From Lojkania enalia (Eukaryota > Ascomycota > Dothideomycetes > Pleosporales): a stretch of 64,000 nt of DNA. Positions 1-64,000 of the stretch are shown in pieces. The DNA lies in assembly GCA_010094045.1 (NCBI GenBank), contig ML986695.1, positions 1 to 64,000 on the forward strand, in the 5' to 3' direction. The translations under genes and the position numbers were made by a program. How positions within the stretch are numbered: position 1 is the first letter of the stretch; every line of letters starts with the position of its first letter. The notes below the pieces were generated by a model, which was given only the letters and a program-made list of their open reading frames with translations, searched no databases and was not told the origin of the DNA.

Positions 1-2040
1 GTTCTATCTGGTTTAGAACTAAACTAGAAGATTTATAATAAGGAATTATTTATAATTATTACTGCGTTTAAGTAATAGAGGGTAGAACTTACTTTAGTAG
101 CTACTAGGACTCTAGTATATACCGATTATTACTTACTCGAATATTTTATAACTACTAAAGTACTTAATACTTATTAAGTTTATTAGACCGAGGAATTAGC
201 TTAGTATTAGTTCTAAATCGAGTATACTCTAGGTAAAAATAATACTAGAGTAGATATCCTTAGTTATTATAAATAAGATATAGAAAACTTAAAAGTAGCT
301 TAAACTAATAACCGGTTAAGAGTCCTACTTAAACCGTATTAACTTCACCCTCGAATTAATGCTGAATTAGTCTAATCCTATATTATCTAAATAATAACTT
401 AAGCGGCTATACTAAACGTTATTAAAAGCTAGGAATAGATTATATTACTAAACTCTCTAGAGTTAATTAACGTATTACTATAGAAAAACCGAGCCTCTTT
501 CGCGTAGAAACGCATCCTTTTACCTTATAAGTATTAGATAGAGAACGGACTACTCTTCTACGATAATTATTTATATATCCTATTAGATTCAGGCCTTTAT
601 ATATAGCTTATATAAGAGGTTTATAACTAAGTATCCTCTATATACTTAAGCGCTACTAAAACCTATTAGTTACTATCCTAGAAGTACTACTAGAAGGGTA
701 TAGAGGCTACTTATAAATAATATATACGGAATTATATCCTATACTATAAAGCTTATCTAATATAAACCCGAACCTTAGGTTTTATCTACCTACTTTCTAT
801 ACTAAATTAACTAATATAGTACTTATATATTAACTTTTAGGATTTTCTTATAGATAAGTCTAGATATAATTAGATTATAGTAGTAATCAATCGCCTATCT
901 AAATAAATAGTATCTATTCCCTACTATTATATAATTAATATATAGGGAATAGCCGAATTGTTTATTTAATAGGTATACCGCTTTAGCTATATACCTAAAA
1001 CTATTATTTTAGACCGAAAACCTTAATTTATATCTAGTTTTTAGTCCGAATTCTACTATATCTTAGGTATAAAGATTAAACTATCTACTACTTATTATAA
1101 AGAAACTAATAGATAGATAGAGATTATAAATAAGTATATTAATTAGAGACTACACCCTTTTATATTCTTCTACTAGAATAACTAGAATTCTCTATTACCT
1201 ATAATCGACTAAATATAAGTAACTCTACCCTATATAACTATTAGAATGTCTCTATATTAGATTCTATATAGATTTAAGCCCTATTAGAGTTAAGATTAGA
1301 AATATTCTATTAATTCTATTACTATAATAGATAAATTAAATTATAAAAACGCTTTAACTCTAGCAACTTATATATATACAGCCTAAGAAACTATAAAAGC
1401 TAATATTAAGAAGGTTTAGGATCGTATATAATTTATTATTAACTATTACTAGTAACCGATTAATTAGTAGATTAGTAATATAGTCTACCTAAATACTAAG
1501 AATCTTACGGTCTAGAGACTAAGCCGAAAGCTATCCGATTAATAGGAGGGCCCTTTTAAAGTATTAGAACAGGTTAGAAACTTATACTATCTATAACTAC
1601 CTCTAGAGTCGAGAATATATAATATCTTTGTATTAAACCTACTATATAAGAACCTCTAGAACCCTCTACTAGGGTAAAAAGCTCTAAAACCACCCGCTAT
1701 CGCTATTAAGAGGGTAGAAGAGTAGGAGGTTGAGGAAATACTAGCTAGTAAGCTATATTATAAGACCCTTAAATACTATATAAAATGGGTAGAATATAAT
1801 TCTAACCTAGTCTAATATAAAACCTTAAATTTTATAGGTTCGCTTTATAAGCTAAAAGCTTTTTATAATAAGTATCTAAATTAGCTAGGACCTCTAAAAG
1901 CTTTAACTAAATAGATTAAGGTATATAAAAATAGTATAAAAAATATAGATTATCTAGTAGATAATAATATATAAGAGTTAAATAGTAGATTTAAAAACTA
2001 AAGTATAGGCCTAAAATTACTCTTCTATAGAATCTAGAGG
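1..2040 (+). mobile_element. RIP-degraded Ty3/gypsy chromovirus pol (3' part)
   Basis: Conceptual translation across many stops gives a recognisable gypsy pol order. A DILS-like end of RNase H lies near 250-270, a decayed H-H-C-C integrase zinc region at about 560-730, and the integrase core with a PKTIILDRKPQF-like stretch and an LSTTYYKETNR-like stretch at about 980-1130. A GPY/F-like module with EGPFKVLE lies near 1545-1570, and a chromodomain with YYIKWVEY near 1780-1800. Stops are nearly all TAG/TAA where CAG/CAA or TGG is expected. CpA and TpG are visibly scarce and TpA abundant, the RIP signature. The 5' part lies beyond the left edge. The element cannot encode protein. Family placement rests on integrase plus chromodomain order. 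Confidence 0.85.
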
Positions 2041-3400
2041 GTCTAATAGTAGGCTGTTAGATACCTTTCTAGTTCTCTTCTTCTCTACTCTTCTTCTTCT
2101 TCTTTTCCTCTAGACTCCCCCTAAACCTCCCCTATCTTATCTTTAGCCGCCTAAGAACGCCGTAATATTAGCCTAAAGGCTAGATATTAGAGCCTTTAGA
2201 GCTAAAACCTAATAGAGTAACTTAGTACCCTAGTAGAATAAAGCTATCTAGATACTAGCTATAGAAAGGCTATCTTCCTAACTTTTTATAACCTAGGCTA
2301 TAAGTGCTAGGCTGTAAGTAGACTCTAAAACAGCCTCGAAAGCTACCTTTTTATCCTCCTTATCCTCTATATATTAGGCTGCTACCTACAGTTTAAGATG
2401 GTCCTAGAAGACTAGAAACTCCTCCTTATAATAGAAGGGGATCTATAAATATATTAGTAATAAGTACTCTACTAATATTAGATACGATTCATACAGGGTT
2501 GTACTTTTTATTTTATAAGATATAATACTCACATTTTTTTAATCTTAGAAATTAAAAGGTAAATATTATACGCCGCCCGCGGGCGAGTATATATATAGTC
2601 TAAAGGTAGATAATCTAGAAAGCTTCTAAAAAGGCTTTAAAAGGTAGGTAGAGTAGTATATTAATTAATTTTTTCTAAGAGGCGTTAGTAATACTTTAAT
2701 AATTAACAGTTCTAGGGACGTATAATAATATATATAGAGTAGAAGTTGTTATTTAGTTAAAGAAGCTTAGTTAATAATAACCTAATAATATATTAAGGCT
2801 AGTAAATACTTATTACTATATACGACGAAATTGTAATATTAATAAACCGTTATAATAGTAGTTACTAGCTAATATATAGGTTAATTATACTTACTGTAAA
2901 AAAAACCTTATTTAATATTACGTTAATAAACGTATCTCTATAAGTAACCGCACGTATTAGCTTTTACCGGTAAATACCTCCTCGAAGAAATTTCTTTATA
3001 CTAGAACCCATCTATAATAGCCCTAATTCCCTCCTAAACTAGCGTAGATAGAGACTATTAGCCTATAAGGAGGGGGGTAGTATAATAATGCAAAGAAATT
3101 ATTCCACGAAAAGCTTTATATATAACCTTATCTTAAAGCTTTTCGCTTATCTTATTCTACCCCCAGTTCTACCCCTTTTCCCTTCTATATATAGTTGTAT
3201 ACTCCCTTATAAGTAGCTTAGTAGTTCTTCTATATCCTTTCGTATAAGGCTTATAGATGTTAATAGAATTCTTAGGTCCCTAAACCCCTATATACTTCTA
3301 TATACCTCTAAGTAGATTTGTGCTGTATTTAGACCTATTATCTTATTTATACTATTATAATAATTCTATCGAATTTTATAATTATTATAAAGAATATAAT
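2041..3400. repeat. RIP-degraded repeat DNA, possible gypsy LTR start
   Basis: AT-rich, TpA-rich sequence with no readable coding content. A purine-rich run (about 3067-3080, aaggaggggggtag) is followed by tataataatgcaaag, which could be a polypurine tract and the RIP-altered TG start of a gypsy 3' LTR at about 3081. The far end of such an LTR could not be placed. The isolated GC-rich spot gccgcccgcgggcg near 2572 is an exception to the AT bias. Confidence 0.4.
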
Positions 3401-4904
3401 ATTATTATACTTTATATACTTCTATATTTATCTTATCTTTTATAGCTACTTAATATAGGCTGTTTTAGTCTATTAAAGTATATATATAGTAAGGAGATTA
3501 AAAGCTTAATTTAGTACTATATTAACTATATAACTAAAGAAGACTTTCTACCTATATTTAAAGTAGCCTTTAATAATACTATTACTAATAAAAATATAGC
3601 TAGAGGCTTTAAAAGGTCTAGATTAGTCCTATTTAGTCTAGATTATATTATTTTAAAACTCGATATTTAAGCTTTATAAACTCTAATACTACTACTCTTA
3701 GAAATTATTAAATAGTAGTTATAAATACTATATAATCGCTTAGAGGTAGAGTACTAGATATAATATATATAATAGTATATAGAATAATATTAAAATAGCT
3801 TACTAATATTAATATTTAAGAGTTTTATAAGTTTTATAAAAAGTATTATATTTATAGTATATAGGTAGTCGTTTTTAGAAATAGAGAATAGAGATCTCTA
3901 GGCGGTAAATATAATATTTATAAAGCGTAAAGAGTATAAATATAAGGTAATTAAGAGTGTAAATACCGTCTCTATATTAAATAGGCTGTAATTAGTAAAG
4001 TAATAATAAGAAGGCTATTAGATAGAATAAAAAGGCCTAAATAGTTATAGTTAACTATATTAACTAAAATACTACGGGTGCTATTAGGAGTTAGGCTACT
4101 ATATTAAGATATATAAAATAGCTCTAATTAAAATATTAAATAGTAAGAATTATATAGATATTATTATATAATTAATTATTTTAATAGTTGTAGAAATATT
4201 CTACTTTAAAATTAAAATTAGATAGGTTACTAACCGCTTAATAGTTTTAACTACTTAGTAGTAGATTATATTAGTCTTTTATCTAGTTCTAATCTATTAT
4301 TTATATTAAAATTATCTTCTTATATATAACTCTATTAGAGGGGTATCTTTCTATTTTCTCTTCTAGATTTATCTTTAGGGTTTAGAACTTACCTATATTA
4401 GAGAGGGAAAGTTCTAGTCTATAGATTTTAACCTTTTTAAGAGGTATATTTAGATCTAAATATTCTTATACCTTTAGCCTACTAGCTATTAGTTTATACT
4501 ACTTAAGCTAATCCTTCTAATTACTAGAAATACTAAGTATCTTCTTCTTAAATATAGTTATAGAAGAGTATACAACTATTATAATATTAGAAATATACTA
4601 GAATATATTAATACTAAAGAATAAAATAGCCTTAAATATAATATAGTATGTTAATAGGCTTATAAAATATAGAATCTATATATAATACTAAAAAAATAGC
4701 TTTAAATATAATATAGTATATTAATAGACTTATAAAGTATAGAATTTATATATAATTCTAATAGCTAAGTATATAAAGATTATTAGTAAATAATAAAGAT
4801 AATAATATCGCGATATTATAATATTAAATAAAAAGAAGTAATATTAATTATAATATATATAAATTAAGTTACAGTTATTTTAGTATAGTAACTAGGCTTA
4901 TAAC
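3401..4904. repeat. RIP-degraded AT-rich repeat, unresolved
   Basis: Same TpA-rich, stop-riddled texture as the flanking elements. One short near-repeat is visible: two similar stretches around 4620-4680 and 4690-4750 share cttaaatataatatagtatgt/a-type text, so there is a local tandem duplication. No protein family could be read with confidence. Some of this should be upstream copia pol, because the copia RNase H follows at 5109. Confidence 0.5.
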
Positions 4905-5108
4905 TATAGTAAAAGGCGAATCTTATCTTAGGGAGGGAGATAAGAAGTTAAACTACTTAATTAAAAATAGCTAGCAGGCTATATTTATATATATAAAAAA
5001 GGGGTATATTAGCTAATATCTAGTATAATATCTAGGGTAATATCGACCGTAATATCGTACATTAATATCTAATATAGCTTAATAGACTAGCTAGAAATCT
5101 CTATAATA
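4905..5108 (+). mobile_element. LTR-like dispersed repeat, copy 1 (RIP-mutated, nested)
   Basis: 204 bp aligning base for base with the intact copy at 46013-46216, including the aggcgaatc block, the ggtatat block and five 12-bp units. Differences are almost all G-to-A or C-to-T: GATATC units read AATATC, and the TGTGGTGAGAGG start reads TATAGTAAAAGG. Flanking 5-mers (ATAAC before, TTTTA after) do not match, so no target duplication can be shown. It lies directly before the copia RNase H coding stretch, so it inserted into that element or was joined to it before RIP. Confidence 0.8.
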
Positions 5109-5645
5109 TTTTATAAAGTATTAAATATAGTATTTATAGATAATTAGAAGATATATTATAGTTTATAGGGCTATATATATAAGCTTTATAGCCTGCCTAT
5201 TAACTAGAAAGTAATAATATAGTACTTAGTTACTAAGTTAATAACTAAAGCTAAACTGCTAGCTCTATCTATAATAGATAGTAAGCTATAATAGTAGACT
5301 AGAGTCTTTAATTATATAGGGTTTAGTATAGAAATAGCCCCTATACTATTTTATAATAATTAGTAGATAGTAGATATTACTACTAAAATAGTAGATAGAC
5401 TATAGACTAGGTTATATTATATAGATACTTATTAGATATAGATTCGACAAGAAGTTGAAGCAGAAAGATTATAGGTTAGCTAGAAGCCGACGAACCAGAT
5501 GCTAGCAGACAGTCTTATAAAGGCACTACCTAAGCAGAAGCACCTTACCTTTTTAAAGCAGCTCGGTCTCATAGAGGTACCTAGACTAGTTGACTAGAAG
5601 GCAGCTTTGCTATTTACTGCAGCTGGGGGTGTATGTTACAGCTAA
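5109..5645 (+). mobile_element. Ty1/copia RNase H remnant, 3' end of pol
   Basis: Read through stops, the frame shows the copia RNase H core (KLYSLPIN, then TKAKLLALS near 5225-5265) and the diagnostic C-terminal block with MLADSLIKALPKQKH followed by FLKQLGL at about 5495-5570. It ends in VCYS and TAA at 5643-5645. Before about 5440 the text is heavily RIP-altered. From about 5440 on, CpA and TpG reappear and the frame stays open, so the tail is much less mutated than the body. It is non-functional because the upstream pol is destroyed. Confidence 0.8.
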
Positions 5646-5758
5646 GCTATTCACAGTTAGCTCCTTAGCAGGTCTAGGGATATATATGTAGCATGTCTCG
5701 CATTTCTAGTCAATAGACGCAGTTTTCCAACCCTCATCAGAGCCAGCCAGCTCTGACA
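5634..5758 (+). repeat. Putative copia 3' LTR
   Basis: A 125-bp segment begins TGTTACAGCT, overlapping the last codons of the copia frame, and ends AGCTCTGACA. The ends are imperfect inverted repeats: TGTTACAGCT against TGTCAGAGCT on the other strand, 8 of 10 matching. TG..CA ends fit copia LTRs. The matching 5' LTR was not found, so the right border is a proposal. Confidence 0.5.
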
Positions 5759-6488
5759 TTTTCTTATTCAATTCTGTTAAAGGTTAGGTAGCCTATTGAC
5801 AGATGGTTGAGAAGATTTTATTCCAAGTAGGTACCTTCTTAATCGTCTTTCATTCTAGCGTCCAAGGCCGAGCTCCATGATATTTGTCTTCGATCCATTG
5901 TAGACGGCATCATGATTAAGCGCAAGACTTCCTGGAAAAAGGGCCGGATCACTAAATAACGTTATGACTAGTTCTCCGTATACGTATCTTGAGTTATGAG
6001 CTATGCTATCATTTCATCCCTTCTTTGCGTCCTTTTGCGGAAGGAAAGCCCATACGTGAGAACTCGTAGCCCTTTGACGACTGATTATGTAGAGGCTGTA
6101 CGTTGGTTTTCAGTCCCCAAGACCAATTGTAATTAATTGTATGGCTTTATTGCCAACGAAAGCAATGCAAGATGCCTTTTAGTCCCCACTTTAGGGTACT
6201 TCGCTGAGCTTCCTTGACTTTTCATTGTAGATGTGTCGCTATATACTTATATTTTTACTTTCCACCTAGATTCCATGTAGCGAAAACATGTATCTTTTTA
6301 GACAACCCACTCGCCCACAATTCTTAGCACAGAGAAATAAAGGAAGAAAGCACTAAGCCCAGCAGAGCACCTTTAAAATACCCACGACCCCAAAATCCTA
6401 AGACGAACAAACCCCACCCACCCCCTCATACAACACCACCCAAATTCCCATCACACGCACACCGCCCCTAATAGCATCCCCCAACCCC
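5759..6488. other. Intergenic, transition from repeat nest to gene-bearing DNA
   Basis: Base composition returns to normal here. No gene, tRNA or repeat seen. The last 200 bases are C-rich on the plus strand and would be the 3' untranslated side of the Erg28-like gene. Confidence 0.5.
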
Positions 6489-6978
6489 TCAAAGCCTCAA
6501 CACACCCTTCCTCACTGCCATCATCCACACCAACCCTCCACCATCAATCCCATACGCCATCAAAATCTGGCCCCATGTCACGCTCCCAAACACCAAATGC
6601 TCAATTCCATAATGCCACAGCGGGACAGCTAGACTCACCATACATGCATCGTACCATCCACGCTCGGCCCAAAAATACCACGCGCCTGCCCGCGTGACGG
6701 CGGAGAGTAGGAACCACGCGCCCAGCGACCGGGCGGCGAGGTTTGAGAACTGGGGTTGGTAGGAAGAGGTGTAGTTTTTGCGAATAAAGGGGGGGTAGAG
6801 GAGGAGAGTGAAGTAGGCATAGAAGGCGATCACCGCGGTCTAGATGGCATATCGATTAGAATGTTGAGATTACTGCGCGAGGCTAATTGTTGGGATGAAA
6901 GAGGTGAGGGTTTGGGGGAACAATACGTACGAAGAGGATGAAATATTTGAGCGTCGTGTAATCGTCCGCATACGCCAT
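6489..6978 (-). CDS. Erg28-like small membrane protein
   Basis: Two exons, 6931-6978 and 6489-6839, joined across an 87-bp intron (GTACGT..ATCTAG), encode 132 residues beginning MAYADDYTTLKYF. Four hydrophobic segments fit the Erg28 family, ER membrane scaffolds that tether the C-4 demethylation enzymes of ergosterol synthesis. Family-like signatures are AARSLGAW (Erg28: ARTFGTW), LWHYGIEHLVF (LFHFGSELLIF) and LVWM near the C-terminus. It is shorter and more diverged than the usual protein of about 140 residues, so it may be a paralogue rather than the sterol-pathway ERG28. The start was chosen because it gives a short in-frame first exon continuing a membrane helix. No symbol assigned because orthology is unproven. 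Confidence 0.65.
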
Positions 6979-7666
6979 GCTAAATTCCGTTGTGTATTCT
7001 CGCTCAAAGAAGGCGTTTCTTGCTATAGAGCGTGCAAATCGGTCGCAAAAGGCAAAATAATATAAAAACAAATGCCAAGTGCGTAGACCAGGATTTTATT
7101 TCTCAACCTGCTATGACACCACAGATTCCCAAACATCTGTCTCACCAAGATCCCTTAACTACTTATACTCCCCACCAAATGACGTGAGACACCGCCCTGT
7201 CAGGCCCCCACCCAACAGAAAATCCCCCGATATCTCCAAATCCGGCAACGTGCCTACATATTTGGAAAGCAAAAAAAAAAATAAAAAATTCGCCGAGCAT
7301 GCCAACTCGTGGCGCGCAGCTTACCAATAGCCTGGAGCTTACCAACAGGAAAGGTCGGGTCCGATATTCGTTTGAACTCCCGACGGGAAAACGAACAGAG
7401 GATAGTGCAGACGTGGGTCCAGACATCAAGACGGCGTCAAATCAACATTGCACAATACATATCCTTCGTCAGCATCACGAATCCAACTCCACATCCCCAT
7501 CCCAAAGAAACGCAATGAATCAATACTCAAGAATCTTATTCAAACGTTCATGTCGCGGCATCGATCGCCATTCATAGATCTAAACACCATGCTTTTAATG
7601 CAGCATCCAATGCAAGCACCCATCAAACCATATCATACAAAACCATCAAGTTCGTCTCCCAAGTCC
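6979..7666. other. Intergenic: Erg28-like promoter side, tRNase Z 3' side
   Basis: Holds the upstream region of the Erg28-like gene and the 3' flank of tRNase Z, both on the minus strand. Short open frames here are not supported. An A-rich run lies near 7270-7288. Confidence 0.5.
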
Positions 7667-10600
7667 CTAATTATTTCTCTTCCCCTTCTTGCCTTTCCTC
7701 CCCTCACCATCGCTCACCCTTTTTCCGTTTCCATTCCTCTCCCCCGCCCTATCATCCTCATCCTTCTCCGCTAGTAACCTCCCCAATGCCATATTAAACT
7801 TCTCCAACTGAGCGATATCGCCTACCTTGACACGCATATAATCAAACGCGACCGCGACTTTCATGTCCTTCGCTCGCACCTTGATGACCTGCTCACTAGG
7901 CATGTCAGGCTGAACGGCGTGATTATGAGGAAACGCTTTATCAACGCCAACATCCAGTTCCTCAGTCCGTGGATCGACGTCGTCCTCCATAGCAGGTCCA
8001 TCATTGACATCTTCGGCGGCACCCGGGTCCAGAAGCCCGTCTTCCTCGCCCTCCGCATCATTCTCGACCGTTTCGAGGACCGGTATCTTCTGGTAGCGCT
8101 GACTGAAATGTGTTAACACGACCGCCTTCGCTTTCATCTTGGCGCCGATGCCGAGAGCCTCCGAGGTCGTTGAATGTTTCTTCGCCTTTGCGTCGCTCTT
8201 CAGCTCGTCGTCGAAGGTAGCTTCATGGACAAGGACGGTGGAATCCTGGCCAATACGCGTAAAATGGATGCTGGGGCGACAATCTCCCGAGTACGAAACC
8301 TTGAGAGGCTTCGTCTTGATCTCGGACATCTCGTCCGCTGAGGAGTCGGGGAACGTGAGCGAGACAGCCATGGCACCTCGACAATGCGATACATAGCAGG
8401 CCTGGATATCCGATACACCAAGAACAGTCTCGTAATCTTCACGCCTGAGCATATCTTGGTCTGCCTTTCCTCGATTTGGCAATGGACATAACGACAATGT
8501 TGAACCAGGTTCCGAACCATCTTGATTAGACGTGATGTCCAAAGGAACGATGCGGCTGTAGCCGAAATCTTCTAGTGAGGAGTATTCGAACAGCCACCTA
8601 AGCATACCCTCGTGCGAGACCACAGACAACCCATATGTCGATACTTCGGTCGATATAGACGACATTGATGGAGGAGCATACACGGGAATGCTGTCGTGGA
8701 CGACGGCATACCATGCTTTGATAACGGATGCCGTGCCTAGATGATGATCGGCATGGAGGTGGCTGACCCATATCATTCGCAAGTTCCGTAGCACCTCGAC
8801 GAGTTCATCGGGTTTAAAGACGCGCTGAAGCTGTCCAAGCGTATTTTCTCCACAGTCGAGCAAGTAATTCCCGATACCCGGTACTTTAATGAGAGTAGCA
8901 GAGACATTCCGGTATTTGGAGGGCAAGGCGGAACCCGTGCCAAGGGTAATAATCTCAGTATCGGGACGCTGTATCCTCTCCCTCCAAGATTTCAAGACTT
9001 CTGCGTCGTTTTCAACGTCCCTTTGAGCAGACTGAGCTAGCTTAATGATATCTAGGGAGGTTGATTTCTCAACCTCGGAAACGTTTAGTAGAGGTGGTGG
9101 GCCAGCGTCTTTTGCCAATTCAAAGATAGGTTTCAGCCGAAACTTAAGACCTCTCTCTGCTCTTGTCGCACTCGAGACTGCCAGTCGGTTGCATGAAGCC
9201 CTGCCATATAGGCTATTTTGAGGGAGAGTAGAATTGTCATGAAATGGTAGCTGATATCTATCTGGATCAATTTGCCCTAAGCGGACCGTTTGGGCAGCGA
9301 CAGAGTCTAACGCCAATCGATTCGGGCATGTGTCTGCAGAAGAAATGACATGCTCTACCTTGTCCAGTTTCTGCATGAAGGTTTGAAGCGTAGGATGTCC
9401 TGCTATACCAGGGCCAAGAATCCAAATACAGAGGCGGATATCGTCCATGACAGTACCCGATAATATCTCTTCTCGCTGAAGTAGTGGCTCCAGATATTCG
9501 AGGGAAGGGACATCGAGTATTGCTACGCCCTGTGCTGGCTTCTCTGGGCCCATTACCATGTCACTAGTAATCGTTTCCCCGCTGGCATTCTTGACACTTT
9601 TCCCCTGCGTCAGAAGCCTAAAAATAGGCCCCGGTTGTATTCCTAGTTCTTGTGCGCGCTTAGCGTCAAATTTGCCTCGTGAAGGAAAAGTGTTTACAAT
9701 GTATGATATTGCTTCTACAGCGGGTTTTGTTGGAGGCAAAGCCTGGACAAGCGCGCCAGGCCATGGGGTCCGCACTAGGACTCTGATATCAGGGAGCGGC
9801 TCCTCTCCCCTAGGAAAAGGCCCAGCGTAGCTCTGCAACTCCTTGGTCTCTGGGTGTCGAATATATATTGCGGCCGGCATCTCAACCTCAGAGATGTGTT
9901 TTTCTACAAGCGTATCAAACTTCCAGCTCGAATTAAACATGTGGTCCAGGACCTGTGATCGAATACGATCAAATCTTGAATCTCTGTCCTCCTGGCTTTC
10001 TGAGACTGGAGCTTGTTCATCCTCAAAACTGTTAAGCACTTTATCGTACCTTTCCTGTTTTGCGGCGAGAGCATCTTCAAGCCAAGCTTCGTTGTCTTTC
10101 CGGGGAGGTTTCACCGCAAGAGCCCATACTCTAATATTTTGGTCCTTCCACGTCGGCGGAATAGCACCTTCATCCGTCCTCTCGACCATCGTCTCCTTGT
10201 ACTCTGTAATAGTGACCGGCATACCCTTCCTAAATATGAACCTACGACAAGTTGCAAACAAATGCTTCAAATTGGGCGGACCGTGGATGTTCAGCTTTGG
10301 CGGAACAGGTTCGGGGAGGTTCTTGGTACTTTTACTTCGCCAATACTCCAACGCGCTCTGGTATGCCGTCGCGGTCGCATCGGCCAATGTGAGAATTAGT
10401 CCAACGGTCCCTCCTACATTGCTCCATTCGGTCCTTCCAGTGACGAAGAAGTCCTGAACCTTCATCAAACGCATCCCATTCTGAGTGAGAGCTCGTTGTG
10501 TTCCTTCTGATTCATTTCCGAAAAGGTAATTCTGTTTGGCCGTCGTGAGCATGAGAGTGGTTCCAGGCGTATCCGCGGTCGGGGTCGTTACAAATTGGAT

Positions 10601-10867
10601 ATGAACATCCATTATTTTGCTCTCTATCACTCGCTGTGCTCCTCGTCGTTTAATAACGCGTTGTGTCTCGCGAACGGGGCTATCAGGTGGGAGGGGTTTG
10701 AGGAGTTGATAACGTTTGCGACCGCATTTGGAAAGATTCCAGTTTCTCTGCTTCGCCGGGGAGTATAGACCTCCGGCCTTGGATTTTCGAAGCTTTCGTT
10801 TTGGCGAAGCCTCGGATTTTGTTACTAGCAAGCGTGTACTCAGTATGGGGTTATTAGAGACGACCAT
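7667..10867 (-). CDS. TRZ1: Long-form ribonuclease Z (tRNase Z)
   Basis: An uninterrupted 1066-residue frame. tRNase Z cuts the 3' trailer from precursor tRNAs in nucleus and mitochondria so that CCA can be added. The long form is a tandem of two metallo-beta-lactamase-like halves. The N-terminal half keeps the family entry (VHIQFVTTPTADTPGT, then LFGNESEGTQRA) near residues 88-130 but lacks the metal site. The C-terminal half starts near residue 640 (LGTGSALPSKYRN) and carries the catalytic HLHADHH near residue 704, a further SGDCRPS block, and the late LTHFSQRY histidine near 920. The family usually starts at MDVHIQF, about 86 residues in. The basic leader before it could be a targeting sequence. 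The C-terminus is Lys/Arg/Gly rich. A separate in-frame open stretch lies just upstream (10874-11062). Identity is secure, exact start less so. Confidence 0.95.
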   Translation of the reverse strand: MVVSNNPILSTRLLVTKSEASPKRKLRKSKAGGLYSPAKQRNWNLSKCGRKRYQLLKPLPPDSPVRETQRVIKRRGAQRVIESKIMDVHIQFVTTPTADTPGTTLMLTTAKQNYLFGNESEGTQRALTQNGMRLMKVQDFFVTGRTEWSNVGGTVGLILTLADATATAYQSALEYWRSKSTKNLPEPVPPKLNIHGPPNLKHLFATCRRFIFRKGMPVTITEYKETMVERTDEGAIPPTWKDQNIRVWALAVKPPRKDNEAWLEDALAAKQERYDKVLNSFEDEQAPVSESQEDRDSRFDRIRSQVLDHMFNSSWKFDTLVEKHISEVEMPAAIYIRHPETKELQSYAGPFPRGEEPLPDIRVLVRTPWPGALVQALPPTKPAVEAISYIVNTFPSRGKFDAKRAQELGIQPGPIFRLLTQGKSVKNASGETITSDMVMGPEKPAQGVAILDVPSLEYLEPLLQREEILSGTVMDDIRLCIWILGPGIAGHPTLQTFMQKLDKVEHVISSADTCPNRLALDSVAAQTVRLGQIDPDRYQLPFHDNSTLPQNSLYGRASCNRLAVSSATRAERGLKFRLKPIFELAKDAGPPPLLNVSEVEKSTSLDIIKLAQSAQRDVENDAEVLKSWRERIQRPDTEIITLGTGSALPSKYRNVSATLIKVPGIGNYLLDCGENTLGQLQRVFKPDELVEVLRNLRMIWVSHLHADHHLGTASVIKAWYAVVHDSIPVYAPPSMSSISTEVSTYGLSVVSHEGMLRWLFEYSSLEDFGYSRIVPLDITSNQDGSEPGSTLSLCPLPNRGKADQDMLRREDYETVLGVSDIQACYVSHCRGAMAVSLTFPDSSADEMSEIKTKPLKVSYSGDCRPSIHFTRIGQDSTVLVHEATFDDELKSDAKAKKHSTTSEALGIGAKMKAKAVVLTHFSQRYQKIPVLETVENDAEGEEDGLLDPGAAEDVNDGPAMEDDVDPRTEELDVGVDKAFPHNHAVQPDMPSEQVIKVRAKDMKVAVAFDYMRVKVGDIAQLEKFNMALGRLLAEKDEDDRAGERNGNGKRVSDGEGRKGKKGKRNN

Positions 10868-10873
10868 CGTATG

Positions 10874-11062
10874 CTAACCTTCTCGATCTTGCCGAGATTT
10901 GATATTTGCGACTGCAAGCTCGCCTAAGGCCTTAAGCGCAGAATCCCAGAGCCCAAAACGAGAAGCAGTTGCCGAAAAGTTGCGGCAAGAGCCGGGCGGT
11001 GGAGGAGAGATTCGGGTCGTAGCGGTCGTTAAGCGCCCGGCGGCGGTCAATAAGGGAGCCAA
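10874..11062 (-). CDS. 62-codon open frame with mitochondrial-type leader, in frame with tRNase Z
   Basis: Begins MAPLLTAAGRLTTATTR and contains CRNFSATASRF. The first 35 residues have several Arg, many Ser/Thr/Ala and no acidic residue, and the RNFSATAS stretch looks like a matrix-protease cleavage region. The frame ends GluGly-TAG, and two codons later the ATG of tRNase Z follows in the same frame. It could be an alternative first exon supplying a mitochondrial form of tRNase Z (with a weak GTTAGC donor at the stop), a separate small mitochondrial protein, or an upstream reading frame. Nothing in its mature part is recognised. RNA evidence would decide. Confidence 0.4.
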   Translation of the reverse strand: MAPLLTAAGRLTTATTRISPPPPGSCRNFSATASRFGLWDSALKALGELAVANIKSRQDREG

Positions 11063-11694
11063 TTTGAATTGCTAAGATATCTAGGGAGTCATATGCATGA
11101 TTAAATAGAATTACAAGACCGAGAAATTATATTGCCAAATGATCAAGCTGAACGTCACAACAGTGTATACTTTTTCGGATTCGTGCGGCGGAAAGTTTGT
11201 CCGCACCGAATCTTGGCACAGCCCCGGGTTCTTCAATGCCCTTTCAATTCCAGAGTAACCTTGGAACTTCACAGCTCACCATCCCAAAATCCGAGCAAGG
11301 AAATTAAAAGTAGCTATGTAGGGAAACAAGTGAGTGTATTTGATCAAGTACCTGGCGAAATCTCATAGCATTCATATACATAAGGCGATGCAATATACGG
11401 TAAAAACAAGAGCAGAACCCATGCTGGGACGGTCGGAATAGCAGCAAACAGAAATCCAAACATCCGCCCATATCGGCATGGCAAACATAGCAAATGTGGT
11501 AAATGTGGCTAGCATGGCTCCAGCCACCCAAGAAATGCGCCATATAATGCATCTAGTATATACAACGCCAAAGTCAAAGTTCCAAATCCAATCGAAAATC
11601 GACAGATACGAAACCAGAAACCCTATTACAAGCAATATTTACGCAAGGAAAGTCAACTGCAACCTGCATCTGAGCCTTTCTCCTATCCCCACCC
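11063..11694. other. Intergenic between two minus-strand genes
   Basis: No supported gene. Upstream of the tRNase Z unit and downstream of the Ser/Arg-rich hypothetical. Confidence 0.5.
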
Positions 11695-12611
11695 CTAAAA
11701 AACCCCCATTGACCCTCTCCTTGGCGGCGGTACACTACCACCAGTACCAGTGCTAACTTCTCCCGGTGTCTCTCCGGGGGTTCCGTCTCTACTCCCATCA
11801 CTTTCCTCTTTTGGAACCTCGAGATGCGAGCGCTTCAAAGCCAATTCGAGGTCCTCAGGGGCGAAGGGTTTGTCAGACTTGTGAGAGAGGGAGCGACGGG
11901 TCCGGTCGGATGTTGCCGGGCGGGAATGGGATGCAGAGAGGGAGCGGCGATAGGATGAAGGGGGTCGATTGGATGGGGAGTGGGGGTCTTGGGTTGCAGA
12001 GCGGGAGAGACCAACTAGGAGACTATTAGCGGAGGTTTGTGAATCAGGGGATTCGGTGAATGGCTTTTGAGGCAAGCGGAGTAGGGGTTCTACATTAGGT
12101 AGGGGCTTGAAAGCTAAAATGCAGGTACACAGCGAGGTGTGGAAGCAAATAACATACCATTCGTGACATCGCCTTCCTCATCACTCCCCTCCCTCAACTG
12201 ATTGGCCTTGCGCTCCTCCACCTCTTCGTCGTCGATAACACTCCCTCCAATTCCGCTATCAACACCAACGTCCTTTGAACTTGCCCGCCGCATGCTCCGG
12301 CCGCCAATGCTCTTCCGCCCGACGGTTGTGTAGCTGTTTTTCCGACTCGGCATACGACTTCCCATGGGCGAGTATACGCTCTGGTCACTCTTTCGTCGCC
12401 AGGCTTTGGCCCAACTAAAGGCCTCGAGATGGGCTTTGTGCTCCGGATTCACAGGCCGGCGGTACTTGAGCGGCGGCATTTTCTCGCCCGGCTGGTAATG
12501 GATGCTGTCTCGCTTGCCCGTCGATTTCGAGCCTTTAGAGGTCCTGCTGAAGGATTCATCGTCCTGCGAGCCGCGGGTGAAGGCCCGGCGGAGGCGTGTT
12601 CGCAGCGGCAT
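11695..12611 (-). CDS. Hypothetical Ser/Arg-rich protein
   Basis: Exons 12158-12611 and 11695-12113, intron 44 bp (GTATGT..TTTTAG), 290 residues. The start MPLRTRLRRAFTRGS is strongly basic. A better ordered stretch YQPGEKMPPLKYRRPVNP with an aromatic SWAKAWRRK follows near residues 40-75. The remainder is disordered: Ser/Arg clusters (RMPSRKNS, SIGGRSMRRASS), an acidic patch and a Ser/Pro/Thr tail ending RRGSMGVF. The many R-x-x-S sites suggest basophilic kinase phosphorylation. No family recognised. The exon join is supported because the second frame continues open upstream of its first Met across the acceptor. Confidence 0.7.
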
Positions 12612-14375
12612 CGTGAGGGGCAGGCGGAGGGTGTAGTGGTGAGGATGGTGGTTGGGGTATTTTCGGGCGGATGGGCTTTCCGGGGGAATTGCTGCTCAAT
12701 TCTCAAGCTTCAGGAGGGCGGGAGTGAGGGGTGGCTATAAAGAGCGGGTTTGCGGAGGTTCCCAGTGGAGTTGTGGGTCGGAGCTGGCGCTGTGACCTTG
12801 TATGTGTCGGTGTGCTTGCTGGTTACTTGTCTTGTCTTCGGCGGCGACCAGGGCGACGCTCGGAGTTTAGAGGCAGTATGGCGGGGGAAGGGATGCGCGC
12901 TGGGGTTATATTGAGCGTGCGCGAAGGAATGTCAGGCGCTCAATGGGGGAGGTGGTCGTGCTCTGATGGTGTTCGTGGGTTGTTTGTCGCGTCTTGTCAA
13001 TGTGAGAGAGAACCAGCCCTCCGCCATCCGAAGCCGCACTGTGGTCTTTTCTGGACTTTCCGATCTGGGCCTGCGAGGTACGCGAACGAAGAGCGCGGCC
13101 TGAGTAATGACAGCGCCGCTGCACATTGACGTTAGCCTGACACTAGGCTCGGCCGTGGTTGAGCGAAATGTGCCGCCTAGGCCGGAATGCGGCGGAGAGC
13201 TAGACGCCTTAGAGGCATGATAGCCGCGCGCTGCGACGTGCGGGTTGCCGTTTTGCGCCTTTGCCATCGCCATGCCCGCGCCATTTTCTTTCGCCGCGAA
13301 ACGACTGGGCTGACGCCGGGCCGGGCGGCATTTCGGAGGGTTGGTCGGACGGGGTGGGAGAGTGCAAAGGGGAGCAGGTGAGGCTATACCAAACGCTCAG
13401 TATAAGTGAGGGCACGGCGCCCAGGGTCAGAGTAGCCAGCCATCTGGTCTGCCCCCAGAGGCGTCTTCAGCCTGAGCAGAGGCGGTCCCGAGGACGCGGC
13501 GAGCTTGTCCAACGTTGGTTAGACGCTCGTTCGAGGACTCCAAGACTCCAGGGCTCCAAGGCTACGTCACGTGTATGTTCGCATAGTTATGGATGTATCC
13601 TTCATGTTGTTGATACCTTCCAATTCACTACGGAGTACCACTTTAGTAACCGTGATAAGCTTCACCTAGACCGCCGAGCAGCCACGGCCGTCTTAGATGC
13701 ACTATAGTCGTCCAGGTATTATGCTGTACTTGGTGGCTGTGTCATGCGCCGTCGAACTTGTGGGGTAGCCCGTCGATCAGAGCATCGACGTCATCAATTG
13801 GCCTCGCTGTTCCCGCTTGCACCACTATTCGCCTTCTGCAGCCCGGGTCCAACGCCGCTGCCCTGCTTGGATAATTCGGCCATTGTCGCCCAGCATGCAG
13901 CAATTGGCTCGCAAGATCGCGGTCGCCGCCATAGGGCTCACGTCGACGATTGCTTCTGATCATCATAAATAGCCCCATGGATCGCGCTGTCGAGGGTCGT
14001 CAGCCTCCGAGGTTCTGCAGCTCTGGGGGTCCTTTCGAGCCACGAATTGCATGATCACCACGGCTAGCAAAGCTCGATTCCGCTTGCTGCAATCGAATTG
14101 GCCTGGAACAATCGTAGTCCAAAGGGCGCTTTCCCGTTTAGACCGCAGGGAGGCTTTGTGACGTCCCTCATTGGTCCCCAATTAGAACGCGCGGACGCCT
14201 GTGGAACCACCCGCGTATGAGGTCATTACATGATGCGCTCTTGCCGTGGTTATATTTCAGCTTCAACACCTTCCCATTCCTTGCCCCCACTTTGCTTTGA
14301 CTTGAAGCAACGCTTCGATACCATCCCTAGTTCCTGACTGCGGGATTCGGCCCTGTCGAGCGAGTCGGCACCGTC
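12612..14375. other. Long GC-rich intergenic region between divergent genes
   Basis: About 1.75 kb separates the divergent starts of the Ser/Arg-rich hypothetical and the glycine-zipper protein. Open frames here lie in GC-rich DNA and show no family features. Likely regulatory. A TATA-like ggttatattt lies about 125 bp before the start at 14376. Confidence 0.5.
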
Positions 14376-17300
14376 ATGGAGAAGATTAAGAACGTACTGT
14401 AAGAACTTGCCATGGCCCCGGCTCAACTAAAATCGATGTCTAACTCCATGATAGCTCACACGGCTCACGGAAGAGCACGGAAGCATCCCACGGCGAAGCA
14501 GAACCGTCACCTGTTGGCCAAGGTCATCACCAAACGACGGAAAGACTCCACGATAAAGGCGCGGACGACGCGTAAGGCTCTATATTGTATCTATCTTGAC
14601 ATATGCCAACCTTGTCAGATACCACCCTATCTATGATCAATTCACTGGAGCACCTCAGTCTGAGCAGCCCGTGAAAAATCCAGGCCAGACACCCCATTTC
14701 TCAAACAGCCCGAATACAAGGCATAATCAGCCAAGCAATACAGACAGCTCTGCTTATACAGACAAAAGAGAATCGAATACTGGGTCGAGCCAGCGTCCCA
14801 GCGCTACATCCAACCGGCCATTCCCCAAGGATAGCACTAGCGATGCAAGTATCAAATCTGGTGTTATGGGCTTTCCACAAGGCGAGAGCGACAACCATGC
14901 TGCATTAGCAGGCAAAGTCGCCAACCCGAATCTAGACAGCTCCCAAGCTCTGAAATCTGGAAGCCCTGTTGATCGGAATGCTACTAAGTAGGTTTTCCAT
15001 TTATATTAGAGAATTTATTATTTTTTTCATCTTTTCAATTGTTGCACAATTAGGGGAATATGCTCTAACTAGATACTTAGCGAGCAAGACCGGTGGTCTA
15101 ATCCAGGAAGAGACACAACTCTAGGGGCCGGCATAGCTGATGTTGCCGGCTTGACAGCCCATGAGCTTACCGATCGGCGCAAGGACAAAGGTTCGGCTCA
15201 ATCTGAGGCATCCAGTGTGTACTCAACCGACACTGCAACCGGGAGGATCGTGGGGCGGTCTTATGATCCGCCTCACGACAATATATCGGAACCGCACTAT
15301 AAACAAGCAAATCATGAGCCCGATGTCACTACAGATGCCGATCGATCATTTCCTCTGGCTGGCAGCATCACCTCGAGGAAGCCTACAGAAAAAGCGCCCG
15401 CGATACAGCACCCTCCAAGAACTAGCGAAAGAGAGCCAGGAACAAAGGACAAAGATGTGGGTGTAAGTGATGGCCGTGAGGCCCTTGCCGAGGCGGCCGG
15501 GACAGCTACAGCCTTCTCAGCAATTGGTCGTCCTCAAAATGAGAGTGGGCATGAACATGAGCATGGAGGCGATGGCCATAGCTACGATGGACAACATTAT
15601 ACTAATCAGAACACGCCCTCATCATCCCAACCAATATTCACTGAAGGCCCCCATGTAACGGACACAGCAAATAGGACGGACTCTCGCCTCCATATTCCTG
15701 GAGAATTTCCGTCTCCAACTCCTGTTGAAGAGTCCTCCTACCCAGGCTTCGGTCAAACGACAGAAGCGCCAACCACTTCTAGTGGTCTCAATAATCTCAG
15801 CGGGCAGGCGGATGAAGCACTCGAGGAACAACCTCCTAAACAGACCTCTGCACATTACTATGGCCGCGATGCCGCGCTTGCAGGTGGCATCGGAACCGCT
15901 GGCTTTGGGGCATACGAAGCTGGACGACACCATCAGCGTGAGCCTACAGAGATTACCGGAGAGCCAATGACCTCAGAAGCAAGCCCTTACAGCGCAAAGA
16001 AACTTGATCCTCGTGTCGACTCGAAGACTCGTAGCCTCGACCAGCAACAATTCGACCCGAGCGCGCCAACAGCATCGTCTCCTCATGGCCACTTAGATGA
16101 TAAAGACATTGTACAACAAACCACAAGTTCTCAACACGAGGGACTTGAAACAGGTGAGCCTGAAAATCATTGCAGCCGCAATGCCGCACTTGTAGGAACT
16201 GAAGCCGTCGCGGCCGGAAGTTTGTATGCGGCCCGCCAGCATGAAGATAAGCCAGATTCTGGCCCAGCTTCCGGTACAATTGGCCCCCACAAGAGCAACA
16301 TTGCTAATGTGCTTGATCCACGTGCCCAACCAGACCCAGCTCTACAAAAATACCACGAAGCAGGCCCGAAGCCTAAAGATCCTGCGACTGGAACCGTTGG
16401 CCCCCACAAGAGCAACATCGCAAATATGGTCGATCCAAGAGTGCAACCACAGCCTGAGAAACAAAAGGGTCATACCACGACGGGCCCCCATGAGTCTGAC
16501 ACTCTCAACCGCCTTGATCCACGCATAGACGCACGCTCCCAGCCTGAGAGCAAACATCACTATGGTCGGGACACCGCAATCACAGGAAGCATGGGAGCCG
16601 CCGCGTACGGGGCGTATGAAGCATCGAAACGCCCTTCCAACCAAGCACCCCGCAATCTATTAGAGACGGGGAAGGCGTACGACGAGAATCCAGTCACTCA
16701 ACCCACGGCCTCAATGAATAATCAGCGCTATGATCCGACAGCCCCTGGCGCTCATGATCCTAGTCAGTATTCCCAGCACCATTATGGGACGGATGCTGCG
16801 ATTGTACGGGGTGCAGGAGCAGTTGGTGTAGGGGCTTATGCTGTTTCTCGGCAGAATGATGGCGCGAGTAATGGTCAGGGATTTGAGAAGCTGCCAACCA
16901 CCTACCAGCCTTATACCCACCAACGCTATGACTCCGTACAAGACCCGCAGAAACACGATAGGCGCGATACAGTGGCAATGGCGAGTGCCGAATATCAATC
17001 CTGGAAGCATGAAGCGGAGAAGGCGGAAGAAGACCCTCTCGTGCAGCAGCAAGCTCATGCCAGGGAAATAAAAACCCAGCGTAAAGTAGAGCAAAAAGAA
17101 TTTCAGCACCAGCAAAAAGAAGAGCAAAAAGCGTTTGACAAGATGCAGAAAGAGGCTAAAAAACAAAGAGCGATGATAGAGAAAGAAATGGCAAAGGAAG
17201 AAGAGCGGCAGCGTAAGGCAGCAGAGAGAGCAGATAAAGACGAGGAGGGGAAGGAGAAAAAACATTATCTCTTGTCCTTTTTACACCGCGACAAAAAGGA

Positions 17301-17595
17301 CAAGAAAGATAGAGATCAAGATGAAATGAGCGAGTCGTCGAGTCCGAGCCGCGAAGAACAAGAGCATGAGCAGTCGCCGACTACTCCTCGGTCTCAGGCT
17401 TCGGCTTCGGCCTCACCCCCACTATCCCGTGAGGAGGATACGGGGAGTGAGGGCTTGGATCGGAAGGGTAGGAATAAATTGAGGAAGAGTCCGCCGAGAG
17501 GGCATCCGGCGAGGGAAGCAATGGAGAGAGCGAAGTATGGGGAGGGGGCGGAAGATGAACATTGGGGGACTGATGGGCGGATTGGAGGTGAGTAG
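14376..17595 (+). CDS. Large glycine-zipper / LEA-like repeat protein
   Basis: Four exons (14376-14398, 14455-14571, 14619-14987, 15081-17595) give 1007 residues starting MEKIKNVL. The frame is continuous across three introns of 56, 47 and 93 bp, the last with a CTAAC branch site. Two repeat types alternate. Four glycine-zipper units resemble HHYGRDAALAGGIG (near residues 428, 530, 661, 736). Three units are of the form GPHKSNIANxxDPR (near 566, 606, 636). A Lys/Glu/Gln coiled-coil stretch follows (about 806-920), then a basic KKDKKDRD segment and a Ser-rich tail. The composition resembles fungal hydrophilic stress proteins that combine LEA-like text with small hydrophobic glycine zippers. 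The function is unknown; membrane or organelle association under desiccation is only an inference. Confidence 0.8.
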
Positions 17596-18099
17596 TAGAG
17601 GTGTAGTGTGGATATGAAAGGGAGGTTTCATTACTGGATACCTTATGTGTTTTCCATGACGTATATGTTTTTAGTGGGTTTGGTATGTATGATAGGACAA
17701 GCATGATGAGATAATGATACAGTAATAACGTTTTTTTAGATTGTTTTCGTTTGGGGTATATGTCTAACCGCGGCGATAATTTTCGGTCTCTTTTAAAATT
17801 ATTTTCATATATTGGTATTTATTCCATTGTTGCATTCAGTCTTCTTCGAAACTTGTAGAGAAGCGCTCCGGCTTCGTTCGCCGTTTGATGCCATGTCATA
17901 ACGCGTATAGCGATCCAATCTCCATTGACGCCACCGAATCGTCCTGTCCCGTCTCGCTCAGGCTAGCCCATTTCGGCCGGGCCCACGACGACCGCTCTTC
18001 CTAACAAACCAACCACCCACATCCCCTCTCCTTCGCATTTACAATGTATCTGTTCCCCAGGATCGTTGCAATTGGATGTCGATGTAGTGTTATTCATGC
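17596..18099. other. Convergent 3' region
   Basis: Between the 3' ends of the glycine-zipper gene and LSM7. No gene seen. Confidence 0.5.
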
Positions 18100-18595
18100 T
18101 CATTCATCCTCTTGGAGAAAAGGATTTGCAATCTCCTCGCTACCATCGACGGGGGAGATGACGACGAGCAACGTGCCGCGGGCAACGATGAGGCCGAGTT
18201 TGCGGTGGCGGACTGTTCCTTGATCATCTGTCATACTCTGATTAGCGAGTAGTTTAGAGGTAATATGTGCGCGTGTACGCGGCGGTAATCAACAAGCATG
18301 AATAAATAAGTAGTAGAACCAAGCGTCAAAACATACCGCTCATAGCCTCTCTAACCTCATCAAGCACCAAATTCATCAGCTGATCGTACCCCTTGAGCGT
18401 GCCGATGACCTCACGGCCCCCGCTAAACTTAACGTTGATGCGCTTGTCCATGTACTTGCTAAGGTCGAGGATATTTTCTTTCTTAGGGCGCTCGGCGGTG
18501 GTAGTAGTTTGGTGGGTGCCCCGGCCACCGCGGGTGCTGCCTCGGGTGGTGCCGCGATCGGCGCGTCCGCGGAAGGCGCCGCGTTCGGAGGACAT
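18100..18595 (-). CDS. LSM7: U6 snRNA-associated Sm-like protein LSm7
   Basis: Exons 18337-18595 and 18100-18227, intron 109 bp (GTATGT..ACAG), 128 residues. An Arg/Gly-rich head (RGRADRGTTRGSTRGGRG) precedes the Sm fold. Sm1 has ILDLSKYMDKRINVKFSGGR followed by GTLKGYDQLMNLVLDE (about 41-80). Sm2 in exon 2 has RKLGLIVARGTLLVVISP. LSm7 is one ring subunit of LSm1-7 (cytoplasmic mRNA decay) and LSm2-8 (U6 snRNA stability). The acceptor was chosen because the alternative upstream AG gives an early stop. The RG-rich head is longer than in yeast. Confidence 0.93.
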
Positions 18596-20426
18596 TGCAG
18601 GAGTTTTGTGAAGGTGGTGCCCGGAGGAGTTTGCAAGGTGGGCTTCGATGGGGGGTTGAGAATTCGTTCACGGTCTGGGAGTATGTGAGGTGAGGTAGGG
18701 CAGAGTGAGGCAATTGAGAGCAAAAAGCGCTTTCGGCCTACGGATAAATGGCAGTGTGCGTGCCGGTATATGGCTGTGGGTTTCGGTGGTGAGAAGCTTC
18801 GGCGGAGTAAATGTTACAAGCTCGAGCTTCCAAGGTTCATATACGTGGTCCGTGCTCTCTTGGTAGCCCTCGCTCCGCTGATCAGTTAAGTGTCACGTGC
18901 GTGGCGTGCGTTCGGCTTACGTTAGCGGGGGTGGAAAAGTGTGTAGCCACATGTAGCGCTCCGATCCCGCCGAGGCGCACAGGCAGCTCCGCGACCCGTT
19001 TCCGCTTCTGGTTGGCGCGGCGGGTCGGGGGCGGTGGGGGTGCGCGGATTACATGGTTTTTTGGTCGAGGCCGGGAGGAACGCGCAGATGGGGGTTGACT
19101 ACTCCAGACTGTTGAGGCGGCTCGATGGGTATTGGCGGACTGGGAGGACTATTGAGGATGTGTTTTTTTCTTTTTCTTTGTGTTGTAATAGGGCCAGATG
19201 CTGGGCGGTTGACGGTTCAGCATGGTACCCATACACCAAGGGAAGGTGCGACGGATGGATGCTTCCTTCGTTGTCCGTCTTTTGTATACATACGGTCGCC
19301 GGGTAAGCTGGCTGGGCAGGTAATTAGACCGGCCTTTTCAGCTACGGACCGGGCCCTTGGTGAATGAGGAATAGGAGCTTCCATCATTAATTCGCTGATT
19401 GATTGCTGACCTCCGTTGTTTGCCAGGCTGGCTACTCCCCCTCCTTGGCCCTTACTCGAGTTATTTCCGCGGCAGGCGGGAGTAAGTACATTCAGTGCAT
19501 CCGTCCGGCCACTCCAACACACCCCGCCGCCGCCACACGCCTCCATAGTTTCATCCTGCCTCGATTCTCGACCGCCGACTGCCGTTCTGGTCGCCCCCAG
19601 ACCTGCACCCGCTCTCGTTCAGTTGTCAGAGTGTGTGTGCGCCTTGTCATTTACTTTCGAGGGCGAGAGTGAGTGCTGCAGGCTCATCCTCCATCCTCCC
19701 CGTGCGCCTGCGCTGTCCTTGGACCGCAGCCCACGGCGCGCCAGCAGCCGTGCGTCTTGCCACGGTCGGGTCGCGGTCGGGTCTATGTTGATTGGCTGCG
19801 GGCATAGCACCCTCCGCCCTCGCAGCTTAAGTCTCTTGTTCCCGTCGTCGCCCACCACCCACGCCCTGCTTCACACCTTGCAGCCAGCTGCTGTGCTTTG
19901 CCGGCTCCCTCGCGCGCTGTCTCCCTACTATCCTAGTCCTATCTACTATACTCCCACCTGCTCCTCGCTTCTACTGCTACTTTTACCGTTCTTTGCTCTC
20001 TTCTATTAGTACTGCCCGCCTGCCCCCGCCCGCCCGCCGTGGCCCGACATCTCCCCGACAGGTCTCCATACTACTTCCGCTCCTACTCGACTCCTCTGCG
20101 CATCACATCGCATCGCATTCTCCGTTGCGTCATGGTCATGGTCATGGCGCCGTGGTAGCCGCTCCCAGCTCCAGCTCCCCAGTGTGTGCGTGCTGGCGTT
20201 GGCCGCTGCGCTTGCTTGCTGCTAGGCCTGTTGGACGCGCGGATTTTCCGCCGTCTCCGCTTAACCGTCCACCCTCTTCTTCCTGCACCCAGTCCAAGTC
20301 CAGTCCCCCCGTCGACTAGTCCCTGCGCTGCGCTGCCCTGCTCTGCCCTGCTCTGCCGTCTCCGACCCTTCTCCTCATCCAGCCGTCTATAAGGGCCCTG
20401 GAGTCGCCCCCTGCGAGCGCACGACC
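18596..20426. other. Divergent promoter region with pyrimidine-rich leader
   Basis: About 1.8 kb between the divergent starts of LSM7 and the Zn2Cys6 regulator. The last kilobase (about 19.4-20.4 kb) is strongly C+T rich on the plus strand, typical of a long fungal 5' leader or core promoter. Open frames there (for example 19416-20009) reflect composition. cgtcacgtg/cacgtg-like text occurs near 18892. Confidence 0.5.
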
Positions 20427-22416
20427 ATGTCCACCACAGACACCCAGACGAGCGAGCACTTCGCCATGAATCCGACGCCGCACCCGCCCCCCGCGACCAG
20501 CGACCTCAAGCGCAAGCGGAGCCCGTCGCACGAGGCATTGCATCCCGGCGCCGCGCCACTCCAAAAGGCCGCCAAGACACACAACCACCTACAAATTAAT
20601 TATCTCGCAAGGCAGTGCGAGGACGACCTACCGCTCATCACTAATGATGATACCCTGCCCAACATCCTGTCGCTGCTCAGCGACTACCAAGGCGTGCTCG
20701 ACCGCCACGAGAGCATGGCCTGCAACCTCGGCGCTCGCCCGCTAGGCCCCATCCTCATCAAGCGCTTCGAGAGGCTGTTTGATGGACCACCGCGGGTGCT
20801 CAAGAGCCATGGGAAGGATGGGACCACCGTGACGTGGTTGGACGTTGTCGAGTTTGCGCGCAACAAACCGGAGCAATTCCAGCTGGGCCAGATGAGCGAG
20901 GGCGTGCGGGTCTGCCAGTTCTACACCAAGCAGTGCAGGGTGCAGATATCAGAGGAGGACTTCGTGCTCATCTCGTCGGGGATTCCCCAGAAGATGATCC
21001 CGCCGCAGCCCATTATCGAGGACGAGGAAAAGGAGCTGGGCACACTGGAGATTCTGGAGCGCAACCTTGGCCAAATCTGCCAATTGGCCGATCAAGGTGA
21101 GTTACATCACCCGCACAGTTCAACACAGGTTCAATTGGCGATCGCATGTCCGCACTACGCTCTCTCTAATGCTTCCCCCTTATGCTGAGTCAGCCTTTGT
21201 CAGAGGGCCGTTCGGGAGGGGGTGCGCAGTCAAATTACGATTCGTGTTGCTCAAGCGCATCTCTTGATTTATTTGACCAAGCAAACTAACCCTTAGAATA
21301 GTGGCTGCACGCACACGTCAGCTCAACCACCGACTAAAGGGCCGCAAGCAAGCCATCCTCGATAGGAGAGCAACGGCGAGTCCCGCACCGCCTGTCGTCC
21401 GCCCATCAAGCCCCTCCAACGTTGCCCTCATGAACGGCGGTCCCCAAACATCCGGGGTGGCCATCCCAAATATTCCTCAGTCATCGCAATCCTCTCCTGG
21501 CGGTTTCGTTGCCGTCAATTCCCGCCCACATACCGACCAGAACGGAAATGGCGCTTCGCAAAACACGCGCCATGACCTGATGTCAAAATTTCATACACTG
21601 AATGACCGGCGCGCATCGTCACAGCCGACCAATGGGTCCGCTGATGGCAGGCGTCCTTCACTCGGTCCTCACAATCCCATACACCCAAGTGCACCACTTG
21701 GGGGCGTTGCTAAACCCCACAGCAAGCCCAGCGACCCCATGTCGAATCTCTCACGGCCACCGCCTTATTCAGACTCTGAGCTCCACAACATGATGAATTC
21801 TCCCGTCCCGATCCCAAACACACCCTCCAGTTTACTCCCCGCCTCAAGCCAACGTAGCAATCAGCCACAGGAGAAAGATGATGGCGGCCCGTTCAAGGCA
21901 GAGATGGTGCACAGAATGGAAAGTCTCGCGAAAGGAGAGCGCATTCTTCCTCCGTGCGACCGGTGTCGAAGGCTCCATATGGACTGCCTCAAAAACCTAA
22001 CAGCCTGCAGAGGCTGCACCAAGAAGCATGCAAAATGCTCGTGGAAGGAAGTCCGAGAAAACGAACTGCGCGGCAATTACACTCATCACATCGCATTAGG
22101 CGGTGGTATTCACAGCGAGGGCGAAGACATCGAATCCCGCGAGCGCGCAAGCACGGGCTCGCCGAGCGTGACAACTGCCCTGAGCCCGACACGGCAGGGT
22201 CCCACGCCGACGCCAAATGCAAATTCCAATTCCAATTCAAATCTGACGGCTGCGAGCCAGCATGGATACGGACATGATGCTAGAGTGTTGGCGACGCGGG
22301 CGAGTCCGCCGCACGGCGTTGGTATGGAGGAGAGGGATCACGGGGTTGAGGCACAGTTGCAGGAGGCGGCGAAGTCAAGCCTCGCGCATTCGAGTGCGAG
22401 GATGGGCGTTGCGTAA
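20427..22416 (+). CDS. Zn(II)2Cys6 regulator with C-terminal zinc cluster
   Basis: Exons 20427-21096 and 21302-22416, intron 205 bp (GTGAGT..AATAG), 594 residues. Residues about 55-225 form a conserved-looking helical domain (INYLARQCEDDLPLITNDD, then GPILIKRFERLFDGPP). A disordered Ser/Pro/Asn middle follows. The DNA-binding cluster is near residue 445: CDRCRRLHMDC, then CRGCTKKHAKC, spacing C-x2-C-x6-C-x6-C-x2-C-x6-C. The C-terminal position is unusual, since most fungal binuclear clusters are N-terminal. No fungal-specific transcription factor middle domain is visible. A nuclear regulator is likely; target genes are unknown. The ATG at 20427 has a good context and opens a compositionally normal frame. 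Confidence 0.85.
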
Positions 22417-23361
22417 CGGTAAAGAGCTGAAGGTGGATAGTTTCTTGCGGTGACACCATTTTTGTATGGATTTCGTGTATTCGGCGTTGAGGGATTTTGC
22501 GCCCGGTTGGGTTTGGATGGGCGCTGGGACTGCGTACAGATATCCTCCTTGGGCGGGTGCTCGTGACTCTAGCGCTTCTGGTGTTGGAGTATGATTCTGA
22601 TTTGGTTGCTTTTTCTATGCGCGAAGAGGGGATGTGGACAGGGGATAGAGGGAGACTGAGGGGATGAGAAGCGGACAGAAGGAAAGGGTGAGAGGATGAC
22701 GGAAAGGATTCATCTTTCAGTGTTTATATTTGACATCAATGTTGAATTAAGTGCATTTTAACGTACTGCTTTTTATTTTTTTGGGGAGGGGGGGTTTGGG
22801 GACTAGAAAGTTCGAAATAGCTGTCCTACCAGGATATTGGAATAGGCTCGCACTCGCGAATAGTCTTCGACTAGGCGTGGCGGTGCGTGGAGGCGCATGA
22901 TGTACGCACGGACGTGGAGTGTGTAGGGCGCAGGCAACTGAACACTTAATACCGCTTCAGCCGCAGTATACCTGGCTCTCGACTTTTCCACGACACACTG
23001 CCGTTCGCTTTGGGCCAAAGATCGTGATTCGCGCGCGACTGCCATTCGTTTTCTTATTTTACCTATTTCTTTATCTCTCTATTTATTTTATTTAAAAAAA
23101 TTTTTTTTTCTTATACACGCAGCGAGAGCACCACTAGGTTAGGTTGAGACTAGAAGAGCTTGGAGTAGCGGAAGTTTTGGGAACAATTTGGTCGGGAGAC
23201 ACAAGGGTGAGAGTTGTTATACAGCGCGGTTCATTTTTATATGCCCGACTAACCCTCCTCGAGACTTTCCCACAGAGCGAAAAGAATCGGCAAAACAATC
23301 CAGTCCTGCACGTGCATATCAGAGGGCAACCCATTCGGATCTCCCGTACCACACATCCACC
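22417..23361. other. Intergenic between two plus-strand genes
   Basis: No gene seen. Contains T-rich and A-rich runs (about 22770-22790 and 23085-23110). Confidence 0.5.
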
Positions 23362-24495
23362 ATGGGGGTTCTCTTGCCCTTCCTATCTGCCTTCATAAGA
23401 GCCGGTTTTTTGTCACTATGGCAAAGCTACTTCTCTTTCCTAGTCACCCTAGCTGCTCTCATAATCCCAGCACTCATCCTCGTCCCCCTTCTTTCCGAAA
23501 AGAAAAATAACTCCACACCCTTCCGCTTCCTAGACCTTCCTCCAGAACTGCGCGTCCAAGTATACTCCTACCTGCTGGACGATCCACACTACCCGCCTCC
23601 ACCTCCATCCAAAGCACACCGCGCATCCGCGCTGTCCTGGATACAGCCCTGTCGCCGATGGGTAGGGAGACGGAAGGGAGGCAGCAAGAGGTGTAATTGG
23701 ATGTTCCTGGCGAACCGGCAGATATATGTCGAGTTTATGGATATGCTATGTAGAAACCAGACTTTCCACCTTACCATCTCACCACGCAACTATAATCCCG
23801 CCCCCACTTTTCCGGCCTGCCCCTCCACAAACGCAGCCGCAAACGCAAATCCGAATACGAACAGAATATGGCACATCTCCCCAACCACGCTCTCCCGCCT
23901 CCGCAAATGCGAACTCAAACTTATCACAACCTCCTCCATGCTCGGCGTCTCGGATCCGCGGAACATGGCGTCGGCGTCGTGGCCGCTAGCTAAGCGCGTG
24001 CGGCGCGAGTTGAAGCATGTGCGGGGCGCAGGTGTCGATTTGAGGGTGAGAGCGATTGGCGATCCACTATGGAATCCGTTATGGGTGTGGTATCACGCTT
24101 GTTGTGCGTTTAAAGGGATGGGTGAATGTACGGATACAGGCACAGATACACCCGCACCCACATCCCCATCTCCGAACCCAAACCCAAACCCAAGCCCTGA
24201 AGCGCGACATCAAGTGGAAGCGCAACCCCACAAATCTCCTACCCACAAACAAAACTACTTAGAAGCCGACACACGTACCCAGGAGCAGTGTCCCGGGCCA
24301 CGCTTCCACCGCATCACATTTAGCCTCGATACCTGGTCGCCTGGTGAGAATTACATGGAAAGGGATGGGTCGGGGAGGTGGGCGTGGCGGTGCATGAAGG
24401 GCCATTTTGTCGGGCGGGATAGCGGGGAGATGGGGGTAAGGGAGTTTTGTGCGAGGTTGTACGCTGAGTGTGGGGTTTGCGGTGGAGGGAAGTAG
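23362..24495 (+). CDS. F-box/2EXR-like protein with N-terminal membrane segment
   Basis: The ATG at 23362 sits in a strong context (ccaccATGG) and gives 377 residues. An N-terminal hydrophobic stretch of about 25 residues (FLVTLAALIIPALILVPLL) is probably a membrane anchor. Directly after it comes FRFLDLPPELRVQVYSYLLD, the entry motif of fungal F-box-like/2EXR domains, then a later NRQIYVEFMDML block typical of that family. A Pro/Asn-rich linker (PNPNPNPSPEA) lies near residue 270. The family's role is mostly unknown; some members recruit substrates to SCF ligases. The frame is open 58 codons further upstream, but that part lies in leader-like DNA. Confidence 0.7.
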   Translation: MGVLLPFLSAFIRAGFLSLWQSYFSFLVTLAALIIPALILVPLLSEKKNNSTPFRFLDLPPELRVQVYSYLLDDPHYPPPPPSKAHRASALSWIQPCRRWVGRRKGGSKRCNWMFLANRQIYVEFMDMLCRNQTFHLTISPRNYNPAPTFPACPSTNAAANANPNTNRIWHISPTTLSRLRKCELKLITTSSMLGVSDPRNMASASWPLAKRVRRELKHVRGAGVDLRVRAIGDPLWNPLWVWYHACCAFKGMGECTDTGTDTPAPTSPSPNPNPNPSPEARHQVEAQPHKSPTHKQNYLEADTRTQEQCPGPRFHRITFSLDTWSPGENYMERDGSGRWAWRCMKGHFVGRDSGEMGVREFCARLYAECGVCGGGK

Positions 24496-25404
24496 GGAGA
24501 GATGTGAGGAGGGGAGTTTTGGAATGCTTGGATTTGGGTTCAGGAGACGATAACGTGGAAGTGAATTGAGTGGATGGTACAGGAGGAAGATGTTTATCAT
24601 ACAAACCTCCTTTTTTTTTTTTTCTGCTTTTATATCCTGAGATACCAAATGACCCCATCTACAATCTTCATCAAACCAACGATACAAAATTCCCCAAGAA
24701 TTCTTTACACTCGGCGTTTGGTATAATAGGAAGAGCTCGCTTCTCGAAATATCTTGGAGTTCAGATGCTTTTTGCGGTTTATATACTAATATCTCCCACT
24801 CTACTAGATGCCTTTTTAGCGAAAACGCTCGAACCGAAAGCCGCCTCCCATAATAATTTCGTGCGCGATGTACTTCTACATTCTAGCTAAAACTAAGCCT
24901 AATCTTGCCTTTTAAACCCAATTTATAGCCATTAGCCTCATTTTTCCCTTACACGCCCCGATAACGCAGACTTGCAAATGCAGTCATAAGAAAATCTGTT
25001 CCATTTAATCCACCGCCACGCACTACCCCTCCAAAAAATTAAAAATTAAAAATTTAGAAAAATAGAAAAATAGAAGAATAGAAAAATAGAAAATTTAAAA
25101 AAATAATAATTAATTACTCCAAACCAAATACTAGGTCCCTATTCTTCCGTAGCCTGGTATCGTTCAATTAGAGGAGGTTCATCCTCCTCCCCCTTTAAGC
25201 TGTGGGGAATCTCTTTGGCCTTCCCTTCTTTCCCCTTGCTCATCCAGGCCCCCCGCTCCCATTCCGTTAAACGCTAGCGATTTTATCTCTAGTATCCATA
25301 TAATAGACTTTTACATACAGTAAACCCCCCCCTCTCCACTCCACACCCAAGTATCCAGCCCTAAACTGACTCTCGTCTCCGCCCCACTTCCAAACCAAAA
25401 AAAC
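24496..25404. other. Intergenic, AT-rich
   Basis: No gene. AT-rich with short A-rich tandem text near 25036-25110 (variants of tagaaaaa) and a T run near 24610. Confidence 0.5.
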
Positions 25405-25607
25405 TGTTATGGGGGTTTTGGCTAGTCTGCCGAGCTGTATCAGATATCGACGTACGATATCACGGTCGATATCACGCTGGATATCACGCTGGATATCAGC
25501 TGATATACCCCTTTTTCATGTACATAAATACGGCCCGCTGGCCATCCTCAATCAAGCAGTTCAGCTCCTCATCTCCCTCCCTGAGACAAGACTCGCCTCT
25601 CACCACA
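25405..25607 (-). mobile_element. Solo-LTR-like repeat, copy 2
   Basis: 203 bp, in reverse orientation relative to the other copies. In element orientation it starts TGTGGTGAGAGG and ends TAACA. It holds five GATATC units at 12-bp spacing. It is flanked by the perfect 5-bp duplication AAAAC (25400-25404 and 25608-25612), proof of insertion. No RIP-type change is evident. Confidence 0.85.
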
Positions 25608-25612
25608 AAAAC

Positions 25613-26736
25613 AATAATAAAAATAAAAGATTCCCCCGCTACCTATTCAACAAACGCAAAAATTATCTCCGTCTTGTTATCATGGAGGGATTTTTTTAGT
25701 AGACTCGGAACATCTATTAGCGAATTTTAATTTGATTTCAGTTGGATGGTGACAGCTGAAAGCAGTGTTCTAGGCATTGGGTTCGGTAGAGAAATGTTCT
25801 TCAATGACAGCAAATAATGGGGAGTGTAGTAGGGCCAACTTTTAAAGGCTGCCTTAATAGACTTGAAGAAAAGTGTTGTCGAGATGCATGGAAGGGAGCG
25901 CGGAGGCTTTAGAGACTGGTGGGGGGGGGAAGTGGTCATAAATGATATGATAGGTGCGTTTTGAACTCATAGTGATATATTTTAAAATTTTTTTTTTTTT
26001 TTTTGGCGAAAGATGGGGAAGTGGTGGGTTATAGTTTGACGTTTAGGTCTGGAATGGGGATGGAGGGTTCCGAGATGTGAGGCGTATTTTATCTACAACA
26101 CTCTCTACGGCACTCTATTTACACAGGAAACGACTACATAATGTCGTTGAATAATATATCAGATATTACTACCACTGGGGATTCATACACGTGGGTGGCT
26201 TTTATATAAAATTCACGACAACCCCGGCCATGCAAACCTACAAGATATCGAAATTCAAACTGGAAGATGTATCTCACGTCACGTATATACATACAGGCTA
26301 GTTTTATGCGTTCTATAGTTAGCTATAAGCAGGAACTTTGTAAGAAGTAGGACTAAGGCATGCAAATTATTGGATTGCTGATTACTGAGCCTGAGTAGAA
26401 GCCGACGCCGACGTGTAAGCACAGTCGCCGAACGCTTAGACTACGGCATGCCGATAGCTTATATGATCGTAATTCAATCCTTGTTTTCCGAGTAGTGATA
26501 TGATGTGGATAATAGGGAAATCGGGGTCTAGTAGTGCCCATGTTGAATTAAACTATTCTTTATCTTTGATTACATTTCTCGGAATATGCATTCACGCGTA
26601 TAACCGTTCGATACCAGTTCTCGAGAATAATTTCATTCAAACCCGCGCTCTACCTACCTACAAACCCTAGCCCAACATCCATCACTCCATCCCCTCTACA
26701 GTCCACACCTCTCTCCCCCATCCCATTATGCCTGCA
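25613..26736. other. Intergenic after LTR copy 2
   Basis: No supported gene. A long T run lies near 25985-26003. Confidence 0.5.
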
Positions 26737-28817
26737 TTATCCCGAAACCCATTCCCTCCACCTAGCCAACAAATCACATACCACAGACATACTCCCCCTG
26801 TCCCTAACAACCAACTCCAAGCCCACCTTCCCCCTCACCTTCCCCCTCCCATGCCACAATCCCTCCACCGCATCCGCAACACCCCTCATAAACTCATCAC
26901 CCGCCCACCCCATCTTCCTAACCGCCTCCAAAGCCTCACTGAGCATCTCATCTCCCTCCCTACCATCCAAGAACGCGGCGAAATACCCATTCCCCAACAC
27001 TCGGAGCAATATGCACGTCGCGACGACGAAAATCCGCTGCATGGCAAAAGGTGCAATGTGCAAGATACACCATGCTCTGTCTGCATCTAGCATATGTTGC
27101 GTTAGTGCCGCGGCGGCGAAATATAGAGTGAGGATGCGCTGCGTGTAGGACTCTGCACTGGGGTGTTCGAGGAGGGAGAAGGAATGAAGATGTAGGCGGG
27201 CGGCTAGTATATGGAATCTGTTTAGCGAAGAGATATCCGGGAGGGATTCTTCAAGAGCATCGAGTTCTTGGGTGAAGATTTTGAGGAGGGAGAAGCAGTC
27301 CGCGGGAGTTGAGAGGCCGGTGGGGAAAGACATGTTGGGAGATAGGGCGCGGGAGACTTTTGTGCGAAAGGTTTCGATTCGAAGGCAGAGGGATAGGTCA
27401 GGGTCTAGTGTCCTAGTTGGACAGTCTGTCTGCGGGCCAGGTGGCAGAGACCAGTCGAATTGGATGGGAAGTGCGAGGCCGGTTCCAATGCTCACACTAG
27501 TTACGAGTCAGTGGAGCCTACGGATGGAGCGGGTAGTTTTTACCTCTGAGCCACAATCTTACAAGCCTTCCACAACCGCGCTCTTTCATAATCGTCAACA
27601 TCACTTCGCTGAACCCGGTTTTCGGAGAACTCCCGGGGATTCATAGGCCGATGGAGACCTGTTAGAATCCCAATATTCATCATCGCGCCAGCCCAGAGAT
27701 ATGTCACATCCTCTACGCCACTGCTATTGGGCAATGGCCAAGTGCAAAGTAAAGCAAGGCTTTTCACCACATATTCGGAATGTGGGGGTACTTTTATATG
27801 CTGCCAGGTCAAGTTCGTTACACATGGTGCTAGGCGAGTCAAAAGCGATGGCTCGCTTTCAATTCGCCGAGAAGCCACAGAAACCATTGTCCAAAAAAGG
27901 AGGGCGGATGATTCATAGTACTGAGCAGGGCTCCTTCCCGGGTCGAGGATCGGGAGGAAAGGGTGGTAGAAGGTGAAATACATGGTAAACAGCTCATCTA
28001 CTTGGTTCGCCGAAAGCTGCACATTTCCCAAAGCTTTAGATTCCCGTGCAATAGTATTCATCTGGTCCATGCTTTCTTCGCTGCCGTCGATACTCGAATT
28101 GCGGGGATACAGTCTGGCGGTAGCTCCCAGATAATCAGGCACGTATGTAGACGTAGGGGATATCACACCATCCAGCGAAGTCCTCAGGGCAACAGACGGA
28201 CTACTCAACACATTCATCTCACCCATATTGGTAGTCTCGCTCCCCCTCTTATTCCCTAACCGAGCAACATGCCCATCCTCTCCTCTCTCACTACTCATTT
28301 GCGCAGACTTCGATCTTCTTGAAAGCTCCCTCCTCAAGGAGTCGACCTCCCTCTCCAGCTCATCGGACCTCTTCCGTTTCCTCTTGCGCCTGAAATCTTG
28401 GTCGATGCGGCAGTCGAGGCTGAGCCTGTTGCACCTCGAGCACGAATCCTGGTTTCGGCGGACGAGGGTGGAGAGATCGCATCTGAGCTTCTGCTGTTTG
28501 CACTCATTGCACGCCCTTCTTTTCTTGCTGCCATTCCGTATGACAGCTTCGGTGGCAGCAAAAGCTATCTGGGAGTCCTTCGAAGGAACGGTCCTCTCTT
28601 GCGGCAGAAGATTTGGTTCTTGATTGGATTGGAACGCGTAATACTGAGTCGGGGACTGCGGCGGTGAGTTTGGATGCCAGTACATTATTGCTTGATGCAT
28701 ATTCATCTCCATGAGCTCGACGAAGTCAGACAACGCTCGGTGATTAAAGATGGGAACCACTATGTTTGCAGTTCCGTTCGACCCTTGGCTAGACATATAA
28801 AGTCCATCCAAATGCAT
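26737..28817 (-). CDS. Leu3-like Zn(II)2Cys6 transcription factor
   Basis: Exons 27544-28817 and 26737-27496, intron 47 bp (GTAAAA..AACTAG), 677 residues. The zinc cluster lies near residues 100-135: CNECKQQKLRCD, then CSRCNRLSLDC, with a 12-residue middle spacer. It is followed by an FRRKRKRKRS basic linker and a heptad helix (ELEREVDSLRRELSRR) for dimerisation, the order seen in Leu3-type factors. The fungal transcription factor middle homology region follows from about residue 270 (DELFTMYFTFYHPFLPILD) into exon 2. Leu3 controls branched-chain amino acid genes in response to isopropylmalate, but many Leu3-like paralogues have other targets, so no symbol is given. Another Met lies at residue 8. 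Confidence 0.85.
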
Positions 28818-30265
28818 TCTGTATCGGGCAGCCTTGTAGCCTTGCCCACTAATCTGACTCCGAATAACACCATATTACCCCGTTCAGACCCCGCTTCACA
28901 GAAAATGCGTTTTCCAGTGCCAAAATGAGACTGCATGGCAATGTCGAATGGCTGATTATGCAGCACAGTTCGCAGCGGGCGCTAGCCTATCTGGGTAAGG
29001 ATATCCATACCTGGGTATTCTTACACGCACCAACTCCCAACCTCGTGCGAACCCTAGGACAAGGCTGCTTTTAGGTCCATGGATCCATCTAGGACGCATA
29101 CGGGTCGCTTGACTAATTAGTCAATCGTCAAGCTTTCACTGGCCTCTTCCTCAGAAGTTTTAAGTTCGGCCCGTGTTGTGGGGCGGTACTACATTCAAAC
29201 ATAATCCACACGAGACGAGCACCCGCACTAAGATTCGTCACCCTTGTAGTATTTCTTATCTCATCTATGAGCGATTTTATGCAGCCGCTCACACGCATGC
29301 ACAACCGCACGGATCCACCCTTCCCAAGGCATCCTCGATAATCCCAGGCCGACTTCCCCCGCCTTCAACTCAACCCAAGACTCGAATCACGAGACCCGAC
29401 AGCCCTGATACCAGCCACGGTAAACCCCCTCCCCCCCGGGGACATGACACATGCATCCATATCCCATGATGACTGAGCGCCGCGATCGCAAGTTACTTCC
29501 GTCTCCGCTAAAGAAATCTGTACGTATCCTGACACCTTCTACATCAATAAAGCGCGCCTAGGAGATAAAGCATCTAGGGAAAATTCGTCCGTAAAATAGA
29601 TATGCTTAGAAGATCGTGGGCAATCACGGCAAATTGTCAAAGAAAACATAATCAGCTTATTGTCCATGCCCGGCCAATCGGACCCCGAAGAAATTATTTT
29701 TCCGCTATGGATAATTCAACAACCCAGCATCAAAAGAGTCATAAGAGTTGCATATAAGGAGAACAGAGCTCCCCATCATGGGCTGCCAGCTACTGTAGAT
29801 ACCCGGCCGGCGACATGGTTTGTTGGCAGAGATTCTCTATCGTCGAAAGAAGGAAATAGATGCTAATTTAGTATGTATAGTTGTAAGCAGGAGGGGGTTG
29901 GAGACTGTATAGGGTGGTATAGATAGATGTATTGATGAGGTCCCCTGACCTCTCGGTCAAGGTACGGCTGGAGAATATAGTACATGAGACAGCTTAGTCA
30001 AGGGCTGCACAGCTGACCAGGCACGTGACCTGAGCTTACAATAGTTAAGTTCAATAACCTTTAGGATCTAACAAGTCCCACGCTTTTAGACATGTCCAAT
30101 CCTCAATCAATAATGCTATCAAAATCTAGAAATAAGCCTATTCAGATGATATCCTCGACCGGTATCTAGTCCCCAAAATATATCATTCTCCAAGCTTCGG
30201 CCGATTCTGGCGTTAGCCTATACCCAGCTGGAAATAAAAGGTACATTCCATTCTACCTTGAATCG
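28818..30265. other. Intergenic between two minus-strand genes
   Basis: About 1.45 kb. Promoter side of the Leu3-like gene and 3' side of the SRA gene. Short frames without family features. Confidence 0.5.
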
Positions 30266-32956
30266 TCAAGCGGCATCCGGAGGCAACGTTTCCAAACCCT
30301 CACGGTCTGCTGTTTGATGTGAAGGGCTAGGCTCTCGTGATTCTTCAAACAGATTCTTGAAGGTGATCTTTCCTTCTAATGGAGAAGAGCCTAACCCCCT
30401 CATTACATCGAGTAATGAAACTGTAGCTAAGGAGTCACTAGCCCGCCTTTTCCTGAACTTCTTGCTAGCAGACGTTCCCCTTGGAGATGAGGTTGAGAGC
30501 GTAGGCAAGATGCTCACAAAAGTAGGGATTCTGGGTGCGGAAATGTAGTCCTTGAGAGAAGTAGTCAATGGCTGTTTGTCAGTCGAAGTATCAATAAACG
30601 GATCCTTTGCCCTTAAGACACTATGCGTTGAGGGTTCGAACAGGTCGAGACCGATATCGAGAGGGCCATCGCTGCTAGCAGAGAAAGAAAACCCGTCTCG
30701 CCGCTGGCTAATGAGAGGACTTATTGGGCTGACAGGGCGCAGCGGTTTCGGACTTAGCGGCCGAAGTGTAGGGCTAGAATATGGGCGTTGACGGCGTCCA
30801 ACCATTAATTCCACTGGCTTTGGGCTTGTTGACACTGCACGATTGCCTCTATACGAAAAGGAATCCTCAGCTACTTGAGGCTCCCGGTCGAATATGTCTT
30901 CTTCAATACCATCGAAGAGTTTAGCGAGAGGATTCTTGCTTCGCACATGTGGTTTCATGGCTCGACGGCTAGTTTTCCGTTTCAAGATAGCAAGGCTCGA
31001 TCTAGGGTGTCCCTTGTCTCCCCGGCTACTCCTAGTTAGTCTGCTTGCATTCGAAAGGACTTGGCTTGATTGGGGGCGCATTGAGGTGTCGCTCTGAGTA
31101 TGTTCAATGCCCGGATGTGTGGTCATCTTCTCTAGCGTGTTTTGACGTGCAACAACCTTGTTTGGGTGTTCTTGTATGTCGGGGTGTTGATCGAGATCTA
31201 TAGCATCTGCAACGGCATCCAACTCGAAATCGATCCAGGGCGTAACCTCTTTAATGTCCTTATGTTGGCTGCCCGGCGAACGGCTACTGCCTAAACTGGC
31301 TGCATTCGAGATTTCGGGCCGCAAATCATGCAGCGATGAGTCGCTTCCACAGCGCTGTGTGTTGGTTCTCATGATTGAGCGAGGTGGCACGACGAGAGTG
31401 CTTCTTGCTGGATCATTAAGGGACTCTTCAATGTTGACAGCTGGATTGGGGGCTTCCGCGGCTGGACCGGGGACTCGGCGTGAGGGCCGCAGTGATTCAA
31501 TATTAGGAGCACCTGGAGTCATGAAGGACATTATCTGGGAAGAGTTTGGTGAAACTCTCTTTGGTGGTACAAATGGAGCGACTATTGGGGGGATGGCCGG
31601 TGCGGTCTTTACGTGCGGCTGTATTTCGAGCCTGTCGACCTCAGAGTGGGCATGCGTGGACGGGCCTTTTCGTCCAGCACGATACAATCGTCGAAGGCGC
31701 TTGTACTCCATATAATCGTCAAACTCAGCCGCCGTAGGATGCTTTATGACGTCTCTCATCGGTACTTCATCAATTCTCTCAAAATTGACCTCGTACATGA
31801 TATCTCCTATCCTATGCTGATCATCGCTAATGTCGTTCGACCTTACCGGGCGAATAGTCCATCCGCGTACTTGATATCTAATCCCCGCTATGAGCAGAGA
31901 TGAAAAGTGCTGAGGATACACTACTCACAAGCCTTCATACCGCACACCAACTTTAGGACTCCAAACGCTATTGAGATTGTGACATCGAAGTATCCGGATC
32001 GGCCACCTGCTTCTAGCATTCGCCGCTGTAAGGCGGTAGCGTCCCTTATCATCTGGGCGACAACGATAAGTGATACTGCCCTCCGCCAACGCCTCGATCT
32101 CGCCAGACCCCTTTATGAGCACTGCGTACGCTCCAACTTTGTCGAAGCAGACGCCACCATCGGCACATTCAAGGTCGATGATGCCAGCATAGTGCGCAAA
32201 CAGGGTATTCAGCCACCAACTATATACAAGGAGTATCGATTAGCATTGAACTGGAACTCTGAGAGATGTCACTCACGCTCCAGCCCTAAACCCCAAGTCG
32301 CCGTGCCTGTGGGACCTACTTCTTGTGATGTTTTTAGGACACATTCTCTTCCATCTTTTCAAAAGAGCCTATAGCACAAAGAATAAGTTACGCATATTGC
32401 AAGGAAGGACGAGCGGTCTTACCGACTTTGATGACTCCTCAAAGCTGGCAATGCCCTCAAGTCGGCCACCTCGCCCGTACATGAATGGATGAAGTTCATC
32501 CAAGCGTCCGAACTTCGCAGACCAAGCATCAATTATCTTGTCGCAATCATCAGCTAGCCGGCCCGGCCATCTTGTTGCTGTCCCCGCTACCTCCATGACA
32601 GCTCTGTGGATACCTGTTGCTCTAAGATCTAGCGCAGTGATGGTTTGCGACAGCCTCAGATCCAGGAAAGCTTCATGCAAAGTTAATACATCATCTGGCT
32701 TCAATATCTCAGGCCCATCTTGTGCAATGACCGGGTCAAGATCATCCCGAATCCAGGCTGCAAGCTGTCGCAGCCTAGGACGCGAAAGGTGAGTTATCGG
32801 GGGGGTGACTCCGAACATCGTTGACACCACGGTGGCGGTGCGGTGGTAAGGTAGAATAGAGCAGCACCCGAAGGAGCTGAGGCCGCGCGAATAGATTGAT
32901 TCTTCAACGAGGTAAGAACCTCCCTTCTGGGGCTGGCAAAAGCAGGGACGCATCAA
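30266..32956 (-). CDS. SRA-YDG domain protein
   Basis: Four exons (32423-32956, 32277-32368, 31929-32219, 30266-31877) in one frame, 842 residues. Residues about 75-178 are helical with ALDLRATGIHRAV and WPGRLADDCDKIIDAW. Residues about 179-345 carry the SRA-YDG region: SHRHGDLGFRAGAWW, AHYAGIIDLE, PIRILRCHNLNSVWSPK, GVRYEGLYQVRGWTI, then the GDIMYEVNFERID strand. SRA domains bind modified or hemimethylated DNA by flipping out the base. The C-terminal 500 residues are disordered with basic clusters (SSRGDKGHPRSS, KFRKRRASDS), fitting a nuclear protein. Introns are GTAAGA, GTGAGT and GTGAGT types. The first 45 residues may be leader, since MFGVTPPITH is a plausible later start. Confidence 0.85.
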
Positions 32957-33225
32957 TAGACCGCCGTCTTTCTCTCCTTCCGAACCCGCTCTGCTACCTG
33001 CTTGGGTCTAAGCTGATAGTGTTCCAACTCTAGATAACTTGGAACTGAAATAATTAACTCTTACGATGATAAGGCGATAACATTAGCATGTTTTGAACCT
33101 GGTGAAAGCCGCTCGGGTTCCATGGCTGTTATCTCATGTAAAATAAATCCCTACCCGCCTAGGTAGGTAGTTGACATTTGATCGAATTTAGGGGCTCCTG
33201 GCGATATTGAAAGATCAAGTCCCTT

Positions 33226-35716
33226 TCAACCCAGGGTGAGGTATATCTGTTCGGTAGCAACTGCGTCCCAAACACCTTTCTCAACTCTCCCAAGTGCTTT
33301 CCGATACGCCACTCTATCTATCCACTCAACCCACAAGACATTGTAAAACTCGTATAGCCCAGAGTGTCTCGGACATTGAGGTCGATGCCATTCGTCGATG
33401 CTTTGCTTCTCAATATTCTGATTATCTACCGATCCAGCCGAGATTTCAACGAGTTCAAGAGGGGTACCAGGAAAAGGGATTCCTGGGTCCAAAGGTAGGC
33501 AGGTTAGTCGTATTGCACCTGCCCAATTCTTGTATTCATCGAGGAGGTCGGCAGATGCGCATGCGGACGCAAAAGATTTGTATGATTCTCCAAATTTGAG
33601 GAAGGCGCGTCGGGTTTGTGCATGCAAGTAGCGAGGGTTCTGAGGGAGCTCAAATGAATCTTCTTCGCTTTGCATGGGAATTGGATAACAGAATTCTTGA
33701 TTAGGATCGTAGGTATGTCGAAACATGGCCCGACCTTCCTTACTGACATGTCGGGACCATCCTGTTGGAAGACCTTCTTCGCCGTGGGAAGAAAGTAACT
33801 TCAATCGAGTATTGTGAACTGGTTTACGCTCGCTTTGCAGCGTGTCAGAGAAGGACCATGAAACAGTACCCACGGTGGTCCACGAGCAATAACCTTCCTC
33901 TGCATCAAAATCGAACCTCTCCTTAAGGTAAGATGCTGCGCTTCGCCAGCTTTCCGAATGGAGTGTCCCCTGCCATCCTATCCAGGACCAGCTGGGGAGG
34001 CAGGCCTCTGATACGGGCTTACGGACACTCCTACGGCGTTGTGGTGGCGTCCATGGCTGCCAAATTAGCGTTGCGTCAAAAAATGATCGGGGAAGCCCCG
34101 ATATAAAACTGCCGGGAAATACAGATACAAGAGCGAATAGCACGCCAGAGAAAGCATCAATGGCATCTTCTGGATATGTGAGATATCGTTTATTATACAT
34201 CGATACAAGCCTAGTATATCGATGCATATCAGGCCAGCGCGTGGGGTGGAACGGGCATACGACTACGCGGCTAGGTGGTTGAGGAGCTTCATAGACTTGT
34301 GTCGAAGTTGAACTATCATCACGCGATAAAATCTGTCCTTCATGCCAGGATGAACATGAGCATTCCCAGTTGACAGTGTTGTTGTGAAAAATGATTCTAC
34401 GTCGAGCAAAAAGATGCTCTTGAAAAGTCCATCCGCGAGAGAACCACTTCGTGCGCATAAAGTTCTGTGAGTGTTCTAGCATAATCTGATCATTCTGAAC
34501 TTGCGTGGACTGATACATCTGTGCTTGTGGCTTAGACCTCAGCTGCTCATTAGGCTTTTTGAATTTGATTCTTCTTTTTTCGTATAATCCTCCGCTTGCA
34601 TCCAGCTTTTCAGCTGCGACAATCGTGAATAGAGAATTTGAGAATAGTAAGTGCATCGCAGCAATCTCTGTTTGTTTAGACTGGGCCTCGTCCTGAATGA
34701 TGCAGAATCTGGACATTCAAATTCAATGCGTACCCTAATCATAAGACTTCAAATTTTACCTACCTGTCGATCCAGAGGTATCTTACCTCCAAATTACGAA
34801 CAAGTTCCATGGCGTCTTTTATAGTAGCTGGCAGATCCGTTCCGAGGCTTCTGAGTCCATTCGGCTTACAAAGAGCTTCGATATTGCTTATAGTTGTACA
34901 TGCGCTGTCCCCGGTGCCCCATACATAACTCAATGCAGCATATCTTGAGGTATCTGCGCTCCCCGGTACGAGGCAGTCCTTTGTAACATCGATTAGCCAT
35001 AGCGGACAGTAGTTGTCAGGAACTTGGAATTGACAAATGCGCTGGTGTCTGGTCTCACATGTATTTATCCAATTCCTGATCACGCCCAGGTAGATCTGGG
35101 ATCCAAGGAGCCGAGGGGCGATGCCAAATTCACTGGAACTGTTGCTCAGCTTGTCAACGTATGGCGCTAACGTTTTGAGATGCCAGGGCACTTGTTTGGT
35201 TACGGTGGTCGCACTAGCCGATTCACTACGTTTTGCTTGGAGCGGGGTGAGACGAGAGACTAGTTTGCCTCGATTTTCCCTTTCAGTCCTTGCACCCGCC
35301 TTATGGCCCTTCAAGTCTTGATCGAGGAATGAAAGCTGAGACTTTGATGATGAATAGAATCGTTCGCTGGTTGCGCGTCTCGTCATAAATCTTAGCCATG
35401 CTCGCTTGATCGACTCGTTGAAGCAGCTTGTGGATGTTGTCGACGTGGGGGAAGAAGGTATCTGTGTGTCTAAGTACATCGGAGGTATCCCGAGCCACTC
35501 AATAGATGCCGTCTTCTTGCTCGAGCCTCGCAAAACATGTCTCGGGTTGGGACACTGTGGTGGAAGAAGATAGTGCTTTGCTCTATGTACCTGGACCTCG
35601 CCCGATTCGTCGGCGTTGAAGTCGAATGCGTAGCCACATTTCTCACAAGTATTAGGCTCTCGCGCCACCCTGTCCGCCTTCGTGGTTAGGCAATTTGTAC
35701 CGTAATTTGGCTTCAT
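33226..35716 (-). CDS. HET-domain protein (heterokaryon incompatibility type)
   Basis: Exons 34764-35716 and 33226-34708, intron 55 bp (GTAGGT..CCAG), 811 residues. The HET domain starts near residue 262 (YAALSYVWGTGDS) and includes LPATIKDAMELVRNL and the split motif LWIDR-FCIIQDE whose halves join exactly across the intron. It continues to the SRGWTFQEHLFARR block near 425. HET domains trigger self/non-self cell death after hyphal fusion. The N-terminus has CEKCGYAF and a second Cys in LPPQCPNP, possibly a zinc-binding pair, and no signal peptide. The second motif normally reads LWIDALCI; here Arg-Phe replaces Ala-Leu. The neighbouring SRA gene is 269 bp downstream on the same strand. The partner locus is unknown. 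Confidence 0.88.
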
Positions 35717-36273
35717 TATTGTTGAATATGCGGAAAAGGACTCGGTGAGGAGGGGTTGATCGAACCCAGCCTTGTCCGGCTGTCTCAGCTCTTTCTGTTG
35801 GCTTTATGACTTGATGTCAATACTCTCGATCGTGATAGCCAGATCTGGCTTACAGAAAAATAGCATATTAGAAGTCTGTCACCAAGTTTGTATGCGAAAG
35901 GAGAAGGGGCCACTGAAGAAGTGGTTGATCGAATCTAACCTTGTCTGGTGCGTGGTATTGACGATGCATGCTGTGCCAAGCATTCTAGGTTCCCCCAAGA
36001 AGAAACTATACGCAAGGATTCGTCCAACCGCACACCAGTGCAGACCTGCCTAGTTAAAACATCATGGTTCATCAGAGGAAATAGGACAGCCGTTTTGGAA
36101 TAAAGACGCTCGTAGCTAAATCGTAACTACATTTACATCAAATAGCACTTCATCCTTCCTAGCCATGTACGCCAAGGTTAAGCAAACTGACACTCGATGG
36201 CATTCAGCGCCCAGATATCAACGGGAAGAATAAGCACGCTAAAATGGACTGCGCCGATAAGCATAAGGAATAT
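35717..36273. other. Intergenic, HET promoter side
   Basis: No gene seen between the HET gene start and the PEX22 stop. Confidence 0.5.
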
Positions 36274-37604
36274 CTACTCGCGGCCTCCAGCTCTCCTCTC
36301 AAAGTCTTCCGTCAGCCGAGATGCATCCACCACTTCTACTCCCTTGCCCAAGCCTACCATATCGGAACTTTCCCACCAATTGCGGCTGTAATCATGTTCA
36401 GATTTAGATTTCGTAGCGGGGCCTTCGTCATCAGTGTCCACCAACCCGCCAAGCCCCGTGCCATCACTTCCAACTACGACTACAGTGAGGCCTACCCAGC
36501 GCTGAAGATCTGCGATGTTGGTGCCATTTGTACCGCTGAGTGCATCTACAACATATACGAGATCGGGACCAATATGTCTCAACATATGCACATAGCCCGT
36601 AGGCGTTGTAAATGGCATTACCATTGACGGGGTTTCAACTAATCTGAGCGCCTGTGCATGCAGAGTATTCCAGAGAATGTTGTCAGAGCTTCTTGCTGAC
36701 AGGGCTGGCGTGTAAATGGTCTCTTCAGGTTGGGGGGCAATTGAGGTGAGCTCTTCCCCAGGTGTTTGCGCCGGGGTGGATATAGCAGAGTAGGAAGAGC
36801 CGAGGGAAGCATCGCCTACTCGTGAATTTGGTCGCGATTTCAACGATGGTGAGTAGATAAGGACGAAGAGCTTCGTCTTGTTGAGGTCAGTGTCGGGTAG
36901 GAGCGAGAGAATTGTCTGTACAACGTTAGCTGGAACCTCAAATTATGTATATGCGATACACATACGGCATTCTCTGAACGGTAGGAGCTCTCGTCTTCAT
37001 GCGGATTGTCCATCAAAGACTCGGCAGACACGACAATAGCAACCGTCTTCTTCCTCCCGCCGGTTGATTGCCCGCCCCGCACTGAAGCGGCGAATGACCT
37101 TGTCTGGGCGTCTGCCGCACCAGTGCTCTGTGAAGATTGCGCTTCGATGTTGCGCCTGAGAGCGGCCTCCTCAGACCATCTACTATGGTCCCCAAAATCG
37201 TCCCTGTCCTCTTCGCGAATGGAGGCGAGGACACCACCCACCGCAGCTCCCGCAGCCGCAACACCTGCCGCCGTCTTCTTGCTGACCGAATCGAACAGTT
37301 GTTGCGGACTCGGCGTCCGCCGAATAACGCCCTGCACGCGCGACACGAGGCTTTCATCCTCGCGTATCACGCCCTGTGGCAAGTTGTCGCGGCTGGCTCC
37401 AGGAGCCTTGCCGTCTCTGTCCTCACCATAGCTGAGATTCTCATCCTCAGAGGAATCGTCATCTTCGCGGCGTTCGCTCCATACCCATGCGACGGCTCCG
37501 GCGGTTGCGACGGTAACGGTGAGAATTAGGGGGACCCAATAGCCGAAGGTAGTGCGGCGGCTGGAGGACTGACGGCGGTCATAGCGGTCGTAGGAGAAGG
37601 ACAT
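36274..37604 (-). CDS. PEX22: Peroxin 22-like protein
   Basis: Exons 36966-37604 and 36274-36915, intron 50 bp (GTATGT..TACAG), 426 residues. The N-terminus has a short head with RRQSSSRRTT, then a single membrane segment (YWVPLILTVTVATAGAVAWVW) followed by an acidic linker, as in filamentous-fungal Pex22. Pex22 anchors the ubiquitin-conjugating enzyme Pex4 at the peroxisome membrane and activates it for Pex5 recycling. A second hydrophobic AAAGAAVGGVLASI lies near 120. The folded domain begins with KKTVAIVVSAESL near 185 and runs through LYVVDAL-like and LTVVVVGSD strands. It is divergent with eIF2B-gamma. Confidence 0.85.
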
Positions 37605-38023
37605 GTTGGCTCAAATGCTCGTGATCATGTTCTTATCCTTGCGCGGAGGACAGAATCGGATTTTTGGGGTCGCCGTGTGGTGATGTTGTGGTGTTGCAGT
37701 GCGCCCCGTCCTACCTCGGACGGAGAGCTGATGTTGTTGTTCAGGTGGCTGGGGAGGGAGCTATGACGACCCCTGTCCCTGTCAGCAGTGAAGGCCCATG
37801 CCCAACACGTGCAGCCGAGGAACTACCGGCAGGGAAGAGTCACTGGCACATTTTGGCGGGGCATTCTGACTCTTCACCACATATCCAGATACCCCGCCAA
37901 GCCCAGAACCCCGACGGAAGAGCTGCAGAATAACTGCTCCTCTGAAGAGCATCGAGCTCCATTCGGCGTTCCGCGACTCCGGAAACGCCATTGGAATAAC
38001 AATTGCGCCCGTCCGCCGGCACC
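37605..38023. promoter_or_regulatory. Shared promoter between PEX22 and eIF2B-gamma
   Basis: 419 bp lie between two divergent start codons, so both promoters must be here or overlap neighbouring exons. No specific factor site could be supported. Confidence 0.5.
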
Positions 38024-39869
38024 ATGCCGCACGCTACCCTTCCCTCGCCCGGCTTCCAGGCGCTCATATTGTGTGGGCCCGGAGCTTCATTCAGCACATT
38101 CACCTCGACCCCACAAGACATACCGAAAGCCCTCCTACCTATAGCGAATCGCCCAATGGTATGGTATCCGTTGGAGTGGTGCTATCGAATGGGACTCACA
38201 GGTATAGCGCTCCGCCTCCTCACGCGAGCTGAAAGCTGATTTGGTTACGACCGACAGAAATCACCCTCGTCACGCCTCCGGAGTCATTAGAAGCTATTGA
38301 AGCTGCGATGTCCCAGAACCCGCACCTGACCTCGCTGCCCGCGCCGAAGCCTGATATTCTCGCCCCAAAGGATCTTACGCACGAGACCGGGACCGGCGAT
38401 CTATTCCGCCTACCAGAAGTGCATTCAGCTATCAAAGGAGACTTCGTTGTGCTCCCTTGTGATCTCGTATGCGAACTCGACGGCACAGCCCTAGCAGACG
38501 CATGGATGATTGAGCAAGCTGGGCTTGGAGCGGCTAGCGGAGGGCTCAATCAATCTGGCAGGATACCAATGGGCATGGGCGGCGAAAAGATCGGTCGGCG
38601 GGGTGGCCTGGGTGTGTGGTTTCAGACGAAAGGGGAGGGGAGCATTAAAGGCGAGGAGACCGACTTCATTGCGACAACCCCACTACCCGCGCCCATTGTA
38701 CCGCCACCCTCAGATTCCTTACGGCGAGACATTTCGAAACTCGTCTATACCGTCCCAACAGACACCCTCAAGGATATAACGGAGGAGAACAAGTCTTTCC
38801 CCGTGCGGCATTCTTTAATACAGAAGCATGGCCGCATAAAGATGCTCACCACTTATCGTGACGCGCACATCTACTTTTTCCCTTACTGGGTAGTTGACAT
38901 GATAAAAAGGAACGAAAATTTTGAGAGCATCAGTGAGGAAGTACTAGGGTGGTGGGCGAAAGCAGGCTGGCAAGAGGGTCTAGGAGACAAGCTAGGTCTC
39001 CGTGAGATCTTTCATGGTGCGGAAAGCCCAGATGGGGATCTAGATGCCTCCCAGCCGCTCGAAAATGGCATCGACGTTTCATCACTGAGCAGTACGTGGA
39101 TAAGTAATTACGTGAATACCATCACTACTACCGAATTCACAAGGCTTGCATCTCGAGTCCAAAACTCGAATATTCCCCAGGCAGCCAAAATGTTGACCAC
39201 TAAGCCTAAACTTACGATTCCCCCTATATTAGCATATATCCAACCTTCAGGTCCTTCCCACCCCCTGATACGAAGAGTTGATACCGCACATCTACTTCTC
39301 ACAGTGTCTCTTCGGCTAGCCAAGCTATCCTCCGTTGAGGAAGTAGGCAAGGAAGAAGCATCGCCATTCGCCCACGCCGCCAAAATCGCTCACAAGCAGA
39401 CAATTCCAAAGCGCTGCCGCGTGGAAGCCGAAAACTCACTTCTAGCCGAGAACGTAGTTGTCGAAGAAAAGACGAATATCAAAGAATCTGTCATCGGAGC
39501 GAACTGCAAGATCGGCGAGGGTGCGCGGTTACTAAGATGCCTACTAATGGACAATGTGGAGGTGGGGCCCAATGTGCAAATTACAGACTGCATTCTTGGA
39601 CGGAGATGTAAGCTAGAGGGTGGACCGGCAAAAGACGATGAGAAAACTATACTAAAGGATTGCGAGGTGCAGGACGGGCAAGTGGTTGAGTGGGGAAGTA
39701 AGTACCTAGTCTTTTCTCTGCTGTCTTGCGAATTGCGTACTAACTTTTCCGTGTAGCCGAGGCGAAGAATGAAAAGTTTATGCGGTTCGAACTCCCTAGT
39801 GATGAGGATGAGAATGCAGGTTTTGGAGATGAAGCGTTTGGGGATGGGGGGGAGGGGATCTCAATTTGA
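38024..39869 (+). CDS. GCD1: Translation initiation factor eIF2B subunit gamma
   Basis: Exons 38024-38201, 38258-39697, 39757-39869; introns 56 and 59 bp, the second with a TACTAAC branch site; 576 residues. The N-terminal nucleotidyltransferase-like domain starts FQALILCGPGASFSTF, with PKALLPIANRPMVWYPLEW near residues 38-55 and GDFVVLPCDLVCE near 130. The C-terminal left-handed beta-helix has hexapeptide-type repeats (NSLLAENVVVEEKTNIKES to ITDCILGRRCKLEGG). The acidic tail is DEDENAGFGDEAFGDG. With eIF2B-epsilon it forms the catalytic part of the guanine-exchange factor that recharges eIF2, the target of general amino-acid control. The short last exon was found because the frame closes on a conserved acidic C-terminus. 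Confidence 0.92.
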
Positions 39870-40251
39870 TTGCATTTGTAGCGTTGCCGTTTCTGGAATT
39901 GGTGTCTGGATAACGCATAATGCGGATAGCATTGCGGGGAGATGAAAATGTTCTCACAAATGCGGCCGGTGTTGCTGCCTTTTGACTGTACCCAGATGGG
40001 ATTCTTGAGGCACTATCTTAGCGGATGGGATGTCAACGGTCCCTGCCAGGATGACGACGCTATCCTCAGGAAGACTTATCCATCCAAATGACTCCTCGTG
40101 CCATCATCATGGAAAAGTTGTAAGGCTACTAGGAAAAGGGTGAGGGGAGCTTAGTAAGGAAAGAAAGAGATATTATGGTGTCTTCGGACATCGTAAGGCA
40201 GTTGCCTAAAATCCCTAATTTACAGTCGTTTGCCGGAGCTTCGAACCTTCC
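39870..40251. other. Intergenic before tandem duplication
   Basis: No gene seen; 3' flank of eIF2B-gamma. Confidence 0.5.
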
Positions 40252-40415
40252 CCGGCATCCAAGTGCGAATAGGGGGATAAGAGAAAGGAATAGAGCAGTC
40301 CTTGAAGTATTTCGCCAGATTTGGAGCTCAGATCCGGCATCCAAGTGCGAATAGGGGGATAAGAGAAAGGAATAGAGCAGTCCTTGAAGTATTTCGCCAG
40401 ATTTGGAGCTCAGAT
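40252..40415 (+). repeat. 82-bp direct tandem duplication
   Basis: Two apparently identical 82-bp units, 40252-40333 and 40334-40415, each starting ccggcatccaagtgcg, followed by the first ten bases of a third unit. It lies 330 bp before the poly-Thr gene and may affect its promoter. Confidence 0.9.
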
Positions 40416-40590
40416 CCGGCATCCACTCGTTGCAGAACTCGAGTTCTGAGTACTTAGCTCGGCCCTGGGATGTTTATTCGAAGCAAAGCTTAGCGACCGC
40501 TACGCGTAGAAGCTGCATGTGGCATCTTCGTACCTTCTTGGCTTTAGGAACAAAGTCTGAGTTGCATCTTCCACTGAAACATTTGAATCC

Positions 40591-40672
<82 letters not shown>
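40591..40672 (+). repeat. (CAT)n microsatellite, about 27 units
   Basis: Perfect CAT repeat of about 82 bp located 70 bp before the proposed start at 40742, so probably in the 5' leader. In one frame it would code poly-Ile, which is implausible as protein. Confidence 0.95.
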
Positions 40673-40673
<1 letters not shown>

Positions 40674-40741
40674 CACTCAGAACAGCAGAAAACATCAGCA
40701 TCCCAATCACTAGTTTCACTTCAGCTTTATCCCCACTTAAC

Positions 40742-41777
40742 ATGTCCTCCACACAATATCCACAGTACGTATATATGTACTTTAGCCACCGCAACCCCAA
40801 TCCGCAAGAATCCGACATCGATTCTTGGGACGGCCGGCCGTGTTGGCCGTACAGGGTCTTCAGGCCCGTACCCAACCAAGCACAAAGCCGTCGCATCGCT
40901 CCACCGGTCTCCAACATGGGCCCTGCGCAGAGTGGCTCGAGGCAAGAGCGCCCTTATTGGATATTTCCCAATGCGATTTGCTGGTTCAAGAGGATTGAGA
41001 TTGAGGATTTGCCTTCGATAGGCCTTGTAGATGCGGGGTATTCGGATCCGCCCTCGTCGGATGATAGGAGCGGTGAATCAAGTCGAAAGCCGCCCGCGTC
41101 ATATGAGGATAGACCGGTCTCTAGCTCTAAGACGTCGAATAGTGGTATTTTGGGTGGCGGGAATGGGCTCATCAGTGGGCATACGAATGACCACAGTGAT
41201 GGCCACATAAACAACCATAGAAATTTCAGTGTTGATGGAGAGAGGGCTTCCAGTGAAGGCAGTCAAAGTCCCCCGTCATTGACCGAGGATAGCTATAGCT
41301 CTGACTATGAAATGTCAATTGGCCCGCCCGAAAACGGCACGTATGGACGCACCAACGGCCGCTTCGAACACGCCAGCAGCTGCACCATGGATCTTATTGA
41401 ACAATATTCGCAGAGCAAGTTCTGTAAAGCTATCCAACCTCTCGTCCTCAAGCTAGTACTATCCCTTGCTCCAAACTCGCAAATCGAGACGAAGGCAATC
41501 GAGGCTAAAGACCTTGAGGAGCTAGAGTCAATATACGACATCTCTTTCTCGTCTCAACACCATGAAGACAGTCCCGACTCCGAGGGGTCAGCTCACAAGG
41601 ATCTTTCTTCCTTGCTTGCAATCCCCAATTCTAATCCGAGTCTTGACGAGTCAATGTACGAGGAAATCTGTGATCTACTCTGGCTTCTCAAAGTCGCTCC
41701 TGACTCTGAGGACCCGGATTCATGCCTCGAAAGTATTCAGAAATTATTCGAACTTCCTACTGCCACTACTGCTGCTG

Positions 41778-41872
<95 letters not shown>

Positions 41873-41882
41873 NNNNNNNNNN

Positions 41883-41977
<95 letters not shown>

Positions 41978-42057
41978 AGTCGGACAGCGGGAAGCGCGTT
42001 GAGGTTGCGAGACCAGGCTCTAAAAACTATGTGGATTCTGCAGTTGAAGATGACTGA
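40742..42057 (+). CDS. Hypothetical protein with poly-threonine tract, interrupted by assembly gap
   Basis: Starts MSSTQYPQYVYMYF. Early blocks are IDSWDGRPCWPYRVFRPVP and PYWIFPNAICWFKRIEIED (near residues 30-90), then a Ser/Asn-rich region. A helical segment follows with FCKAIQPLVLKLVLSLAPN and the acidic ICDLLWLLKVAPDSEDPD. From 41778 the frame enters (ACT)n coding poly-Thr, broken by ten N at 41873-41882. After the gap the ACT frame runs on to KSDSGKRVEVARPGSKNY and TGA at 42055-42057. With exactly ten N the frames do not match; a true gap length of 2 modulo 3 restores both the repeat phase and the reading frame. No family recognised. Residue count is undetermined. Confidence 0.6.
41778..41976 (+). 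repeat. (ACT)n coding microsatellite containing a 10-N gap
   Basis: A near-perfect trinucleotide repeat on both sides of the N run at 41873-41882, so the assembly collapsed within it and the real length is unknown. Preceded by GCT codons (Ala). Confidence 0.95.
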
Positions 42058-42869
42058 GTTATTGAACCGAGGAAGGATCTGCGAAGGCCGTACGTGTACA
42101 TTGATAAGTTCGAGCGTCTGTGATGGGTTTGCATGAGGAATAGCTCGGAGACCAGAGCGGAGTGTGGTCCTGGATGCTATCATTAAAGGTTGTCATATTC
42201 CGTTTCTAGAAAATGGGAGGATTTTTTCTAGTCACGTTCTTTTTTAGGCTAAGGAAGTAGCGAGCTAATATATAAAGTGTTCACATTGTTCCTATGAGAA
42301 TTAGGATAAATGAAATTCATTGAGAATGTTTTATTGTGTAGCTAATGGCGGACGTCCTATCATACTGGAGTACTAAAGGAAGACAAAAGACTCGGATTGC
42401 TAGATCGATGCCCATGCCACCGAGCATTCCGACTCAGCCTCGGCCTCCGACTCCTTTCATCACTCACCAGTGACGACACCTGCTTCATCGTATCACAATC
42501 AGACAAGATCCCCTGTCTAATTTCCTTCCACTCAAAATCCTTCGGGAATATGTCATTCCACTGCCAGTACCTATGCGGCGGGCAAACCGTCTCTCCGCAT
42601 TATCTTATCAGCGCACACCTCTCTCTATCCTAACTGTGAACATTGACTTTACTCTGTCCATCCAAGCGAAATATCCATCTTTAATTTAATAATTAGACTT
42701 ATACCAACTTAAACGACTAACTATAGTATTCTAGATCAAGTCGGACTTCCACAATGAAAGAATCATCACAAGACATCAATTAGCGATAGTTTTCTTCAGA
42801 AACAATAAAAAAGCTGTGCTCAGCTTATTATGCGGATAGAGGACATGAAAAGCCTACCAAACAGACTAG
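42058..42869. other. Intergenic
   Basis: No supported gene. The last part before 42869 could be intronic DNA of the interrupted frame that follows. Confidence 0.4.
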
Positions 42870-43338
42870 AACAAAAAGCAAGAGCAGCACGAAGGTCAAG
42901 ACCACGAACAAGGAGAAGAGTATGTGGTGGGAGGCGAATCTTGTCTCAGGGAGGGAGATGAGGAACTGAACTAATTGATTGAGGATGGCCAGCGGGCCGT
43001 ATTTATGTACATAGAAAAGGGGTATATCAGCTGATATCCAGCATGATATCATACGACGATATCCGATACAGCTCAGCAGACTTGCCAAAATCCCCATCAC
43101 AGAGTATATCAAGAGCCAGGGCGCGCAAAGGCATTACTTCAAAGAGGAAGCCAAGGAGATGGTTGGTGAGACGGAAGATGAGCAGGCGAGTATTGGGGAG
43201 ACTTCAGATGGAAAGAATGATAAGTCCGCTTTGACCCTTGATGGTTTAGTGTTGCATTGCGTCAGCCACGTCGAGTATGACGCCTACCTTGCAGCGATGC
43301 AGCGTGTGGGCGCAAAACGCCGCGAGACGAAGCCTTGA
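42870..43338 (+). pseudogene. Reading frame split by an LTR insertion (gene remnant)
   Basis: A frame from 42870 runs to the insertion point at 42922 and resumes in the same frame after the LTR and one copy of its target duplication (43107) to a TGA at 43336-43338. Together it has 94 codons. Left text includes QEQHEGQDHEQGEEY; right text includes HYFKEEAKEMVGETEDEQ, LDGLVLHCVSHVEYDAYLA and ends RRETKP. The left border follows ctag, a possible splice acceptor, so this would be the last exon of a disrupted gene. Upstream exons and family were not recognised. Confidence 0.5.
42923..43101 (+). mobile_element. Solo-LTR-like repeat, copy 3
   Basis: 179 bp, starting TGTGGTGGGAGG and ending CATCACA, flanked by the perfect 5-bp duplication GAGTA (42918-42922 and 43102-43106). 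It has only three GATATC units, against five in the other copies, which accounts for its shorter length. Confidence 0.85.
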
Positions 43339-44512
43339 TTGGTGAAGTAGAGTCTAGCCTTGGCAAATGTAAGTCATCTGTGCATGGAAGGCAAGTGGGC
43401 AGCTGCCCATGCTCGCTTTAGTACACATCAGCGCAGCCTTTTATGGCGAGTGACAAGGAGGGAGGGAAAGCGGGGGAATTACATGGAGTTGTAGATTCGA
43501 AGTGTCATGATCACGGGATTATTCACAGTGGATATGGTGTAGTCAATTCATGCGACTTCTCGGTCTTATTTTGCCAGGCTCTGGTAGAACATCTTGTAAG
43601 GTTATATGTATCGCACGAGCCCTATTATAGATTGGCCCTGATATCATGTGATACCTAGAACAGACAGTATAAATAGCCTTGATCCTCCATAGATATGAAC
43701 ACAGTTCTCCTCATCTGCTCTGATACTTTACACATCTATTTTGACTAGCGGCGACTTAATTTCTTTTTATCTTGAATAGCGGACGTATTTTTGATGCCGT
43801 AGATTCTTGCATAGGTACTGTATTGGCGCCTCTGATAAGCTAATGCACGACAATTAGTCTCTTTGTGCTCTCTATGAGATATTTTGTGTCGAAACTTGAC
43901 CCTAAAATTTTTCAGCAATCAAGCATGTTAGTAATTCGGGCGAGCTAAATTTTACAATGAGAATGCATATCAGACCCTTTTTCTCGTCTATTCTTTGTGA
44001 CCTACCTCAGGGCATTCGTCACGAGCCAATAAACCCCATCATATTGGCTTCCTTGTTGCTAGCCTTAACCTTGAGGTGGATCAGGAGAGATTGGCGTCGG
44101 GCATGACTCGCGCGCGGGAATGGTAATTCTTCTGGATATTTTCAGTTGTCAATGGTAAAGAACTATTCTTAACCCTTCTTGAGTAAATTTCAAATATCAA
44201 TTTTTCATTTATATTGTTCACTGTGGACCACGGATTAGACTACAGTGCCGGCTTAAAGCTAAATAGATAATCTTCCAATTTCCAGTAATGAAAGCCAATA
44301 ATGGATGTTTAGCCCCGAATAGTGAAAAACGTCGCAAATTGATTATGGAAGGCATCAACGTCCTACCCTCACCCTTGCTTATCTCAATTTTGCATTCGGC
44401 AGGAGGCTCCAACTACTCCTTCACTCTAGTCCAAGATGAATTCCAAGTAGACTCCCGCCTCGCAAGTTTTATTCCATCCCCAAGCAAATAGCCATCTCAT
44501 CCCATCCCAGCC
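43339..44512. other. Intergenic
   Basis: No supported gene; promoter side of the lipid phosphatase gene. Confidence 0.5.
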
Positions 44513-45641
44513 ATGGCATCACTACCCAACGTTGACGGCACGGTCGCCGACCCCGAACCCTATCATGCCTCCTTAAATCGCTATCTTTCATCCAAATCGC
44601 GGCCTTCTACAAAACCCAGTCAAACGCAGTCCTCCAAACGAAACATTTTCCAGGATCGCGGGTACCTCCTTTTCTCGGACGAACCACCCTTTCGCGTCTT
44701 CCTACGCGATAATTGGGTAGACCTACTTACACTTCTTATTGCCGACATCGGGGCGCTGGTGCTTTGGATATGGGTTCCACTGTTTACCAGTCAATTATTT
44801 CCCGTTAGGCAAAACGGCGGTGTCGTGTGGCCAGAGTATGCTTATCCTCTCAGGAGGGAGTATATTCCAACATGGTTATCAGCTGTCATTTCATTTTTTG
44901 TTCCATTTGCTGTCATGGGCCTCGCCTCTATCTTTTTAATCGGGAGCTTCTATGATGCGAACTCAGCGGTAAGTCGTCTTCAACCATCGGTGTTGGTTGA
45001 GTGTTAATTGCTAGCAGATCATGGGACTCGGCTACGCACTATCGGCATCCACATTGTTTCAGAGTTTCATGAAGCTCTTTATCGGCGGTCTACGTCCACA
45101 CTTTCTCTCAGTTTGTGACCCTATTCTCCCCTCTCCCGGCAGAGGCTTCGGCTCCCTCTTTTACGACAGAGATATCTGCACAGGCGAAGACCGCCATATC
45201 CGTGAAGCCTTGATGTCCTTCCCATCCGGACACTCCTCCGCCGCTTTCGCTGGCTTCGGTTTTCTAGTACTCTGGCTGAATGCGAAGTTCAAGATCTTCG
45301 CAAATCGGCAGACCAGATGTTGGCAGCTTTTAGTGTTCAGTGCGCCGATACTTGTCGCGGTGTGTATTGCGGGGAGCAAAATTGTGGATAGATGGCATCA
45401 CCCTGGCGATATTATCGCTGGTGGAATTATTGGGAGCATATTTGCGGTGTTGGCGTATAGGATGAGGTACCGTGCTGTATGGGACTGGAGGTATAATCAC
45501 ACGCCTCTGACAAGGGAGGGGCTTGGAGTTGAGGAGTGGGCTGTTGATAAAAAGTTAACAGCGATTGACAATGCTGGATGGGAGAACCTGAGGACACAAA
45601 AAAAGCAGGACAAATTGGAGTCGAAAGGGGAGCAAGTTTGA
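44513..45641 (+). CDS. DPP1: PAP2-family lipid phosphate phosphatase (DPP1 type)
   Basis: Exons 44513-44968 and 45018-45641, intron 49 bp (GTAAGT..TAGCAG), 359 residues. About six membrane helices. The three PAP2 phosphatase motifs are present in order: KLFIGGLRP (motif 1, K-x6-RP), FPSGHSS (motif 2) and SKIVDRWHHPGD (motif 3, with Lys where Arg is usual). The two His, one per later motif, carry out phosphoryl transfer. Such enzymes dephosphorylate diacylglycerol pyrophosphate, phosphatidate or related lipids in the vacuole or ER membrane. The N-terminus is cytosolic and Ser/Lys-rich; the C-terminus is charged. The DPP1 symbol reflects the family; substrate is not proven. Confidence 0.9.
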
Positions 45642-46012
45642 ATGAATTTCTACGGAGGATGCTGTGGGGCCCTAGTATTTATCATATCCTAGCCTTTTTT
45701 CCCCTAAGGTGGAAGGAACTTAATGATAGCATCAATATATGTCTTTCTTTCCATCTTGGTATTTTTGAAAAGGCACTGTAATTGATAAGACATAGAAGAG
45801 ATCGAAGCCGAGTCGCAAAAGGAATGCGTATCTATAAGGTATTAGGATAGATAAGGAGGAGGAATGCATTGATTCCTATCTATTTAGGGTCAAAGAGTTA
45901 TATATACTATCTCATCTCCTGTCCGGCCATATCGCGGCTAGTCCTTAATTAGAATCCTACTACACAGAACGTTACAGCAACAATGCCCAATACTACCACT
46001 CACAATAGTATA
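45642..46012. other. Intergenic before LTR copy 4
   Basis: 3' flank of the lipid phosphatase gene; no gene seen. Confidence 0.5.
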
Positions 46013-46216
46013 TGTGGTGAGAGGCGAATCTTGTCTCAGGGAGGGAGATGAGGAGCTGAACTACTTGATTGAAGATGGCCAGCGGGCCATATTTATGTAC
46101 ATGAAAAAGGGGTATATCAGCTGATATCCAGCGTGATATCCGGCGTGATATCGACCGTGATATCGTACGTCGATATCTGATACAGCTCGGCAGACTAGCC
46201 GAAAATCCCCATGACA
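46013..46216 (+). mobile_element. Solo-LTR-like repeat, copy 4
   Basis: 204 bp, TGTGGTGAGAGG at the start and CCCCATGACA at the end, flanked by the perfect 5-bp duplication GTATA (46008-46012 and 46217-46221). Five GATATC units spaced 12 bp: gatatccagcgt, gatatccggcgt, gatatcgaccgt, gatatcgtacgt(c), gatatc. The best-preserved copy and the reference for the family. Confidence 0.88.
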
Positions 46217-46221
46217 GTATA

Positions 46222-46826
46222 TATAGAAATCCAGCCATGAGATATTCTTCAACACCGGAAACAATAATTGTACTAACGTTTCGAGTCTTTCAATTCTTCA
46301 CATCAACTTCTAACTACATAATTCGAAGGAATGCCGACTACATTCCGCCTATTATATATGGTCACCCTATAAGAGAATTTCTCTAGACATCCATTCTTAT
46401 TCGCCACCTTTCGAGCAGAATTTAATCACTCAAGTCTTTTTATACTATCGGCTGCGGTAATCGACTAGTCGATACACCCTAAAGCTTAATCCCTAAGCGT
46501 TCCATGATCATCCCTTGTTCCAAGAACGCGCCATTTGAAAATATTATCCAGATGTATCGCAAGCTTAGCCTTCCCTCAGATTATGATATTTCCCAGCCGT
46601 TGCATCTCCCTAGCCTATTGCCTCATGACCATAGAAACGACGCATACCTTGTTAACGTCCTTGAAATCGTTTGCCCTATCCACTAGCCTGAGGATATCAA
46701 ACCCTATACCGAGGATCCTTTCTCATCCCGCTACGCCAATCCTTGTTCCAGCTTCTTCAGCCTTGCGATATTCAAGGCTTATTCTGCCGTGATGCTAATA
46801 AAGATCGTTTTTGAAGATGGCCAGTG
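46222..46826. other. Intergenic
   Basis: No supported gene. Confidence 0.45.
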
Positions 46827-47361
46827 CTAATGTACCCACCGAATTGTGTATATATTACCCTTGAACGGCTTGCACAGCAAAAACATCATTTCATCCCTCC
46901 TCACGGCAAAGTCTAATGCCCAATCTCGACCGGGAATATATGCCAGCCAAGAGCAGTTGCGGCAGAAGTATTCGAGTCCCTCGTGAAGGAAATAGTGGGA
47001 GAGAGTAAGCCATTTAGGGACTTGTGTAACTGGTCTTCTATAAACAGTGAGAGGCTCGTACTCTGCTAGCACCCAGCATTCTACATTTTTAGTTGAGGGT
47101 GTTGTAGTCACAATAGATACGCTCCGGGCAAAGTAGGTGGTAAATCACGTCTCGAAACTCGCGTAGCAAGTCAAAGAATCGGAGACAGGGGGGAGTGAGG
47201 ATTGCTGATAACTTTCCCTTAAGTTGGTCTTGAATGCTGGGTACTACTTCTATTTCGATTAAATGTTCCTTGTCCCGCTCTTGACGTGGCTCCATTTTTG
47301 ACGCATCCTCAATATCCTTTCGATGTAGCGTCCAGGACATGCTACCATCGATATCATCCAT
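46827..47361 (-). pseudogene. Fragment resembling a fungal F-box/2EXR-type protein, frame-shifted
   Basis: Two overlapping frames. The upstream one (47089-47361) starts MDDIDGSMSWTLHR and reaches CLRFFDLLREFRDVIYHLL, close to the FxxLPxExRxxIYxxLL entry motif of this domain class. The second (46827-47111, another frame) has HYFLHEGLEYFCRNCSWLAY and ends TIRWVH. No convincing intron joins them, so a frameshift is likely. It could alternatively be a small real gene with an unrecognised intron. Confidence 0.35.
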
Positions 47362-48436
47362 CTAGTTACCCACAAACTTATCCTGCGGGGCCTTAGGACC
47401 ACAGAGAATTGGCCAGAACTTAATCCTGAAATGGACTGGGATAGAGGCGAAGGAAAGAAGATTCGGCCGAGATACCGTCTTCGACGTCGACGTGGCCGAA
47501 TTCGTAGAACTAGGATCGGAATTCGAATAGGTGCTGGGTCACGAGTTGTTGAAGGAGGTGTGACTATAATGAAATTCTATACTAATTCAATAATAAATAA
47601 GGCTGCTTTATTGTCGGATGGAAAAAATTAGTTGTCAAGACAAGTTGGGTTGATTGCCTACAGAGACTGCATGTCGAGAAAGCCCTGAACGAGAACTTAT
47701 TTCAAAGCCTTGATCCACGCACGAGGGCTCTGACAGTAACTCATTCCTGTAGCGTGAACATAACCGGAGACTCTTACTGTTCGGCAGCGTATCCCCACGG
47801 CGTCTCTGTGTAGTTGAGAACGAGGTCGAGCAAAATCTAGCGTTGAGAGACAACAGGGTCAGCTCGCACATAGTCATGGTCGGTAAAAATCTATAATTTG
47901 TGTTCTACGGCGGGAACAGCACCCAGAGGATATAATTTCGGAGTTGAACGCTTCTACAGTTGCTTCACTAGCTGGATCTTCCACCGCAACTACGGGACTC
48001 GTTAGAGGTTTTTTTTCTTCATTGTATTTTCTGATATAAAAAACTCAATACGCGCAGAGAGTCCCTACAATCTCGTAGAAGCATTAAATATTTTGTGCAG
48101 AGCGTAGGAAGGTATTGAGCGATTGTCGTGGAGGGATGTTTCTTGTTAGTGTATAAACGACATTATGGACTAGAGTAGAAGGTTAGACTTTGCTCTACGT
48201 TACCTTTCGAAGAGATAATCGCCCACTTAAAGAATGTTGGAGATCGTTTGATATCTTTAATGGCGGTCTAATTATGCTATGGAACTCAACTGCAAGATTA
48301 CTCGATGCCCCCGAAAAGCCAAATTCCCAGGCAGCTTAACGCGACACGGCCCCACCTCGCCCAGAATATTGCTGCCCTGTCCAATCGCTACCCAGGCCGT
48401 TCAAGGATCCCAACAAGCAAAATATCCCAAAAAGAC
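47362..48436. other. Intergenic before the tRNA terminator
   Basis: About 1 kb without a supported gene. Confidence 0.45.
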
Positions 48437-48441
48437 AAAAA
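48437..48441 (-). terminator. Pol III terminator of tRNA-Thr
   Basis: On the minus strand a TTTTT run begins six nucleotides past the tRNA 3' end, and a second T5 follows at 48429-48433. This is normal for a functional Pol III gene. Confidence 0.8.
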
Positions 48442-48447
48442 CAAATA

Positions 48448-48589
48448 TGCCAACTACTGGAATCGAACCAGTGATCTTCGCATGTACTTGCATGTGGGGT
48501 ACAAGTGCGACGCGTTACTTGATGATGTCAGTAAATCGTGCGATCATTTTAGAATGATCAGTGGAACTCACCCACTGCGCCAAGCTGGC
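48448..48589 (-). tRNA. tRNA-Thr (UGU) with anticodon-loop intron and a 54-nt D-loop insertion
   Basis: Exon pieces 48572-48589, 48500-48517 and 48448-48483 join to a 72-nt tRNA. Acceptor stem GCCAGCT/AGTTGGC with A73; D stem GCG/CGC; anticodon stem TCGCA/TGCGA with loop CTTGTAA; variable AGATC; T arm ACGG-type stem ACTGG/CCAGT with loop TTCGATT. The anticodon is UGU. The 16-nt insertion 48484-48499 sits at 37/38, the standard place, and pairs with the anticodon loop (ACTTG/CAAGT). The second insertion, 48518-48571, sits in the D loop after G18G19. A box (TGGCGCAGTGG) and B box (GGTTCGATTCC) are intact and a T-run terminator follows, so it looks expressed. Confidence 0.85.
48518..48571 (-). 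other. Spliceosomal-intron-like insertion in the tRNA D loop
   Basis: 54 nt on the minus strand, from GTGAGTTCC to CATCATCAAG. It has a strong 5' splice signal (GTGAGT), a branch-like TACTGAC 11 nt before the end, and a terminal AAG. Its length is typical of introns in this window. Two hairpins are possible: exon CAGTGG with insertion CCACTG, and GATCATT with AATGATC inside. Removing it exactly restores a standard D arm. Confidence 0.75.
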
Positions 48590-49476
48590 ATTTACTGATG
48601 ACTGATGGTGAAAATTTTGTGTTAAATACAATAGATCTAAAGAAAGAAATGACGAATTATGCCACGCGCATACGGGGCACGTACACCGACACATGCTTCG
48701 CGAGTGAGGGGTATCTTGGCAATTTTAGACGAATGGGATCACGGCTGAGTGGGGAACTCTTGTTGGGGTACTGTTCCAACTCGTACCCCGTAAGACTGGG
48801 GATCATCAAACGACGGAGACTGTCGCTCAAGTATCAAAGCCGAAGGAAAAGATTCCTTTTCTGCAATCTAGTCCCCGGAGATACATGTTCGCCGTTGATA
48901 CATTCCAGACCGAAGTCGTACGAACCGTCACGAGGGCAGACAGATGCATCCTCTCTAATTGTACGCAAAGGTCGGCCTGTGGGCAGCCTAACTACTCCAA
49001 TTCCACCTAATAATCGTCCCCAACCCACGGACATTTGCCTTGCCTGGTGGCGTACAACCCTGGTTCAGCCTCTCAGAACAAGCTCGTCCGCTTGACGAAA
49101 ATCCGATTGACAAGCGCAAACAGTAATTCAACGGCATTCCCAATTTTATGGAAGAGCAAGAGTTTGACTCCACCACTCCTTCTTGGCCGGCGTGAAGGCG
49201 GTTGAAAGTCATTTACGAACATTCCGTTGAAAATCTTCCTATTCTGCACTAGTGTCCACCCGGGACCGAGGTTTAGCCTAACCTTTCACTTTTGTAGCCG
49301 ACAGCTTACTGTTGCCGTTGCTGCGGACGTTGCATTTCATCGCCGCAGGCTGCGCTGGAACATACACCTGTTCCCCCAGCGACATATCCGAGCCCCGCAC
49401 AGCATATTCGACACATTTCATACGGACCACAGTGTGCTACAAAATAACTGCAGTTCTCCTGCAGTTTCTTGTCGCC
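48590..49476. other. Divergent region between tRNA-Thr and the UBX gene
   Basis: No supported gene; holds the promoter and leader of the UBX protein. Confidence 0.5.
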
Positions 49477-51075
49477 ATGGCTGACGCCGAAGTGGCTATT
49501 GCGCAGCTTACGGCGGACCAACAGCTTGCCCTCGAGCAATTTACTGCAGTTACAAACCAAGAGATCAAGGATGCAATCCCGATATTACGACGGTGTCAGT
49601 GGAACGTACAGGTAAATATCCCTCAATACCGTCCCGCGAGATGCAAAGCGAATAATCGCCCTGCATAGATAGCAATCGCCCGCTTCTTCGACGGAGAGCC
49701 AGCCGAAGACCCCGTCGCCGCCGCAGCAAATACTCCCACCCCGCAAGACAGTCGCCGACAAGAGACGCTTGTGAATGGTTTCACGAGCTCATCACGATCC
49801 TCTTCATCGAGTCGGCGGCGCATCGATCCCGCGCCCCGCGTTGTGCCGCAGCCAGAGAGCCAAGTTGCCACCCAAGCTCCATTAATCCTAAGTCTTCTCT
49901 TCGCACCATTCAGTCTGGTGTACTCGCTTCTGTCGAAATACTTCCGATTCATAGGCTACTTGTTTCCCTTTATACCGCGGACATGGGGCCGGTTGACGGC
50001 AAGTAGTATCAATACGCCCACCGCCCGAAGGAACACCAGTGGGCGACGGCCATTGAATCCGAGGGATACAGCCGCGCGGTTCATCCGAGAGTTCGAAGAG
50101 GAATACGGCAGTAACAATCTTCCATTCTTCGAGGGTGGCTACGGACAAGCGTTCGATCTAGCGAAGAAAGATTTGAAGTTCCTGCTTGTCGTATTGGTAT
50201 CGCCGGAGCACGACGAGACTGCCTCCTTTATTCGAGAGACATTGCTATCGCAGGAGGTGGTTGATTTCCTTCGGAACCCGGAGAACAACATGATCCTCTG
50301 GGCAGGCAATGTGCAGGATTCGGAGGCCTACCAGGTTTCCTCCGCCCTAACCTGCACCAAGTTCCCCTTCGCATGTCTCATAGTCCACACACCCCAAGTG
50401 TCGTCCACCGCAATGGGGGTCGCAACCCGAATCACGGGACCGACACCCCCAGCGCAATTCGTCTCGAAACTCCGCCAGAGCATGCAAGCACACATCGAAC
50501 CACTAAGCCGCGTACGTGCCCAACGTGCTGAGCAGCAAGCTTCAAGAAATATCCGGCAAGCGCAGGACAGCGCCTACGAGCGCTCTCTAGCCCAAGACCG
50601 CGAACGAGCGCGCAAAAAGCGCGAAGAAGCCGAGCGGAAAGCGCGCGAGGAGAAAGAGGCACTAGAACGCGAGCAGGCCAAAGAGCGCTACGCACAAAAC
50701 CTTGCCCAATGGCGCAAATGGCGTGCCGCTTCTCTACCCAGCGAACCTGGACCGGAAGAGAAGGATGTTGTTCGCATCAGCCTTCGCATGCCGAATGCTG
50801 ATCGTGTGATAAGGAAATTTGCGGCTGATGCAGATATCGAGGAGCTGTATGCTTTCGTGGAATGCTATGATATCCTACAGTCTGATGAGCTTAATGAGAA
50901 GGTACGAGAACCTGGCAATTTCGTGCACGAGTATAAGTTCCAACTTGTTTCGCCAATGCCTAGAGAGGTGTATGAATTGAAAGCAGGCGGCACGATCAAG
51001 GAGAGGATTGGGCGAAGTGGAAATCTGATTGTCGAGCGGACGGATCTTGAGTCTGATGACGAGGGGGAAGAGTAG
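49477..51075 (+). CDS. UBA-UAS-UBX protein (FAF2/UBXD8, Ubx2-type)
   Basis: Exons 49477-49611 and 49669-51075, intron 57 bp (GTAAAT..GCATAG), 513 residues. A UBA-like helix bundle (about 1-55) is split by the intron at QWNVQ-IAIARFFDGEP. A hydrophobic hairpin near 115-150 (APLILSLLFAPFSLVYSLL) would insert into ER or lipid-droplet membrane. The thioredoxin-like UAS domain spans about 175-300 (FLLVVLVSPEHDETASFI). A long charged coiled coil follows (RERARKKREEAERKAREEKE), then the C-terminal UBX domain from about 405 (VRISLRMPNADRVIRKF). The acidic end is LESDDEGEE. Such proteins recruit Cdc48/p97 to ubiquitinated ER substrates in ERAD and affect lipid droplets. Confidence 0.9.
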
Positions 51076-51949
51076 ATAGGATGCGATCCGAGTGCTGAGA
51101 TGCATTGGGTGGCGTTTATTAGCTTGATTTCTTTGCATGGCAGGCATGGGCTGGCTTGATCCTGACATGTATGTATGAATGTATGGTCTTGTGGGCTGGC
51201 AATATTAGACGGAGTTTGAGATATACAGTACTTTTATAAAGTAAATTTGCAGCTTCTTGTCTGCTTCAGAAAATAAAGATAATGCCCGCCGTTATGAATG
51301 TCGATGCTTAATTCTAATCACTAGAAGCTAGAAGGTGAGAAGTTTAGGGCCAAATTGGCGTGAAAAGTCATAACGAAGGATATATACTATCCGCGGCGCC
51401 ACGATACGCTATGAAGGGTGTATTATTGGTGGCCTGTATTTAAATATTTATCATTGATTATTAGATTGCCCTACGGTTGTATTCTTCGCCTAAAAAAAAA
51501 TAGAGTGGTTATATTAGAGGACATAGCCCGTTCACATCATTCTCATAACTCGATTCAGCATGATGAAATATGATATAAACTAGAGCTCATGCTCTTAGAT
51601 AATGTACCATCAAAACCATTCTACTACGCCATTGCTCTAATGTAAGACCATAATGGCAGCTGCGGCACAGGATATAGTTTCCTTAGCGGCAGTGAAAGAA
51701 TAATTACAAGACCTTCACTGCATCAATGTCGACTATCCACCTTCTCACGCGATATTTCCCTCGCATGACTATAAGATATTTTCCCGTGTGTATATGCGAA
51801 AAATATTTTTGTTCTCTCTTTCTCTCTTTCGCTCTCTCCCTCTGTGCTGTCCCACGCAGCTCACCCACACAACCCCCGATCCGAGCGCTGCGCATCAGAC
51901 CCAGCACCCCCCATAGAGAGAAGGTTAATTCAGCCTAAGCAGTTCAGAA
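51076..51949. other. Intergenic
   Basis: 3' flank of the UBX gene; no supported gene. Confidence 0.45.
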
Positions 51950-53000
51950 TTTGGTCGCTCCAGAAGCACCAGAGCCGAAGAACAGGTACGCGAGACCACA
52001 AGAATGTACCTACTGTTTTCCCTCTGACTGAACAACATGTTCACATGATGCAGCCTTCGCATCTCTCCTCGAAGCAAGCGTTAGAGAGAGTCATATAGAG
52101 GGAGCCTTTGGAGTAGCTTCGGGAAGTTATTGACACATTCCAAATGGATGACGGTCTCTAGGAGAAGTTCCCCGTGCTTCCTTCAACCGCGAGTCTCATT
52201 TTCGAAGACCTCCTAGCCGGAAGCGCACACAATAGCCACGTACTAGCATTAAAGTGGCTCTTCCTTGGTAGTAACAACGCCTTCTATGTCTGAACCTTTT
52301 TCTGTCTGTTCGATGCAAAGGGTCCTAAAGTGGTCATCAAGATCGAAGGACACGCTAGCGTCAACACCCGCATCATCCGGGGCAGCATCTTCGACGGCGT
52401 GCCTCTGATGAATCTCTTTGCGTTGTTGGGCAAAAAAACAAGCCCAACATCCGCTTCCTGCTCAACGCCCTGATCCTTTATTTCTTCTTCGAGGCTAGCG
52501 TCCTGGACAACGTGTGCCCCAATGAGGACACTATGTTCCTCAACAACCTGCGTAGCGTCATCATGTAGGAGATAAGGGGGTCGCTCAGATAGGCAGCACG
52601 CCGCAGGCCCCGAAACCGAAACCATCAGGCGAGCATCCACGAGCCTTAGAGAGACTTGCTGCTGTCGATCAAGACGACGAAGATATGGGTGACGAAAGAG
52701 AGAACGCAGAAGCTGGGGCGCCGCGCAATTGTAATACCATAGAAGGACCATCTTGCCGTCTTACCCAGCGACCCCTAGCTAGGCCCTTGCGCGCCCGTCC
52801 CCCCGGATCCCTAAAATCCGCCCACGCGCTCACGAGCAACCTCAGAAACCTCTCCGTCACTCCTTCTCTACCTAACAAGAACACCGGAAGGAAGCGTTCA
52901 CTTCCGGATCCCATACTCTCAAAAGCCGAAGCCCTGACCAGGGAATGGGGAAGAAAGACGAATTGTTGCCCCGCATGACGACCGTGGTGAAGAAGCTGAA
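51950..53000 (+). pseudogene. Decayed coding sequence, family not recognised
   Basis: One reading frame shows coherent protein text broken by lesions. Near 52140-52270 stands FPVLPSTASLIFEDLLAG; near 52310-52440 GPKVVIKIEGHASVNTR and GSIFDGVPLMNLFALLGKK. After a frameshift at the seven-A run (52434-52440), NALILYFFFEASVLDNVCP continues in a shifted frame. In-frame TAG (about 52159, 52566) and TGA (52292) stops interrupt it, mostly where CAG or CGA is plausible. The segment is GC-richer than its flanks and Asp/Arg-rich at the end. It may be a degraded gene or transposon-borne gene. No domain assigned. Confidence 0.45.
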
Positions 53001-54540
53001 GAAAAGGAGGGAATGGATTGAGGCAACTATTGAGATATTTAATGAGAGTGAGAAAGTTAATGCGTATTACAGTCTTAATATTTACCGATGGGGTTAAAGG
53101 GTATCCTTAAGGAGGAGGAGGGGGAGGAGGAGGGAGGGGAGGTTTAATAGGAATGGAGGAGTGATGGAGGGAGGCGGGGACACCCTTCAAACTAGATATT
53201 TGGTGGATTATTTTGCGAGTTTGGGAATTAACTGGGAATACGGATTCAGGCGGTTTGTATGATACGGGATGTTGCTAGGTTTTTGGTGTTTATATGGGCG
53301 CTTGGAGGGCACAGATCTCTTTGATGTGTGCGAGGCATTCTAGCAAAGCTTTGATAAGCCGGAAATACCCTTTATTACAACATTCAACAGTACTATGCAC
53401 AGCATCATCAGACATGCAGAGTGGTGATATAAGAGCAAAGAAGTTAACTGCAGAAAAAGCTAGATAGCAATACGGATGCTGAGCAATGAATTTATTGTGA
53501 TTGTTTAATGTTTTTTTTTTAACTTTTCACCCATATCCCTATCATAACCTTCCATAAATGCCACAGTTTCTGGTGCGAGAGAGTGCATTAGTTTCCCTTC
53601 ATCTCTCTATTATCTCTGAATATATATATTGGCGATCTATACTGTCTAGGTTGTTGGGCCTCCTAGCTATCAAACTACCTAGCTCAACCAACATTAATAC
53701 TGGGCTCCATGGCTGTTATACCTGATTCAGCCGGAGCCAGTGACGATATGCAAGGTTGAATGCCGGGTTCCAGGTATGCCTGACAACACGAGTGGTTTCA
53801 TCTCGGAGTGTCTAGCCACGTGATAGTATCCATTGCCCATGCTCAACAGCCTTTGGCTCGGTGGTTTCTATCTACAATCCAATACCTGCTCATTTTTGCG
53901 ATAGTGGGATGCTGATATCATCGAGGCTGACGGAGTATTAGCCACAGTGACAAGGCGGTGAATGGAAAGACTTACAACTTAATTATGTGAGAATTGCGAC
54001 TCACAGCATTCGTTACGGTGACGGAATCGAGTGTTTCGAAACCGGTATACCGGAAGCAAGCAATCTGGTGGGTAGCGACCGGGCAAGCTCGTGTCCGATC
54101 GAGGATACCCAGCATAAGCGGGACCATGAAATGACTGCCCCCCAACCAGAGCTTTCACGCCTGCTTACTAATGTATATGTGTTGAATGCACAATATTAGA
54201 AGGGAACTTTCATGAATAGCGGAATAGAGTTGGCCAAAAAGCGCGGCAGTGGCATCAACTTCACCGAGCCCCGCAAGGTTAATCTTGAGGCCACAGATAT
54301 TGCAAATGACAACCACTAGGCTTTAACTTTCATTCCTATAGGTACCTATCGTAAGGTGTGCTATGCTCTGCAAAGCTGTGCAGAGCGAGAACAGCGCGAG
54401 TGGGGTAGCTGGAGTCGAGCCAATCAAGTCGTAGGTTGGGTGCGTCTCATGTCCTGCACTTGCTTACGCTCCGCTCATTTACTTCTTCTCGTGCGCGATT
54501 ATCTCTCTAATGAGGTAGTATATTGAGAGATTAGTTCTGA
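53001..54540. other. Intergenic
   Basis: Contains a purine-rich (gga)n-like stretch near 53110-53150 and a T run near 53510-53520. No supported gene. Confidence 0.45.
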
Positions 54541-54579
54541 TCAAAGGTCCCATATACGGAAATTATTGTCGTTCAAATG

Positions 54580-55490
54580 TGCCGGGGAATTATCAACCTC
54601 ATTTTTGTTTCTTGTGATGTGGATATCGAAGTTGGGTCGCTTTCTCCGTGATGGTCCCGAAATAACAACTTGGCTTTGAATATTATCCCATTCCCGTGCT
54701 TGCGGTTTGGTAAGCAGAACCCTGGATGACGCGAGAGGCACGTTTATGTATGACTTCGGAGGAGCCATAACTAAAGTCCGTCATTCTTTCGATAACGTCC
54801 CAATCTAGAGGAAGACTGAGGGGATCTCCACGCAGGAGGTAATTCTATTCAGAGCAGTTGTATCCTTTGATCATCCAAGGATGGGGCATGACTTCAGCTA
54901 GAGTGGCTTGTTGTTCTAGGTTGCCCCTGACCATGTGCCGTAGCATGATTTTGAGATCTGAAATATTTTTGAGCATAGAACTTATTATCAACATATTAGT
55001 GTCGTGAACTTACTTAGAGAAACCTAGGTGGCCACGAAAAATACATTCCTCTCATCCTGCTATAAAGAGTAGAAAGGTCTCCGCTTGGTAACAGGTTTTC
55101 TTCGGTCACCATGGCATATATCACAATACCAAATCTGCATATCTCGGAGCCCATTGATTTCCCTGTTCTGCCAGATAAGGTGTTCAGGGCCGCGGCTCCA
55201 AGATCGACATTTAGCTCAACATCTCTAGTCCTTGACATGAAGATAATTTTAAGGCCTACCCCCTGTATGAGTAACATTATTCCGGTGGCAATAATCCAAA
55301 GCACACCCAATCTGTTGTGCAAATTTGCGGGCGTGTCTTTCAAAAGGTCATGCGAATTAACATAATTCAGCAGCGTCCCACAGTCCACATACTCAAGCAG
55401 AATTATGAAATGTTGTGACTTCGTATACAATCTAGCATTGCGACAATATGTAGGTAGTCGAAAACATCGCGATTGGCCAGCCCCCATACT
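54580..55490 (-). pseudogene. Decayed Kin1-like serine/threonine kinase
   Basis: Reading from 55487 down, FIILLEYVDCGTLLNYVNSH matches the hinge and alpha-D region of a kinase. The catalytic loop is unrecognisable (no HRDLKxxN or DFG). GSEICRFGIVIYAMVTEE resembles the alpha-F region (DVWSFGVILYVLV). After a possible GTAAGT..TTCAG intron, LRHMVRGNLEQQATLAEVM and HPWMIKGY match the kinase end. DPLSLPLDWDVIERMT then follows, the linker typical of the fungal Kin1 group. TAG and TAA stops and frame changes occur. Loss of catalytic motifs and the start make it a pseudogene. Confidence 0.65.
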
Positions 55491-55499
55491 ACCTGTCCC

Positions 55500-56144
55500 A
55501 CGGTGCTAGCATTCTTGACTCTAGATATTATTGACGACCACCTTTTAAAGGAGTGTTAGATGTATACACATTCATGATCGGTTTGTGTACCGTGTAATCA
55601 TCTAGCACGCGCTATACAAGTCTGACCTTCGATGTGTCTTTCCCACCTGTAGTCTTGCGGATGCTCCATGTTCCAGCCTAGGGAATATTGTCGCGTATCA
55701 GGCAGCATCAATTTCTGAGGCAAATATTGATGTATAGAAGGAGGGTAAGTGGCCTGCCTAGCTAGAGACTAACAGTGGCGAGACTATATAGCCCCCAAAA
55801 AAAAGGCTAGCTATAATAGGATAGTAGAAACGCGTGACAAATGTAATAATTGTTCCTTTGATCAGGACCATTGTAGTTTTGTTGTTGAAGATTTGATTGG
55901 AGCGACTTGCGAAAGTTGGAGTTCATTAGATTAGGGGGATTACCCTTGACTAATTCGGGAATATGGGTCCTCTTCTTTTAGTTCTTCTAACTAGTGATAA
56001 GATTGATGCTGTGCGGGTTGTTGTCCTACTTCAGAATGGGCCTGATCTTGAACTGATTCTGTAACCACCTCCTCATCATGATCAGTAATGTATTCCTTTA
56101 AGTTTTTGTGTTCGTCTTGATTTGTATCGCTGTCTTGATCATTC
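55500..56144. other. Intergenic between two pseudogenes
   Basis: No supported gene. The missing N-lobe of the kinase should lie here but could not be read. Confidence 0.4.
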
Positions 56145-56837
56145 TAGCAATCAGTTTCGGCGTAGCTAGTCAACTCTTCCGGAGAGCGAGTAAGAGTGAA
56201 ATTGAGCCTATCAGATCCCAATTCCGCAGTGGTCGATATTTGAAAATCCTCAAGCAGTCGTGCAGCGAGTCGAGCTATCTCCTCCAACGTCTGGTCAGTG
56301 CGTTGTTTTATAGACACTATTGTTGCGTAGCTCGCTAGTATCCACCTTGATCTCCCTCGTAATGGACCTGCGAACATGCTATCACGCGCAACTTACGGCA
56401 GACTGAAGTGACACATCAAATTGTGACTTACAATGATCCTAGCTCGAGTGCAATTTTCCAGTGCATACACGTAGGGCTCAAGGCTGAGATGGAGCTTTGT
56501 GACATCTTCGCTTCTGCCCAGAGCCCATTTTACTTCCTTGCCAGCTCGTCGACTAATACACTTATCCAGAAGCCCCTGGAGTTCGGAGAGCACGATGCAC
56601 AATTAAAGATGATACCAGCGACTTAATTTATCATAGTCTGCGGAAAGGCATCCGAATCCTTCGCATCCTCAGCTATGAGTTCCAGCAGCGTCTTCAATGG
56701 CACCAGCTCCCGTGAGACGGCATCCAGATCATCGCGCACGGATCGGACCTAGCGAACGAACTCGGCTATGGAAGTGGACAGCTTGTTATAGTAGCGATAG
56801 AGGATACGCTTCCCACTGTTATCGAGAACGAGTCCAT
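56145..56837 (-). pseudogene. Decayed fungal STAND-type N-terminal domain (PigL_N-like)
   Basis: Starts MDSFSITVGSVSSIATI, the standard opening of a fungal helical N-terminal domain found in NLR/STAND-like and ankyrin proteins. After a one-base frame change it continues KLSTSIAEFVR, a stop, VRSVRDDLDAVSRELVPLKT, LLELIAEDAKDSDAFPQ, another stop, then in a third frame LSELQGLLDKCISRR and KLHLSLEPYVYALE. Both stops fit CAG/CAA to TAG/TAA changes. No nucleotide-binding domain follows. It is non-functional. Confidence 0.6.
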
Positions 56838-57515
56838 TTTGGTGTTTTGTTGAGCCAAGCTGTGCTGTTTTGACTGTAGTGAGGCGATTGGCCGCTGCAA
56901 CACAGCCTAGCTAGTATCCGAGCTCTCCATATTCATAATTGGTTTGGTTTCCTCGAGGCTTCGCCCTCCTTAACGGGTAGAATTTCAAGCTACTACGTAC
57001 TTAACCTTTCGTGTTTTCCAGTTAGCCAACTCTAAAGGTCGAGTGGCTGGTGGGTCAGTTATATGGCGAAGGTGACGAAACCTCGTCATCGTAATCTAGA
57101 AGCCGAAAGATCTAGGGATCTTCAAATCACCACAGCAGCAATAGCAGAGTAGGTTTAATGAATCTAGGGGTTGTAAGAACGGTGTATACATGAACAAGCG
57201 TAGCGGGAGTCTCAACTCGACGGACCTGACTAAGCCAGTACTGCAAACAGGCCAAACATCGTGCAGCAGGGATCCCGCAGCGCCGTCTGATAGGCCTAGA
57301 CAGGTAACGAGGACTCGTATCGTCCTTCACATCCACAGCGCTCGCACTACCGGCTCTGCAAACTCCCAGATTTTGGACTGCTCTTGTCGATGGCGACGCG
57401 GCAGCCGCTGCCATTGGAAGCAGGATCTGTCGCGTGGTGGTGCCCAGCTTGCTGTCCCTAAGGTACCCAAACTCTCGCTCCTCCACTCTCTTGCTATCGC
57501 GAGGTCCCGCCCGCC
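56838..57515. other. Intergenic, PAN3 promoter side
   Basis: No supported gene. Confidence 0.45.
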
Positions 57516-60468
57516 ATGTCCCGCTTCAGTCCTGGAGACGTCCAGGAGGCCGCCGCGTCGCACAGCCTTGTGACTACCATGAATGCGCAGTCTGATGTGC
57601 TCTCAGGAAGCTCCCCGACGACGACGACCGCCGTGGTCAGAGAAGGCACCCACACGGGGCCCAGGCCGGCGAACAAAGCCGAGTCCGACCCAGCTCCTGC
57701 TCGCGCGTATCCATCTCAACCTCCACCGCAATCGCAACCGCAGCCGCCCTCGTCGCCCCCTCTGTCGCCGACCCCAGCCCTGGTCCCACATGCGCCCGTC
57801 ATCCTGGACTCAGGAAGCTCTACGCCCAATTCGCACGCTGAGTTGACGTCGTCAGGCGGGGAGTCGCTCCGCGCGCATGAGACTGCCGCCGCCAGCGCGC
57901 GTCCGTCCACCACCACCACCACCCAGCGGAAGCAGGCGAGATCCTCCAGACGTACCAAGCCGCAGAAATCGGGCGCCAGATGGAGTAAGAACGGCGTTTC
58001 CTCGGATGATACAGGTTCAGACCACAAGGCGTCGCTCTCCCAGTCGTCAAGTTCGAGTCCGCACAAAGTGCCCCCGTCCCCCAAGACCAGTCGGCCGGCC
58101 AACCGACCGCATCTGCATCCCAGCTTTGCCCCTACCGACGCGGCAGCTCAGAAGGGACGCTATATGGCAGCGAGTTTTGGGGGCGCCTCGGGTGATTCGC
58201 GGCGGGGGGTATCGTCTCCTCGACCAAAAGGCCGCGGTAGGAGGGTTCTGATTGTGTGCTGGTTAAAGCCGTGTCTAACAATGTTAACGTAGAAGCTAAG
58301 AATACCTTCTGCCGCAATGTCACCATCTATGGCCACTGCCGGTATGAGAATAGTGAGTCGTCTTGGTGTGCCATTGGCATCTTTTGGAGCCTTCAATGAC
58401 CTGGTGTAGCCTGCCCGTATATCCATGATCCCTCCAAGTTAAACCAAAATGAGAATGCAAAGAAGCGGTTCAATGTCGACTCCCCATCATTTACGCCCCT
58501 CCAAGCTAGTACCAATGGATCGCTAACTCCCTCGTCGCGGAGCGCTGCAATCTCTCCCAAGGCAGCCAATGCGGCAGTCTTCACCCCGAAATCGCAGAGA
58601 TCTAGTCAGTCAAGTGCCGCTGCATGGTCTGCTCCTTCATTAAGCACTAACCGTTTCAGCCACAAGCACCCCTAGTCTCCATACCAAAGAGCCCGCGTTG
58701 GACTGGCATCAACAGGACTACCAAGAATTTGTACCGCAAACCTTCGACAGTCAGATGGTGCGTGTATCTCTTCTCTTACATCTACCTCCCCACTTCTTCA
58801 TCGCATCTCTCTCTCTCTCTACCTCCTATTATATCGTACTTAAGAATGCGCTTGCGCTGTGCCTTCGATATTAAGTCAAGGCAGGTCGATCCGAGCGCTT
58901 CAGCCTCAGTGTTAGGCTATGATCCATTCAATGCTCCCTCAACAATACCGACCATCACCGGCACCGGACACCAGACTCCTGCCATCAATCCGTACGTTCA
59001 AGATCCCACGGGGCTCTCCGGGACACCTTATTATCAAGGCGCAAACACCTTCCAGACAGCGCCTTCTTTCCATTTGTACTGGCCGATTGGGCCGCAGCCG
59101 ATGAATCTACTTGGTTACCAGCGAACTGCGCATGACTTCTTTATCCCAGAAACACTCCGGGAAGAACTCCAGAAGAAATCCGAAGTAGCTCGGCAAATCC
59201 TTCCGAATTCGTCCTTGCCACCAATTGAGCAATATCACTCTTTGGTATGCCTTGATACGACCCAGCACAAGAACCAGTCCGTGTTTGGATACCAAAGCTG
59301 GATTTACAAAGCCGTATCCAGTAAGGACGGCAATACCTATGCATTGAGACGCCTAGAGAATTTCCGGCTGACGAACGAGAACGCCATCAGATCGGTGCAG
59401 CCCTGGAAACGATTCTTTAATGCTAGCGTTGTGACTATCCACGATGCCTTTACCACACGAGCCTTCGGTGATAGCTCATTAATTCTCGTCACAGATTATC
59501 ACCCATGCTCAAAATCTCTCGCGGAGGAGCATTTCAAGACGGCCGCTATGCCAAGATTCCATGGAAGGCAAGCTGGGTCGTCGCAAATTCCCGAGCAGGT
59601 CCTCTGGGGCTACCTTGTCCAAGTCGCATCTGCTTTGAAAGCCATCCACGGCGTAGGTCTTGCTGCACGGCTTATCACTCCTTCCAAGGTGCTCCTCACC
59701 TCAAAGAACCGAATTCGCCTAAACGCTTGTGGTATCCTAGACGTCGTCAATTTTGAAAACACACGCCCTCTAGCTGAATTACAGGCCGATGATCTGCACC
59801 AGCTTGGGCGTCTGGTTTTGTGTATTGCAAACAATAGCCTGACAGCACACCTCAACATGCAGAAATCTATGGAGCACCTTGGCCGCCTCTATACAGCACG
59901 ACTAAAAGAATGTGTGCAATGGTTGCTCAATCCACAGCCCTCTCCTAGTACACCGACCTCGCCTACCGCTGGAGGCACGATGCAAAAAGATATTGATACC
60001 TTTCTCGGAGGCATTGCAGAACAATTCGCCTCCGTCTTCGATAGCACGCTTCATGCAGAAGACACGCTCATCAGTACGCTCGGCCGCGAACTCGAATCTT
60101 CGCGACTCGTTCGTCTCCTTATCAAGCTCAACTTCATCAACGAGCGCCCTGAACTAGACGCTTCGATTCCGGTGTCGACCGGCAGCGCTGCCTCCCCACC
60201 AGCTGCATGGGCCGAAACGGGCGAACGATACTATCTCAAGCTGTTCAGGGACTACGTGTTTCATCAGGTGGATGCTAGTGGGCATCCGGTAACCAATCTG
60301 GCGCACGTGCTTGACTGCCTGAATAAATTAGATGCGGGCAGCGAGGAGAAGATTGCGCTAATTAGCCGCGATGAGCAGAATGTGCTAATCGTAAGCTACA
60401 GAGAACTAAAGAGAGGGATGGAATCCGCGTTTCAAGATTTGCTGAAGGCGGGACGGAGCGCGAGGTAG
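57516..60468 (+). CDS. PAN3: PAN2-PAN3 deadenylation complex subunit PAN3
   Basis: Exons 57516-58236, 58293-58352, 58410-58604, 58660-58757, 58885-60468, all in phase, 885 residues. A CCCH zinc finger CRNVTIYGHCRYENTCPYIH (C-x8-C-x5-C-x3-H), spread over two introns, binds poly(A). A PAM2-like linker follows (FNVDSPSFTPLQ), then KEPALDWHQQDYQEFVPQTF. The pseudokinase (about 480-740) includes GYQSWIYKAVSSKDG and the catalytically dead ARLITPSKVLLTSKNRI in place of HRD. A coiled coil and a C-terminal knob (YYLKLFRDYVFHQVDASGHP) bind PAN2. The complex starts poly(A) shortening in the cytoplasm. The family usually starts near MAASFGGASGDSRRG (58164), but 57516 has the better start context (gcccgccATG) and an open low-complexity frame. 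Intron 3 uses a GTCAGT donor. Confidence 0.93.
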
Positions 60469-60889
60469 GTCGATTCCTGGCTACCGGAGGGCTCAATCGA
60501 GCAGTAAGGTTAGGGAGAGGTTATATAGGGGTTGGCGAGAAGAATTGAAGTGTTGGGTAGCGGACGCAGTCTCTGGGCTTGTTTATTATTGCGGGGAAGT
60601 GTATGTAGATGGTATATTAGCAAGATGAATAGGTAGGAAAATCGATATGAATGAACTCGCTTTAAGAATTATATGTAGCGACAAGATGGCCGCAGGTGAG
60701 GTCAGTCGGTCGGATCATCTAGGTAGCTATCTGCCTCTCTACCTATCGAATGACGGTCGGGTGACTCGGCCATTGTCGTTCCTGCTCAAGAACTCTCCGG
60801 AACGGATATCAGTCCAATTCAATTCAGATCAAATCAATTCTATATCCGAACCGATAATCCCAGCATCCTAACCGCCGGACCTGTTCTAC
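60469..60889. other. Intergenic between PAN3 and adenosine kinase
   Basis: No gene seen; adenosine kinase promoter. Confidence 0.5.
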
Positions 60890-62643
60890 ATGGCGACTCT
60901 CCGTCCGCTCCTAGCACCGCGCTCGCTATCGCTGACGTTGGTGTTTCGCCGCGGGTTTTCCTCGGCACATGCACAGATGCGTCTAGATGTTGCACCTCGT
61001 CCGTGCCAATGTCCGGTTCGCTCCTGTCCCACTACGACGACGACCAAGGCGAGAGGTTTGCAGCAACGAAGGACGTTCGCGATGGCAAAAGGAAAATTCG
61101 AACTGCTTTGTTTGGAGAATCCGTTGCTGGATATTCAGGGTGTGGGGTGAGTTCTTATTTGGAATTTGGATATCGGGGTGTCATCCAGGAGGAAGGATAT
61201 TGTGGGGGAACTGTTGCGGTTTTAGGACAGATTGATGAATGGATGGTTGGGCTAATTGCGTTGCAGTGATCAAGCGCTACTGGATAAGTATGACTTGAAG
61301 GCCAACGATGCGATTCTGGCGGAGGAGAAACATATGGGGTTGTACGACGACTTGATTCAGAACCACGATGCGAAGCTGATTGCGGGTGGTGCGGCGCAGA
61401 ATACGGCGAGAGGCGCGCAGGTACATATAATTTCCATTTCCTTCTTTTTTTTTTTAAAAAAAAAACTGCCCTACTTGTGTGCCCGGCAATGCCTCAGTTC
61501 AAATACGTGGTGGTACTCGAGGGGTCTAACGGTATTGCAATGCTGACACTTCACTGTGGATAGTACATCCTTCCCCCAGATTCTACGATTTACATCGGCT
61601 GCATCGGCAAAGACAAATACGGCGAGACTCTCAAAGACATCACTGCTAAAGCTGGCGTCCGCGTCGAGTACCGGTACGATGAGGAGCAGCCTACTGGTCG
61701 CTGCGGCGTCGTTATCACGGGCCACAACCGCTCTCTCTGCACAGACCTTGCGGCAGCGAACTGCTACAAGCTGGACCACTTGAAACAGCCCGAGATATGG
61801 AAGTTGGTTGAGGAGGCCAAGTTTTATTATGTAGGAGGATACCATTTGACGGTTTGTGTGCCGGCGATATTGGCGCTGGCTGAAGAGGCGGCTGCAAAAG
61901 ACAAGGTATACCTCTGGCCTCTTTCCCCCCCCCAAAAAAAAAAAAAAAAAAAAAAAAACACCTCCTTGATGTGTATCTCGAGTTTGCATATCGATGACAG
62001 ATAAACTAATTTTCATATCAGGTCTTCATGCTAAACCTCTCCGCACCATTCATCCCGCAATTTTTCAAAGATCCGCTGGACCAGACACTGCCTTATTGCG
62101 ACTACGTTATCGCCAATGAAACCGAGGCCACCGCATATGCAGAGTCGCATGGTCTCAATACCAAGGATATCAAAGAGATTGCGAAGCATGTAGCTCTGCT
62201 GCCGAAAAAGAACGCGGGGAGACCGAGGACCGTGGTCTTTACGCAGGGCACGGATCCCACGATTACGGCAGTGGCCAAGGACGGGGACGTGGAGACTAGC
62301 CAGTGTGCAGTGCATGCCATTGGAAGTGAGATGATTAATGACACGAATGGGGCTGGGTACGTCTTACTTCTACTTTTAATCTTTAAAAAAAAAAAATTTG
62401 GATTGTGGCTGGCTTAGTTTAGATGGTTACTGATGAGAGCAGCGATGCATTTGCCGGGGGCTTTGTCGCCGGTATCGTGCAGGGCAAGCCGCTAGAGACA
62501 GCGGTCGATATGGGGCAATGGCTGGCCAAACTAAGTATTCAGGAACTCGGGCCGTCGTAAGTCTAGCGTTCATTCTTATATTTGCTATTTGCTGACGAAA
62601 GTACAGGTACCCGTTCCCGAAACAGACATACACTCACAGCTAA
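60890..62643 (+). CDS. ADO1: Adenosine kinase
   Basis: Six exons (60890-61146, 61267-61420, 61564-61905, 62022-62356, 62443-62556, 62607-62643), all in phase, 412 residues. It phosphorylates adenosine to AMP, which also removes adenosine formed in the methyl cycle. PfkB-family features: LLCLENPLLDIQGVGD, then LIAGGAAQNTARGAQ (glycine pair binding adenosine), YVGGYHLTV, NLSAPFIPQFF, and the anion-hole/catalytic motif NDTNGAGDAFAGGFVAG near 350. Its codons are split by an intron after GAG. The C-terminus is YPFPKQTYTHS. The normal fungal start corresponds to MAKGKFELL (61082); the 64-residue extension from 60890 is Arg/Ser/Thr-rich with few acids and resembles a mitochondrial presequence. Introns carry long A and T runs. 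Confidence 0.94.
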
Positions 62644-62994
62644 ATGATGGATGCATAATGACGGGGGGATTTTCAACAATCTAGCCGGCATGACTGGGAC
62701 ATGGGGGCGTGCCCGGCGACTGATGCTTGAGCATCGGATACCAGCATCGGGGGCGTTTTTTGGAAACGGAAAAAGGTATGCAGCCCTTCAACAAGGGTGA
62801 TTTTGGCACGGGAAATAGGATTCGAAAGAGAAATGAGGACCTAGAACGGACAAGTGCTTCGTTTCTTCATGCTTGATGATCGTATATTATGATGTCGTGA
62901 TGTATGCATGTGATGCTTTTGCGTATCCCACCCACCTTTCCATCAGCTTGACCAAAATCGGGACTATCCCATACCTAAAATTGTCGTCAATGCC
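62644..62994. other. Convergent 3' region
   Basis: Between the 3' ends of adenosine kinase and the C2H2 gene; nothing else seen. Confidence 0.5.
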
Positions 62995-64000
62995 CTATGA
63001 TGCAGCATTTACACCTCCCCTTCCTCTCCCTTTCTTCAACTGAACGCTATGCGGCACGAATTGCAGAGCGGACATGCTAGACGTCAGACTCTCCATCGGA
63101 TCTCCTATAGTAGGAGCTTTCGCTACAGACGCTGTTGGGTCGCTGGCCGTCAAATCTGATGATGCGGCTCCTCGTCCTCCCTTCCGCCCCCTGCCTCGCA
63201 CTGCACCGAGTCTGTGACCGAATCCGCCGCGACCTCGCAGGACGACTGGGGCGCGGAGATGCGGCGGTAGGCTATTAGTAGACTGCTTCTCCTCCCCTTC
63301 CTCCTCGTCCTCGTCCCCAACAATCTCCATAGCCTCACTGCCTCCCGCCGCAGCACCATTCACCGAGTCCACCGTCCCCGCCCTCCTCCTCCCGTTCCCG
63401 TTCCCGTCCCCGTTTGACGTGGAAGTCAGAGTGCTGGAGCGGTGACGGTGCAGTGGAGGACGTAGCATGCTAGTCCGGCGGTCGATGCCGTCGTTCACAA
63501 TGAAGAAGTCGTAATTGCGGGGGAAGAGATGCTTGTCGATGCAGTGGAGGCGGCGCTTTTGAGGGGTGCTACAGAGGCGGTCGCAGGGGGGGTGGAGGCA
63601 TGCGTACTAGGTTGTACTTAGTGGGCGGTTGGTACGGGAAACAAAAATGTAAACTATAACGGATGATTGAAAAAAGATATGGACCAAAAAAAATTACGAG
63701 AAGTGTTTTACACCAAAAAAAAAAAAAAATTAAGGAAAAATTGTATATATACTTATATATATATATATATATATATTTTTTTCAAAAAGTTCAAATACCT
63801 ACCGTCTTCTCCCCTCTATCCCTCTTCGCAGCATTGATGGGATCGTGGTTCTCGGCGATGTGCAGGTGGAGGAAGTGCTCGGAGGGGAAATTCTTGGAGC
63901 ACTCCTGACAACGGTTCATGTGCGTTTTCTGGTAGTGGACATCATATTCGTCAAACGAGGCAAAGGCAAGCGGCTGGTGCGGCGGCAGGGAGCATTTCAT
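62995..64000 (-). CDS. C2H2 zinc-finger protein (ZNF511-like), partial at right edge
   Basis: Exons 63803-64000 and 62995-63606, intron 196 bp (GTAGGT..CCTAG) with a (TA)n stretch and poly-T; at least 269 residues. Three zinc-binding units in order: CSLPPHQPLAF with HYQKTH, CQECSKNFPSEHFLHLHIAENH (classical C2H2), and CLHPPCDRLCSTPQKRRLH with DKH, followed by LFPRNYDFFIVNDG. This order resembles ZNF511-type proteins. The C-terminal half is disordered with an acidic stretch (GDEDEEEGEE) and RGG-type text (GRGGFGHRLGAVRGRGRKGG), suggesting RNA contact. The 5' end probably lies beyond 64000, since conserved residues start at the first in-window Met. The in-frame exon join restores the third finger. 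Confidence 0.8.

Follow-up and report, generated by a model that had tools for sequence, protein, structure and literature searches.

A tRNA-Thr(UGU) gene carrying two inserts lies on the minus strand at positions 48448-48589 of the window, that is, of the whole 64,000-nucleotide stretch of Lojkania enalia DNA analysed here. Read from 48589 to 48448, the minus strand of the gene is GCCAGCT TG GCGC AGTGG [54 nt] TAACGCG TCGCA CTTGTA [16 nt] A TGCGA AGATC ACTGG TTCGATT CCAGT AGTTGGC A; with both bracketed segments taken out, the exons sum to a 72-nt tRNA with anticodon UGU and all stems present, in agreement with the initial annotation, which had described a 72-nt cloverleaf reached by two removals. 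Exon 1 (48572-48589, 18 nt, minus strand, as are all features of the gene) supplies the 5′ strand of the acceptor stem, positions 8-9, the 5′ strand of the D stem, and A14 to G19; exon 2 (48500-48517, 18 nt) supplies the remaining D loop, the 3′ strand of the D stem, the 5′ strand of the anticodon stem, and CUUGUA with the anticodon UGU; and exon 3 (48448-48483) supplies A38, the 3′ strand of the anticodon stem, the variable region, the T arm, the 3′ strand of the acceptor stem, and the discriminator A. The segment between exons 2 and 3 (48499-48484) is an ordinary 16-nt tRNA intron at the canonical 37/38 site, as annotated. The A box (TGGCGCAGTGG, 48582-48572), the B box (GGTTCGATTCC, 48469-48459), and the stems are intact, and a run of five T residues resembling a Pol III terminator follows downstream (T5, 48441-48437).

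The 54-nt insert (48571-48518) sits at 19/20 in the D loop and reads GTGAGT...TACTGACATCATCAAG on the minus strand. It opens with a spliceosome-type 5′ splice site, GTGAGT (48566-48571), contains a branch-point-like TACTGAC (48527-48533) 9 nt from its 3′ end, and closes with a 3′ splice site, AAG (48518-48520). All three signals, and the position after G19, had been read correctly at the outset; the spacing and the boundary were not, as TACTGAC and AAG are separated by six nucleotides rather than nine (nine only if AAG itself is counted) and the boundary is not unique, a slide of 1 nt being possible. The insert is not a canonical 37/38 intron, its site being 19/20, although the 16-nt segment does qualify as one. 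Nor is it a group I or group II self-splicing intron: the catalytic core of these elements usually exceeds 200 nt, and no Rfam intron family was found at the locus.

Standard gene finders do not see the gene. ARAGORN reports no tRNA over the 64-kb window and none from the raw gene, whereas removal of the 54 nt yields tRNA-Thr(tgt) with a 16-nt intron at position 37, i(37,16); a scan of the window with Rfam returns no family at cut-off and, at the locus, only a weak and misplaced tRNA match of 16.7 bits. Of 2542 single removals tried in the gene, 135 lead ARAGORN to a tRNA with the right anticodon, and three of those also have GT-AG ends and a branch point. When the insert was shuffled (2000 trials), a valid GT-AG cut arose in 32% of cases and one with a branch point in 7%; the Thr gene alone is therefore only suggestive. 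Shuffling the inserts of other interrupted genes described below yields a valid cut of the latter kind in 3.4% of trials for Leu-CAA and, for the initiator tRNA-Met genes on contigs C1, C17, and C83, in 4.3%, 0.9%, and 0.2%; the real C1 insert itself fails the branch-point test.

The initial annotation had treated the gene as a single oddity, and this proved wrong: it is one of a genome-wide set of at least 14 tRNA genes with noncanonical inserts, and the 13 further cases, with similar GT...AG inserts at noncanonical sites, bear out the annotation's reading of the D-loop insert as a spliceosomal intron. The 58.1-Mb assembly (400 contigs) was searched with the Rfam tRNA family, for which 63 of 2591 candidates were scored, giving 46 matches over the cut-off and four below it; three of these four are the 5′ parts of initiator tRNA-Met genes whose T loops are broken by different segments. 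A B-box pattern gave 81 matches, of which 58 were retrieved and checked for T and acceptor stems able to pair; most of the 81 are chance matches, since the backwards control gave 92. Further copies came from DNA queries built from tRNA exons and from two D-arm patterns (11 and 10 matches against 7 and 0 in the controls), the latter yielding two Phe and three Pro genes, all with ordinary introns. The tally of about 74 tRNA genes is a lower bound: besides those with a noncanonical insert, it comprises 45 Rfam matches (all but the interrupted Gly gene, and including at least one odd copy, L046), one Gln gene in L026, seven that include the odd pair L064/L090, two Asn copies known only as query matches, and the five Phe and Pro genes. 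Among the fetched loci we recognised no genes for Tyr, Trp, elongator Met, Leu-UAA, Arg-UCU, or Val-AAC, which the limits of the search may explain.

The inserts fall at eight noncanonical sites, in the D loop, at 26/27, in the variable region, and in the T arm (site numbers assigned by eye), and affect eight isoacceptors. The D loop is interrupted at 19/20 in the Thr-UGU gene of the window, and at 15/16 in four Asp-GUC genes (C21, L077; C49, L088; C283, L112; C4, L060) and in Leu-CAA (C24, L081); two Leu-AAG genes are interrupted at 26/27 (C50, L089; C45, L134); the variable region is interrupted at 46/48 in Glu-CUC (C22, L079) and at about 45/46 in Gly-GCC (C146, L047); and the T arm is interrupted at 53/54 in Arg-ACG (C74, L135), at 54/55 in two initiator tRNA-Met genes (C17, L048; C83, L049), and at 55/56 in a third (C1, L051). 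Every one of the 14 inserts has GT...AG ends and a length of 48-58 nt. Related gene copies are not independent, and the series amounts to nine separate gene-and-site combinations. YTRAY occurs in 12 of the 14, ending 8-11 nt before the 3′ end of the insert (9 nt in Thr), in the form CTRAY in 11; the two inserts without it near the usual place, those of the initiator gene on C1 and of Gly, have CTAAG and CTTAC. All three signals together are expected at 0.00066 per single-base-shuffled insert, and the GTGAGT, TACTGAC, and AAG of the Thr insert each recur among the other 13. The series puts the Thr case far beyond chance. ARAGORN called the expected isoacceptor in only one of the 14 raw genes, so genes for essential tRNAs can escape the standard finders; with the inserts removed it called the expected isoacceptor in 12 and some tRNA in all 14. 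The two misfits are Leu-AAG on C45, whose anticodon now reads AAA, and Arg-ACG, in which the 37/38 intron is placed differently.

For five isoacceptors the genome also holds insert-free paralogs (Asp, L045; Leu-AAG, L039; Glu-CUC, L092; Gly-GCC, L010; Arg-ACG, L035), and these fix the boundaries of the inserts without reference to splice signals, save for a slide of 1-3 bases. No insert-free copies of Thr-UGU, initiator Met, or Leu-CAA were found in the genome by exon queries. Three of the four D-loop-interrupted Asp copies do not differ at all in their tRNA exons. Across the four, the introns match at 26-40 of 50-53 positions yet keep GT, CTAAC, and CAG; constant exons, drifting interiors, and retained splice signals are the pattern of a working intron.

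The initiator tRNA is indispensable, and the three genes found for it carry the greatest weight. All are interrupted in the T loop; the exons, once spliced, are identical at 71 of 72 positions, whereas their introns match at 22-29 of the 50-53 positions aligned; and the spliced T loop is AUCGAAA, the sequence usual in eukaryal initiators. A search of the genome with the initiator anticodon arm, GGGCYCATAACCC, gives exactly three matches, all of them in the interrupted genes (backwards control, one match). A query with the mature initiator and Thr sequences found the three interrupted initiator genes and the one interrupted Thr gene, and no uninterrupted initiator tRNA-Met gene; this negative depends on an assembly of 400 contigs that gave no match to an 18S/ITS junction pattern. 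The same query found no uninterrupted tRNA-Thr(UGU) elsewhere in the genome, whereas the initial annotation had named such copies, together with a lack of transcripts, as grounds for refutation; with its stems and boxes intact and no other UGU copy found, the Thr gene does not look dead, as the initial annotation had argued. The initiator is stronger evidence than Thr-UGU or Leu-CAA, whose codons other tRNAs might read through wobble. Given that the initiator is essential and that no uninterrupted gene for it was found, the inserts are very probably removed from the RNA, most likely by the spliceosome.

Two protein genes tie the window to Lojkania enalia, a pleosporalean dothideomycete: PAN3 is 99% identical to CC78DRAFT_536747 and UBX 100% identical to CC78DRAFT_502415 of that species, against 85% for the next named species. 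Introns in the mRNA genes of the window offer a local comparison. The introns of the PAN3 and UBX genes measure 56, 57, 55, 127, and 57 nt, so that four of the five fall at 55-57 nt, alongside 48-58 nt for the tRNA inserts; their GT-AG ends follow by construction from the script that called them, and YTRAY is found near the end of two of the five, a small sample and not an exact match to the tRNA set. The spliceosome is the likely machine because signals and size match those of mRNA introns and a strict scan finds a full bulge-helix-bulge at no insert junction. We consider it very likely, on the strength of these sequence features, that the inserts are U2-type GT-AG introns removed by the spliceosome from Pol III-transcribed tRNA genes. 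In the pathway that we propose, Pol III would transcribe the interrupted gene; the nuclear spliceosome would excise the D-loop, variable-region, or T-arm intron by way of the 5′ GU, the branch point, and the 3′ AG; the joined exons would fold into a normal tRNA and the ends would be trimmed; and the tRNA splicing endonuclease would cut out the 37/38 intron, where present, leaving the halves to be joined by tRNA ligase. We infer all of this, namely that the genes are transcribed, that the inserts are removed, which machine does so, and in what order, with the spliceosomal step preceding removal of the 37/38 intron. U6 genes are present in the genome. Pol III transcripts are without the usual cap, and the first exons are small, ranging from 14 to about 70 nt as judged by eye; together these might hinder spliceosome assembly.

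The inserts also bear on the internal promoters. Those at 15/16 and in the T arm split a promoter box, and their splice sites partly restore it; in Arg-ACG, the AG of the intron rebuilds the B box GTTCGACCC (by eye). The T-arm intron of that gene begins GTGCGTTCGACTC, so that a B-box-like GTTCGACTC lies within the 5′ end of the intron. Taken as a whole, the series probably reflects repeated invasion of tRNA genes by spliceosomal introns, with translation initiation made dependent on the spliceosome through the T-loop splicing of each initiator tRNA-Met, with several tRNAs passing through two unrelated machines in turn, with Pol III boxes split or remodelled, and with the introns kept while their interiors drift.

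Three other readings of the series were weighed, together with a fourth that concerns the Thr gene alone. It is very unlikely that the tRNA splicing endonuclease cuts the inserts at unusual sites through bulge-helix-bulge structures, as it does in nucleomorphs and Cyanidioschyzon. The noncanonical or multiple eukaryotic tRNA introns that we found in the literature are confined to nucleomorphs, C. merolae, and green algae (PMC4090602, PMC4033280), which would favour such a route, and partial pairing of this kind does occur: at least six of nine pairs form at five of the 14 junctions, and seven form at two. But the strict motif, the only form scanned for, is complete at none of the 14 (Thr has five of nine pairs), and random places with the same slides give on average 2.4 of 14 at six or more pairs, five or more such junctions in 7% of sets, and two or more junctions with seven pairs in 14% of sets. 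The excess is thus only slight, random sets coming so close to it, and four of the 14 genes are related Asp copies. GT-AG ends and branch points are not known to play any part in the action of this endonuclease. The yeast enzyme is reported to cut only at 37/38 (PMC4033280). The chance that the Thr D-loop case is an accidental resemblance, whatever the other inserts may be, is very small: 7% of its shuffles offer a comparable cut and no paralog fixes its boundary, but its size, its 9-nt branch-point distance, and the kind of site are common to the 13 other inserts.

That the interrupted genes are dead, broken by insertions or decayed, and make no tRNA is likewise highly improbable. Short insertions in the D or T arm of eukaryotic tRNA genes are usually taken as marks of pseudogenes (PMC4090602); two of the 14 copies here look decayed (Leu-AAG on C45, which reads AAA, and Asp on C4, with a shortened D arm), and five isoacceptors have insert-free paralogs. 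Against this stand the interruption of all three initiator genes found, with exons 71/72 alike, on which account we reject the pseudogene reading, as well as the three Asp copies with identical tRNA exons and the fact that random insertions would not all be GT-AG with branch points. Least credible of all, and extremely unlikely, is that the RNA keeps the insert and so has a larger D or T arm. Within the Thr insert there is indeed a perfect 7-bp hairpin, GATCATT-CTAA-AATGATC (48542-48559; eight pairs in the minimum-energy fold), and the unspliced Thr precursor folds better than shuffles of it (z -3.4); yet the D arm does not form in either the minimum-energy or the centroid fold of the unspliced gene, and retention leaves unexplained the GT, the branch point, the AG, and the interruption of the initiator T loop. 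In the centroid fold, the exon CAGTGG can pair with CCACTG of the insert (48559-48577, minus strand), which places GTGAGT in a hairpin loop; this predicted pairing is a possible means of splicing control.

Removal by the spliceosome, our preferred reading, has its nearest precedents in the introns of U6, U3, and rDNA. U6 is a Pol III gene. Among small structured RNAs, U3 and U6 alone are known for frequent interruption by an intron (PMC5832005). The introns of fungal U6 snRNA and U3 snoRNA genes resemble the Lojkania inserts in having GT-AG ends and a branch point within short structured RNA genes; the Lojkania introns differ in lying in tRNA genes, some of them beside a second intron meant for another machine. 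No introns were found in the U6 genes of this genome, where two strong genes (L124, L125) match the family at full length. A third, diverged U6-like sequence just under the family cut-off (L126:1501-1605) is perhaps a U6 pseudogene. Ectopic spliceosomal introns in ascomycete rDNA were reportedly described in 2000 by Cubero and by Bhattacharya. Two later papers place spliceosomal introns in the rDNA of ascomycetes and lichens (PMC8527467, PMC11889510), and a 57-bp rDNA intron from Cladonia grayi was removed from rRNA in yeast (PMC8527467). These resemble the Lojkania introns in being short, GT-AG, outside mRNA genes, and in filamentous ascomycetes; they lie in Pol I rRNA, whereas the Lojkania introns lie in tRNA.

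The other known tRNA introns are more distant. Those of nucleomorphs (cryptophyte and chlorarachniophyte) and of Cyanidioschyzon merolae share the location in the D or T arm and the occurrence of several per gene; excision of the noncanonical introns of the Guillardia theta nucleomorph has been shown (PMC4090602), and in C. merolae bulge-helix-bulge motifs matter for introns outside 37/38 (PMC4090602, PMC4033280). The Guillardia introns, however, measure 3-24 nt and the red-algal ones are linked to the bulge-helix-bulge, whereas the Lojkania introns are 48-58 nt long, GT-AG, and free of the full motif. Ordinary nuclear tRNA introns lie at 37/38; the 16-nt intron of the Thr gene is one of these, in contrast to the 54-nt insert at 19/20 with its mRNA-type signals. 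Introner-like elements, a class marked by many near-identical copies in a genome, occur in Dothideomycetes, and are said to have been described there by van der Burgt in 2012. A blastn comparison of the 14 inserts gave no match between different isoacceptors, only the Asp copies matching one another (E 0.05). The 261-base Thr region, the one region searched genome-wide as a repeat, matched only itself. Among the titles and abstract openings of the open-licence literature we found no report of tRNA genes with spliceosomal introns.

Textbooks treat the introns of tRNA and those of mRNA as two unrelated classes, each with its own enzymes. If the reading proposed here is true, spliceosomal introns are able to settle in genes that Pol III transcribes from internal promoters and whose exons are very short; the cell could not make its essential initiator tRNA without the mRNA-splicing machine; and intron gain, as well as what the spliceosome needs of a transcript (cap, polymerase II, exon length), would become directly testable.

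Several other tRNA-related features were seen in the genome. Few tRNA genes were found, and most carry a canonical intron (28 of 47 genes by ARAGORN). Two 143-nt tRNA-like genes (L064:180-322, plus strand, and L090:232-90, minus strand; Rfam tRNA scores 39.4 and 41.3 bits) each carry an insert of 75 nt in the anticodon arm, its sequence mostly conserved from one copy to the other. Decayed or odd copies include a Lys-like one (L050, C17:163557), a Ser-like one (L136, C64:157854), and one with an Ile-like body reading GGT (L046, C10:610621). Within the window, a HET-domain (heterokaryon incompatibility) gene occupies 33226-34716 on the minus strand, and a gene with tRNase Z domains, a function of tRNA 3′ processing, occupies 7669-10612, also on the minus strand; that the latter shares the window with the tRNA-Thr gene is probably a coincidence.
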